From NCBI GenBank assembly GCA_963082975.1, contig OY720350.1:14292910-14356909 (forward strand): DNA of 64,000 nt. The letters are read 5' to 3'. Shown here piece after piece: positions 1-64,000 of this stretch. Position 1 is the stretch's first letter. Every line of letters starts with the position of its first letter. A program made the translations under genes and the position numbers. Below the pieces are notes generated by a model. The model was given only the letters and a program-made list of their open reading frames with translations, was not told the DNA's origin and ran no database searches. The DNA is from Labia minor (Eukaryota > Arthropoda > Insecta > Dermaptera > Spongiphoridae).

Positions 1-137
1 CAGGGACATCCCCGGGTGCCAGACCCCTCTGGATTTCCACGCACAATTTTATCATGGATGCCTCATAAAGGAAAGCAAGAATTTTTAAAGTACCAACCAT
101 TCATTAAAATCGAAAGACAATCAAAATCAATTTAAAA
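1..137 (+). other. Unidentified edge fragment with open frame
   Basis: The first about 60 bases are GC-rich compared with what follows. The plus strand is open in frame 1 from base 1 to a TAA at 135-137, reading QGHPRVPDPSGFPRT then ILSWMPHKGKQ and so on. On the minus strand a pyrimidine-rich acceptor (tttcctttatgag|GC near 49) could open an exon running off the window. In the phase required by X11L exon 15 that reads ASMIKLCVEIQRGLAPGDVP, which does not match the expected next PTB segment. I cannot decide between the two. Confidence 0.25.
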
Positions 138-2798
138 CTTTTGACTATCATTTTCTTTTTATATAACAACAAAATTTACATTTTTAATAATTATACATCT
201 TTTTTGGTATTGGTATAATGTGTCAATTATTCCAATATAAAATATTATAAAGGGGAGGGGTGGTAAGGATTAATAAAAACTTATATCTGTTTCAAGTAGA
301 ATATTTTTTTTTTATCCTAAAAAATGATTAAATATGGATTTAAAAATATTTTCCCAAATTATAATTTTTTTTTTTAATATACAATTCAATTTGTTCAAAT
401 ATTTCTATTCACAATTTATAAAAATTTATAAATTTTATATTTAATTTAATAATTTGAATAAATGTTTGGTCACTTTAAAGATATTATGAGGCATATATTT
501 AAAATTGTTTATGATATTTTAAAATTATTTTTTTTTCGTGCCGACTTACTATGCTAAACAAGATCAAGCATCATTCTAATAATTTATGTTCTAATCTAGA
601 CTATGACCAAAGATGCGTGCTTCTTGTAAATTTGAAAGCTGCTAAAAGAATGAAATATAAATTTAAATCCATTTCGTAGAGGATGATAGTTTATTAAATA
701 TTTCCCTTATATTTATAAATTGAAAAAAAAAAATCTTCAGTCTAACATAGTAAGAATAAAATGCGGCACAAAATTTAAACCCAAAGGGGTCCGTTTAATT
801 TAACTTTAAAATTTCTATATTAATTTAATAATGTTTATATCTAATATGATTTTGAGTTGTTCATCTGTCGTCTAATAGTGAGCTGAATAGATGGCGAGTG
901 AAAATTATCTAGGCTCATTGTGATGTATGTATGAAAAGTGAATGATACAGAAAAAAAAAAGATAAACGATGAAGCTAAAGAAAACAACAGACATGAGTGT
1001 GCTATGTGTAGCGAAAAGCGATTTTTTCGGAAAATGAAATATAAATATAATATACATTTGGTTTTTTAAAAAGTGAAGGGTTACAAGTAATATATAGATA
1101 AAATTTTTAAAAGAAAAAATATATATATAGAAAAAGAAAATTTTGAAGCAAAGTTATGTTGAGAAAATTAATGAGAGAGAATAAAAAAGTAATTTATAAA
1201 AAAATAATCTTAATGCTTATAAAAATAGTTTTGAAATAAAACTTCAGGCTTAAAAAAAAGAATTATATATATATTTGAATATATAAAAAATACTAAATTA
1301 ATAAAATTATTTTCTCACCTTATTATATTAGTTAAAATATATTTTATAATAATATTGTGATTTAATCTAAAAATCCAGTCATGTTTTGTCAGGTAAATTA
1401 ATATTTCTAAAATATATTCGAGTAATCTCTCAAAATAGATAAAAATAAAAATGTTATGCCTTTTTTAAAATAAAATAGAAAAAAAATATATAACATTAAG
1501 TGAAAAGAAAAAAAAAACTTATTTTTTATTCCCTAAATGAAGAAGACAATTAAAAAAATTAACATTTATGAGGAAAGTGAAAATAGATAAATTATTTAGT
1601 CTTATGTGGTTGGGTAACCCAATTTCAATTAAAACAATTAAAAATATAAAAAAAGAAAATAACAAAACAAAGAAACAATTTTTAATCTGACGGCAGATGA
1701 AACAACCAAGAATTAACAAAAAACAATTTTGAATAAAAAAAAACACTTAGAGAACATTAAATATATATATAATATATATTTATATATTAATACAATTGAA
1801 TTTTCCACGGCAGGCAACCAACCAATCACAGGAAGCGGGTGCCACATCAAATATCAATCAAAAGGTGGTGTGAAAGAGAAAGATAAACAAATAGAAAGAG
1901 AAATATATATATATAGAGAGAGAGAGAGAGAAAAGAGAGATAGAGTATCCTGAATTCCAACCAGCCACATTGTTTTGATCCAAAACCTGAACGAGAGGAA
2001 AAAATCGGAATATTTGGGATACGAACCACTGCGAAGACATGACGGCCCGTGCATTGTTTCCTTCTTGCTTTACATAACATTAAAAAAAAATACTTGATAA
2101 GAAAAATAATATATTTCTACATTTTTTAAAAAGCAATATGACAAAAAACAGATATTTATCATTATAAAAATAATATAATCAAATTTAATCAATTTTTTTG
2201 ATATAAAATTTATTTTGTTTTTAGAATTACATTAGATATGTTTGCATTTTAAAACATCCTAACAAGATCATTTCCTTTTCAGTTCTCATCTTTTAATTTT
2301 CATTTAATTTTTTTATGTTTTATTAAATATGGATTTCTTTGATATTAAGGTATACTAAAAATAATATAAATTTCAGGATTTCACCGAATGATATTCTGAA
2401 GTAAAGAAAATTGTTTCTATTTGCGACTAAATTATAGTTATTGATATTTGTATAATAAAATATGAGCTCTATAAAAATATCAATAATACTATTATTTTAA
2501 ATGTTCTAATAAGCAAACATAATGTTTGGAATGTCTGATCTAATTCTAAATATGAATTATTATAAATGATAAATAATCTGTTTAAAACTAAATATTTATC
2601 ATTGAATTCTAATTCATAATTTACAATGCAAGAAAGAAGCTAATATTAAATAATGAAACGATAATTGACTGGAGTGCATTTAAGGACAAAATCAATCAAG
2701 GATTTATTACAATCGAATACATGCAAAATTATCATGCAGAAGGTGGCGACGGCAGCAAAAGAAATAAATACATTTATATTTATGTAAAAAGGTTTTAC
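138..2798. other. X11L intron sequence, mostly AT-rich; one GC-rich block
   Basis: This is poly-A/T rich sequence without recognisable exons, apart from a less AT-rich block at about 1800-2060. That block holds a CCAAT motif (accaaccaatcac), a GA-rich microsatellite (about 1915-1945) and short open frames on both strands without recognisable similarity. It cannot be placed in the X11L frame. Confidence 0.5.
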
Positions 2799-2941
2799 CT
2801 TAATTCGAGAAACGGCTTCCTCGGCTTGAAGCATCCTGGTTGTTTTGGTTGGCTGTCCCTCACATACCAATTGGGTCGAACCCAAATATCGGGCACGGAA
2901 TAGTACTCCTTCAATTAATACTGCCGGTTCATGAATCATCA
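2799..2941 (-). CDS. X11L: X11L exon 15, N-terminal part of PTB domain
   Basis: Two leading bases plus 47 codons. It encodes the first strand and helix of the PTB (phosphotyrosine-binding) domain: [20 protein letters not shown] followed by [19 protein letters not shown]. This matches the X11/Mint PTB domain closely. Acceptor TTTTTTATAG|TG, donor AAG|GTAAAACC. It ends in phase 0 at the position where vertebrate Mint genes also vary by splicing just after EAVSRIK (family knowledge). Confidence 0.93.
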
Positions 2942-5900
2942 CTATAAAAAAATATAATTTTGGTTAATTATTTTTAACAATAAAAAAAAGTAAACATAAG
3001 TTATAAGTACCTATTAATATGGGAATATATGGTATAAAAGTGAGAGAAAAGAAGACTACTTTAAGTGAAAAATTTTATGTGGAAGGAAAAAGATATATTG
3101 TAGTTTATAATAAATGGTATAAAGTGTAATGGTAGAAAGCTAAGGAACAGATTAAGAACAGCTTTCCAGAATGATGACAGAGAAGAGGCCAAATATAAAC
3201 AAAAATTGTCATTATATTGTATACAATTATAAAATGAGATGTAAATAGATATGAATAAAAAGAAAAGAATAAAAAAATTTATTAAAGGAAAAAGTAGATA
3301 TATTAATAAACAAAAACAATGAAATATTCAGAAATTTTTCTTGAAGGAAGAAAATCTCGTTCCCAATTTTCTTTTGCTTGAATCTACTCCTCTTATTATA
3401 AAAATTAATTTTACAAATGAAAATCTAAAAACATAAGAAAAATTTTACTACTTTAAATATACAACCCAATAATATCTATAATGAGTAAATTAAATAAAAA
3501 AAAAATATAAGGTTATTTATGTTTATTTAATTGTTATTTTAATTTTGAAAAATGGAAAAAATGAAGGATTTGGAAAAAAAAATAGGATTAAGAGGAAGGA
3601 CTTACCAGAGGAAGATGAGCGTAAACAGCACGCGTCGTCGTGGAAGCGTGCGTACGGTGCCAAAGTGTGCGCAAGAAAATCAAACCCACAAAAGATTTAT
3701 TTAAAAAAAAGAAAAGCAATTCAAGAATAAGTTACAATGTTGCCCGTGTTAGAATAGTGAATATTTGTGAAATAACATTGATTATTAGAAAGTCATTGAT
3801 GAAATTTCAATTATTAGAAAATGTAAATATTCATTATATATATATATTATTAGTAGTATTTAATAATTATAGTTTTCAAAAATGACTGTGTTTATTTAAA
3901 AAAAAATAATCGTTAAAACAAAAAGGAAAAGTATCATGCCAAAAAATTATTATTTTATATAGTCAATATTAATATTTTCAACGATTTTTAGATTTCTTTA
4001 ATAATTTTTTAAAATAGATAAATAGAATACATTATCAATATTACATTCATTAGTCATAATGAAATATTAATTTCAAGAATATAAATCGTAAATGTGAGTA
4101 GTATCCATGTCTAGGTTTTTCAATAACAGTCTATAAATAATAAAAATATTGAAAATATATTAAAAAGTATTTTATTGTTAATTTTATTATAATGGGTGAT
4201 AAAAATAAATAAATATGTTAAGGGCAATTAACATTTTATCATGCTTAAGAAATAATTAAAATTTTTTTTCAATTACCTTCCTTATTTCGACCTTTTCTTT
4301 TGTTGTTTTCTTTATCCTGAAAAAGAAAAACGAATAATTATTTGCTTTGAAATAATAAAGAATCTATTTAAATAGGTGACAGGCGAATTTTGAACGATGA
4401 ATGAATGCACTAAAAACATTGAATGAATGAAAAAACAAGCATTTTAGGAACTATTCTAATAAAAGGACAAAACACATATGCATACGCCAGCTGTAATTCA
4501 AGCTGAAAAACAGAAAAAAACAGAAAAAAAAAGAAAAAACATGCGGTCGAAGAGTGCGGGTTTTATATTAGGAACATATATTGATGAGTTAATTTAATTA
4601 CAACGTAAATATTTATAATGAATGATCAAGCACCTATAATTAGTAATTAATTAGAGTATCTCTCAACATCTAAATTAAATCTTGCTGTAGCTACGTTATA
4701 AATTGTTGGAAGAAAGTTTAATGTTTATTTAAAAAAATAAATAAATGATTTATAAATTATAAATATTTAATATGATTATATTATATAAATATCATTAAAT
4801 AAAATAGTAATTCTATTTTACAAAGAAATATCAAATTGAAAAATTTGATGAATAATGTATACTAGAAAAGAAAGTTAATTAAAAAACAAACTACACATGC
4901 ATTTTGATGTAAAAGATTCCCAACATATCCTGAATAAAGAATATACCGAAGACTGGAAAGTTCAAGTCGTTTTTTCTATATACACATATTTTATAATAAA
5001 TTTATAAAGATAAACTATTAAATGCTGAAAAATCAAGGAAAACATAAACAAATAATACATATACAACAACCAGTGTTTATTTCAATCAGATAATCATTAA
5101 TTTTTTTATTCAATGTGAGTGTTCATGAAATAAAAACAAATTGATAATTTAAAGAAAATAAGCTAATGTGATAATTAATAAGTTATCTATGATTTTTTTT
5201 TCTTGATTTATTAAAAAAATGGAAAAGAATAAAGTCAAATATACATAAATAAATATTATATTGATTTATATATAATTTGATAAAATAAATATAATTTTTT
5301 TCTATAGATAAGCAAGAATATATTTTATAAAGAAATTAAAGATTTGTCTAAAAATAAATAAATTAATTGAAAATTTGTATGTTTCATCAATAGTTGGGAA
5401 CCTTATTATATTAAATTCTAAAAATAATCACATAACACTAATTAAAATAAATATTAAACCTTCTTTTTTAAAAAGAACGAAGCTACAGCTTCTAAAAGAA
5501 GTTACTACTAAAATGTTTATATGTATTTTTGTGTATATATAAATAAATATATAGTTTAATATATATATATTTATATATATATATATATATACATAAATAT
5601 TAAATATTCTATTAAATGCTGTAAAAGCATGAATCACAAATTAGATAATTACTAAAGTAATCAAAAACTTAAGAGAATAGATAGAAAGATAGATAGAGAT
5701 AGATATAGAGACAGAGTGAATGCGCGGTCCAACTGTAAAGCAATTTGAGAGACCTTCTTGGGCTTGCCATTGGCGGCAGGGGGCGAGGTAGGCGAGGACA
5801 CCATAGCAGTAGAGGTAGCGGTGGTGGGTACCGTTTGTGCAGAAGGGCTTATAGCTCCGGCCACTGCAGGACTAGCAGCTGCTGATGGGGTGGTACTTGT

Positions 5901-8900
5901 ACTAGTAGGCGTAGTACCGGTACCCCCGGCACAACCAGCTCCGGAGGGAGACGCCGAATTAGCACTAGCACTATTTCCGCCACCACTACCTTCCCCACTT
6001 GCACCTGCGCTACCGCTTCCCACACCGCCGCTGGCTGCTGATGTCATCGACGAGGCTTTATTCGTGGTTGTGGTGGTCGGCATCACCGTTCGCGATTTGG
6101 GTTTGCGCCAAGCCTGTCGGCCAAAGTGGATTGTTTTCAAAAAATATCAAAGGATGAGGGGTCCTTTTACACATACACACGTGCAGTCGGGATCAAAATG
6201 CGAAAGTGCAGGGATGGGCATACAATAAAAGAAAAATTTATTTTAAAGAATTTTCAGATTAATTGAAACATCAATATTAATCTAGAAAAAAAAAGAAAAG
6301 ATTATTATTTTAATCATAATCTCAATGTAAAGTGGTTTATGTTGTATTATGCAAAGAATAAATAAATACAAAATTTTAAATGTCAAAAATCTTTGAAAAG
6401 TCAATTTAAAATTTATTAAAATAATAAACATATATTTGAGATAAAAAATATAAAAGGATAAAAACATTTGCCAATCCCCTAGCACAATACATATAGAAAG
6501 ACAACACATCAATCCAGCATTTAAAAAATCTAAAGAATAGTAAATAAAAAAAAAGATAATCAAATTTTAAAAATAATATACATCTTAATAATAGAAAAAT
6601 TATATTTTTGATTTTAATTCCGGCTGCACTTTTATATCTAAATGGAATATATCATTTCATTTTATTATTTTACTCTAAAATTGTTTGGCTAAAATAAAAA
6701 ATAAGTCAAAGTAATTAAGTTTTGCAGAAAAATGTTGTCCATAGCAAAATTAGCCTTCTACAAAGCTTAATTAATTTTATATTATATATATAGTTGGGGA
6801 TTGAGTTGGTATACAAATTTTAAGTAGCAATATATCAAATATTTTTATTATTAATAAGCATAATTTGAAATGAATGACATAATTTTCATTTCTATTTGAT
6901 CTATAGATTGTAAACAGTTTGATAAAATATCTTGTTTGTAATTAAAAAATAATTTTTATAATTAAAAAATTTAGAGTTTTTTTTATAATATTTTTACTTA
7001 CAGTTTTGTCATCAAAAAATCCATGATCATCTGTACGTTGTTGTCCTAATAATCTATCTGTTTCAAGATCTGTATCTGCCTCTTCTAAATAGAAATTATT
7101 ATATTAGGAAAATCTTAAACTCATTTAATTATAATATAATTACAATACCTTCTTCTCCTGGCTCATCGTGTGATTTTCGGTGGTCAGGATCTTCAGAACT
7201 AGAAGTCCCACCTCCTCGGCGCCTAAATGAATAGGAGACTTTATAAAATAAATTTACGTACAATCAAATTCAAAATAATTTAAACAGTAGAAAAAAATAT
7301 ATATATATTTATCATATGTTTTTTTTAATTTTCACGAAACTTCTATTGTGGTTAGAAATTAGATGTGAACTGAAAACATGAATGCGTAGTTGTCTATTAA
7401 TAGCATGAGTTAAAATTAAGTATTTCAAATATGTAACTGTTTGTTTTTTATAATATTTTTTATACCTATATATATAATTATATAAATTATATTTGAAAAA
7501 TCTAAATAAATTTAAATAACAATCAAACTATAAAAGAAAAAACTAAAGTATGAGAATTCTGGTTATATTTATTTAAATAGCTAAAATAATTGAAATATTG
7601 AAATAATATTTTAATTTTGTTTTCTAATTTACTTTTCATCATTTACTTATTATGTTTTTATATCTGACTTAAAGCAATTATTGAGAGATAAAAAAAAATG
7701 AATTAAAAAATATAGGAAAATTCATAAAGTGTTTGTGAAACTTTACCAACGATTTTATTTATTATAAAAATAAAAATCATTAAAAAATATCAAATGTTAA
7801 TTTAATAAAGATTGACTCAATTATACAATAGTAACCTTGGTATCCAAATAGGACTATCTGCCAATTCAGGATCATGGAGAGCCGAAGGAGGACTTTTTAA
7901 TGGCAAAGTTTTTGCTCTTTGCAATGCTAATCTTATATCTTTAATAGCTGCTTCGACAGAGGTAGAGTTTCCACAATTAGAATTTGATATTTGTTGAGTG
8001 GAAGATGTTGAGGCTGGAGTTGAATTCGAAGTAGGAACAGTAGTAGCATTATTAGCTAAGTCTAAATTACTACGATGTGGAGCAGGTGCGGGTGGAGGAG
8101 GAGTTGCTTGTGGCGCTCCTATAAAAATATATGAATCATTATATTTTAATTTTTATTAATATTTTTAAATTATCAGTTAAATAATTTTTAATATTTGTAA
8201 TAATATATTTAATATTTTTACCAAGAGGATCAAGAGCTTCCAATTCTGGATCCGCTGTATCATATGAATCGTGTCGACTACGAGAATTTACATTTAAAAT
8301 TCCATTATCTTGACTATTTGGAGAACTCTCCTGAAATTCATGAAAATCAAGTTTTTCTTAATAATATGTCTCTACTAATATAGATTAATTTAATAGAATA
8401 TTCTAGTTCAGATTTTGACACATATATATTATATTATATAAAAGTATATACCTATTTGCAACGTAAATTATTATTATCACAAAGCTAGATGATATTACCA
8501 TAGGATGTGTGGGTACCCGTAGAGTTAAATTTTCAGGGGAAGGAGCATTTCGGAGGAGTCCAGAAGCTGGACCTGAAGCTCTTAGATTTCTTGGACCACC
8601 ATTGCCTAACTCTTTTTCTATTTCTGTTATTTGTCGTTTCATTAACATAGCAACAGTAGCCGGATTAGAAACATTTTCTGTATCGGAGGCATGACCTGAC
8701 GATAAGCCATCTTCAAGAACTGGCATACTTGAATATAATCTGAGCGTATCAGGTATTCCACTTCCAGTACTTCCTCCACCTCCTATACTTGCACTTCCTA
8801 ATCCAGCTAAGACACCAGTCCCATCACCAACAATTCCAACGCTAAATAAAAATTTGAAAAAAAAAATAAATAACAATCATATATAAATTAAATTATAAAT

Positions 8901-11900
8901 GTTTTGAATGGGAAAATACAATGAAAAAATATTTGAATTTTGAAAAATAATTTACCCATCGGAAGAATCAAGTAACATTAGTGAGGCTTCACTATCAAGA
9001 TCACCACAATTGGAATCACAATCTGTTGTTTCTGGGGATAATGTAAAATTTCGACTCTGTCCCACCTGAGAGATAAAAAAATTTTGAAAATCTAGAAAGC
9101 TTAGTTTAAATAAAAATAAAAAAAATGTATTATAAACCTCGTTTTCTCCTAAATCATCAGTGGATCCAGTGTCTGCGCTTAAATCTAGAAAATGTCTCTC
9201 CACCGATTCAATCATTTCACTTCCTACTCCACTACGTGGACACTTTGACTCATCATCTTCATCTTCTGAAACTCCACCAGCACCATTTAAGGCTGAAGAA
9301 ATTTTAGAGAGTCGTAACCCTACATAGGCGTTTCCATTTGAAGTACTATTATTATTAGTACTTGGTCCTGATTGTCTTCGAAGCTCATAATCAAGTTCTT
9401 CGAATTCTTTTGTGCATGTTTCGCTAGGAGCAGGATTTTTAAAAAACTCTTCTAAAACCTGAAAAGGAAAAGGAAAAATACAATAAATGATATATTAAAA
9501 TTTAATTCAAATAATATACTAATTTTATTTAAAGAAATTACTTTTCTTGTTTCAGAAAATTCATATAAATAGTCAAAGGCGCTGGTGGTTGTATTTGTGT
9601 CTATTACAACTCCAGAAGTTGGGGATGGGCAACTATCCTCATCATCTGCATCTGCTGGTAATACTCGCTGAAATTAAAATATATATATATACATTATACT
9701 TTAATATATGTCAAGAGAGTATTTAAGTAAATATTATAAAATAATAAATGATTTAATTTAAATGAATTATAAATTAAAAAAATATTTAAAACAAAAATCA
9801 ATATTTAGTAAAATTAGATTAACCAATGAAATGTTGTTGTTCAAAGAAACCTTTGAAAATCTAGTTAATCGATTTATATATTAACTTCAATACATTTTCA
9901 CTCCTTTTTCATCATTTGAAATGTTCGGACAAGAAAATTTAATAAGTGATAATAGTGAACATACAATAGTATTACAAAAATATATAATAAAGATAAGTAT
10001 TAATAATTTTTTTAAGAAATGTAGATATATTAAAACATCATTTTTTAGATCAAATAGAAATAATCAACCTAAATATTTCATTTTGGGAATTGAATTTTTA
10101 TAAAATAAAGAAAAGATTTTATATGAATTAAATAATAAATGTTATATATTTCTATTTATTAATATATAAAAATATATATTAATTTTTAAGTGGTAACTTA
10201 AAACTGATTTAGGTATATAAATATATATTTTTTTAAAACTTTATAAGTTTATTGTTCCTATTTAAATTTGTTGGAAATTTTAGAATAAAAAAATAATTAA
10301 TTAATTATTGATTGTATATCGTATATATTAGTGTTCATAATTATTATGTTAGTGAAAAATAAATGGCAGAAGGAATATATTATAACTGATTTATATTTCA
10401 AATAATGAATTGATTCTCTTAATTTTTTTTTTTCTAAAATGAATTTGTTTCAAAATGTAAGTTAACCTGTGGAAATCCAGGCCTGGGTGGGTAGACACTT
10501 GGAGATGCGAGTAAGCTTTGGGCAGTGGGGAGCACAGGGGCAGATTCATTTCCATTAGTGGTGGCTCCATTCCCAGATCGTCCATATCTCCTAGGAGAAC
10601 CTTCATATTCGGCTATTGGTACTCCACCAATAAGTCGGGGTCCTTTATTTGTACTAGAATTGGAGCCGGAAGTTGGGTGTTGCGCGAGGCTACTGCCTAC
10701 GCGCCCCCCGGCACCCACACCGCCGTCCAGCTCAGAGCCGGAGGCGACCGCCTATGAAAGGTTTCGACAACATTCCTATTAGCCTCTGGTATGGTTTTGA
10801 AAAGATAATGAAATAAATCTTTCATTGGAATCACATAAAATAATGATAAATGAAGGTGAATAAAATAAATGAATATGCATGATATTAAAATGCTTTTATC
10901 AAATCAAATATGTTTACCCTTTTATTTATATAAATTATTATAAATAATTACTGATAATTTGTAAAATATTTAACAAAATAAAAACTGATTCTTCTGAATT
11001 GTTATTATTAAGAAAATTTGAAGTTTTCCAAATAAAAACGCCTAGAAATATGCAACCCCAATTTATTCCGAAAAAAATATAATTCTTTGAGGCGGGCTGA
11101 TTAATTCTTCAAAGGAATTAAACTAGAACAATATTATTAATACCTTAATGAGTGAAATATGTTTATTATCATGAATAAATTAATAAATAATCCTATCTGT
11201 TTGAAACATTTAAATTTTTTATTTATGTTCGTTTATTCTCTTAGTTTTATTTTTTTAGGAAAAACATAATATGAACATGAAATATAAATAATATTTGATA
11301 AAAAAATAATTAGAAGGAATTTATTTATAATGAGGGAATATATGAATAACATTTTATTATTAAGATAATAAAGAAAAAAAATTTCTATAAATGGGAAACA
11401 TACGAATATATTTAAAAAATACTGAGATAATTTTAAAAAAAATAATTTATCATAAAAATGAAGTATATTTGATTAATAATGCCAACACTAGAAATATTCT
11501 TATATGTACAAATAGGATAATAGGGCAAAGAAAAAATATAGCTCCTAAATTTATGCAACTATGTGGACTAATTCCATTACTGCACACTCTACAAATAGAT
11601 TTCGTTTTCAATTATAATTTTTTCTCATAGATATGTACATTTTTTTTTATTTTATATTGAGATTTTACTTGGAAAAAATCGATGGCTCCACGGCGGCATG
11701 CAGGTGATGGTGGTGAAGCTTCTAATGGCTCGTCGTCCAGAACAGGTAATCGCACTTTATTTAAATCAAGGCGAACCCCTCCCCGCCAATCTTCTCCAAT
11801 ATCATCAAAAACAACAACTTCCCGACCAGCTATGGTCGCCACATTTAAGGCTGGTGCTGTTCCGCTTCCGTGTCTCAGAGATAGAACCTCTGAAGCGAAA

Positions 11901-14900
11901 ACGGTTTCGGTAACTTCCGAACCAGTGCCTCCTAGAGAGCCGTCTGAATCTCCTCCATCTCCTGCACTACTGCATCTGAAAAAAATATAATATTAGCACA
12001 GATAATAAATAAATAAGATTAATTTATCTGACTTACAAATTGTTTGTAAACAATTAAAGAAATGAAATTTAATTATAAACTATAATTAATATTTATTTTT
12101 TTATTTTTAATTTAAATTATTAAAAGTATTTTTGATGTTAATGTAGGTCAGATACAAATCGAAAATTAAGAATACAATTCTAATAGCAGAAATAATGAAA
12201 ATATAAACATAACATTACATCTATTAAAATATAAATTTTTATATATTTAATTTATTAATAACAATAATAAATGTTTATAAATTCATTACTTCATTTTATC
12301 AAAAAGCATAAAACAAACTAATTAAGTTCCAAGTAATTCTCAACTATTCTTGATTATAAAAAAAAATTTCAGATTCATGTTATGAAAATTTAATCAAAAC
12401 ATAAAACATTGAGAATAACTATGAAATAAATAAATATTGTATTAAAGTGTATAGTTGAAAGCAGATAGACATCGAAGAGAAAGAATATCTATTATTAAAT
12501 ATTATCTAAAATTAAATATTCTTCCATTTCAAGCCTAAAAATAAAATAAAAAAATTGCAGTATATAATATTAGTTTAAAATAATAAATAAATCAAATTAA
12601 TAAAAAAAAAAAAATATGCAATGCATGTTAAAGTCGTGCATAAGAAAATAAAAGAACCAAATATTACACAAGATAAATAAATTCGAAAAGAAAAAATATA
12701 TATAAATAATATTCTAATTAATCCATTTCATTAGAAAAGAAGCTCTTATTTTTAATCTCTTTTAGTTGGTGAAATTAAATTTATTTTTATTTAAATTTTT
12801 AAAAATTTTTTAGGTTTAAAAATATTAAAATATTGATATTAGTAGGATTATATTTATAGTAAAAATTTATAATATCCACATATAAAACAAAAAAGAAAAG
12901 AAAAAAAAGAAATAAATAAAAAAAGAAAATTCTTTGAAAATATAAACTTCAGATTAAAAACTATATATGAAAAAAATGTGCTTATTAAAAGAGAAATTAA
13001 AAAGTATAGATCATGTGAAAATAAATAGTACAGAGAACAATTCAAGAAAAATATTGTATAATAAAAAGTTAAATTTTTAAAATTAAAGTAGGAATAAAAT
13101 TTTAATTTGAAAATTTATAAATAATAAAATAAAAATAAAAAACATTTTAGAATTATTAACTTATATTTATTCAGAAATAATAATTTCAAAATGAATAATT
13201 TATAAAAAAAAAAAAAATAGTGAAATATGACAAACTAATAATAATAATAATGTATTCATGATGTTTATGAAGTGTAATATGTATCATATTTATATATAAT
13301 AATATATAATACAAATAAAAATGTAGATATTTTTTTGTAAATCATATATCTTCTTCAAACATTGGTTCTTTTGTAATTTCTCAATACTATAAAATGGGAG
13401 AAATATAATTTTGTTAAATCCATACAATACCATACAAATAATCTAAATCATAAATTTTTTAAATTATATTATTAAAATAAATAATTAAAAAAAAAACTTA
13501 TTTAAAATAAAAGTTGCCATTATTTTTTATTAATTAAAATATAATAGAATTATTATTTTTTAAAGCGAATTAATTGTATAATGAAGTATATATATATATA
13601 ATTTTAATAAGATATATATATATATATAGTTAATCAAGATTTTAGGAATAAATTAAAAATCAATTTTGGATCTATTAAAAAGATTTCATTGAAAATAAAT
13701 GAACATTCCTATTGATTTGCCAATTTCTTTGGAAAAATTAAAGAATCAAATTTGTTTCAAGTGGGAGCTTCTGTTGACTAATGAAATGGACCATGGTGCA
13801 TGGGGCCGTGCAGACATGCTGGCGACGGAGCGGACACCTTGCCCGCAGCTCCCAGACTCCAGGTTTGGGTTTTCCGCTTCCGCCTGCGCTGTTTCCACCG
13901 CCTCCACGAGCAGCTTTAGAACGGCTCGCTGAGTAAAGTTCACGGCCCCCAGCGATTTCGATGATTCTTGAATCTCGTAATTTATAGCCTGCAGCAAGCG
14001 CGGACATATCTTGACAAGCTTCAGCAGAAAGAGACCCAAGAATGAGTGGATCGTCCATAAGATTGGTAGTGACCACATGGTCCGTGTCGTCGGTGACCCC
14101 GGCCAGAGGATCGAGTTCATCCAAAAGTTCATCATCATCATCGTCACTGGCGTCCCGGTCATCATCACCAGAGGTGGTGGTAGAAGAACTGGTAGCAGTC
14201 GACGCAGTTAAATGATGCAAATGATGATGATTTACTTGTCGAAAGGGAAGCGTTTCGGCGCCATCGGCTGGTGGCGCCGATGAAGTAGTCGTCGTCTCCG
14301 GTTGAGCCAGCTCGCGGTTCTCCTTCAGTTGCTTGAGGATACACCTGTATTCGGGGTTGCATTTTGCTGCCGAAACTTAAGCGCTCACTACCATATACCA
14401 GATGTTTTTAACGAATCATTTTGTAAATATTCCATTAAAATTCACAAATATATGGTATTTAATAAAGAAAAAAACAAAAATTATCACCAGAGCTTATGAT
14501 AGGAAAAAAAAAATAATAAAAAAAAAAGTTATTTATCAATATTAAGTTATGAAATTAATTGAAATTTTTTTAAAATTCGTTATAATTAAAATACAAACTC
14601 AAAAGTAAAATAATTATTTATTTTAAAAATGAACAACTATCTTTAATGTGCAAACATTATTCTTTTTGTTACTTTATTTAAAATTAAAAATCAATTCCAT
14701 GGCGATTATAATGAAAGGTTCGCATATATGCAATGATATCTACCTCTAAAGGTAGTGAAGCTCATCTCACTTAAGCTGCAAAAATTATATTTCAACACTA
14801 GCAGCATTTAAAGCTCAGTGTTCTATAAATGGTATTTAAACCCATTGAATGAATCTGGAGTTGAAAAATTAATTAATTTGATATATAAATATATGAATAT

Positions 14901-17900
14901 AAATAATAGTTATATTTATAGATTTTAAACAGAATTTGCAATAATTTTAAGTAATCAATAAATTTTAAAAATAATAAGATAACCAAAAATTAGAATTTAA
15001 TCTATATTGTTACTAATTTTACAAATCTTATTTAATTACATCCAATCAAACAAAATCATTTTGATAATTTTAATAGGAAAAAAATAAGGAATTCAAAATA
15101 TTCTTATTTTCGTAAACCATTATTTTCATAGATTTTATTATTATGTATTTATGAAATTATGATCATTAAGAAATTAATAAGAAACTTCTTATTTTAAATT
15201 ATAAAATTTATTTTAACCTTAATAAATATATATAAATATAATTATTTATAATTATATCAGAATAATATTTGAATATCATCCAAAACTTTCAACTATTAAT
15301 GGTAATAATATTTAATTTTGTCAAAGAGAAAGAGAAAATTTAAATTTAATTGTTTTTATATGTAAATAAAAAATATAAAATTGATTACTATTTATTTTTA
15401 TATAGGATAGAAATTAAAGAATCAACAATATAAAATAAATAATTAATTTGATCAATTAATATAAAAATTCCAGAAAAGCTTAGTATAATATTTTTTTTTT
15501 TTTTGCAAATTTACTTCTAAATACCTTTAATAAAAAATTAGTGTGTACATATAAATATATATTTAAAGCACCACACAAAGCAATCAAACTTCAGATGAAG
15601 ATTTAAAAAGCATTAGAAGGTGATAAATCAACTTATATTATTTGCCATTTAGTAGAATTCTTTGTTTTGCAAGAATAAATAAATAAAAAAAAATAAAAAG
15701 CTATCTTTAAAAATAACTCGATTTTAAATTTTTGCCCCATTTTAAAAAGCTTCAACAAATCAAATTGTTAATAATCGAGTTTTATTTATAAGGGAATTTT
15801 GTAAATAAAACCACATATTGATATTTTTTATTGTAAATTTATTCAAAAAAATACAAAAAATTGTAATTGTAAATTTATTCAAAAAAAAAAAATACAAAAA
15901 ATATCAATATGTGGTTTTATTTACAAAATTCCCTTATAAATAAAAACAGCCACCATAGCTTTAATAATCGAGTTTTATATTTATATTTCAAAATATTTAA
16001 TTAAGAATTTATATGGAAATTAATAATTTTAATAATAAATATATAATCATTCTTAATTATTTATTTTTTAAATAAGCATGAATAATAAATTAAAAATTTA
16101 TTTTTTTAATTTCTTTCTTTAATAATACAGACACATTTAATAAATTACACATTCTAAAATTTTGATATATTGTTTTTTTGTTATTATTATTAATGATATT
16201 GATGATTTATTTAAAATTTTTGCCAATTGATTTTATTAATATAATCAAATTTTAAAATATATTATGGAACTCATTTATAAGAGTGGTAATTTGTTAAATT
16301 AATTAATTATATAAAATTAGATTTAAAATAAATATTCAAAGGATATATTTTTTTATATAATATAAATAGGTAAAAATTCTTTAATTTTTTGGTAATTGTT
16401 TACAAAACGGGAAGCTTAAGGGATTTGAATAAAACTTTGCCATTGGATTCCTTTATTAATTCGAAAGAAACTTTCCTTAGGCAATATTTCTTGATCTCTT
16501 CTAGTTTACGAGATAAAAATTATTAAAATTTGGATATAAATCCATTAACATTCAATTTAGTTAGCATGTGTTATTATTTGGCCAGCAGCGGCCTTCACTA
16601 ATTTTCGAATTTGTTTTTTCAGTTTGATTTGGAAATATGAAAATTAAAAAATTAATGAATTAAATAATTTTCCTATATTCAAACCGAACCAAAAAAAAAG
16701 CCGGAAATTAGTGAATTATTCACAGTAAAACATTAATTAAATGGCTGCTCATTCATAACTAGTTTATCTGTCAAATTTTATTAATTTTAATTTTGTAAAC
16801 TAGAAGAGACCGTGAAATATTGCAAGGCAAATTTCTTTGGAATTAATAAAGGAATTCAGTGGCAAAGTTACATTCAAATCAAAAGTTTGACAGATAAACT
16901 AGTTATGAATGAGCAGCCATTTAATAAATTTTTATTGACTTATTCACTAATTTTCGGTTTTTTCGGTTCGGTTTGCATATAGAAAAATTATTTAATTTAA
17001 TTTTTTAATTTTCATATATCCCAATCGAATTGAAAAACCGAAAATTTGTAAAGCCATGGTAGCTAAATTGTATGTTCTTGGATTTATATGCAAAATTTAA
17101 TAATTTTTATCTCGTATACTAGAAGAAATCAAGAAATATTGCCTAAGGAAAGTTTCTTTGGAATTAATAAAGGAATCCAGTGGCAAAGTTTCATTCACAT
17201 CCCTTAAGCTTCCCGTTTTGTAAACAATTACCAATATTTTATAATATTTGACCAAATTATTTCTGCCAATATATGTTAAAATATCAATTTTGAAGCCTTT
17301 TAAAATTTGGATTTATAACATAAAATATTTTATTTTAGTTGTTCTGGGACACAATGTTACCAATATGATTCGTTAGGCAAAAATATAAAGCGAAGTAAAA
17401 AGTAGGAGGCAAACAAGCAAAAATCGAGAGTAGATAAAAAAGTGGAAAAAAGAGTTTATCTGATTTCTTCCCCCAGAAGCTCGGGAAATCAGTGAAAATA
17501 ATAAGTATTAATTTATATTTTTTTGTATATATGCTCTTTATATATAGTATATATATATAGAGAGAGAGAGAGAAAGAGAGAAAATGAAAGTGAGAGAGAA
17601 GCTGAAAATGCAAAAGGATAAATGAGACACAAAATGCAAGAAAGCCGACGAAGGTACTCTTGTCAAATGGAAGTCAAGAAAGCCAGTCGTGTGTGCGCCA
17701 GCCAAGATGCGTGTTTCCTTGTGAGTATCTGGAGATGATAATTGATATGTGTTTTTGTGTTGGTAGAGAGAAAGAGAGAGAGAGAGAGTGAGAGAGAAAT
17801 TAGGCGCGCGGACGGCTTACCTATCGGTATCCGCGTCCTGCACCCCCGTGTTGTTGTCATTGGATAGATCATCAAACGGCGACGACGGGGTGTGATGGGA

Positions 17901-18086
17901 GTGACGCGTCACCACAGGGTTTAGGTTGATGTCCCGAGGTCGACACTTTGGAAACAATTTGGTTATTTGTTCATTCGTTGAGCCAGCGCTGGATGCGCAC
18001 TCCAAATTGTCAAGGTGGACGAGGCTGGCCATCCCAGACGACGTGGTGACGCCGACGGCGAACGTTTGGGGGGATCGTTTAACCAT
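2799..18086 (-). CDS. X11L: X11/Mint (APBA) adaptor protein, 15 exons, 3' end outside window
   Basis: Neuronal/epithelial scaffold family that binds NPxY-type tails of APP-like receptors through a PTB domain and organises vesicle and receptor traffic through two C-terminal PDZ domains (family knowledge). Joined minus-strand exons, 5' to 3': 18086-17821, 14344-13838, 11975-11669, 10751-10467, 9667-9542, 9458-9138, 9065-8956, 8841-8499, 8330-8222, 8118-7836, 7222-7149, 7084-7002, 6113-5754, 4316-4277, 2941-2799. Every junction is GT/AG and every phase matches, giving about 1,119 residues. Diagnostic segments are [14 protein letters not shown] (exons 5/6), [18 protein letters not shown] (exon 7), [20 protein letters not shown] (exon 10), [14 protein letters not shown] (exon 12) and the PTB start [15 protein letters not shown]...EAVSRIK (exon 15). 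The remaining PTB and both PDZ domains are not visible and should lie left of base 1. The long N-terminal half is low-complexity, as in insect orthologues. Confidence 0.93.
3606..3690 (-). other. Possible alternative first exon for a short X11L isoform
   Basis: A GC-rich burst (about 3606-3680) inside an AT-rich intron ends in a good donor, CCTCTG|GTAAGTCC on the minus strand. No AG acceptor with a pyrimidine tract is seen upstream of it, so it looks like a first exon and not a cassette exon. Spliced to exon 15, the first usable start would be the ATG at exon-15 bases 3-5 ([11 protein letters not shown]), in frame with the PTB domain. The right boundary is only approximate. Confidence 0.35.
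4277..4316 (-). CDS. X11L: X11L exon 14, 40-nt microexon
   Basis: Forty bases encoding [13 protein letters not shown] plus one base. The acceptor CTTTTTCTTTTTCAG|GATAAA and donor GGAAG|GTAATT are both strong. It bridges exon 13 (phase 0) and exon 15, which has two leading bases, giving ...[15 protein letters not shown]. The Lys/Arg-rich 13-residue insert sits directly before the PTB domain. It is too short for an ORF scan and was found from the phase gap. Confidence 0.78.
5754..6113 (-). CDS. X11L: X11L exon 13, low-complexity Ala/Ser/Thr/Gly linker
   Basis: 120 codons, phase 0/0, starting [20 protein letters not shown] and ending [10 protein letters not shown]. Between these are runs of Ala, Ser, Gly and Thr. 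It is strikingly GC-rich inside AT-rich introns. The donor AAGAAG|GTCTCT is weak but gives the phase that exon 14 needs. A longer in-frame opening continues into intron repeat sequence and is not coding. Confidence 0.78.
7002..7084 (-). CDS. X11L: X11L exon 12
   Basis: Two leading bases plus 27 codons, [20 protein letters not shown] then GFFDDKT. The donor ACT|GTAAGT is near consensus and the acceptor is TATTTAG|AAGAG. The LLGQQR segment is typical of arthropod X11-like proteins. Confidence 0.87.
7149..7222 (-). CDS. X11L: X11L exon 11
   Basis: 24 codons with one-base overhangs, [20 protein letters not shown] then PGEE. Acceptor TTCATTTAG|GCGCC, donor GAAGAAG|GTATTG. Highly charged and probably disordered. 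Confidence 0.83.
7836..8118 (-). CDS. X11L: X11L exon 10
   Basis: 93 codons with two-base overhangs on both sides. Proline-rich start ([13 protein letters not shown]), then [20 protein letters not shown] and a closing SPIWIPR. This block resembles the conserved central region of LIN-10/X11 proteins. Whether it is the CASK-binding region is inference only. The donor CCAAG|GTTACT is slightly weak but is the only one giving the right phase. Confidence 0.83.
8222..8330 (-). CDS. X11L: X11L exon 9
   Basis: 36 codons plus one base, [20 protein letters not shown] then [16 protein letters not shown]. Acceptor GAATTTCAG|GAGAG, donor CTTG|GTAAAAAT. The leftover base joins exon 10 to give a Gly codon. 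Confidence 0.85.
8499..8841 (-). CDS. X11L: X11L exon 8
   Basis: One leading base plus 114 codons, [15 protein letters not shown]... to [10 protein letters not shown]. It includes a Gly-rich start and a short predicted helix [18 protein letters not shown]. Acceptor TTTATTTAG|CGTT, donor CCTATG|GTAATATC. Confidence 0.85.
8956..9065 (-). CDS. X11L: X11L exon 7
   Basis: 36 codons plus two bases, [20 protein letters not shown]... The [18 protein letters not shown] block is one of the best conserved N-terminal blocks in arthropod X11-like proteins, as far as I recognise it. Acceptor TTATCTCTCAG|GTGG, donor GATGG|GTAAAT; the split Gly codon fits exon 8. Confidence 0.88.
9138..9458 (-). CDS. X11L: X11L exon 6
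   Basis: 107 codons, phase 0/0, [20 protein letters not shown]... through an acidic segment (SEDEDDESK) to STDDLGENE. It completes the [14 protein letters not shown] motif with exon 5. Acceptor CCTTTTCAG|GTTTTAG and donor AACGAG|GTTTAT. Confidence 0.88.
9542..9667 (-). CDS. X11L: X11L exon 5 (start of conserved Munc18-binding-like motif)
   Basis: 42 codons, phase 0/0, [16 protein letters not shown]... to [12 protein letters not shown]. The last residues continue into exon 6 to form [14 protein letters not shown], which I recognise as a conserved N-terminal motif of X11/Mint proteins, in the part that binds Munc18 in vertebrate Mint1 and Mint2 (that assignment is inferred from position). Acceptor AATTTCAG|CGAG, donor AGAAAA|GTAATT. 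Confidence 0.88.
10467..10751 (-). CDS. X11L: X11L exon 4
   Basis: 95 codons, phase 0 at both ends, [13 protein letters not shown]...[10 protein letters not shown]. Gly/Ser/Pro-rich, with a GC-rich 5' part, and ending in a proline-rich run. Acceptor TTTCATAG|GCGGTC and donor CCACAG|GTTAACTT. No ATG occurs upstream in the open frame inside this exon, so it is an internal exon. Confidence 0.85.
11669..11975 (-). CDS. X11L: X11L exon 3
   Basis: One leading base plus 102 codons, from [16 protein letters not shown] to [10 protein letters not shown]. Acceptor TTTTTTTCAG|A is strong; donor TTCCAA|GTAAAATC. It contains the ordered-looking segment [20 protein letters not shown]. It joins exon 2 (two leftover bases) and exon 4 (phase 0) without a frame break. 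Function of this part of the protein is not known to me. Confidence 0.85.
13838..14344 (-). CDS. X11L: X11L exon 2
   Basis: 168 codons plus split codons on both sides. It begins [16 protein letters not shown], passes a His cluster (NHHHLHH) and an acidic run ([20 protein letters not shown]), then a Gly-rich stretch, and ends [11 protein letters not shown]. The acceptor ACAG|GTGTATCC was chosen over two nearby AGs because only it gives the one-base phase required by exon 1. The donor AAG|GTGTCC leaves two bases, as exon 3 requires. No known fold is recognisable; probably disordered linker. Confidence 0.8.
15769..15977. repeat. Foldback repeat flanked by an 18-bp direct repeat
   Basis: The arm tttatttataagggaattt... 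at 15781-15826 is the reverse complement of 15892-15942. The centre has an internal duplication (ttgtaaatttattcaaa twice). The sequence ttaataatcgagttttat occurs on both sides (about 15768 and 15961), which could be a target-site duplication or part of the element. Confidence 0.7.
16391..17232. repeat. 842-bp multi-hairpin foldback element
   Basis: The outer arms begin ggtaattgtttacaaaacgg at 16391 and end with its reverse complement at 17232, continuing inward through a block containing aagcttaaggg. An inner pair (aaatggctgctcattcat near 16740 and its complement near 16905) makes a second hairpin. A third copy of the element's own end segment (aggaattcagtggcaaagtt) lies between them. No open frame of note. 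Probably a foldback or MITE-type transposon. Confidence 0.75.
17821..18086 (-). CDS. X11L: X11L exon 1 (start codon exon)
   Basis: Open from ATG at 18086 ([20 protein letters not shown]...) to ...GVQDADTDR, with donor TAG|GTAAGC at 17820. It ends with two bases of a split Arg codon, which fits the single leading base of exon 2. A TGA lies directly before the ATG in the same frame, so this is the first usable in-frame start unless another exon splices inside. The region is much richer in GC than the flanks. The start codon context is not strong (T at -3, G at +4). Confidence 0.75.
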
Positions 18087-18130
18087 TCACCACTTTCTTT
18101 GCCTGGGGGGCCAAATACCGCAGGTTTCGG

Positions 18131-18180
18131 GATGATGAGAAGAAGAAGATGAAGAAGAAGAAGAAGAAGAAGAAGAAGAC
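18131..18180. repeat. GAA/TTC trinucleotide microsatellite
   Basis: About 15 copies of GAA, with a few interruptions, lie just upstream of the X11L start codon, in the likely 5' UTR. Read in the frame of the start codon they give a Ser run that is cut off by a TGA directly before the ATG. Confidence 0.9.
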
Positions 18181-18343
18181 ACCCAATACGACCCTAAACC
18201 AGTGTTTAATGGTTGTGTATTCCACGTGACGAAAAAGGCAGGAGAGAAGGTGGTTGTGGGGGGGCAGCACGCAAGCAAAGCCTCGGGGTACATCTGATCC
18301 AATTCGGAAAGAAATAATAAAAAACAAATCTAAGTGAACTTAC

Positions 18344-18395
18344 TTCACATTGTGAGTCTTGTGAAAAATCATGAATTAAACATACAGCAACAAAT
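18344..18395 (-). other. Candidate 5' non-coding exon of X11L
   Basis: A 52-base segment has a strong acceptor (ATTTCTTTTTTTAG|ATTTG) and a near-consensus donor (GTGAA|GTAAGT). It reads open as FVAVCLIHDFSQDSQCE, but the exon to its left cannot be joined to MVKRSP in frame without crossing a TGA, so 5' UTR is the simplest reading. It could belong to another transcript. Confidence 0.4.
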
Positions 18396-18913
18396 CTAAA
18401 AAAAGAAATAAACCAACTATTAGTAGTAGTAGTAGTAGTAATGATATTGATATTCGGATGATTCATGTGAGGGTGTGGATTCTATACTAGATCTAAAATT
18501 CAACACTAATAATTCGCTATTAAATATATATATATATATATACTAACATGCATTGAACTAATCATATACAAATATAACCTACAAGGAGTAGTTTTTCAAG
18601 ATCACTAACTATAGATATAGATATAAGGATATTTTATTTTTACTTCAACTAGGGATATCAATTAATCGGATTATTCATTGAAAAATTATACTAAAAAAAT
18701 ACATTTGAATTCTTATCTAAAAATAAAATTGGATAAAATACCAAAGGAATAATTTTTTTTTTTGAAAACCTGAGCTTCCTCAAGGCATGTCAAAGGAATG
18801 CATTTTATCGATTGGTTATATATTTTTGAAAGTTCGAGACATGTTCCTCTATTAAAAAAGAATCGAAGAGAAAGTTTAAGAATGGATATAGGATGGTGAG
18901 TGAAGGTTTTTAC

Positions 18914-19130
18914 CTTTGTTTTCAAGTGATTGTTGAGAAATTAACACATGGGAAAGGGATTTGTAAATTTTTAATAATAAACCCATTAACTGGGGAAGAG
19001 TATGTCAGAATTGGGCAAGGAGAGCAAAATAGCAGAGTGTTACTTAGATGGAGAGTTGGCAGAGAGGAGGAGGTTTTCGGGGCGACGTCAACGGCCTCGA
19101 CTGAAAACAACCAATATCGGCGCTAATTTT
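18914..19130 (-). other. Candidate first exon / promoter region of X11L
   Basis: This block has higher GC than its flanks and ends at its minus-strand 3' side in a donor AACAAAG|GTAAAAACC. A CCAAT motif (plus strand aaccaat, near 19110) and a CRE-like GTTGACGTCG (near 19083) lie at its upstream side. Both are common promoter elements, but no TATA box or initiator was identified. The short open frames on both strands show no recognisable protein. Confidence 0.3.
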
Positions 19131-19267
19131 GATAAGAACAACGAAAATTCATCTCATCATTTAACTAAAACTTCCATATCTTAACGTTTTAACAACAACA
19201 AAAAAAAAAAAGTAATAAATTGAAAATATACAAAAGATATACAAAAGAAATTAATGTTCAGTTTTTA

Positions 19268-19487
19268 ATATCTCGCCAAAGATAGTATTGCGATCACGAA
19301 AATTTTCGATGTCGAGATTTTGATGTTTCTATACGTTTTGAAGGTTCCTGAATCATTTTGGCTGGTTTAATAAATATTATTTATTAATTTTCATTTATAA
19401 TTTAATTAATTGAATTAAATTAAACTATAATATATGTTATTTAATCCAATTCATATTGCGAGATAGTCGAGTGGAGACATTCCAGCT
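19268..19487 (+). mobile_element. HINE-like repeat, internally deleted copy (first of a head-on pair)
   Basis: It begins with tctcgccaaagatagtattg and ends with gcgagatagtcgagtggaga cattccagc, the two ends of the family, but joins them after only about 220 bp because the interior is missing. It points toward the next copy, 65 bp away and inverted. Confidence 0.8.
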
Positions 19488-19552
19488 TGTTTTTAAATAT
19501 TAACCTTAAATAGTATATTTGTTTGTTTGCTTTTCATTAATTATTAAAAATT

Positions 19553-19895
19553 AGCTGGAGTGTCTCCACTCGACTATCTCGCAATATGAATTGGATTAAA
19601 TAACATATATTATAGTTTAATTTAATTCAATTAATTAAATTATAAATTAAAATTAGTAAATAGTATTTATTAAACCAGCCAAAATGATTCAGGAACCTTC
19701 AAAACTTTTAAAAACATCATTATTAACATTTATTAATTTTAATTTATAATTCAATTAGTTAAATTAAATTAAAATTAATAAATAATATTTAATAAACCAG
19801 CGAAAATGATTCAGGAACCTTCAAAATGTATAAAAACATCAAAATCTCGACATCGAAAATTTTCGTGATCGCAATACTATCTCAGGCGAGATAGT
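19553..19895 (-). mobile_element. HINE-like repeat, inverted partner with internal duplication
   Basis: Reverse orientation. It starts agctggagtgtctccactcg and ends ctcaggcgagatagta. The segment ttaaaccagc...aaaatgattcaggaacc occurs twice inside it (near 19672 and 19794). With the copy at 19268-19487 it makes a palindrome of about 630 bp. Confidence 0.8.
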
Positions 19896-20029
19896 AAAAA
19901 TAATAATAAACAGATAATTTATATTTATATATATAATGATTCTGAATTTTTCCCAAAGCCAACATACTTTTTTTATATATATTTATATATGATCCAAAAT
20001 TGAACAAAATGTTGGCGCTATACCGTTCA

Positions 20030-20160
20030 TCACACCCCCACATATCTATCTCTGTGGCTCGACGAAACTAAAGATTTTGGTCGCAGCAACCACATTCCTC
20101 CAAATATCCCTATCCTGAGCTACACCCATCCAACTCCTAATTTCTCTCATCTCTCTTACA
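20030..20160 (-). pseudogene. LINE reverse-transcriptase C-terminal tail, decayed
   Basis: The minus strand reads GVAQDRDIWRNVVAATK, which matches the AQDRxxWRxxVxAA motif at the end of non-LTR retrotransposon ORF2 proteins. It is related to the fragment at 28690-28880. Only the tail survives, followed by a T-rich plus-strand context. Confidence 0.65.
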
Positions 20161-21782
20161 TCCCTTCCTACATACATGCACATATAAGTACAATAAAAAA
20201 TGTGAGAAGTGATTTACAGAGATTATAAAAAAAAATAAATCAAAAAATTGAATTTATATCATGATAGCATTACTTTCTTTTGCATTTACAGTACTTAAAT
20301 AATAAAAACAAATTTCGCATTCTCTAATTGTATAATATTATAAATTGCAGATTCATAATCTGATTCTATTTTAACAGACGATAAGAATATTTATTTAAAT
20401 AAATTAAGATTAACTCTTAAAATAGAGAAAATATATTTTTATTGCAATCAGTAGATTTTTTTTAGGATCGCTTTAGGCAATGTTTAACAGGCGAGCCTCT
20501 CCTAGCATGATTAGTAACGCCTCTATAATTAGTAGAATTCTATCAACCATGAATATATAATTAAATAGTTTTGGAGATATTCATAGATATAAATAGCATA
20601 CATGAAATTTTTTATTAAATTAAAAAAAAACATTATATATTATTTATAAGTAGTTAACTATATATTAAAAAAAACAATTTTATGATTTGATAAAAATGTT
20701 TAATTTATTATAAAATAAAGTAGTAGTGATGATTAAATGGAAAAAAATTAAGAGAAATGATAAAGATATAATTATTAAAATGATATTGGTAAAAAAAGAA
20801 TGGTTTAGGACATTAAACTATAAAGTTTGTCTAGGTAATTTAATATAATATTATTAATTATGCGCAAACGGTCTGAAAACATGCAATCTTAAGTAAAAAA
20901 TATTGTCAGTTCAAGTCACATTGGAGAGAATTACAATGATTGGTTCGGATGATATCATTGAAATTTAAACATTTTTGATATCTATATATATTGCTAAAAC
21001 AAAATATCTAATCATCAAAAAAACGGAAACCAATCCCTCCATTAAGTCAATATTACATTACATGATATATTTGCTAGTAACAAAATTGAATATTTTCTTT
21101 ACAATTTACATTTCTTATTAATTTATTTGCATTTTTCATATTTATTTTCGAGCTGATAAATGTGATAAAAACCAAATGGAAATATAGCTATCGAATTTAT
21201 AAATAATAATTAGATTAAAATTTTTGATAAATATTCATATTTATATAAAAACTATTTCATTAATTATGTTGATTAATAATAATTATGGTATCATGAATTA
21301 AATTTCAAGAAAATAAAAAAATTAATCACTGAATAAATAAAATCATTCAACAAATATATTACTTAAATAGATTGCACTTGATTTTATTGAATTGCATAAA
21401 AAAGATAAGAATTTAAAGGATTAACAAAATATATAAGTCAAAAATAACTTTAATTAATTATATTTTGATGATAAACCCATCAGTTCTTAAAAACTTAAAG
21501 GGTGTATGAACAAATCAACTGAAAATATTTTAATGATGGGATAATAAAAAATAAAATTTATATAAGTATGACAATTTTAAAAATTATAAAAAATAGAATA
21601 AATAATATAATGAATTATAAAATTCCAAATAATTAAGAAATCAGTATCTTGTTCATTTTAAAATATATGAAGTACTTACATAAAATTTGTTATAAAAAGA
21701 GATATAAAAAAATATTCATTTATTCAAAGCATTAGTTATTTAGAACATTATTTTTTATTCATATCTCATATAAAAAGTAAGT

Positions 21783-21979
21783 AGCTGCTCAGAGCGCCTT
21801 CGGCGCTCTTCACACCCAGACGGGGGCTCCGCCTCCTGTACACCCGAGTGGTACATAGTATTTGTTTGAAAGCAGTAAAAGGTTTTCATCCATTTTGTTT
21901 CAATCAGTATATTACATACATTTCTTTTTGTGTTCTTATTTAAAATATATTTTAATTTAATCAATAAATTAATTATATA
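21783..21979 (-). mobile_element. Helitron-like 3' end, copy 1
   Basis: On the minus strand this about 200-bp repeat ends with a GC-rich hairpin (gagcgccgaaggcgctc, 7-bp stem) followed after about 7 bases by CTAC, close to the Helitron hairpin-plus-CTRR terminus. The body includes ggtacatagtatttg and aaaaggttttcatcc, shared with 22952-23142 and 28452-28670. It is cut at its other end by the Tigger-like insertion at 21980. Confidence 0.6.
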
Positions 21980-22930
21980 CACCTATCCCCCGATTTACAC
22001 GGTACTTGTTTTACACGTTTTCGCTTTTACACGGTTTTCCAAATAAATTTTTTTATTTCGTTTTTACCGCACTCTACTAAATGCTACTGTGTTTGAACAC
22101 GTGCGCTGTCTACACATCTCACGGGGAATCCCGAGCTTATGTGCTGACTTGCTGCACATGCACACTGTGTCTGTATTTCTTCGCATAAAATTAAAGTTTT
22201 ATCTACGGAAAATTGTATTTGAGTGAAAGTTTCACAGTTTCAGAAAGATTTAATTTTCCATATTCGTAAATTACAAGTTAGTGCATAATTTAGATTATTA
22301 TTATAAAAAAATTATAGGCTCATAATGTCGAAAGAAGTTAAAAGAAAAGTTATTTCTTTAGAAACTAAAATCGAAATTTTGGATCGCTTACGAAAGGGAG
22401 ATAGAGTAGTAGATGTTGCAAAATCATATAGCATGAACGAAGCTACAATAAGAACTATTAGAACAAATGAAAACGATGAAAACACAATTAGAAAGAGTGT
22501 TGCAACTGGCAATACCACGAGTATGAGCACAATTGTTAATAACCGATTTTATTACCACCTCTCAGAATGTAAATATTTCTGCTTCAAACATCGAATCGGC
22601 ACAGATAACTTCGAGTGATGAAAGTGAATTCCAACCTTCGATTCCGAAAAAAAGAATGAGAGTAATTTCTGATAGTGATGAAGGATAATAAAACACTTTG
22701 GTTTTATTTTTTGTTCTTCTGTTTAATGTATTGTAATTAAATAAAAAAACAGTGTTTCCGTAATATATTACATATTTTAACCTGTCAATGCATTTTATTT
22801 TGTTAAATAGCAAAATTATGCATTTTCTGCAAGCTTTTCGATTTACACGGTTTTGACTTGAAAATTTTTAATTTTCGATTTACACGTTTTTCTCAGGAAC
22901 GTATCTACCGTGTAAATCGGGGGATAGGTG
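21980..22930 (+). mobile_element. Tigger/pogo-type deletion derivative
   Basis: 951 bp with terminal inverted repeats of about 25 bp (cacctatcccccgatttaca c... and its complement ending at 22930) and a TA duplicated at both ends. It keeps only the N-terminal DNA-binding part of a pogo/CENP-B-type transposase (see 22325-22618). The DDE domain is absent, so it cannot move on its own. Confidence 0.85.
22325..22618 (+). pseudogene. Truncated pogo-type transposase, HTH domain only
   Basis: A 97-codon frame opens MSKEVKRKVISLETKIEILD and continues RLRKGDRVVDVAKSYSMNEA TIRTI, the psq-type helix-turn-helix of Tigger/CENP-B proteins (about residues 8-45). The second half is unrelated or frameshifted, and the RNase-H-like domain is missing. 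The whole frame lies inside the 951-bp inverted-repeat element. Another reading is a domesticated short DNA-binding protein, but the local decay argues against it. Confidence 0.8.
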
Positions 22931-22951
22931 TATTAGTAATTTTATTATAAC

Positions 22952-23142
22952 TAGCCTTCGGCGCTCTTCACACCTAGACGGAGGCTCCGCCCCCTGTACC
23001 TCCGAGTGGTACATAGTATTTGTTTGAAAGTAGTAAAAGGTTTTCATCCATTTTGTTTCAATCGATATATTACATAAAACATTCATTTCTTTTTCTGTTC
23101 TTATTTAAAATATATTTTAATTTAATCAGTAAATTAATTAGC
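22952..23142 (-). mobile_element. Helitron-like 3' end, copy 2
   Basis: Same body as 21783-21979. On the minus strand it ends gagcgccgaaggCTAG|T: the hairpin has lost its right arm, but the terminal CTAG followed by T is the canonical Helitron 3' context. Confidence 0.55.
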
Positions 23143-23149
23143 GGACCAG

Positions 23150-23430
23150 TTTGAGAGCCCTCACAAGCAAAAAAATTAAAACGCAAAAGATTGAAAAATA
23201 TTATAAGATATAAGAGGCACTGGATGTGACGTCACAAATGACGTCAAAAATAATAAAAAGTAAGAAAAAAAATATTTTTTCACTTTTCTCAAAAAGTATT
23301 TATTTTTTTCCAATGAATTTCACGCTATTAATAGATTAGCCCGAGGGCTATCAAATGGCATTGAAATGGCCCAAATCGCATAAGTCGTTTAGGAGGAGTA
23401 TGGGATAGAACTGTCATTTAAATATTTAGA
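23150..23430. other. Non-coding stretch with paired perfect CRE motifs
   Basis: Two perfect TGACGTCA palindromes lie at 23227-23234 and 23239-23246, 12 bp apart. The rest (gagggctatcaaatggcatt, aatggcccaaatcgcataag) is less AT-rich than its surroundings and looks repeat-derived. No frame was recognised. Confidence 0.5.
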
Positions 23431-23869
23431 TACCAATTATATGTGAAGACTTTTTTTTATTACAAAACATCTATAAATTATAAATCCATGCATTTATTGT
23501 TTGCAAACTTTACCCGATCAGGAAAAATATATTTTCTCCTTTCACTAACTATTACAAATTACAATTTAATAAAAATATTCTTATTTTTGAAATTCCTTTA
23601 CCTACATCAGAAACAAAAACAAACAAAAAATTTAAATTTATTTTTATAATTACATAGAAATGTTGCTTATAATATGAAATTATTTATAAAAAAAAAAAAA
23701 TAAAGAAATTGAGTATTTTTACAATTTTATTATTTTTATATATACATATATATGATTTTTTATAAAAGTGAATTACATTTCCCTTATCAGAAACATTTTG
23801 AATGTCAGAAGGTAGGTACACATTCTCTGGTAGGATGCTCCCGGAACCTTTTTAGTTAATTATACGTGT

Positions 23870-23902
<33 letters not shown>

Positions 23903-24337
23903 CATACATTACACCTCCAAATGATGCCATCGGGTGAAAATTTTAGTTTCCGATTACTATCTAAAGACCGAAACCATCATAATATTACTTTTATCTTTAT
24001 CAATAATATTACATAATACATGTATAATATAAGATAAAAAATTTTAATCGTAAACGTCAGTTTCTTATTTAACGATTATTTATTCAATGAATTTTAAAAC
24101 GATCCCACTACTTACTTCAATGGTTTCATGGTCTTTTCATTCTGAAAGCTCGGAATCCCTTAAGTTACTTTATAATTTTCAAATAAAAAGGGCTTAAATT
24201 CACAATGCATGTGAATGGTTGATTTGAATAATTAGTAAAGCTAGGAACCCCATCTCTTTATAAAATTAACTGTTGTAAGCACCACACTACGACTTGAATA
24301 GATTGTAGATATATACTTATATATCAAAAAACAAAAA

Positions 24338-24545
24338 AGCTGGAGTGTCTCCACTCGACTATCTTGGATTAATTAATATATATTATATTTAAATTAAAAT
24401 TAATTAATTATAAACTATAAATTAAAATTAATAAATAATATTTATTAAATCAGCGCATGTTTGGCTCCTTGTTGATGGCACCACGTCACGTGTTGGAGCG
24501 TGATTTGCAGTGTTAAAAAATTAACACACACACACGAGATAGTAA
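24338..24545 (-). mobile_element. HINE-like repeat, internally deleted copy
   Basis: Starts agctggagtgtctccactcg and retains the aaatcagcgcatgtttggct and cacgtcacgtgttgg block, then jumps from ttaacacacacaca directly to cgagatagtaaaa. The middle third is lost. Confidence 0.75.
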
Positions 24546-25129
24546 AAAGTTAAATTATATTCAGTCGAACTCAATTCAACCCGAAGAGAGACAATTACCA
24601 TACAAAAATCTCAAACATTTTGTTTATAAAAATTATATAATGAAACAAAAAAAAAAATATATTAAATTTTATCTAGTAAATTGTTTTAATTTAATATATA
24701 CTTTAATTGTCTATTGTGTGATTTAAATTCATTCAGTATAAGTATTCATTTATTACAATTATAAATATCTATATAAGTTTATTGGGTATATTTAGTTTAA
24801 TTTGATGTAGTTTTACAAAATAATTTTCAACTTGACAAAGATGTTTTAAATAATTTACTTATATCATAAAAAAAAAACAAATATATGTATAAATTTAATC
24901 AAATATAAATATATTTTGTTAATCTATTGATAAATGATGATTTTCAAATAATTTTTTTAAAAATTAATGATTATATATTAAAACATAAATTATAATTTTG
25001 TATTAATTTTTACGATTTATTCTAATTATAAGATTTTTCTACTAACTTTTATTAATCATTAAATGATTTCTTACCCATTACAAAAAATCTAAAAATAAAG
25101 AATAAAAAAAAATTTAATAATAGTTTTTT

Positions 25130-25737
25130 ACTATCTCGCCAGAGATAGTATTGCGATCACGAAAATTTTCGATGTTGAGATTTTGATGTTTTTATACGTT
25201 TTGAAGGTTCCTGAATCATTTTCACTAAGGTTGAGAAAAATGTCTGTGTGTGTGTGTGTGTGTGTGTATGTGTGTATGTATGTAGACAAGATTACGCAAA
25301 AACGGTTTGAGCTAGAATGATGCAATTTGGTACATGAGCATTATTCAAAATTCATAGTTTTCTATCAACTTTTGAGAAATGTAGCTCAACCGGAAGAGGG
25401 TCATTACCTACAAAGTTTTGATTTTTTTTCCTCTAAAGTGACCGTAAAAATAAAGATATATGTTTGATAATTTTTCACATGATTAATAATTGTATAAAAC
25501 TGCTAAATATAGAATTTCAGCTTGATTGAATCGCTGAAAGTACCAGAATTAATTTTTTAACACTGCAAATCTCAAACGCGAACACGTGCCATGGTGCCAT
25601 CAATAAAAAACCAAACATGCGCTGGTTTAATATTTATTATTTATAATTTATAATTAATTAAATTTAATTTAAATATAATATATTATGTTATTTAATCCAA
25701 TTCAAATTGCGAGATAGTCGAGTGGAGACACTCCAGC
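25130..25737 (+). mobile_element. HINE-like repeat, full-length reference copy
   Basis: 608 bp. The left end actatctcgccagagatagt is a near-perfect palindrome. The right end gcgagatagtcgagtggaga then cactccagc carries a second hairpin (GAGTG/CACTC) and repeats gcgagatagt as the inverse of the left actatctcgc. Internally there is a TG/TATG microsatellite about 115 bp from the left end, a conserved cacgtg-containing block, and no coding frame. Flanks are T-runs on the left and A/T on the right, with no target-site duplication. Subterminal inverted repeats, a microsatellite, a terminal hairpin and T/T insertion resemble Helentron-associated (HINE/DINE-1-like) elements. Confidence 0.75.
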
Positions 25738-26765
25738 TAATTTATTTTAGTTATAAATGCAGAGTAGTCGCATTTCAAATAAATATTTTTATGTTAAGTT
25801 TTAAATTTAGGTAATATATAAGTTTATTAAAAACTAAAATTCCAGTTCGAAATAATTACAAATTGAAATTTTAAAAAGGTCAAATTGAAGACAAGAGAAA
25901 TGACAGGTTATAAAAATTACATGAGAAAAATTTAATTTAATTATAATGTGCCTTGAAATTCATAAATCATTTTTTTAAAGTTGCGTCTCTTTAAAGATAT
26001 TATAAGAAATATACATAATATGAAGCATCAAGGTAAAATTATTATAGCTATTAACTAATCTAAGTCATAAATCTCATATAAATTTAATTTTAAATTGCAA
26101 GTAAAAGATATTTTTTATCCTTGGACTCTGTTTTTTTTTTTAAAAAATCTCTTTTTAGATTAATTCTTTTAATTACCCAGACTTTTATTATTAGTGACTT
26201 AGTCAAATAGCAATGAATAAATAAAAAGTTTTTTTTTTTATTTTAATTTTTATATAATATACTGTTTATTTTAAAGAATAAATGAATTTGATTACATGAA
26301 AAATATACCAGTCTAAATTTATCATATTAATGCCTTTGGATATATATAAAATTCGAAATTTACTTGTCTTTGAATAATATTAAATTATTTGATTCGATTA
26401 TACCTTTAAGGATTTAAAAATCAACCATGAACTTATAAAATTTCCAAACCCTTTTTTGGAATGAACCGTGACTAGTTCTTTTGATTTCTAAAAAGAAAAA
26501 AAAAAGAATGGCCTCAATTTAGTTATTTTAACCTTTTCTCAAAGATAATAGAAAAATATTAAAGATATCAGAAAAATAATAAATAAAAATTATATCTTAT
26601 TCTTTCGATTTAATTTAATTTAAAATATATTACTTATATATATATAAGATTTAAGAAATGTTTTTATTTTAAATATTTATTTTTAATTAATATTATTTAT
26701 AATAGTGAAGCGATTAAGAAATATACTATTTATTTTATATTTTCTTAAAAAGACATAAATTAGAA

Positions 26766-27682
26766 TAGTCATTCTCAACCTGAGTGATCGACATTTTAAA
26801 GGGGGCGATTATTTCAACTCTAAACCGACCGACGGTTTGAAGTAAATTAATTTCCAGCTACAGAAACAATTTCAAATAATTTTAATATATATATTAATGT
26901 AATTAAATACAGATATGGATATAACATAAATATTTTTAATTTTATTTTATTTATAATATATATGTAAGACCAGGCTGTGACGTCATGAATGGCTGGATGA
27001 CGTCATATATTTTTAAATTAATAAAAACCTAATGAAGATGATTTTTCCCGAGTATAAAACCAATAGAAAGTGCATGATTCGTGGTGATATGTAAAAAATC
27101 TCCTCATGTGAAATTTGGTGTGAAAATAACCCTTCCCTTCCTATCGTCGATCGCTAATACTACCACTTCCGGTTTCCGGATTTGCACCAAAAGTTGATCA
27201 ATTCATCCCACTGATGCATTAAGTAAATATACCAAATTTCATCAAAATCCATTAAGCCGTTCAGGCTGTACACATCTATACGGACGGACGGACGGACAGA
27301 CATCCTGCTAAAAATACTTTTTCTGTTAAGAAAATGCATGATTCGTGGCGATATGTAAAAATCTCCACATGTGAAATTTGGTGTGAAAACAATACCTCCC
27401 TTACTATCGTCGGTCGGTAAAAAAGGTAAGATGATTTTGCGAATAGGCTTTTAAACATTTCCGCTTTTTTCAATATGGTTCTAAAAAAAAGAAGGTAAGA
27501 TGTTTTTGCGATCAGGTTCTGAAACTCGATTTTTCAATATGGCTCTAAGTATCACCAAGTGTACCTACCTTTTATATTAGGGATTATCATTCAATTTTTA
27601 TCTGTTAAAATTTATAGGGGGGCACATTATGAAGCCGGCCTTACGAAGTGGGTGTTTGGTACAAAAAGGTTGAGAACCACTA
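26766..27682 (+). mobile_element. Non-autonomous hAT element carrying a nested insertion
   Basis: The ends are tagtcattctcaacct and its imperfect complement aggttgagaaccacta, the hAT/Charlie-type terminal repeat. A perfect 8-bp duplication aattagaa flanks it (26758-26765 and 27683-27690). Nearly two thirds of the interior is a second element at 26824-27418. No transposase frame. Confidence 0.8.
26824..27418 (+). mobile_element. ACCGACCGACG-ended element, copy A (nested)
   Basis: Terminal inverted repeat accgaccgacg at the left and cgtcggtcggt at the right. Inside are two TGACGTCA sites (26978-26985 and 26998-27005) and two copies of gcatgattcgtgg...catgtgaaatttggtgtga. The paralogous site at about 53040 lacks this insert and so gives the empty site. 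No coding frame; family name unknown to me. Confidence 0.75.
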
Positions 27683-28451
27683 AATTAGAATATACCTAAA
27701 TTGATACAAAATTTTTAATTTTTTTTTTCTTCAACTTGTATTCTACTTTTCATTTGCATTTGCAAATTTAATATGTGGAGATGATATTAATTATAAATTT
27801 GGCCCTTTAAATCTTTTTTTTATTATTAGATTAAATAGATTTTTTTACAAATCAAATTTATTCTTTTAATTAATATGTTAATTAAAATATCAATTATATT
27901 ATCAGAATGGTCCTTCGATCTTTCTTTTATTTCTTTTCTCTATATTTCTATATTTTCAATTATTAAATGAAATAAAGAGAAATATTTACATATCACGTTT
28001 TTTATATAAAGCATTTTATTCAACAAGATTTTAAATATATATTTATTCGTTTTAATTATCATATAAAATAATTTTTTCAATTGTTTTTTTTAATATTAAA
28101 TTTAATGATTTAATTATTCAAATGAGATTGAGATTCGTCATGTAACATATGTTAAGACTCATTGTAAATGCCCAGAGCATAATCAAAAGATGAATTCATC
28201 ATATATAAAATTATAATTGAGTCTTAATATATATATAAATATATATAATATATTTCACGTTTGTCTCGACGTTTCAGCGCTTATTTTGATGATATTTTCA
28301 CGAGCGTTTATTTAGGAGGGAACTATTTTTGAGATTCTGGGTCTTACAATTAGTTTGTCTGACTAATGTAAGAGTTGGTGTACGGATTTTGTGTTGAATG
28401 GGTGGTTGAGATTTTTGTCTTAATGTGTTCAACATTATCTATATATAAATA

Positions 28452-28670
28452 CTAGCTGCTCCGAGCGCCTTCGGCGCTCTCCACACCTAGACGGGGGCTC
28501 CGCCCCCTGTACCCCCCAGAGTGGTACATAGTATTTGGTTAAGAGTAGTAAAAGGTTTTCATCCATTTTGTTTCAATCAGTATATTACATAAAACATTAA
28601 TTTCTTTTTGTGTTCTTATTTAAAATATATTTTAATTTAATCAGTAAATTAATTATATATATTATTATTG
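28452..28670 (-). mobile_element. Helitron-like 3' end, copy 3
   Basis: Best preserved of the three copies. On the minus strand the end reads gagcgccgaaggcgctc, ggagcag, CTAG, then T: a 7-bp-stem hairpin followed by the canonical Helitron CTRR end at an A/T insertion point. No rolling-circle replicase/helicase was seen nearby. Confidence 0.65.
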
Positions 28671-28689
28671 TATATGTTATATCTATCTA

Positions 28690-28880
28690 TCTCTGTGACT
28701 CTAAGGAACTCGAAAGTTCTTGGCCGCAGCACCAACATTTCTCCAAGTGTCCCTATCCTGAGCCCTTGTCCCATCACTCTTACGTCCCTTCCTACGCGTC
28801 CTTGGTCTTCCAAGCGGACGTTTTTCAATCGGTCTCCGCACCGTTTTCCAATCCAATATCGGTTGGAAAAAAATTAATCG
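28690..28880 (-). pseudogene. LINE reverse-transcriptase C-terminal tail
   Basis: The minus strand encodes KTVRRPIEKRPLGRPRTRRK then AQDRDTWRNVGAAAKN. The GRPRTR and AQDRxxWR motifs mark the C-terminus of a Jockey/CR1/RTE-type ORF2 protein. Only about 60 residues remain. It is adjacent to the Helitron-like end at 28452. Confidence 0.75.
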
Positions 28881-28993
28881 GAGCAATACAAAAGGAGTTA
28901 GTTACTAAAAGTAATTAATCGCTAATTAATTACAATTAATTAATTATAATTCAATTATATTTCTTCTATACCTTCTAGGGATCAATTGAAATA

Positions 28994-29540
28994 TCGGTAA
29001 TTATACAGGAGACTGGCGAAAGGAGGTAGGTGGTTGAAACTTACTTTGAGGTGTTCCTTGAATGATTCTGAACATCTTTATATGCAACTTTTTTTATGAT
29101 CTCTTTTAGTTTAATTAATAAAAAGTAATTAATTAAACTGTGTATTTGTCCTATAAGAATGCTTAGTTATTTTAGAAAATATAAACTACGAAAAAGCGTT
29201 TGAATAACTTTGGTATGAATAAAACTATTTCTAAAATAAAATAAACCGAATTTAAAAAACCGAAAAAGTCTTTAAATAACTTTAGTATGAATAAAACTAT
29301 TTCTAAAATAAAATAAACCGAATTTAAAAAACCGAAAAAGTCTTTAAATAACTTTAGTATGTCAGCCACTGATCATTCTTATAGGACAAATACACAGTTT
29401 AATTAATTACTTTTTATTAATTAAACTAAAAGAGATCATAAAAAAAGTTGCATATAAAGTTGTTCAGAATCATTCGAGGAACACCTCAAAGTAAGTTTCA
29501 ACCACCTACCTCCTTTCGCCAGTCTCCTGTATAATTACCG
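28994..29540. repeat. Long inverted repeat with tandem repeats in the loop
   Basis: Arm 28994-29162 (tcggtaattatacaggagac ...) pairs almost perfectly with 29371-29540. The about 200-bp loop holds about two copies of a roughly 70-bp unit containing aaataactttagtatgaata. No coding capacity. Foldback/MITE-type. Confidence 0.8.
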
Positions 29541-29552
29541 AAATATCTATAA

Positions 29553-29690
29553 AAGTCTATCTCAATCTAAAGATGATAAAAAATCAATTTCAATTTGTCA
29601 AAAGAGCGTACAGACAGACAAAGAGAGAGAGAGAGACAGACGCCAAGTGAAGTTGAGAAAAACGTTATAAAAATAATTTCTTATACAATA
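29553..29690. repeat. Dispersed repeat, copy 1
   Basis: The segment ctatctcaatctaaagatga ... acagacagac ... ccaagtgaagttgagaaaaa cgttataa recurs at 39068-39190. A GA microsatellite sits in the middle. Confidence 0.75.
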
Positions 29691-30738
29691 TCAAGGTGGG
29701 GGGGGACTCCAAACATAAAGTGCCTAGAGGCTCCAGACGTCTTTAATCCTCCACTGCCTTCTCATTCTCCTTTCCTAAGAAATATTAATTTATATATTAT
29801 CATCAATATATTACTCAATAATGAAAAAAAAAATTTAAAAAATAAAATTATTAATTTTTATTATTCGCTACGTATCTTCCTTATATAAAATATTTGTAGT
29901 ATCATCTTTTATACTTATTTTATTTTAGGTTTTATTAAATCATTTGCGTTTTGAAAATCTTTATTCCATAATAATGTAAATGTAATATATTTCATTTTTT
30001 TTTAAAGATCCATTTTGTTTTTGAATGAAAAAACTATTACTCATCCATTTAGATATTAAAATTCTATTTCCTGGCATTTTTTTAAAATAATTTTCTTGTC
30101 GAAAAGTAAAAGGATGAGCTACAAGTTGGGTGGTCCAACGTTTCTAATTCAGATTCACTTTTAAGAAATTAGTAATGAGTTTAATAATTTAACATGAAAG
30201 TGAGAAAAAAAAATTCATACTACTTTTTTTTCATAGGAAATGATTGAAAAATGTAAATTGTCATATACAATGGTATAATAATAAAATTTAACATATACTT
30301 TCTGTTTTATTTAATATATTGAAATTAAATAAAAAAAATTTGGTCTGTTTGTTTTTTTTTTTTTAAATAAAAGTGAATTTCATCAATCATCATCGGAAAA
30401 GCATTAGGATTTATGTGAGAGCCTTTAATTATGATGAAAAAAAAAATGTCAAATTTTCATATAAAATAGATGTTATTTTAAAATTCAATAAATTTACATT
30501 GAAATTTTAAAGAGAAAGCATATTAAATCGAATTAAAAAATTGAATAATATTAATTAACATATTAACTAACAAACCTAATGGTTTTAAAATAAATTAAGA
30601 TATTCAAATTAGAATTCAAAAATTAGATTACAATTTTAATATAAACCAACGATGTAAATTTCAAAGATATTATAAATACATCCTTTAAGTTTATATAGGC
30701 ATTTATTTATAAATAGTCTATATCTTACTGATCTTTTT

Positions 30739-31326
30739 ACTATCTAGCCAGAAAATTTTCGAAAACGAGATTTTGATGTTTTTGTACGTTTTGAAGGTTC
30801 TTGAATCATTTTTACTACTATTGAGAATTGTGTGTATATATATATATATGTGTGTGTGTATGTATGTAGTTAAGATTACGAAAAAACGGTTTGAGGTAGA
30901 ATCATGAAATTTGTAACATTGGCATTCTTCAAAATTTGTAGTTTTCTATCAACTTTTGAGAATTGTAGCTCAACCGGATGAGGGTCATTACCTACAACGT
31001 TTTGATTTTTTTTCCTCTAAAGTGCCCGTAAAAATAAAGATATATGTTTGATAATTTTTCACATGATTAAAAATTGTATAAAACTGCTATATATAGAATT
31101 TCATTTTGATTGAATCGCTGAAAGTACCAGAATTAATTTTTTAACACTGCAAATCTCACGCGCCAACACGTGACATGGTGTCATCAACAAAGAGCCAAAC
31201 ATGCGCTGTTTTAATAAATATTATTTATTAATTAATAATTTATAATTAATTAAATTTAATTTAAATATAATATATTTTAATTAATCCAATTCAAATTGCG
31301 AGATAGTCGAGTGGAGACACTCCAGC
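30739..31326 (+). mobile_element. HINE-like repeat, near full length
   Basis: Same ends and interior as the copy at 25130, with a damaged left palindrome (actatctagccag, then a deletion of the gagatagt half). The microsatellite is (TA)n/(TG)n. Right flank tattac. Confidence 0.8.
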
Positions 31327-32211
31327 TTATTACTTTGAAGAAAATATCCATTGGAATTGTTTTTTTCAAGTTAATTTTAATATAATTTATAATTGTTGTA
31401 TTTAATATATGTATTTGATGAAATTAATTTTATTTTAATATTATTATTATAAGAAGGGAGATGCAGGAATATGAATACTACTTGTACAAGCTGAAATGGA
31501 TGCCTATAGCTACTTTATTTACATTAGCTAAATGTTAAAATATAAGTAAAATTATATAAATATATATATATATATATATATGTTTGTTTTGATTTTAAAA
31601 TAGAACTGACTTGAACTTTGAAAAGAAAAATTTGGAATGATAATCAAATTCAAATGAGTAAAATTTCACACGCAAGTAATAATCCGTATGGAGAATATAC
31701 TTATATATATAAAATATGAACTTTAGGGTAGATTCCTCACAGCAAGGTCAAAAAGCGAATCCCAAAATAAACCATCCATCAATTTAAAAACAAAATGTCA
31801 CTAAGAACGCATAAGATCCTAAGAATTCATTTTTATATGAATGATTCAAAATGAAAATCCCCTTAGGAGATGGTATTATTTGTATCATCATCACGATTTT
31901 TACAAACCTTGTAAAGTTAGAATTACAATGATAGATATTTTGATTAGAGGGTAGATTGCAGTTTGTGACCAGAGGGCTTTCCGAAGAGCCTTATGATTTA
32001 TGAGAGCCTTTAATTATAATGAAAATGTCAAATTTTCATACAAAACAGAATAACCTTCTTCATAAACGGATATACTAATAAACTTCTTGTCTTTTTGATG
32101 GAGGCCCAATATATATATATATAGATATATAAGTAAATGGTAAAAAATGTTAAACACATCGAGGTGTCGTGATTTGGCTGGCATCTTCATGGGGGAGGGG
32201 GGCTCAATTCC

Positions 32212-32246
32212 TATAAAGGAATAGGAACCATATCCATGGGTCAGAC
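32212..32246 (+). promoter_or_regulatory. Core promoter of the chitin-binding protein gene
   Basis: TATAAA at 32212-32217 is followed 31 bp downstream (T to A) by TCAGAC at 32241-32246, an arthropod-type initiator. Transcription from the A at 32243 would leave a 27-base leader before the ATG at 32270. Both elements and their spacing agree with a tissue-specific TATA promoter. Confidence 0.75.
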
Positions 32247-32269
32247 TTCTTGCAGGAACAGCAAACGAA

Positions 32270-32323
32270 ATGGCCAAATTTCTTTTAGTGCTCTCCTTTC
32301 TCATTTCCATCACAAGAATACAA
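32270..32323 (+). CDS. CPAP1-like gene exon 1: signal peptide
   Basis: Eighteen codons, MAKFLLVLSFLISITRIQ, with a basic residue then a hydrophobic core. The donor ATACAA|GTGAGT is strong; phase 0. This short signal-peptide exon followed by a long intron is common in arthropod cuticle-protein genes. Confidence 0.85.
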
Positions 32324-35300
32324 GTGAGTGCGATTTTGTGATAATTATTTAGGATTTGTATTTGGTGAATAAATAGGTTTGGTTAATAAAAAAAAAAACG
32401 TTAAAGAAGATTTTTGAAAAACTGATAAGTATTTGTGTTGAAAACTCATTTTTTTTAATTACAAGTAAATAGGTTATTAAATTATTGAAATTTTAATATA
32501 GTCATAATGAAAAAATTGCATTTATTTTTTCAATTGATGAATTATTAACCAACTTTTTATTTATTAATTATAAGAACAAAAATGTAGATTTAATTGATTT
32601 CCTTTTTTTACCATCTTGCTAGAGATAGGATTGAAAACACGAAAATTTTCGATGTCGAGATTTTGATGTTTTTATAGGTTTTGAAGGCTCATGAATCATT
32701 TTTAATAAGGTTGATAAAAATGTCTGTCTGTGTGTGTATGTATGTATGTATGTGTGTATGTATGTAGACAAGATTACGCAAAAACGGTTTGAGCTAGAAT
32801 TATGAAATTTGATATACAGGAATTATTCAAAATTTGTAGTTTTCTATCAACTTTTGAGAAATGTAGCTCAACCGGAAGAGGGTCATTACCTACAACGTTT
32901 TGATTTTTTTTCCTCTAAAGTGTCCGTAAAAATAAAGATATATGTTTGATAATTTTTCACATGATTAAAAATTGTATAAAACTGCTATATATAGAATTTC
33001 AGCTTGATTAAATGGCTGAAAGTAAGAGAATTAATTTTTTAACACTGCAATTCAAGCGCCAGCACGTGACGTGGTGCCATCAACAAAGAGCCAAACATGC
33101 GCTGGTTTAATAAATATTATTTATTAATTTTAATTTATAATTAATTAAATTTAATTTAAATATAATATATTATGTTATTTAATCCAATTCAAACTGCGAG
33201 ATAGTTGAGTGGAGACACTCCAGCTTATTTTGTTTGTTTGTTTGATATAATAATGTAATAACTGTTACTTTCTTAATATTATATAGTTTATTTGAGAATT
33301 AAAAAAATAAAAGAAAACAGACAAATTTGCACAAGCAAAAAGTTCAAACGTTTACACTTTACTTTAATCAAAAAAACTTTTCATATCACCTTCGCCCATA
33401 AGTCTTTCTCACTTAAAATAACTTTTTGATTTTATATTTCGCTAAATAAATTAATCAACCAATTTAAATATTGATCATTAATTATTTATTGATTACTTTT
33501 TAATAATGTTTCATTAATATATAAGTAATATCTAAAATATAATTTGATTGAAAAATACATAAAATCAAGTAACATAAAATATTATTATTATTATTATTAT
33601 TATTGAATCATACATGTATATATAAACAAATATTTTAGAGTATTTTCATCTAAAGGCGACATTAAAGGTTAAAAAGATGCCCCGAAAATCGATCAAGGGT
33701 GGTTTTGTTCATGAATTCCGGGATAATCTGCTCACATTTATTTCAAAACACAGCCACCCATTTTTAATTGAATCTTAAGATAGCAATCAACGCTTAATAT
33801 TTTTTCTTTAGAAAAAACAAAACAAGAATTTCATATTATGTACTCTAATCTAATACTTGCATATTTTTTTCTTTTTAAAATTAATTGAATTGTTAATGAT
33901 TAAACTTTTTAGTTCAATTTATACAATCTTAATATTCTATTATAACAGAATAGAATTTATCATTTTATATTTTATACCAATCCCTCATCTAGTTATATGA
34001 AATACTTACTTGTTTTTTTACTATCTGGCCAAAGATAGTATTCTGATCACGAAAATTTTCGATGTCGAGATTTTGATGTTTTTATACGTTTTGAAGGCTC
34101 ATGAATCATTTTTAATAAGGTTGATAAAAATGTCTGTCTGTGTGTGTATGTATGTATGTATGTATGTGTGTATGTATGTAGACAAGATTACGCAAAAACG
34201 ATTTGAGCTAGAATAATGAAATTTGGTATACGGAAATTATTCAAAATTCGTAGTTTTCTATCAACTTTTGAGAAATGTAGCTCATCCGGAAGTGGATCCT
34301 TACCTATCACGTTTTGATTTTTTTACCTCTAAAGTGACCGTAAAAATAAAAAAATCTGGAGTGTCTCCACTCGACTAATAGAAAACTATGAATTTTGATT
34401 AATGCCCATGTACCAAATTTCATCATTCTAGCTCAAACCGTTTTTGCGTAATCTTGGTTACATACAAACACACACACACAGAGCTAGAGAGAGAGAGACA
34501 GACATTTTTCTCAACCTTAGTAAAAATGATTCAGGAACCTTCAAAACGTATAAAAACATCAAAATCTCAACATCGAAAATTTTCTGGCGAGATAGTAAAT
34601 ATATGTTTGATAGTTTTACACATGATTAAAAATTTTATAAAACTGCTATATATAGAATTTCAGCGTCAGCACGTGACGTGGTGCCATCAATAAAGAGCCA
34701 AACATGCGCTGGTTTAATAAATATTATTTATTAATTTTAATTTATAATTAATTAAATTTAATTTAAATATAATATATGTTAATTAATGCAATTTAAATTT
34801 GCGAGATAGTCGAGTGGAGACACTCCAGCTTATTTTAATAAATGTTTAATTTTAAATTTATAAATTATAAAAATGGTTACTATACTTAATTGCATTCTTA
34901 AACATTAATATGAAAAAAATATGAACTAAAATATTAGCATTTAAACATTTTTTTTTTCTTTTTTTAAATTTATTCTATTATTTTTACATAATATATTTAT
35001 AAATAAATAAATAAATAAATACTTATATATATATATATATATGAGTAAATCAAAATAAAATATTTTTTTGATTTTTGGTAAAATCTTTGTTTTTAATTTT
35101 TTTAGTGTCAATATTTAGAAAATTTTTCGGGAATACCAGGCAAAGCTGGTGTAGATTTTCCCGTTTATGTTGAACCACCCTCAAGTGGGTTCCGCTGTGA
35201 TTCTCAACCAGTCCAAGGCTACTTTGCCGATCCTACTAGCAGGTGCCAGGTACTGTATTGATTTTTTTTATTTTATTTCAAATTTCCAAGATTTATGCAA

Positions 35301-38300
35301 TTATACTATTAATCTAAAAATTTAAGTCTTTTTTTTTAAATAAATGTAAGATAATTATAAATTGTAGGTACTATCGGTGAAAAAAATGATTTATATTTTT
35401 CTAAAGGTATCCCTATTAAATATATAAAATAAGAATAACTTGAGAAATTTTTCAGTAAATAAAAAAATAAAATTGTATAGAAGAAAGTTATATAATATAT
35501 TTCAAAAAAAAAAAAAATATTTCTTGTTTTTTTACGAACTTTAATTCATATTTATCGGAAAATTGCATAAATAATTCCAACTTAATTATATGATCTTAAT
35601 ATATTGTAAGAATTAGATAAATAATAATAATAAATAATTATCTGTCTCTTTTTCGCTTTTCACCACGAAAGTCCCAATTTTTCTCCATATTGAAAATATC
35701 TTCAAAACACTAAAAAAATAACGTAAACAATTAATTAATATTTATTATAACTTATAATAAATAATAATTAATATAATTTATATAATTTATAATTATAATT
35801 ATTATTATAATGATACGATCGAAGATGCGCTGAAAACATCGCTTATTTATAATTATGCACTGAAAATATGGGAAACTTTGACCGCCGATTGGGCCATGTT
35901 CCCAACCGAATTTTAAAAAATTAAGACCACTTTACAATTACACTTTTTTAAGCTCTTCTCGAATCCAAAATCAAAATTTAAAAAATCGAAAATTTTTGGC
36001 GACAGACACACACACATAGATTTTATAAACGAACTAAAAGTTCGTTGAATATTTCTTGTTTCTGTTATGAAAATTTTACCCTATTTCATTTTCTTGTTAT
36101 AGACGACATTATAAAATTCCAGAACATAACTTTAAATTATGTGAAATGTTGACTTGAAACGTAAGATTAAGTGTTAAAATTGAAAATTATTTTTTCTATT
36201 TTTTTTACATCATATATTAACCCTAACTTACTAAGATGATATAGATCGTTAAGTTTATAGAAGAGTTATACTTTATTTCAATCAAATATTTAATGAGGTA
36301 GAATTAATTATTAGATAAAATAATATTTATTAATGGATATTGTAAAATGCTTACCCTCTGACTCATAATCAAGGAGTGTGTAGTGAGTATTTCATTTTTC
36401 AAATAAGAAAACTTTATAATTTTCAAAATAAGTTTAGCAAAATAGAAAGTAAAAATTTTTAAATGAAAAGTTTTATTATTATTTTACATCATTCATACAT
36501 TTAATTTATAATTAAGTAGAAATAGATTTTGTTCAACTTTAACTCCTTGAATAATTAGACTCAGTTTGTAATCTAACTTTAGCAGAACAATTCACAAATT
36601 AAATTCACTGAACTTTGAAATAATAAAATATCTATTATATTAATTCAATAATAGTATATAAATAAGATGAAAAATTACATTTGTTTTACTACATATTTTC
36701 AGGTATAAAACTAGAAATAGATTTGTATTATTTACTGATTATCTTCCGGTAAAATAATACATAATTCTCTTTATAGGAAAAAATAAAAAAAAATTTGGTT
36801 GATGGAAATCTTATAAATGAAAAGAAATTATCTATCCAGTTACTTCTCACAACCTTACAACCCTTTATCTTGATTTTATTCTTATTTCAAGTAGTAGTCT
36901 CCCTCCCCCCCACCCCATCTTTATCATCTAGGCTACCTGGAAAAAGAAATTTTCTTATTGGAACCGGGAATCGAACCCAAGTCTACGAAATTACCAAGGA
37001 ACTTTCTTCTTTCTAAAAAACAAAATTTTGTATCTTTTATTTTTACCGACCGACGATAGTAAAGGAGGTAGTGTTTTCAAACCAAATTTCACATGTGGAG
37101 ATTTTTACATATTTTTGTATATCCGAAAACCGGAAGTGGTAGTATTACCGATTGACGATAGGAAGAAAAGGGTTATTTTCACACCAAATTTCACATGAAT
37201 CATAAACTTTGTATTGGATTTATCCTCAGGAAAAATCATTTGCATTAATTCTTTCTTAATTTAAAATTACATGAAATCACCCAGCTCTTCATGACGTCAC
37301 AGCCTCCTTATATATTATAAATAAAATAAAATTAAAAATATTTATGTTATATCCATATCTATTTTTATTGCATTAATAGATACATTAAAATTATTTGTAA
37401 TTGTTTCTGTAGCTGGAAATTAATTTATTTCAAACCGTCGGTCGGTTCTGGGCCTGGCCACAGGTCAACTTTTTTATTATTTATAATAAATTAACTCATG
37501 ATATATCGTACTTAAATGTTTTGTTATATGAATTAATGAATTATTAAAATTTTATATTTATTTTATGATTATATTTTTTATTACCATTAATAGATAATAT
37601 TTTTTCATTTTTCTAATTTAAATTTAGAAATTTCATTTTTCAAGGAGCTCTTGTAATATTATCATAGAATTAAATATCCAAATATAAGAAAATGTTTCAT
37701 GAAATATTCAGCTTAAATAAATAATGAGTTAACCTCGATACTGCTAGATTTAAATTTATCATCACACTCTTGGTTTGCTCTTGAAAAATGCATCGAGCCC
37801 GAGGACGAGGGTGAATCGCTAACATTCACGATGTCTCCCCATGGGAAACCCTCGTTAACTCAGTAAAGGTTAACTGACTAAGGGGAACTGAAATTTTGGA
37901 TGGAGTGGAACATAAGTCTTTGATTCCAATTAACATTTAACTAGGTGAAAATGGAAGATTGTTCTTAGCTAAGTGGGAAAAGAAACAAATGGCATGCTTT
38001 TGTTTATATAAATATATCATTGGATTCAGTTTTCTCTTTATTAGACTTTCTATAGTAAAAAATAATATAAATATAAAAATTTTTTATAAAATAACATTTT
38101 TCCAATGGACTAAAAAGAATAAAATAATTTTTTTACAAGTCTGACAAAGTTTTTGGATGAATTGCTTCATATTCAACGAAAAACGTTGGGCGCATTTAGT
38201 TTTATTTATTCATATGAAAAATCAAGTCGAATTTTTGTAATAATAAAAATTTTATTAAACACATAAACTGAAAATTTTTTTTTATCATACAATAAAATTG

Positions 38301-41300
38301 AAAGGTTAATAGCTAAGAAATTAATCTTTTATTATTTTTCACTGTAATATACTTATATCAAAGTACGTATCAAAATTTAAAAGAATTTTTATTAAATTTA
38401 CATATTATCAATCAAATCCAAAATGGTTGATTATATTAGAAGAAATAGTGTTACTTGTTAATGAAGTGTTTTAGTGTGGTATGTATCTTAGTATATACAT
38501 ATATATATGAATTATAACTCTATGAAGAAAGATAACGGCATAGAAATCAAATGAAAACTAAAAGCGCCCAACGTTTTTCGTTGAATATGAAACAATTCAT
38601 TCATAAACTTTGTCAACCTTATAGAAAAATTATTTTATTCTGTTTAGTTCATTGGAAAAACGTTATTTTATAAAAATTTTGTATGTTTATATTATTTTAT
38701 TGTTTTTAGTGCAATTTTAATTTGATAAATTTATTTAATATAACAAGAGAATTAGAAAAGATGAAGTTATACGAAAATTTACAATTGATTAAAACAAAAA
38801 AATATATTAATCCTCTAAAATTGATTTTATGTATTTATGTTAAGTAAATGTTATTATTGAATAATAATTATTATATTATATTTAGAAATAAATAATTTTT
38901 ATTAATATGAAATTTTATAATTGTATATTTTATAAATATATATATTGCCTTGTTAAAAAGGTTAAGTATTTTATTGTTTTGTTTCCTTTCTCTCGGGGAT
39001 ATATAAAAAAAATCTTTTCTCTATGCCATTTAAGGGGAATAACCCTCTTCATTCGATTGAAATATCTATAAAAATTTTCAAAAGTCTATCTCAATCTAAA
39101 GATGATGAAAAATCGATTACAATTTATCAAAAAAGCGAACAGACAGACAGAGACAGACACCAAGTGAAGTTGAGAAAAACGTTATAATAATTATAAAAAA
39201 AGCATATATATATAATTCCTATATTATTATTTTATTTTATAAAAATTTAATATTAATTATAAAATAGTATAATACTACTAATAATTATCTGAAATTAATT
39301 GAGAGTGGAAGTTAAGTACAAACAAGATTCTTTGGCATTTTAGGAAAATAATTTTATTGATTATTATCCGACAAGGTATGGAAACTTTTGGAGTTTAACT
39401 AAGCCAAATGACGAGAAGAAAAGAGATGGTTAATGGAATTAATCTTTTATGTTGGTTTAGTATAAGATCCAGGTGGTGAACATCAAAGTGTGTGTGTGTG
39501 TGTGTGTATGAAAGATAGAGAGAGTAACAAAGACTATTGATAAGTAATTTTAATTAAGTAATTAATTAATTCGAGAGAATTTTCAGGCTTTCAATGTATG
39601 CCATCGTGGAAAAAATGTAGGGACATTTTTATGCCCGAATGGTACCGTGTTCCAACAACGGGACTTGGGTTGTCATTGGTGGTACGACGTTGATTGCTCT
39701 CAAGCGCAGAGTTACTATGTCCCTTCGAATCAGCGTGTCGAACAGGAGGCCAGGGAGGTCGATCTTCGTAATCACGCACTGCATATGCAAAGGTGAGGTG
39801 ATGAGCTGGAATCTGCATGCCAATTCACAATTCATAATTAACACAACCATTAATATTACTTTAACGATATTATTTTAAGCACCGGGATGAGTAGGTAATC
39901 ATTTTACCTGGAGGCAAATAAAATATTTCATTCGAACTCAATAAAAATGAATTCATGTTTTAAATGTCTTCAATCCGTTATGTTAATTTTTTTTAATGTA
40001 TAATTTGCACTCAATTAATTTTATTTCCTGTTCTATAAAAATAATTAGTTATCAAATAAATCGTAGTTAATTATTATTATAATTTTTACTGAAAAAAAAA
40101 CAAAATTCTATAAAAATTATAAAAACTTTTATTTATTTTTTAATTCATATAATTAAAAAAAATAAATTTAATATAATTTATAATAAAATTTGTAATAAAT
40201 TATTTTATGAAGTGAGAAAGTGTGAAGGGAAAAAACTCAAGTTCTTTATGCCACTGTGCCGCGGCACTTTAACTTTAGTGTGCCGCGAGATTATGAGCCT
40301 CATAAACATTTCCGACTTTATTTTTAAATTTTTTCAATTTGGTTTTTTAAAAAAAAGGTAAACCGTTTTTGGGACCACTTTTTACTATCTCGCCAGAGAT
40401 AGTATTGCAATCACGAAAATTTTCGATGTTGAGATTTTGATGTTTTTATACGTTTTGAAGGTTCCTGAATCATTTTCACTAAGGTTGAGAAAAATGTGTA
40501 TGTGTGTATGTATGTAACCAAGATTGCGCAAAAACGGTTTGAGCTAGAATGATGAAATTTGGTACATGGGCATTATTCAAAATTCGTAGTTTTCTATCAA
40601 CTTTTGAGAAATGTAGCTCAACCGGAAGAGGGTCATTACCTACAACGATTTGATTTTTTTTCTTCTAAAGTGACCGTAAAAATAAAGATAGAGGTTTGAT
40701 AATTTTTCGCATGATTAATAATTGTATAAAATGGTTGAAATTGGTTTTAATACCTTCGCGCCCCCTTACAACAGTCTTGCGCCCTCCAGGGGGGCGCGCC
40801 CCACAGGTTGGAAAACGCTGCCTTAATGTACATTCTGGAATATCCTTCCAGAGAAAAAAAAGATAATTTCAAAAAAAAAAAAAAAAAAATTAAAGACTCG
40901 AACCCAAAACAACGCAACATCGAAAATCTAAAGACGCATAGTGAAAATTATCACAATCAAGCAGCGACGCAAAGCGAGATTATGGTGTAATGAAAATATT
41001 TTTGAAACATATATTTATTTATTTGTTTGTTTTATTTAATTGTAATTATCACATAATTTAAATACTTATACATTTTTCAATATTACGGTAAATATAGATT
41101 TAAAATATCAGCATGTTTTACTAAAAATATTTTTAAATTTTATAGAGATAACTAGCTATCTATTCTCAAACGTATGCTTAGTAACCTATATATGATACAC
41201 CTAAATGGAAACAAAAAAGCTTTTTATATAAAGGGTTTTCCTCATCAGTGGATTGACCGACATTATCTGTCGGCACGTGGACTTCATTGTCACTCACCCC

Positions 41301-44300
41301 ATCCATCTTCTTTCTCTTTCTCTGAGAGAAGAAATTTGATTGATTTATTAAAAATAGAAATAAAAAAAAAATTTTTTAATTAATTTATTATATTTTGAAT
41401 AATGATAATATTATTTTTTTTATATAATTGTAATTATTTTTAAATAAATTTTATTATAGAAGATACTTATTTCATAAAACTAAATTGAAAAAATATAATT
41501 AAGACAATTAATAAAAATGTTCATTGACGCAATAATTAATTCAATTTGAAAATAGTGAGTAAAGTTTTTTCAATTTTAATTATTTTTTTATTAAATGTTT
41601 TTTGTTTAAGTTTAGTTTTTTCTTTACATAATAAAATAAAAGTTTTCATTACAAATGTATTTATGGTTAACTTTATTTATACGAGGGTGGGGTGAAAAGT
41701 TTCCGGCATGACCAAGAAAAACGAAGTTTTTAAATTTTTTTTTTTTTGCTTTATTTTTCAACATTCAAGATAGCTGAGACCTGTACGATGTCAGCTGAAC
41801 GTGTGCGAAATATTTTGCCTAACCATTTGAACAGGGAAAGCTGTGTGCAACGTGGGTGCTAACGTTAGACCAAAAACTGCTTCGAAAAAACATTTCTACC
41901 GACAATTTGTCGCTGTAGGCGTAATCCAAACGAATTTTGGCGTCTATTCATAACTGTTGATGAGACTTAAATTAATTAAATTAATTAGAACACCGTTATG
42001 AGAAATGTATCAGTGTTGATGGAGATTATGTTGAAAAATATAGCAAAAAAAAAAAAAATTTAAAAACATCGTTTTTCTTAGTCAGGCCGGAAACTTTTTA
42101 CCCCACCCTCGTATATATATATATATAAATTCATAACTACTATAATATCAACATATAAGCTTTTTTTACTTTCAGGCAAGGCTTTGAAAAATTATCACAA
42201 AAAGAAAATTTGGATTATTCAACAAATCGAAGAAATTATGACGGATCTCATTCACCATCTTATACCAATCAAGGTAACTAAGAAAGATAAATAATTTACT
42301 TTTATTCTATTCATTTCATTTTTAAAGAATAAGATTATATAGAAATAAAATTTGAAATTATTACACATTATTATCAATTATATTTAAACCAGAAAAGGAA
42401 ATGTGATTAGTCAAATGGAGAAGAAATCCAATTAAATAAAAAAAAAACAAAACAAATTATTAGGTTACGTTGAGAAATTAAATATAATATATATTAGGGG
42501 ATTTGAACCATGAAAAAATTGATTTCATTAGCATCATATGAATAGAATAAAATATATATCATAAAAATAATGTAGAATGTATAATTCATTAAAAAAATGA
42601 TGTAAGTATGTATTATATTATAAATACTTTATTAATATTAAATACACAAGATCAAAAGTTACATATAACTAAATAGATTTTTAAGAAAAAACTTAAACTG
42701 TTTCCTTTCTAGTGATATATTAATTAATTGGATGATAATTAATTAATTAATTGATTTTTTTAGGCTTTTCAACTCCTGGTGGAAATTATTTTACAAATTC
42801 CCTATCCACTAGTTCGCCTGGACGATATGCAACACAAAATACCGGAATTTATTCTAATAATAATCAAGGAGTTAAAAATTTATCTCAAGGAGGAGTTACA
42901 TTCCTTCCGCATGATACGACTCATAGATATTCTAGTAATTCTCCAAATTCCATTTCGAATTATCAATTTTCTCAAAATAAAGGTAACCTCAAAACAGTGA
43001 ATGGATATTCAACTCCAAATAATCGAAATGATTATTCCAATTCTTATTCTACAACACCAGCTACTAGTGGTTATTCATTTTCAAAGGGACAGAATTTAAA
43101 CATTAATCCCATTTCAAACAATTCTCCTCAATTTAATGTGCATTCATCAAGGCCTACAATAAATAGAGGAAATAATATAAACAGTTTTACCGGCAATTCA
43201 CATACAACGCCATCTGTTGGTGGATTTTCTACACCACTTGTTCCGTCCAATTATAATCGTCAAAATCTGGCCCAATCTACACCATATTCTTTAAATAAAG
43301 GAATTTCTTTTAATACAACACCCCGGCCTATTCAAAGCAATTTTCAAAACACTCCATCTATAGGCATCAATAATACACCTTTTAACAATAATAATGGGAT
43401 TTCAGATACAAAATTTTTAGGACAATCTAAACAACCGGGATATACACAGCGCCCCAACTTTGGCTCTACGATAATATCCAGTACTCCTTCAACACCTTTA
43501 CAAAATAAGGTCTATTCATCTGGAAATGGAATAGGTTTTAATAATAGAAATAGAAGCCCAGGTTATTCTGAAAATTCTTTTAATACACCTGGTCAACAAA
43601 ATTTATTTTCTTCAACTCCGCAATCTTTATCTACCTCAAGTCCATTCAGTCAAGGATTTTCGTCAAGTGTTGCAAAACCTGGTTTTACATCAACTCAAAA
43701 GCCATTTAGCAAGCAAATAACACATGGATATTCATCTCCAAATCAGGATGTTTTTTCTAATAGACCTAATAAAATATTAAATAATAACAGAGATTATACA
43801 ACAAATATTAGAGGAAACCAAGGAAATTCTAACCTATTACATTCTTCAACACCTAGAATTTCAACCAATACACAAGATAATAAATTCACATCACCTATAG
43901 GGTCTACTTCTATCCCTCTTAATAATAATCAAGGTTATCCTAAATCTCAGGTTTCTGTAAATCGACCAAATTCTTCTGGAGGTTTTCCTAATAATCTAGT
44001 TCAACCTACATTTGGTGGAATTCCTAATACTGTAACTTCAAAAACAAATCGAAACCAGGGATATCCTTCATCAAATAGTCAAACTATCGATAACATTAAC
44101 CAAAATAAAGTACATCCAGGTACACAAAATCAACCTTTTCCATCAACTGCAAATACATTTGTTAATAGAAATCAAAATCATGGATACCCGTCATCAAATG
44201 TTCAACCTATTGCTAATATAAAACAAAATCAAGCACATCCAGGATCTCAAACCCATTACCCACCATCATCTCCAATAGTAAATAAAAATCATGGATATCC

Positions 44301-45201
44301 ATCATCAAATATCCAACCCCCATCATCAAATATTCAACCTATTGCTAATATAAAACAAAATCAAGCACATCATCCAGGATCTCACACTCAAAATTTCCCA
44401 CCATCATCTCCAATAGTGAATAAAAATCTTGGATACCCATCATCAAATATTCAACCTATTGCTAATATAAAACAAAATCAAGCACATCCAGGTGAACAAG
44501 GTCATACTTATACCTCCAACCCAGCTCCATTTGTCAAGCAAAATCAACATCTTGGATACCCATCATCAAGTGTCCAACCTATTGCTAATATAAAACAAAA
44601 TCAAGCAGATCCAGGATCTCAAACCCAAAATTTCCCACCATCATCTCCAATAATAAATAAAAATCTTGGATACCCATCTACAAATGTCCAACCTATTGCT
44701 AATATAAAACAAAATCAAGCACACCCAGGAGCACAAGGTCATACTTATACCTCAAACCCTACCCCATTTGTCAATCAAAATCAAAACCAGGGCTATCCCT
44801 CATCAAATAATATACGACCGATTGATAATATTAAACAAAATCAAGTTTATCCAGGAATACAATCTCAGCGTTATCCCTCAGCGCCCTTTGATAACAGAAA
44901 TACAAATCTGAACCAAGCATGCATTGCGCCTGGATTTAATAATATTGGAAGTGGAGCAATGCCTTATTCAGGAGGGAAAACTAATCAAGGTTATCAATAC
45001 CCAGCTCCTTCAGGAACATTCGGTGACGACGCGGTTGTCGTCGAAGCAGCAGTTGGCCCGAGAGGATCTCAAGGGAGACCTGGAGTCAATGCTTTGATTG
45101 ATGGATTAAATTCTGTTCATAAAGCAGGCCCAGCTTTAGGCAAAACTTCTGATGGATATCACTATAACAAACCCAAAGTGCCATTTCATGAGGGCAAATG
45201 A
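32270..45201 (+). CDS. Secreted single-domain chitin-binding cuticle protein (CPAP1-like) with a giant low-complexity tail
   Basis: Exons 32270-32323, 35106-35249, 39587-39792, 42176-42273 and 42764-45201 join in frame to give 979 residues. Residues 1-18 are a signal peptide (MAKFLLVLSFLISI...). Residues 49-103 form one CBM14/peritrophin-A domain with six cysteines at 49, 65, 71, 82, 95 and 103, plus the hallmark GYFADP, FLCPNGTVF and WWYDVDC. The lead-in GIPGKAGVDFPVYVEPP is typical of CPAP1 cuticular proteins. From about residue 136 the protein is low-complexity, rich in N, Q, S, P and G, with seven degenerate 37-46-residue repeats near the C-terminus and a closing block DGYHYNKPKVPF that recalls a motif of insect cuticle proteins. 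It likely binds chitin in cuticle or apical matrix. Introns are filled with transposons. Confidence 0.92.
32610..33224 (+). mobile_element. HINE-like repeat in CPAP1-like intron 1
   Basis: Full length, with a degraded left palindrome (accatcttgctagagatagg) and a TGTA/TATG microsatellite. Right end gagtggagacactccagc, followed by ttatttt. Confidence 0.8.
34020..34829 (+). mobile_element. HINE-like repeat interrupted by another copy
   Basis: The outer copy runs in plus orientation. At the conserved site gaccgtaaaaataaa|gatatatg it is split by an inverted, internally deleted copy at 34355-34597 and then resumes. The outer copy has also lost a short stretch between gaatttcagc and gtcagcacgtg. 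Confidence 0.8.
34355..34597 (-). mobile_element. HINE-like repeat, short copy nested inside another
   Basis: Ends tctggagtgtctccactcga and ctggcgagatagtaa. About 240 bp; it keeps both termini and the microsatellite flank but lacks the cacgtg block. Short copies with both ends look like deletion derivatives that can still be mobilised. Confidence 0.75.
35106..35249 (+). CDS. CPAP1-like gene exon 2: lead-in and first half of CBM14
   Basis: 48 codons, phase 0/0. CQYLENFSGIPGKAGVDFPV then YVEPPSSGFRC and GYFADPTSRCQ. It carries CBM14 cysteines 1 and 2. Acceptor TTTTTTTAG|TGTC, donor TGCCAG|GTACTG. Confidence 0.92.
36890..37020 (-). other. tRNA-like B-box remnant
   Basis: On the minus strand, gacttgggttcgattcccgg is a perfect B-box within a tRNA 3'-half-like arm. 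No convincing A-box or acceptor stem was found, so a decayed SINE or tRNA pseudogene is more likely than a tRNA gene. Confidence 0.4.
37045..37446 (-). mobile_element. ACCGACCGACG-ended element, copy B
   Basis: Ends accgaccgacg and ccgtcggtcggt. It is internally deleted relative to the copies at 26824 and 53796: it lacks the ggacggacggac section. One TGACGTCA remains at 37292-37299. Confidence 0.7.
38047..38705. repeat. Foldback element in CPAP1-like intron 2
   Basis: The left arm to about 38200 (with ttcaacgaaaaacgttgggc) pairs with the right arm from about 38567 (gcccaacgtttttcgttgaa), including matching caatggactaaa/ttagttcattgg segments. The AT-rich loop carries no frame. Confidence 0.75.
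39055..39190. repeat. Dispersed repeat, copy 2
   Basis: Shares ctatctcaatctaaagatga, gacagacagagacagac and caagtgaagttgagaaaaac with 29553-29690, in the same orientation. Confidence 0.75.
39587..39792 (+). CDS. CPAP1-like gene exon 3: second half of CBM14
   Basis: 68 codons plus two bases. AFNVCHRGKNVGTFLCPNGT then VFQQRDLGCHWWYDVDC gives CBM14 cysteines 3-6 and the aromatic WWY chitin-contact region. Acceptor ATTTTCAG|GCTTTC, donor CAAAG|GTGAGG. Confidence 0.93.
40384..40731 (+). mobile_element. HINE-like repeat, 3'-truncated
   Basis: Intact left palindrome actatctcgccagagatagt and interior up to taattgtataaaa, then an abrupt switch to GC-rich sequence (cgcgccccc...). The cacgtg block and right end are missing. 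It sits between two GC-rich segments (40245-40330 and 40755-40825) that may be halves of an older hAT-type element: caggttggaaaacgctg at the right resembles a hAT end. Confidence 0.75.
41682..42111 (+). mobile_element. mariner-type deletion derivative
   Basis: 430 bp between TA dinucleotides. Inverted repeats are cgagggtggggtgaaaagtt tccgg... and its near-perfect complement. Translation pieces include NEFWRLFITVDET and YEKCISVDGDYVEK, matching the catalytic and C-terminal motifs of mariner transposases, but with stops and a large deletion. Located in the CPAP1-like gene's third intron. Confidence 0.85.
42176..42273 (+). CDS. CPAP1-like gene exon 4
   Basis: One base, 32 codons and one base: QGFEKLSQKENLDYSTNRRN then YDGSHSPSYTNQ. 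Acceptor TTACTTTCAG|GCAAGG, donor CAAG|GTAACT. Both phases fit exons 3 and 5. It links the folded domain to the low-complexity tail. Confidence 0.87.
42764..45201 (+). CDS. CPAP1-like gene exon 5: 811-residue Asn/Gln/Ser/Pro/Gly-rich tail
   Basis: A 2,438-base terminal exon with acceptor TTTTTTTAG|GCTTTT, starting GFSTPGGNYF, with stop TGA at 45199-45201. Composition is dominated by N, S, Q, P, G, T and Y with very few charged residues and one cysteine. The 44059-44910 part is made of seven repeats starting GYPSSN and containing PIANIKQNQAHPG. The last 60 residues differ: acidic/hydrophobic VVVEAAVG, a short collagen-like GPRGSQGRPG and the closing GYHYNKPKVPFHEGK. In-frame openness through 2.4 kb of AT-rich sequence shows it is under protein-level constraint. 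Confidence 0.92.
44059..44910 (+). repeat. Seven tandem protein-coding repeats (37-46 residues each)
   Basis: Units begin at the Gly codon of GYPS at 44059, 44182, 44293, 44431, 44554, 44668 and 44791. The core GYPSSNxQPIANIKQNQAHPG is nearly constant. Two spacer types alternate: QTQNFPPSSPIVNKN and QGHTYTSNPAPFVNQNQ. That pattern suggests expansion by unequal exchange of larger blocks. Confidence 0.88.
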
Positions 45202-45286
45202 TAAAACGGTGTTTAACAACTTTAGACAATTAAAAAATAAAAATAAAAAATAGTATTAACTACCGGAAATTAACTTTATAAATTAA

Positions 45287-45292
45287 AATAAA
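45287..45292 (+). terminator. Poly(A) signal AATAAA of the CPAP1-like gene
   Basis: AATAAA about 85 bases after the stop codon. Another AATAAA-like hexamer lies near 45240, inside an A-rich run. Confidence 0.6.
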
Positions 45293-45299
45293 GATTTTA

Positions 45300-48200
45300 A
45301 ATTTATTTAATATTATATTTTTTAGCGAAGAAATTAAATATAAATAAAATTTGTTTGGATTTTGGCAGAAATACCAGTTGATTAACAGTCATATTACAAA
45401 TTTTCTATTTTAATATAATAAATGTAAACTGTGAAAATTGTATATAACATAAAAGTTAAGTTTTATATTTATTAACATATTATAAATAAGAATATAATAA
45501 AAAATTTTTAAATATTTTTTAACACCAATAGATTTTGTACTATTAAAAAATATTTCTGTATTAAAAATTATTATAGGTAATATTATAAAAAATTAATAAT
45601 ATATGCTAGAAATTTAAATTTAATAATGCTGATCAAAAGATTTCAGATTATCAGATAATTTTATTAATGTATAATATATTATTGTATAATTTTATTAATG
45701 TATAATAATATGTTACATTATTTTTTTTTTTAAATAATATTCTAACGTAATTTTTATTGGCATTATCCAGATTTTGTGATAAATGGGTTGCCCTCCTCTT
45801 AGGCTTAAGGGGACCTCTATTAGCTTTCATCCGATTAAGAATTCCATTTAAAGCATAAAAATATGCACTAAAAGTTATCTACCTTCTAGGCGAACTCCGA
45901 GCGAACATTTTCCTTTCTATTTTCTTTTTATAATTTTTTTTAGAAAAATTCCCTGGGGTGCAATTGTTTTATAATAAATAATTAAAAGTTTCAAAATATA
46001 AATGTCAACTTGGAAAACATTTTCTTAAACTATTAATAATTTACTAATTTAAAAAAATTAATATTAATTATTTTGAAGGGAAAGAAGTACTAAAATTTTT
46101 TACATTATATATGGTATGTATTATGAACATAAAAGAAAATTAATTTATATTTTTACTTTGTTCTAGTACTTCTCTTATAACATAAATTTAAATTATTAGA
46201 ATTTTAACTATAAAATATTGTTTAATTTTCTATTTGATTAATTTTTATTTATTTATTATATTTATTTATAGATTATTTTACTTTTTTGATAAGTGAATAT
46301 TATTAAATTTAGAATCATCAATTTTTTTAATTTAATTTAGATTAATTAAATTTCTTTGTTTGATTTTTAATATTATTAATGAAAATAATAATTAATAAAA
46401 TTAATTAATTAATTTAAAATTATAATCATTTCTGAAAGTAAGATTATTTTTATATTTATTTCAATATATATATATATATAGAAAATTAGAATAAAAATTA
46501 TTATTGCAATAATCCAGAGGGAAGTAGCATTTGGCAACTCGCTTGAATACTTAATAAATGAAAGGGAAAATGATTAACATCAAGTGATTCGAATCTGAAT
46601 AGCAAACTCATTTGATCCGTTAGCCAATCATAGACGTGTTTCTGCTCTTTCCCTTTAGTATAGATATATTACCATTTCCAATATTAAATTCACTCTAAAT
46701 CAATAATCTCTCCTAATAGGAAGTATGTGATCCGGAATGCACAATATTATTCGTTCAAGAATTAATACCATTAAAACTTCTAAATATGTATGTTCTTAAT
46801 TCTTATTCAATTATATATATCAATATCAATATATATATTTTGATATAAAATGAATTATTTTGAATCAATTAATTTAATTTTAATTGATATTTAAAAGTGA
46901 AGAGAAAGAATACTGACTAGACATACTGTCCTTAATTAATATTAGTTTATATTATTTGTACATAACGTAATAAATACAATTTCATTTATAAAAACAAGGG
47001 GAAAAATTAAAAATTAAATTTATTAAAATCCAAGTACAAAATTAATTATTATTAGTTATGTGGTTAAATAAAAATAATATTGATCACGGAGATTTTAAAA
47101 TTGTATATTATTATAACGTTCCAAACTCTTTCACTAATAATTCTCGCCTCTATATAATTGAACATACACACATGTGTATAATATTCAGACCAAGTCATTT
47201 AAACAGAGTTATATACATTTATGAAAAAATAACAATTCATGATTTTTGAATATCTAAGTATCCTTCACTAGACCTGATAATCGTGGTTCTAAAGTACTAT
47301 AGATTAAAGGGACTGAATAGGCATCAATAAATTCCAATTTTTCAAATTGACATTAAAAATACTTTTATATTTAGTATTTTCCAGAAAAATAAGTATCATA
47401 TGTAAGGAATAAGAAAATTTTATCAAATTGGCGACTTGTGCCCCTGTAAGGTAGGCAGCCAAACTTACCGAAAGATAAACACAAAGCACAATGAACTTGA
47501 AGGTTCTTCATTACTAAATATTATTAGTCATATTCTGAATTAATCAAATATTATCTTATTAATTAAAAATATATATTTTATTTTATAATATTCATAGAAA
47601 CTTGATTCTATTTTAAATTTATGATTTTCTGTGTGAGAATAATTATATAATGTAAAAGTAATTGCTATTTGGTATTATCATTATAAGTTAATACTCATGA
47701 AAATTGTATTTTCCAGATTCTTTCTTTTATTTGCAACATAACACAAAACTGTATTAACCTCTCTCCTTATTAACTAAATATTTTTCTTTTATATAGAAAT
47801 TGGTTAATGTATGATTTATCAATCCCTTATATAATGTATTAATGTTAAAAAGGAAAAAACTGTGGTATATAAAAATAATTTAATAATTGAAATCGAATTT
47901 GTAATTTTTGTTTTCACTCATTTAATTAAGTATTGATCACAGATAAGATACATTTATTTATTTATGGACCGATCGTGTTCATTTACTGGATTTACAATTA
48001 CTTTGTTTTACATCCGCCTATTTAAATCATCATCCTGTCTGTCGATACTAAAATAAATATTTCCAACATTTAATACTTTCTCCATATAATCGATTTATTT
48101 ATTATTATCTTTGAATTTAATATTATGTAATATTTTTTGTATATACTCGTAAATATATTATATATAATACTCCATATCCAATAAATTTTCTGTTTTAAAT

Positions 48201-48311
48201 TCTAATTAATCTTTAGTGTTTATTTTTTTATTAAATAACATTATTTTTCATAAAGAAAAAAAAATTAATGATATTTATATAATTTGAAGTATTTTTGTAT
48301 ATACTTATATA
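45300..48311. other. AT-rich intergenic DNA
   Basis: No coding exon, RNA gene or known element recognised. Two less AT-rich patches, about 45770-45910 and 46505-46640, show no protein similarity. The second contains a CCAAT-type motif (tagccaatcatag). Confidence 0.5.
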
Positions 48312-48785
48312 CAAGGGTAGGTTAAGGTAATAAGTCTTAGAAGTAATAACTTTTTGAATTTGCCGTCTCTTAAAGGAAATGACAACACTGCTCCTGTCAG
48401 CAGGCCACTCTGTCGAAATTTGAACTAGTTGGGTCTTTTAGTTTTTGTTTGGCATCCATTAATAGCAGACTAACTTGTGAATTGGGATACAAATTGATCT
48501 CTTATCCTCCCTATTCTCTGGATTTAGCCTCTAGTGACTATTTCTTGTTTCCAAACCTGAAGAAATGGTTCGGGCCAAAGAGGTTAGACCCCAACGATGA
48601 AATCATCTCACAAATCGATTTTGTTTTCCTCGACAAATCTTATTTTTTGGAAGGGGTAAACAAATTGGAGAAACGTTGAACGAAGTATATAGAGCTCAAA
48701 GGAAACTACGTTGAAAATAAAATAATTTTTGATTCAAAATCGTAGGTTTCATTCCTAAAGTCACGAACTTATTGATCTGCCCTCG
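48312..48785 (+). mobile_element. mariner remnant, C-terminal half
   Basis: TA-flanked, with degraded inverted ends (caagggtaggtt / gatctgccctcg). An open frame at 48449-48679 reads YPPYSLDLASSDYFLFPNLK and YFLEGVNKLEKR, then GNYVENK: the C-terminal part of a mariner transposase with the last catalytic motif and the G-x-YVE tail. The first half is deleted. Confidence 0.85.
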
Positions 48786-49514
48786 TATATAGTCAAAATT
48801 GAAAAGACCTATTGACTAGGAACTAGAGCTCTTTTTTTCTTTATTTCAAAAAGTTATTATTATTTATTATAATTTAAATAATATTTCTTAATTATTATTA
48901 TATTATCAAAACCAGTCAGAGTAAGTTTAATAAATTTTTTAAATGTTCTCTAAATATTATAAATTAAAAAATTAAGTATTTTTTTCATTTATTGTTAATA
49001 TTATACAATGAAATAAATAGTAAAGCTAATTTAAAATTTAAATAAAAAAAAAAAATAAAATAATAATAATATTTTTTTATTAGAACGAACGAAAAATTAA
49101 ATAGTAAACGTGATTTTTTTTGAATTGATTGAACTTTAAATAGTATTACAGAAATAGAGTTGATTTCATTTTAAAGCGTAAATATCATTTTATTGTATTA
49201 CCTATTTCCATTATTCACCTTGATTTCAGTTATATATGTTTTTTTTTCGTTATTTATTTTATTCACACGAGTCGAATTCATGCATAGTCAATATAAAAAC
49301 ATTTTTTTTTTGTAACTTAGACTTCATAAATAATTAAAATGGTTAATAAATTTTTAATTCTCAATTGAATCCTCAATTTTATTTCAATGAAAAAAAAAAT
49401 TATCTAAGAATTAATAAAGGTTATTTTTTTAAAAAGAAAAAAAAATCTTTAAAATATAATATAATAATCAATAATATTCTAATTATTTATTAATTCTAAT
49501 AAAAAAAATAAATT

Positions 49515-50124
49515 AGCTGGAGTGAGTGTCTCGACTAGATAATCTCGCAATTTGAATTGGATTAAAGATTATAATATATTATATTTAAATTAAATTTAAT
49601 TAATTATAAATTAAAATTAAAAAATAATATTTATTAAACCAGCGCATGTTTGGCTCTTTGTTGATGGCACCATGGCACGTGTTGGCGCGTGAGATTTGCA
49701 GTGTTAAAAAGTTAATTCTGGTACTTTCAGCGATTCAATCAAGCTGAAATTCTATATATATATAGCAGTTTTATACAATTATTAATCATGTGAAAAATTA
49801 TCAAACATATATCTTTATTTTTACGATCACTTTATAGGAAAAAAATCAAAACGTTGTAGGTAATGACCCTCTTCCGGTTGAGCTAGATTTCTCAAAAGTT
49901 GATAGAAAACTACGAATTTTGAATAATGCCCATGCACCAAATTTCAAGATTCTAGCTCAAACCGTTTTTGCGTCATCTTGTCTACATACATACACGCATA
50001 CACACACACATACATTTTTTTCAACCTTAGTGAAAATGATTCAGTAACCTTCAAAACGTATAAAAACATCAAAATCTCAACATCGAAAATTTTCGCGATC
50101 GCAATACTTTCTCTGGCAAGATAG
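49515..50124 (-). mobile_element. HINE-like repeat, full length, reverse
   Basis: Starts agctggagtgagtgtctcga and ends atactttctctggcaagatag. The conserved block gcaccatggcacgtgttggc differs by one base from other copies at the first half of the palindromic region. Confidence 0.8.
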
Positions 50125-50635
50125 ATATACATATTTATCAATATAAACATAAATTAATCTATTCTTTTATTTCTTTAATGTTACGTTGATTTAGGGATGT
50201 TAATGTTTTTAAATTATAATAGAATTTGAATTGAGAAATCTATTATCAAATGGCAGTGTAGAAATTGTAGAATTACCAATTCAGATTATTTAAATAAAAA
50301 AAAACTTCAATGATATAAATACACTTATATATTAAATAAAGAGATATTGCAAAAATATACATTATCTATACCAAATCAAATAATAATATCTAAATATTTT
50401 GTTGTATAATTTTTCACATTTCTAGAAATAATTTTATTTATTCATTATTTTATGAATTTATTATAAAAATATTTCTTACTATATATAATACATATAAGTA
50501 TATTCAATTGGTTATAAAATAATGTAAATATATATAGTATGTACTTAATAGAATTTTCAAATTAAATTTTTTCCCTTAAAAATATCTAGTTTTTAGAATT
50601 TATTTATTTATTATACAAATTTCCATTTTATTTTT

Positions 50636-51204
50636 ACTATCTAGCCAGATGTCGAGATTTTGATGTTTTTATACGTTTTGAAGGTTCCTGAATCATTTTT
50701 CACTAAGGTTGAGAAAAATGTCAGTCTCTCTGTGTGTGTGTGTATGTGTGTATGTATGTAGACAAGATTACGCAAAAAAAGGTTTGAGCTAGAATCATGA
50801 AATTATTCAAAATTTGTATTTTTCTATCAACTTTTGAGAAATGTAGCTCAACCGGAAGAGGGTTATTACCTACCACGTTTTGATTTTTTTTCCTCTTAAG
50901 TGACCGTAAAAATAAAGATATATGTTTGATAGCTTTTCACTTGATTAATAATTGTATAAAACTGCTATATATAGAATTTCAGCTTGATTGAATTGCTGAA
51001 AGTACCAGAATTAACTTTTTAACACTGCAAATCTCACGCGCCAACACGTGACGTGGTGCCATCAACAAAGAGCCAAATATGCGCTGGTTTAATAAATAAT
51101 TATTTATTAATTTTAGTTTATAATTTATAATTAATTAAATTTAATTTAAATATAATATAAATTTAAATTCAAATTGCGTGATAGTCGAGTGGAGACACTC
51201 CAGC
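50636..51204 (+). mobile_element. HINE-like repeat, near full length
   Basis: The left palindrome is missing most of its loop and the following cgaaaattttcg (actatctagccagatgtcgag). The rest is intact, with right end gagtggagacactccagc. It lies about 500 bp from the inverted copy at 49515-50124. Confidence 0.8.
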
Positions 51205-51725
51205 TTATTTTATTATAGATTGGAGAATAATAATTGAATGTTGTGTGCAATCCAAAATAATTTTTTTTACGGAACAACGATAGGAAGGGAAGGTATTGTT
51301 TTCTTTTTAGTTATTATATACTTAATATATTATATATTAAGTGTACATAAAATTTTATTTTTATTAAATGTAATTTTTAGTATAATTTAGTATTTTTTTA
51401 CTTTAATGTAAATAAAAATTATTTTTTAATATCAATAAAAATTTTGTGATTCTTTTTTCAATGTATTCTCTGATTTAAATATATTATTTGAATATTGATG
51501 TTCATACTAATTATAATAATAGTAATTAGTCTGTAACGGCTTGTTCGTAAAATATGTAAAGCCTTTATTTCAAATTAGCATGTCAAATTTAGAGAAAATC
51601 GATTAGATCCAATATGTATAGGTAAATAAGTATAACATATAGGGTATCTGATAATTATTCACAGCATTCCGCATGGAATGTCAAGAGCATTGCTATTACC
51701 TGTGCCATTTTCAAGGGAGTGGATA

Positions 51726-51756
51726 ATGATGATGATGATGATGATGATGATGATGT
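51726..51756. repeat. GAT trinucleotide microsatellite
   Basis: About ten GAT units in otherwise unique, moderately AT-rich DNA. No open frame through it was recognised. Confidence 0.85.
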
Positions 51757-52620
51757 TATGATGGGAATGATGAAGATGACTTGGGCAATGCAATTTATTT
51801 ACATATCCCCAAATCGGAAGAAATATTTTTCTTTCATGCGATCAATCTTTATGAAAAAGGAATTCATTCCAAGTCAGGGACTTTGAAAATGGTATAAAAA
51901 TAGACGTCATAATTAATCGATTGATTCTCACTGTTAATTGATTGGAAGGTCTACAAAATCTGAAAATCATGACAGGTTTGATTTGGGATTGAGTAATTTT
52001 TTAAAAATTCAAGAACATTTAATAAAAAAAAAAAAAATAAGTTGCTATAGAACTATCAATTAAGGAATATTGATGAAATTTACTATTCATGAACATCTTA
52101 TTAAGCATACTTAAGAAAAGATTATATTGAAGTAATAACAAGAACATACGAGTAATGGTTAATTGTTCAACATTTCAATGTTTAATGAGCAAATATGTAT
52201 CCAAATTGCAAAAGAAAATTATTAGAATTTAGTTCATTAGCTCACCAAATATGACAATATAATTTTTAAATATTTAAAATTAAACAAGTTTTTGGTATTT
52301 TTTTTTTCAAAAATTTCTCCATCTTCTTCATTTACCGCACAGTTGCAATATTTGGTTAGGTAAAATACATATTCAGCATGAATAATTTTTTTTTTTATTT
52401 TTAAAAAAAAAAACAACAAAAAAACTGCTCAATAAGGAATTTTTTCACGTGTAGTAACGAAACCGGTTAGACAAATTGAATAAATGTTAAACACTACGAT
52501 CCTAGTCTTTTTTCTTTCTTCATATAAATATATTATATATATTAAAATTATATTTCATATATGAAATTAGTTTCGTTTCCAATTTAGCCCAGATGAAATA
52601 TGGATTAGGATAAGTTAAAT

Positions 52621-53319
52621 TAGTGATTCTCAACCTGGACGATCGACATCTTAAAGGGGGCGATTATTTAACTATACGATTTTGGGGGGCGATAAGTTAT
52701 TTTTGGGGGCGATAGTAGTTTTAGTGGGCGAAATCATTTTAAACTATATTAAAGATATCAGAAAAATAATAAATAAAAATTATATCTTATTCTCTTTCGA
52801 TTTAATTTAATTTAAAATATATTACTTATATACATAAGATTTAAGAAATGTTTTTATTTTAAATATTTATTTTTAATTAATATTATTTATAATAGCGAAG
52901 AGATTAGGAAATTTACTATTTATTTTATATTTTATTAAAAAGACATAAATTAGAATAGTGATTCTCAACCTGGGCGATCGACATCTTAAAGGGGGAGAAT
53001 ATTTGACTATACGATTTTGGGGGACGAAATCATTTTTAACTCTAAAAAAAAGGTAAGATGATTTTGCGAACAGGCTTTTAAACATTTCCGCTTTTTTTCA
53101 ATATGGTTCTAAAAAAAAAAAAAGGTAAGATGTTTTTGCGATCAGGCTTTTAGTTTCTGAAACTCGATTTTTCAATATGGCTCTAAGTATCACCAACTGT
53201 ACCTACCTTTTATATTAGGGATTATCATGCAATTTTTATCTGTTCAAATTTATAGGGGGCGAATTATGAAGCCGGCCTTACGAAGTGGGCGTTTGGTCCA
53301 AAAAGGTTGAGAAACACTA
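52621..53319 (+). mobile_element. Non-autonomous hAT element with internal duplication of a related locus
   Basis: Ends tagtgattctcaacct and aggttgagaaacacta. An 8-bp duplication agttaaat/ggttaaat (one mismatch) flanks it. Inside, 52741-52950 matches the DNA just upstream of the hAT element at 26766, followed by a second internal copy of the left end (tagtgattctcaacctgggc at about 52957). Confidence 0.75.
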
Positions 53320-53795
53320 GGTTAAATTAATCAAATATGTATATGTTTATTTTAGTAAAAAAAGCCATTTTTCTTCAACCTCTTCAGTATGCTTAATTTT
53401 AGAAGAGATAAAAATGGAGAGAATTCACCCCCATTCCACCGCATTATCTCGTCTGGCTCAACCGCAATGTTCTTGATTTAATCCCAGGCGTTGACGAATC
53501 ATTTTCTGAATAATAAGTATTTTGGAGTAGATCCTTTCATTCCCTCACTGGTGGATCTTTTAGAATATAACGGGTATATAACTGGCTAAAGGATAATCGT
53601 GAAATTTAATTAATAAAAGAAAATTATTCAGTAGAGAAGCTAAAAAAAGATTGTAGATTGAGAATTAATTTTTTTGTTATTGTCTTCAATTTTTTAAAAT
53701 ATAAAAACAAATTTAATAATTAATTTAATATAAAATAAAAAAATAACATATCAATTTTAATTAATTTATATTTAAAAACAGAGAAAACATTTTTA

Positions 53796-54402
53796 ACGAC
53801 CGACGATAGTAAGGGAGGTATTGTTTTCACACCAAATTTCACATGTGGAGATTTTTACATATCTCCACGAATCATGCATTTTCTTAACAAAAAAAAGTAT
53901 TTTTAGCATGATTGATGTCTGACCGTCCGTCCGTCTGTCCGGCTGTACGTATAGATGTGTACAGCTTAAACGGCTCAACGGATTTTGATAAAATTTGGTA
54001 TATTTACTTAATGTATCAGTAGCATAAATTCATCAAGTTTTTGTGTATATCTGAAAACCGGAAGTCGTAGTATTACCGATCGACGATAGGAAGGGAAGGG
54101 TTATTTTCACACCAAATTTCACATGAGGAGATTTTTTACATATCTCCACGAATCATGCACTTTGTATTGGTTTTTATCATCGGGAAAAATCATCTTGATT
54201 AGTTTTTTCTTAATTTAAAATTATATGACGTCATCCAGTCTTCCATGATGTCACAGCCAGCGCCTCATTATATATGATAAATAAAATTTAAAATATTTAT
54301 GTTATATCCATATCTGTTTTTTATTGCATTAATAGATACATTAAAATTATTTGATATTGTTTCTGTAGCTGGAAATTAATTTATTTCAAACCGTCGGTCG
54401 GT
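53796..54402 (-). mobile_element. ACCGACCGACG-ended element, copy C
   Basis: Ends aacgaccgacgat and accgtcggtcggt. Full length (about 607 bp), collinear with copy A in reverse, with one intact TGACGTCA at 54226-54233 and a decayed second (tgatgtca). Confidence 0.75.
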
Positions 54403-55911
54403 TCTCTGCCTTTGGTCAACTTATTTTATATATAATATATACTGCATATATGTATAAGAATTTATATTATCTTACCCTAAAATTATTAAGAAAATTAATG
54501 TTCGAATTAAATTTTTAATAATAGACTTTATATTGTAAAAATTTACCTACTTTATTAATCAAAATTTAATTTTTTAATTGTTTTATTTTCCATTAGGAAA
54601 TTTATTTTATTGTTAATTTATTTTAAAAAATTAATCCAAAACTCATATTATATACAATTCCTTAATAGAAAAAAATACTATTTATTTATTGAATTTAAAA
54701 TTTAATATAACTATAATTTATTAATATTGCATTAAAAAAAAAACAAAAAAAATTAATTAACTTTAATTTTTATTTTCAAAGACAAAAGAATATTGCAATA
54801 TTTTTTTTTAAAATGGCTTGCAAATAAGAAGACATATTAAAAAAAAAACAAGTAAAGATAGATATATATATATAGACAATAGCCACTTAATCTCCTATTT
54901 ATATTCCTAATAATGATAATGACTAGCCTGGAGTGGGGGAGGGGCGAAAAAATTTAAGTGAAAATATTAAAAGATAGTAAACATTCAAAAAGTAAGTCTT
55001 ATTTTGGCAGTTAACATTAGTTAAAAATAATTTAAAAACAAAATCCAAATGTGTGTTCATAATAGTGTTCTATAAATTTAATTATAAACAGAGGGGAGGG
55101 GGATGAAAATTATTGATTAGAGATGAAATAGTATTCTATTTATTTTGTTAAACTACTTATAGAATATATATATTAATATATAAATGTGAGAAAAAAATGA
55201 ATTATTTTAGAAAATAAATAAATGAATCAATGAAATATTATTTTGAAAAAAAATAACATATTTACCAAATTATCAAAATTTAAAATTTTGAGATTGTTTA
55301 TTTTTTTAAAAAGTAAAGCATAAATTTGTAATTAATTTTAAATAAATATTAAATCATTAGCCGTTCTATATTAACTTTAATCAAATCGTTGTAATAATTT
55401 TTTTTCTTTTTTTTCAATATTTAATAATAACAAAACAAAATTTTAAAAAAATGAAGTTAGTTACAAATTAATAATTTAGACAATTTGTAATTAGCTTCAA
55501 GCTAGTACAAATTAATAATTTAGACCATAGGTTCTTAAACTTATGTACTCCACGGACCCCCACTTGAAAAAATTTTTTTTGACGGACCCCCATCACAACT
55601 TTAGGTACTTTACGTCATTTTATTAATTAATTTCTGGCTTACGATCTCATAAGAACAAGGATATATGATGAATATTTCTAACAGTGATTGGTGAATAACG
55701 ATTTTTTTGCATATTGTAGAACACATTTTATTAGAAATTATAATATTGAAGAAAGAAAATACAAACATTGTCATAGCAACAAATCTCACAAATTATAATG
55801 GGTACTTACATTAAATTCATATAAATATTTTATAATTTTTTTCAGAAAATATTAAATAAGAAATATTTTAAAAAATAACTGCATCTATCTCATTAAATAT
55901 AACTTACATAT

Positions 55912-57771
55912 TTAATGAGATGTATGCAGTTGTTTTCTTGAAACAAGAATCTCAATATCTGGCTTAATATTGGAAACTTTTAATCTAAGATCCGGCTCTA
56001 CATTTAATTTGTTTCTATATTTAGACTTAATATAAAATAGTACCGAAAAAGCTTGTTCGCATAAATATGTTGTGCAGAATGGAATCAAGTGTTGAAGTGC
56101 TTTATTTGCAAGCGCAGGATAATCTGACCTGAGAAGTAACCAAAAGTTGCTCAATTCAGTTTTGTTAAATTTTAGTTTATAAGTTGTATCACATGATAAT
56201 TCCACGAGAATATCTTGTTCAGGTGCAGATAAATGTTTAGTATTTGTAATTTCCATATTAAATGGATCTCTGATCCAGTTATTGCAAGGATCAGGAGTAG
56301 AAAAATACTTCCTGAAGTTGCTTTTCAAAGTAATTAAATGTTCAACAAATAATTGACGCGTTTGATTAAGCAATTTTTCACTGGAGCTTTCTATGAAATC
56401 ATTGAGAGTTGGAAAAGACTCATATACACCGTTCTGGATGCGTTTCGACCACAAGTCGATTTTTTTAATCATTGCTTCTATTTTATCTTCAACTTTAAAT
56501 ATATTTACAACAGTACCTTGCAGGCTCAAATTAAGTTCGTTCAATTTTGTAAAAATATCAGTCAAGTAAGCCACCTTAGCTAACCAGATAAAATCATTGA
56601 AACATTCGGTCAGTTCAAAATGCGCATCTATTAAAAACAATCGTATTTCATCTCGAAGCTCAAAAAGGCGAATGAGTACTTTCCCGCGGGACAACCAACG
56701 TACATCTGTATGTAATAATAAATGTGTATGTTGACTACCCATTTCCTCACACAAAATTTTAAAAACTCTGGAATTAAGTGGACGAGCCTTAATGAAATTG
56801 ACAATTTTAACTACTTCGTCTAATGTTCTTTTCAAATCTGGTGACATATTTTTGGCTGCTAATGATTCTCTGTGAATGCAGCAATGATTCCAAACAACCT
56901 GAGGCGCAACATTTTTAATAAGAGCAATCAATCCAGTTCTTGTACCTGACATTGCACGAGCACCATCAGTGCAAATTCCAACACATTTTGGCCACTCTAT
57001 TTCATTTTCGGTTATAAAATTATTCAAACTGTTAAATATGTCATTAGCTGTCGTTCGTGAAGGTAGTGAATCACAAAACAATACATCTTCTTGTATTTGA
57101 TTTTCAAACTCATATCTAATGAAAGCTAACAAATTGGCATTATTAGTGACATCAGTACTTTCATCCAATTGTAATGAGTAATAGTGACTTTTGCGCACTC
57201 TCGATATTAATTCTTCTTTTATATTACATGACATGTCTTCAATCCTATTCTTAACCGTATCATTTGATAATGAAATCAAATTTATATCGTTTGCTGCTTT
57301 AGTTCCTAACATTATATTTGTAATTACTTTTGTAGCAGGAAGAATTAATTGCTCTGCTATATTATGCGGCTTTCCTGCTTTAGCAATAAGTAGAGCTACT
57401 TCATATGATGCCATTACTGCTTTCTTACTCATACCACCAGATCCCGTCTTTACCATCAATTTCTGACTTGAATTAAGTTCTTCTTTTTTCATTTTAAAAA
57501 ATTCGATAGACTTACTAACATGCTCGCTGTGCTTTGTTTGTAAATGACGTCTGAGATTAGCAGGTTTCATACTTTCATTGGATAAACTTTCCTGACATAG
57601 AACGCAGACTGGTCTTTCCACATCATTGTTGCAAATATAAGTAAATCCAAATGATAAATAATCATCCGAATATTTTCTAGTTTTGCGTTTCTTGGTAGAG
57701 TTTGCTGTTGATGCCTCATCATCTGATTCTTTCCGTTTCTGTGTTGAACCAGTTTGTAGCCAACGATCCAT
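55912..57771 (-). CDS. hAT-family transposase (BED zinc finger, ZBED5/SCAND3-like)
   Basis: 619 residues, the usual length for this group. Residues 56-81 form a BED finger (C56-x2-C59-x16-H76-x4-H81). The RNase-H-like core shows D203 in LQLDESTD, D269 in CTDGARAM, the hAT C-x2-H motif at 297-300 (CCIH), W359 in HTDVRWLSRG, and E572 in CEQAFSVLFYIKSKYRN within the C-terminal dimerisation region. All expected catalytic residues appear present. The start at MDRWLQTGS follows a short open stretch beginning MLINYSIK in another frame; this Met gives the canonical N-terminus with a Lys/Arg-rich segment (KKRKTRK, about 27-33) that may be a nuclear signal. It would act in the nucleus on the element's own ends. 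A domesticated host gene is unlikely because it lies within inverted repeats and a target-site duplication. Confidence 0.95.
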   Translation of the reverse strand: MDRWLQTGSTQKRKESDDEASTANSTKKRKTRKYSDDYLSFGFTYICNNDVERPVCVLCQESLSNESMKPANLRRHLQTKHSEHVSKSIEFFKMKKEELNSSQKLMVKTGSGGMSKKAVMASYEVALLIAKAGKPHNIAEQLILPATKVITNIMLGTKAANDINLISLSNDTVKNRIEDMSCNIKEELISRVRKSHYYSLQLDESTDVTNNANLLAFIRYEFENQIQEDVLFCDSLPSRTTANDIFNSLNNFITENEIEWPKCVGICTDGARAMSGTRTGLIALIKNVAPQVVWNHCCIHRESLAAKNMSPDLKRTLDEVVKIVNFIKARPLNSRVFKILCEEMGSQHTHLLLHTDVRWLSRGKVLIRLFELRDEIRLFLIDAHFELTECFNDFIWLAKVAYLTDIFTKLNELNLSLQGTVVNIFKVEDKIEAMIKKIDLWSKRIQNGVYESFPTLNDFIESSSEKLLNQTRQLFVEHLITLKSNFRKYFSTPDPCNNWIRDPFNMEITNTKHLSAPEQDILVELSCDTTYKLKFNKTELSNFWLLLRSDYPALANKALQHLIPFCTTYLCEQAFSVLFYIKSKYRNKLNVEPDLRLKVSNIKPDIEILVSRKQLHTSH

Positions 57772-57990
57772 TTTATGGAGTAATTTATTAACATTGAACT
57801 ACAATAATATAAATATAATATAAATATAACGAATTATTATTTACTAGCTATGTTTTAATATGATTTTAAATGAATGTTTTAATATCATTTTAAATGAATG
57901 TTTTAAATCATTTTAATAAATGTTTTAAATCATTTTAAATAAATGATTTAATATCATTTTAAATGAATATTAATTTATATAATAAATATA

Positions 57991-58080
57991 TTTCGTAATT
58001 TGATTCTAAAATATTATTAATTTCGTAATTTGATTCTAAAATATTATTAATTTCGTAATTTGATTCTAAAATATTATTAA
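57991..58080. repeat. Three perfect 30-bp tandem repeats in the hAT element
   Basis: The unit begins tttcgtaatttgattctaaa and repeats exactly at 57991, 58021 and 58051. It lies upstream of the transposase start, where hAT subterminal repeats that bind transposase often occur. Confidence 0.9.
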
Positions 58081-58266
58081 AATAAATATTTTTTATTCAT
58101 AAAACTAACTTATACTTACTCTCAAAAACAGCCTTTCTGGGAAATTGCAAAATGTGTTTAGTGTTTTTATAAAATAATGATCATGCAAATTACACTAAAA
58201 ATTAAAAAAAATTATTAGCTATAATAAACTATTATTAGCTATAATTTAATTATAATTAATTAAATT

Positions 58267-58376
58267 AATAAAAATAATTTAAAGATACAACTCGTTGAGA
58301 AATGAACTTATAATTAACATTAATAAAAATAATTTAAAGATACAACTCGTTGAGAAATGAACTTATAATTAACATT
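58267..58376. repeat. Two perfect 55-bp tandem repeats in the hAT element
   Basis: The unit begins aataaaaataatttaaagat and contains caactcgttgagaaatgaac; copies at 58267-58321 and 58322-58376 are identical. Confidence 0.9.
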
Positions 58377-59790
58377 TGCTTTAAAACTGTTTAAAACCCC
58401 AGAGTGGACGCTGACAATTTGGGTTTTTCCGGGTAAGACTGTCCCCTCCCCTGGTTTTCCCCAATAACAAAGTGAAAGAAAATTCCCTTATATGCCTCCC
58501 CTTCCGAGCCCCTAAGAGGGGTTATTTTAAAGGAACAATCGAAAAATGATTTTAAATGAATGAATGGATGAAAATTCAAATTTTATATATAGTTTTTTAT
58601 ATATGTTTATTTATTCACAAAAAATTAATTGACATAATTATCAATTTAATAAAATAAAATAGTATTATTAATAGTATTAAATTATAGCCGTAATTCTCTA
58701 GGAGGATATAGTTACACAATGAACTTTAAATATTTATATATGTATATATTTTTACGATGATTTTTTTCCGAGGACCGCGGACCCCCAGTAAAGGCTTCGC
58801 GGACCCCCAGGGGTCCGCGGACCACAGTTTAAGAACCACTGATTTAGACAATTTGTAACTAACTTCATAATGTTACAGACATCACATACATACGACGAAA
58901 ATTATATATATATATATTGATTTTATTCAGGGTTTATAAACAAAAACAAAAATATACAGAAATTAGTGGTATGTATTTTTGAAAGAATATTTGAAATGAC
59001 ATATCCCTAATATAAAATTAATGATGTAACATATAATAAGTATATGACTCACTTAATAATTTAATAATAAGGATATAGAAATTATAATAATATTAATTAA
59101 AATAATATTAAATGAAAAGATTTATTTATTTAGCAATAGATACTAGCCTTGATAATATATATTATATTAACATTTAATTATAATTTATTTTATAGTATTA
59201 TTATTATTATTTTTTTAATTAAAATTAGCAGTTTCTATTTTCTGTGATGTTTGCCTATTTCTAAATTATACAAATGTAATTGAATATGATTCAAGGGAAT
59301 TGTTTCACTCGATTAAATAATAATCTATATCAGATGAGTATAAGATAAATAAATAAAAGATGAAAAAAAAGAGAGGATCCTTGACATTTTTATAAAAAGA
59401 CGTTCGATTGAATTTAAAGTTCTATACTTGATGACTATTTCTATTTATCAAAGTCTTTTGTACTAATTCAAGATTTTGAAACTATTATGGTAATGTTCTT
59501 GGATGCTCATCAATATCATCGAACAATAAATATGAAATGTCAGCTAACCTTGTCATTGAACCGTTTAATTTATTAGAGAAGAACGAAAGCAAATAATTAT
59601 GAAATCGATACGAATGACCATTAATAAATATAAACAGTACACATGACTTTCACTTAACGTTTCATATATTTAATAATGAACACTAAAATTCTTTTTTATT
59701 TCTAAATGAAAAACAAAAAACAAAAAAAGAAAAGAAAAAGATTTTTATTACCAATTGAACCATTTTTTTAGGAATGAACAAAAAAAAAAA

Positions 59791-60371
59791 TCTGGAGTGA
59801 CTCCACTCGACTATCTCGCAATTTGAATTGGATTAATTAACATGTATTAATTTAAATTAATTTAAATTAATTAAATTATAAATTAAAATTAATAAATAAC
59901 ATTTATTAAACCAGCGCATGTTTGGCTCTTTGTTGATGGCGTAAGATTTGCAGTGTTAAAAAATTAATTCTGGTACTTTCAGCGATTCAATCAACCTGAA
60001 ATTCTATATATAGCAGTTTTATACAATTATTAATCGTGTGAAAAATTATCAAACATATATCTTTATTTTTACGGTCACTTTAGAAGAAAAAAAAACAAAA
60101 CGTTGTAGGTAATGACCCTCTTCCGGTTGAGCTACATTTCTCAAAAGTTGTTAGAAAACTATGAATTTTGAATGATGCCCATATACAAAATTTCATTGTT
60201 CTAGTTCAAACCGTTTTTGCGTAATCTTGGTTACATAGACACACACACACACACATACATTTTTCTCAACCTTAGTGAAAATGATTCAGGAACCTTCAAA
60301 ACGTATAAAAACATCAAAATCTCAACATCGAAAATTTTCGTGATTGCAATACTATCTCTGGGGAGATAGTA
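59791..60371 (-). mobile_element. HINE-like repeat, full length, reverse
   Basis: Ends tctggagtgactccactcga and actatctctggggagatagt, so both terminal palindromes are recognisable. It has a specific 20-odd-base deletion removing the cacgtg motif (gttgatggc|gtaagatttg). Confidence 0.8.
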
Positions 60372-60417
60372 AAAAGAGATACATTAGAATAAATATATAA
60401 TATATAATACTCTTATA

Positions 60418-60649
60418 CAGTGGCGTAGCGTGATCTATTATGGGGTGGTCCGGGGTCTCCCCCAGAAAAAATTTTGACAAAATAAATTATTTATTTATTC
60501 ATAACGTTTAGACTCTACGTATACGTAATTTAAAGATGTTTTTTTTTACTTTTTGGGGTTCTCAGTTACAAAACTAATCACTTTTAAATTTATTTTTTGC
60601 ACAATGTTTGGGGGGAGGGCACGTTCCCCCCCCCGGCCTGACGCCACTA
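60418..60649. mobile_element. hAT-type MITE with perfect target-site duplication
   Basis: 232 bp. Ends cagtggcgtagcg and (complement) tagtggcgtcaggcc. The 8-bp duplication ctcttata is perfect (60410-60417 and 60650-60657). The interior holds ggggtctcccccag and a G/C homopolymer-rich section. No coding frame. Confidence 0.85.
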
Positions 60650-61506
60650 CTCTTATATAATAATTATAATAATTGTCATAATTGGTTTTATTCATTTGCA
60701 TTTAGTTTTCAAATAAATTTTTATTTCTACATTCGTTACTTGGATGGAAACGTTTAGACAAATCAAATTTTTGTATATGAAACAGTTTTTTCGAAAAATT
60801 AGTATATTTTTTGTTCATATTTGTCTGATTTAGTATTTTCATTAAAATTCTATTCGATTTTTTTTTGATTAAATCTATTGTCTAATTTTTTAATTCTGTA
60901 AAAAGTTTTTCTAAATATGTAATTTCTTCCCTATCTAATTGATTTTGAATATCAATTGGTAATCCGACAACACAATAATATTAATTCTTACTTCAACTCG
61001 ACTATTATTTTCAGTCTCTAAACATAAATTTTCTTTACATATGGCATAATCTATAAATAATCCGCCTAGATATTTATAATTATAATCTTTCCTAATTATA
61101 GGCCACCCTTAATACATTTAAAAATGAATCCTTACATGAATTCCAATTTTATAATCCAATTTTTTTTTAATTAGCCTCATACCAATCTTTGGTTGGGCCC
61201 GAAACAAATAACATAAAATATCAACTTTATCAACATCCAACCTGCAAGTTCAAATTCATTTTCATTTGTTTTGATGATATATACATACATTCAAATTGAC
61301 TTGTATCCATTTCAAAAAAAAAATTCTATTTAATTTAAATTATGTCACTTTCAACGAGAGAAAAGTTTCTTCCGATTGTTGTGATTTTATTAGTAATTCT
61401 AAAAGAAAATTTTCAATTATTAAACAATTATTAAAATATTTACACATTTAAATGGTATATATCTAAAATGATAATTAAATTACACGTTATTTTATAGAAT
61501 ATTATA

Positions 61507-61788
61507 AGGCGCCATTGGGTGTGTGGGTAGCGAACAAGCCTCACATTCACATGGTCCCGAATTCAAGTCCCGGGCCTGGCAAGGGAATTTCCCTAGCTTG
61601 GGGTCTATGGGACGGAATCAACCCAGCCTCCGGGAACAACATTGAGGAAAAGCTACTTGATAGCGGTTCCGATCAAGAAAATCAAGGTAAAGGTTGAGAG
61701 GGCCCGTTGTACTGATCATAGGGCATCTCATTGATATAACCGGTTTGATAGGCGTTGTCCTTGCGTAGGACGTACAGTCAGGGTTTTT
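61507..61788 (+). mobile_element. tRNA-derived SINE with 16-bp target-site duplication
   Basis: The head ggcgccattgggtgtgtgggtagc has a degenerate A-box and gaattcaagtcc at 61559-61570 a near-consensus B-box at the spacing expected for tRNA. The body continues with caagggaatttccctagctt and ends in a T-run. The sequence tttatagaatattata flanks it perfectly (61491-61506 and 61789-61804), the long duplication left by LINE-driven insertion. At about 282 bp it is likely full length. Not a functional tRNA: the cloverleaf is not maintained. Confidence 0.8.
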
Positions 61789-62401
61789 TTTATAGAATAT
61801 TATATACACAATAAAAATGAAAGTAATTGCTTAACTTAACATAATTTACTTAATAGTTAATAAGTCATCTATTCTAAACTATATGTAATACGATTAACAG
61901 AAGGTGTGAAATATAATTTCTATATATAATCTACAACTTTTATTTTTTTAAATCAATTAACTTTATACTTCCATTAAAATAAACAAAACTATATGAACCA
62001 ATTTATTAGCTAGCATAAGATAAGTAATAAGTATCTTTTAATATAATTTCATGATATGTTTTTTTTAAATTTTAATACAAATTTAATTAATTATGATAAT
62101 TAGAATGACAAACACAATTGCTAAGTGATTGATTATGGTTTTGGTGTTTTTAAATATTTCCTTTAATGCACAATGCAACACTCAATGATATGAGATTTTG
62201 TAATTGAAAATGAGCTCTCTGGGATCTTTTTATTAATCAAACAACACTGCAAAAGTAGTATAAAATAAATAACAGGTATGTATTATAGAAATAATCTAAT
62301 TATTACAAATCGTATGAAACCATTCTCACATGCAAAATGAAAAGAATGATATTTTTTTTAATGGGAAACAAATTACAAATTCAAGAGTATAATTTTCAAT
62401 T

Positions 62402-62815
62402 TGAAACTAGCTAAGATATCGAAAATGAAGATAGTAAATTTGTTCATTTAATAAATTGACAACAATGAAAATGATAATAAATTATAATATTTAAATGTAT
62501 ACCATAATTGTTATTATTATTATCATTATTATTATTTCTGTATATTGATTATTTTTTATATAATCTCTTCTTTATTTATTTATTTATAATAGGTAAATTC
62601 AATTTCAATTATTGAAACTAGCTAAGATATCGAAAATGAAGATGGTAAATTTGTTCATTTAATAAATAGACAACAATGAAAATGATAATAAATTATAATA
62701 TTTAAATGTATACCATTATTGTTATTATTATTATTATTACTGTATATTAATTATTGTTTATATAATCTCTTCTTTATTAATTTATAATAGGTAATTTCAA
62801 TTATAAATTCTGTAA
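62402..62815. repeat. About 205-bp tandem duplication
   Basis: The block starting gaaactagctaagatatcga and running through gtataccat...ttattattatt to ataggtaa is repeated directly at about 62402-62612 and 62613-62815. The copies differ mainly in the length of the internal ATT microsatellite. Confidence 0.8.
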
Positions 62816-63511
62816 TTTTATTTTATCATTAATCATTTTATTAATTAATTTAATTATTTAAGAACACATTAAAAATACATTTTCAGAACGAAATTTACAA
62901 AGTAATCTAATATTTTTGATGATTTTTATTTGTGTGTTTTATATCTAAGATAATTTTAAACAATAAAATAGCATAGTAAAATTATACTTCATAATTTTGA
63001 CCAATATATTGAGTCAAAACTTCTTGAAGATTATATACAATTTAAGAAAATAAAAGAGCAATACAATATTAGCCTTTCGTGTTACTCTAAAATAACAATA
63101 TTTTATAAAATAAATATTTTAATGGGTATTTACGAGTTGAGTAAGATAATACCCTAGTTTCATTATCTTCTGGCGTTTATAGAAAAAGTTTTTAATAAAA
63201 CGAAGAAGTCCTTTAGAAGGGTGTACTATCGCATAAATTGCAATCTTGAGCCAGAGCATATTAATTTTTTATAAAGATTAGCTATAAAAGTTTATTTATT
63301 TTTTAATGATTTCAACCATCAGGATCTTTCTATTATTAATTTTATTTAATTATTTATTATTATATTATTTAATACTCTTACTCTTATTTAAGCTATATTG
63401 TATATATAATGTTACAGTGAAAAATATATAATAAAAAATATTTTCAGGAGGAGGGGATGAGTGTTAAAAGTTAATATAATAGTTACCAAACAAAATTGAA
63501 GTATCATTTTT

Positions 63512-64000
63512 ACTATCTCGCCAAATTTTCGATGTTGAGATTTTGATGTTTTTATACGTTTTGAAGGTTCCTGAATCATTTTCACTAAGGTTGAGAAAAA
63601 TGTGTGTGTGGACAAGATTACCCAAAAAAGGTTTGAGCTAGAATCGTGAAATTTGGTACACGGGAATTATTCAAAATTCGTAGTTTTCTATCAACTTTTG
63701 AGAAATGTAGCTCAACCGGAAGAGGGTCATTACCTACAATGTTTTCATTTTTTTCCTCTAAACTGACCGTAAAAATAAAGATATATGTTTGATAGTTTTT
63801 CACATGATTAAAAATTTGATAAAACTGCTATATATAGAATTTCAGCTTGATTAAATCGCTGAAAGTACCGGTATTAATTTTTTAACACTGCAAATCTCAC
63901 GCGCCAACACGTGACGAGGTGACATCAACAAGGAGCCAAACATGCGCTGATTTAATAAATATTATTTATTAATTTTAATTTATAATTAATTAAAATTAAT
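63512..64000 (+). mobile_element. HINE-like repeat, runs off the window
   Basis: Left end actatctcgcc followed directly by aaattttcgatgttgag (second half of the palindrome deleted), with a short TG microsatellite. The interior continues through aaacatgcgctgatttaata to the window edge; the right terminus is not visible. Confidence 0.8.

Follow-up and report, generated by a model that had tools for sequence, protein, structure and literature searches.

Palindromic subterminal inverted repeats are described for mite HINEs, Culex Helentrons and some Drosophila families in the available extracts of Thomas et al. 2014 (PMC4067079). In the same extracts the Rep of Helentrons has the form RGSPHxH and that of Helitrons the form RGLPHxH, some Helentrons carry an extra RPA frame, and the number of terminal Ts varies among the mite HINEs. 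The palindromic left end of the repeats described here, which the sequence-only reading had called unusual, has therefore already been published for HINEs. The window is the whole stretch of 64,000 bases that was analysed (G000:C9:14292910-14356909). Its repeats are interpreted as HINEs (probability roughly 92%): they would have arisen by internal deletion from a Helentron with an endonuclease, code for nothing themselves and depend on the protein of that element to be moved in trans. What makes this reading the best fit is that the repeats insert into T-rich sites with no fixed duplication and have the same ends as a 12.2-kb element, which combines both ends with a coding frame. They probably form a family that is new but of known type, and a probable partner of theirs has been identified.

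The repeat family in the window and the genome

BLAST of the copy at 25130, combined with alignment, places all 13 listed sites of the window in a single repeat family, as the sequence-only reading had claimed, some of the copies being fragments. The copies differ by variable internal and terminal deletions. They cover approximately 5,970 of the 64,000 bases (9.3%), close to the earlier estimate of about 10%, and the absence of a coding frame was likewise confirmed, all frames in the copies being shorter than 150 aa. The copies and the parts of the reference copy are:

19268..19486, plus strand: HINE copy with a large internal deletion, both ends kept (BLAST and alignment)
19553..19895, minus strand: HINE copy that keeps both ends, with an internal deletion and a tandem duplication of 122 bp
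24338..24543, minus strand: HINE copy of which a left stub (ACTATCTCG), a TG run and the 3' part (~190 bp) remain
25130..25740, plus strand: full-length HINE, the reference copy, 98.8% identical to the consensus
25130-25149, plus strand: palindromic left end of the reference copy
25245..25283, plus strand: TG/TATG microsatellite within the reference element
25709..25718, plus strand: subterminal inverted repeat on the right, GCGAGATAGT, matching the left end ACTATCTCGC inverted
25720..25733, plus strand: right hairpin GAGTGGAGACACTC
30739..31329, plus strand: HINE copy whose left palindrome lost its right arm by deletion
32610..33227, plus strand: full-length HINE copy
34020..34832, plus strand: HINE copy interrupted by a nested inverse copy
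34355..34596, minus strand: short HINE nested in reverse inside 34020-34832, with a left palindrome that lost its right arm by deletion; the flanking sequence represents an empty site
40384..40731, plus strand: HINE copy, truncated at the 3' end
49515..50124, minus strand: HINE copy near full length, with a rearranged right hairpin
50636..51205, plus strand: HINE copy whose left palindrome lost its right arm by deletion
59791..60370, minus strand: HINE copy near full length
63512..64000, plus strand: HINE copy that runs off the end of the window and whose left palindrome lost its right arm by deletion

A consensus was built from 30 genomic copies (L001-L030), of which L001 is the 25130 copy itself. 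The aligned stretches of the window copies are 79-99% identical to this consensus, so the family has older and younger members. Among the best 40 of 2652 candidates scored, the genome (604 Mb in 71 contigs) contains at least 39 other full-length copies with 97-99% identity, together with at least 6 partial matches; these figures are a lower bound for the copy number, and the copies, being the best matches, are uninformative about average age. No relatives were found in viral contigs and phages.

The palindromic left end, the right hairpin and the microsatellite had been attributed to all copies, which holds for most of them (counted by eye on the alignments). Eight of the 13 copies have the left palindrome complete with its two arms; the copies at 30739, 34355, 50636 and 63512 have no right arm, and 24338 is a stub. 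The right hairpin, sometimes altered, occurs in 11 of 13, the exceptions being the 3'-truncated copy at 40384 and the copy at 63512 that is cut by the window end. The copies at 19268, 19553 and 24338 have no microsatellite or only a stub of it. Folded as DNA, the left palindrome reaches -5.7 kcal/mol (z -8.5), and the right 29 bases fold weakly (z -1.6). The short 3' palindrome is found with 0 or 1 mismatch at 9 sites and in altered forms in other copies. At five of the 13 left ends (24543, 30739, 34596, 50636 and 63512) the deletion starts in or beside the palindrome loop and removes the right arm, with differing right breakpoints. These losses reflect either hairpin-induced slippage or a dispensable right arm.

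The window also contains a candidate hAT transposon (55526-58841) with an open 619-aa frame at 55912-57771 on the minus strand, which matches Dimer_Tnp_hAT at E 8.5e-4, below the cut-off. CATAGGTTCTTA and CAGTGGTTCTTA are its possible ends, accompanied by a duplication of 8 bases, ATTTAGAC; they were chosen among 10 candidates, all others being AT-rich.

Termini and insertion sites

The left end of the element is ACTATCTCGCC, preceded by T at positions -1 and -2 in 30 of 30 genomic copies and by T at positions -5 to -3 in 27-28 of 30. On the right, CAGC is followed in these copies by T, then by T (27 copies) or A (3 copies), and then by A, T, T. From the bases conserved after CAGC, ...CAGCTTA or ...CAGCTAA is therefore the most likely end, and the element is flanked by Ts left and right. 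Between the two flanks of the 30 genomic copies, exact matches over 2-10 bases are not more common than in shuffled flanks. The T-run flanks without target-site duplication reported by the sequence-only reading are thus upheld in 30 of 30 genomic copies as far as a fixed-length duplication is concerned, and a short duplication made of Ts only would be compatible with the data.

Empty sites were obtained from two nested insertions, namely L024 inside an older copy and the window copy 34355-34596 inside 34020-34832, each compared with the element consensus. A third candidate, L010, was rejected, as the element matched on one flank only. In this comparison with empty sites, which the sequence-only reading had proposed, the two nested sites carry 5 and 6 extra T-rich bases, which leaves the exact termini ambiguous, and no duplicated block besides these. 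The extra bases agree with the variable number of terminal Ts in the mite HINEs, and a T-only duplication would look alike.

A 12.2-kb Helentron as the likely autonomous partner

The likely autonomous partner is located in the same genome at G000:C1:47862612-47874777 (minus strand, 12,166 bp). It is the longer relative with both ends and a Rep/helicase that the sequence-only reading had proposed to look for, and as a Rep/helicase/endonuclease element it supports the earlier suggestion of HINEs mobilised by a Helentron. The left end reads TTTTT/ACTATCTCGCCAGAGATAGT and continues as HINE 1-526 at 92% identity, with one 204-bp tandem duplication, before the element's own sequence begins. The right end is formed by 38 bases identical to the end of the HINE (571-608), approximately 1.24 kb after a 2181-aa frame. 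No HINE sequence stands directly before these 38 bases, and a weak AT-rich match to 521-573 (81%) is found about 155 bases upstream of them. The 3' end of the partner is CTAA, which also fits the CTRR of canonical Helitrons.

The 2181-aa frame lies between the HINE-like ends, with its Rep match at C1:47868109. It has matches to DUF6570, Helitron_like_N, PIF1, UvrD_C_2 and Exo_endo_phos_2 and contains the motifs HxH (HEH), YxxKY (YVLKY) and Walker A (GSAGVGKS). Rep HUH and PIF1 helicase are joined in one protein, as in Helentrons. The Rep carries the Helentron signature RGSPHxH (VEFQMRGSPHEH), and the form with a preceding F/Y-x-R that is diagnostic of Helentron Rep is present as well (DSYERVEFQMRGSPHEH). 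An AP-type endonuclease C-terminal to the helicase, another Helentron character, is indicated by weak matches, both below the gathering score (Pfam E 0.0012 in a longer piece; PF14529 E 3e-4 in the C-terminal 470 aa). A PDB search with this part matched no solved endonuclease structure. Its N, E, GDFN, D and H residues, which we assign to endonuclease motifs, are conserved in a 37%-identical Helentron-like frame. Two small frames of 148 and 150 aa follow downstream of the 2181-aa frame. The genome has 104 Helitron_like_N matches; the best 30 other Rep loci comprise 23 with RGLPHxH, 4 with RGSPHxH (L056-L059) and 3 without a readable motif, and the partner's own match is weaker than those of these 30 loci.

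The 3' part of the frame occurs in the genome in three long copies and one 45-base fragment. A second insertion on C1 (~44.69 Mb) shares the right end at 99.2% over 249 bases and diverges just past CAGCTAATTTTA. This copy has no left end and is preceded by an older Helentron. On C60, HINE 1-526 (94%) passes directly into roughly 100 bases of the Helentron, the joined stretch being 97% identical, in a different flank. The third long copy, on C10, has no right end within the 1.6 kb examined, and its homology stops after 130 bases. Each junction is thus seen in two insertions, the left one also on C60 and the right one also at 44.69 Mb on C1, and both junctions in one of them; both ends and the open frame occur together in one copy. 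The older Helentron beside the 44.69-Mb copy (L086) appears to begin with a palindrome of its own, different and imperfect (ACTTTCCC...GGGAAGT), which follows a few Ts. The microsatellite block is suggested to be an inherited 5' part of these Helentrons and not an acquisition of the HINEs, because L086 keeps the TG/TATG microsatellite beside 71% identity to HINE 116-283. A 237-bp piece of the partner (L083:1-237, minus strand; F 9764-10000) is a high-copy repeat, judged from 3484 candidates for the query containing it, of which 40 were scored. It also occurs near three Rep loci of the RGLPHxH form (L034, L049 and L052), at 2.7-7.4 kb upstream.

The density of HINEs makes chance proximity to other genes common, as is the case at the Helitron locus L039, and the partner might in principle consist of HINE fragments that happen to lie on either side of an unrelated Rep gene. 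Such a coincidence is considered very unlikely, since both junctions recur in independent insertions and the right end shares only the last 38 bases without a gap, the two Helentron copies being 99% identical across them. The Helentron sequence at the left junction (F 9635-9758) is moreover joined directly to the coding frame in the 44.69-Mb copy, without the 3.6 kb that intervene in the first copy. That the repeats are MITE-like deletion derivatives of a DDE transposon, cut and pasted by way of inverted terminal repeats, would agree with their high copy number and with the short inverted repeats (ACTATCTCGC and GCGAGATAGT) near both ends. These inverted repeats are, however, asymmetric, with a hairpin outside the right one, the flank matches do not exceed those of shuffled flanks, and the element with both ends encodes a Rep/helicase, so this origin is regarded as extremely improbable. 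The refuting observation named by the sequence-only reading, a DDE-encoding relative with target duplications, did not turn up among the elements analysed.

Derivation from a canonical Helitron, for example from the family of 1652-aa Helitrons in the same genome, has equally little credit. That family is young, seven loci (L037-L043) being 99.9-100% identical, and its L039 copy has a HINE left end on one side and a right end on the other; the CTAA 3' end of the partner and of 3 of 30 HINEs formally fits CTRR, so the 3' end alone is not decisive. The right end near L039 belongs, however, to an old HINE fragment according to BLAST, homology in another copy stops 236 bases inside the supposed left end, and neither end occurs in the stretches compared at the predicted distance from seven other copies, although several of these stretches fall within the element or past it. 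These Helitrons (L037-L045) were accordingly rejected as partner. The Rep of the 1652-aa family reads RGLPHMH. The canonical combination of 5' TC, 3' CTRR and A-T insertion is not found in the HINEs, 27 of 30 of which end in CTTA, and all 30 begin as T-run/ACTATC, not A/TC. Helitron2 elements have a Rep/helicase without endonuclease, and the partner has a weak endonuclease match.

The groups of L033 (2039-aa) and L059 (1785-aa) were also considered as partner and show no shared ends in 4.5-7 kb on each side; a single 12-base end match with one mismatch lies beside L033. No endonuclease was detected in the pieces of these frames that were scanned, which for L059 begin after the first 265 aa. 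A further set of nearly identical loci, L056-L059 (C2, C6 and C9), has the Helentron-type motif YWWRVEFQNRGSPHIH. The RGLPHxH Helitrons L037-L043 (C9, C10, C1, C2 and C5) maintain their identity over 3.5 kb, which is a very recent burst; their frames measure 1537-1652 aa and contain STPR repeats (PF21107, scanned in L039). At G000:C5:46740114-46771612, Helitron_like_N fragments follow each other at steps of 9,817 bp and ~5,688 bp, which suggests a tandem array of Helitron units.

The partner frame continues for approximately 150 aa past the endonuclease. This part is a borderline match to Peptidase_C48 (E 5e-4; 20.4 bits, with the cut-off at 20.7), and a PDB search aligns it with SENP8 (2bkq) at E 0.0034. 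The alignment places its H-W, D-S and QQNxYDCG onto the SENP8 sequence, at positions that are presumably the catalytic residues of SENP8; one of the three Helentron copies has N for the D of D-S. Among the best 90 of 1070 candidates, the C48 part (325-470 of the 470-aa C-terminus) matched only the three copies of the partner Helentron. The frame at C1:55797689 (L088), with a Rep match 8 kb upstream, is 37% identical in the endonuclease part and then continues with an OTU-like GDGNCMYRA (PF02338 E 0.0014, below the cut-off). AlphaFold, run on the C-terminal 470 aa as a single sequence, gave a pLDDT of 31, too low to be informative. A literature search, with subscription papers and Repbase reports outside its scope, returned no paper joining a Helentron with Ulp1; for Helitrons together with such proteases it led to a paper on Ginger1 and a review of Teratorn. 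As judged from the sequence, it is slightly favoured that the driving Helentron ends in a Ulp1/SENP8-like cysteine protease where another Helentron-like frame has OTU, a de-ubiquitinating activity having possibly been swapped for a de-SUMO/NEDD8-type one, as in Ginger1 independently. Ginger1 transposons are described with OTU or Ulp1 C-terminal domains in the extracts of PMC2836005.

Proposed mobilisation and comparison with described elements

In the proposed mechanism, Rep would nick at the left boundary T/ACTATC and the Pif1 helicase would peel off a single strand, for which the right hairpin may mark the stop. The strand would then be joined between the Ts of a T-rich target, with or without help of the endonuclease. 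In one eukaryotic genome, a non-autonomous family of many copies is matched with its probable source, whose frame is open, and this pair makes trans-mobilisation by the rolling-circle machinery of Helentrons directly testable. The Ulp1-like domain, if confirmed, would provide the OTU-to-Ulp1 alternative in a rolling-circle transposon, like that of Ginger1, and would strengthen the idea of ubiquitin-like signalling as a general transposon target.

The closest described system is HINE-Mo/Helentron-Mo of Metaseiulus occidentalis, compared here by description and not by sequence. According to the extracts of PMC4067079 it has the same palindromic subterminal inverted repeats, 3' hairpin and microsatellites, the same T-rich insertion without duplication and with a variable number of Ts, and its HINEs are likewise deletion derivatives of a Rep/helicase/endonuclease element. 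It differs in that the left repeat of the present family begins right after the T-run, and in the C-terminal Ulp1/SENP8-like match of the partner, which is not described in those extracts. DINE-1/INE-1 of Drosophila shares the subterminal repeats, the microsatellite, the 3' stem-loop and the TT preference, whereas palindromic subterminal repeats were not observed there (extracts of PMC4067079, again compared by description). Ginger1 shows the same OTU-or-Ulp1 alternative at the C-terminus of its transposition protein but is a DDE/integrase-type transposon (extracts of PMC2836005), in contrast to the rolling-circle element of this genome.
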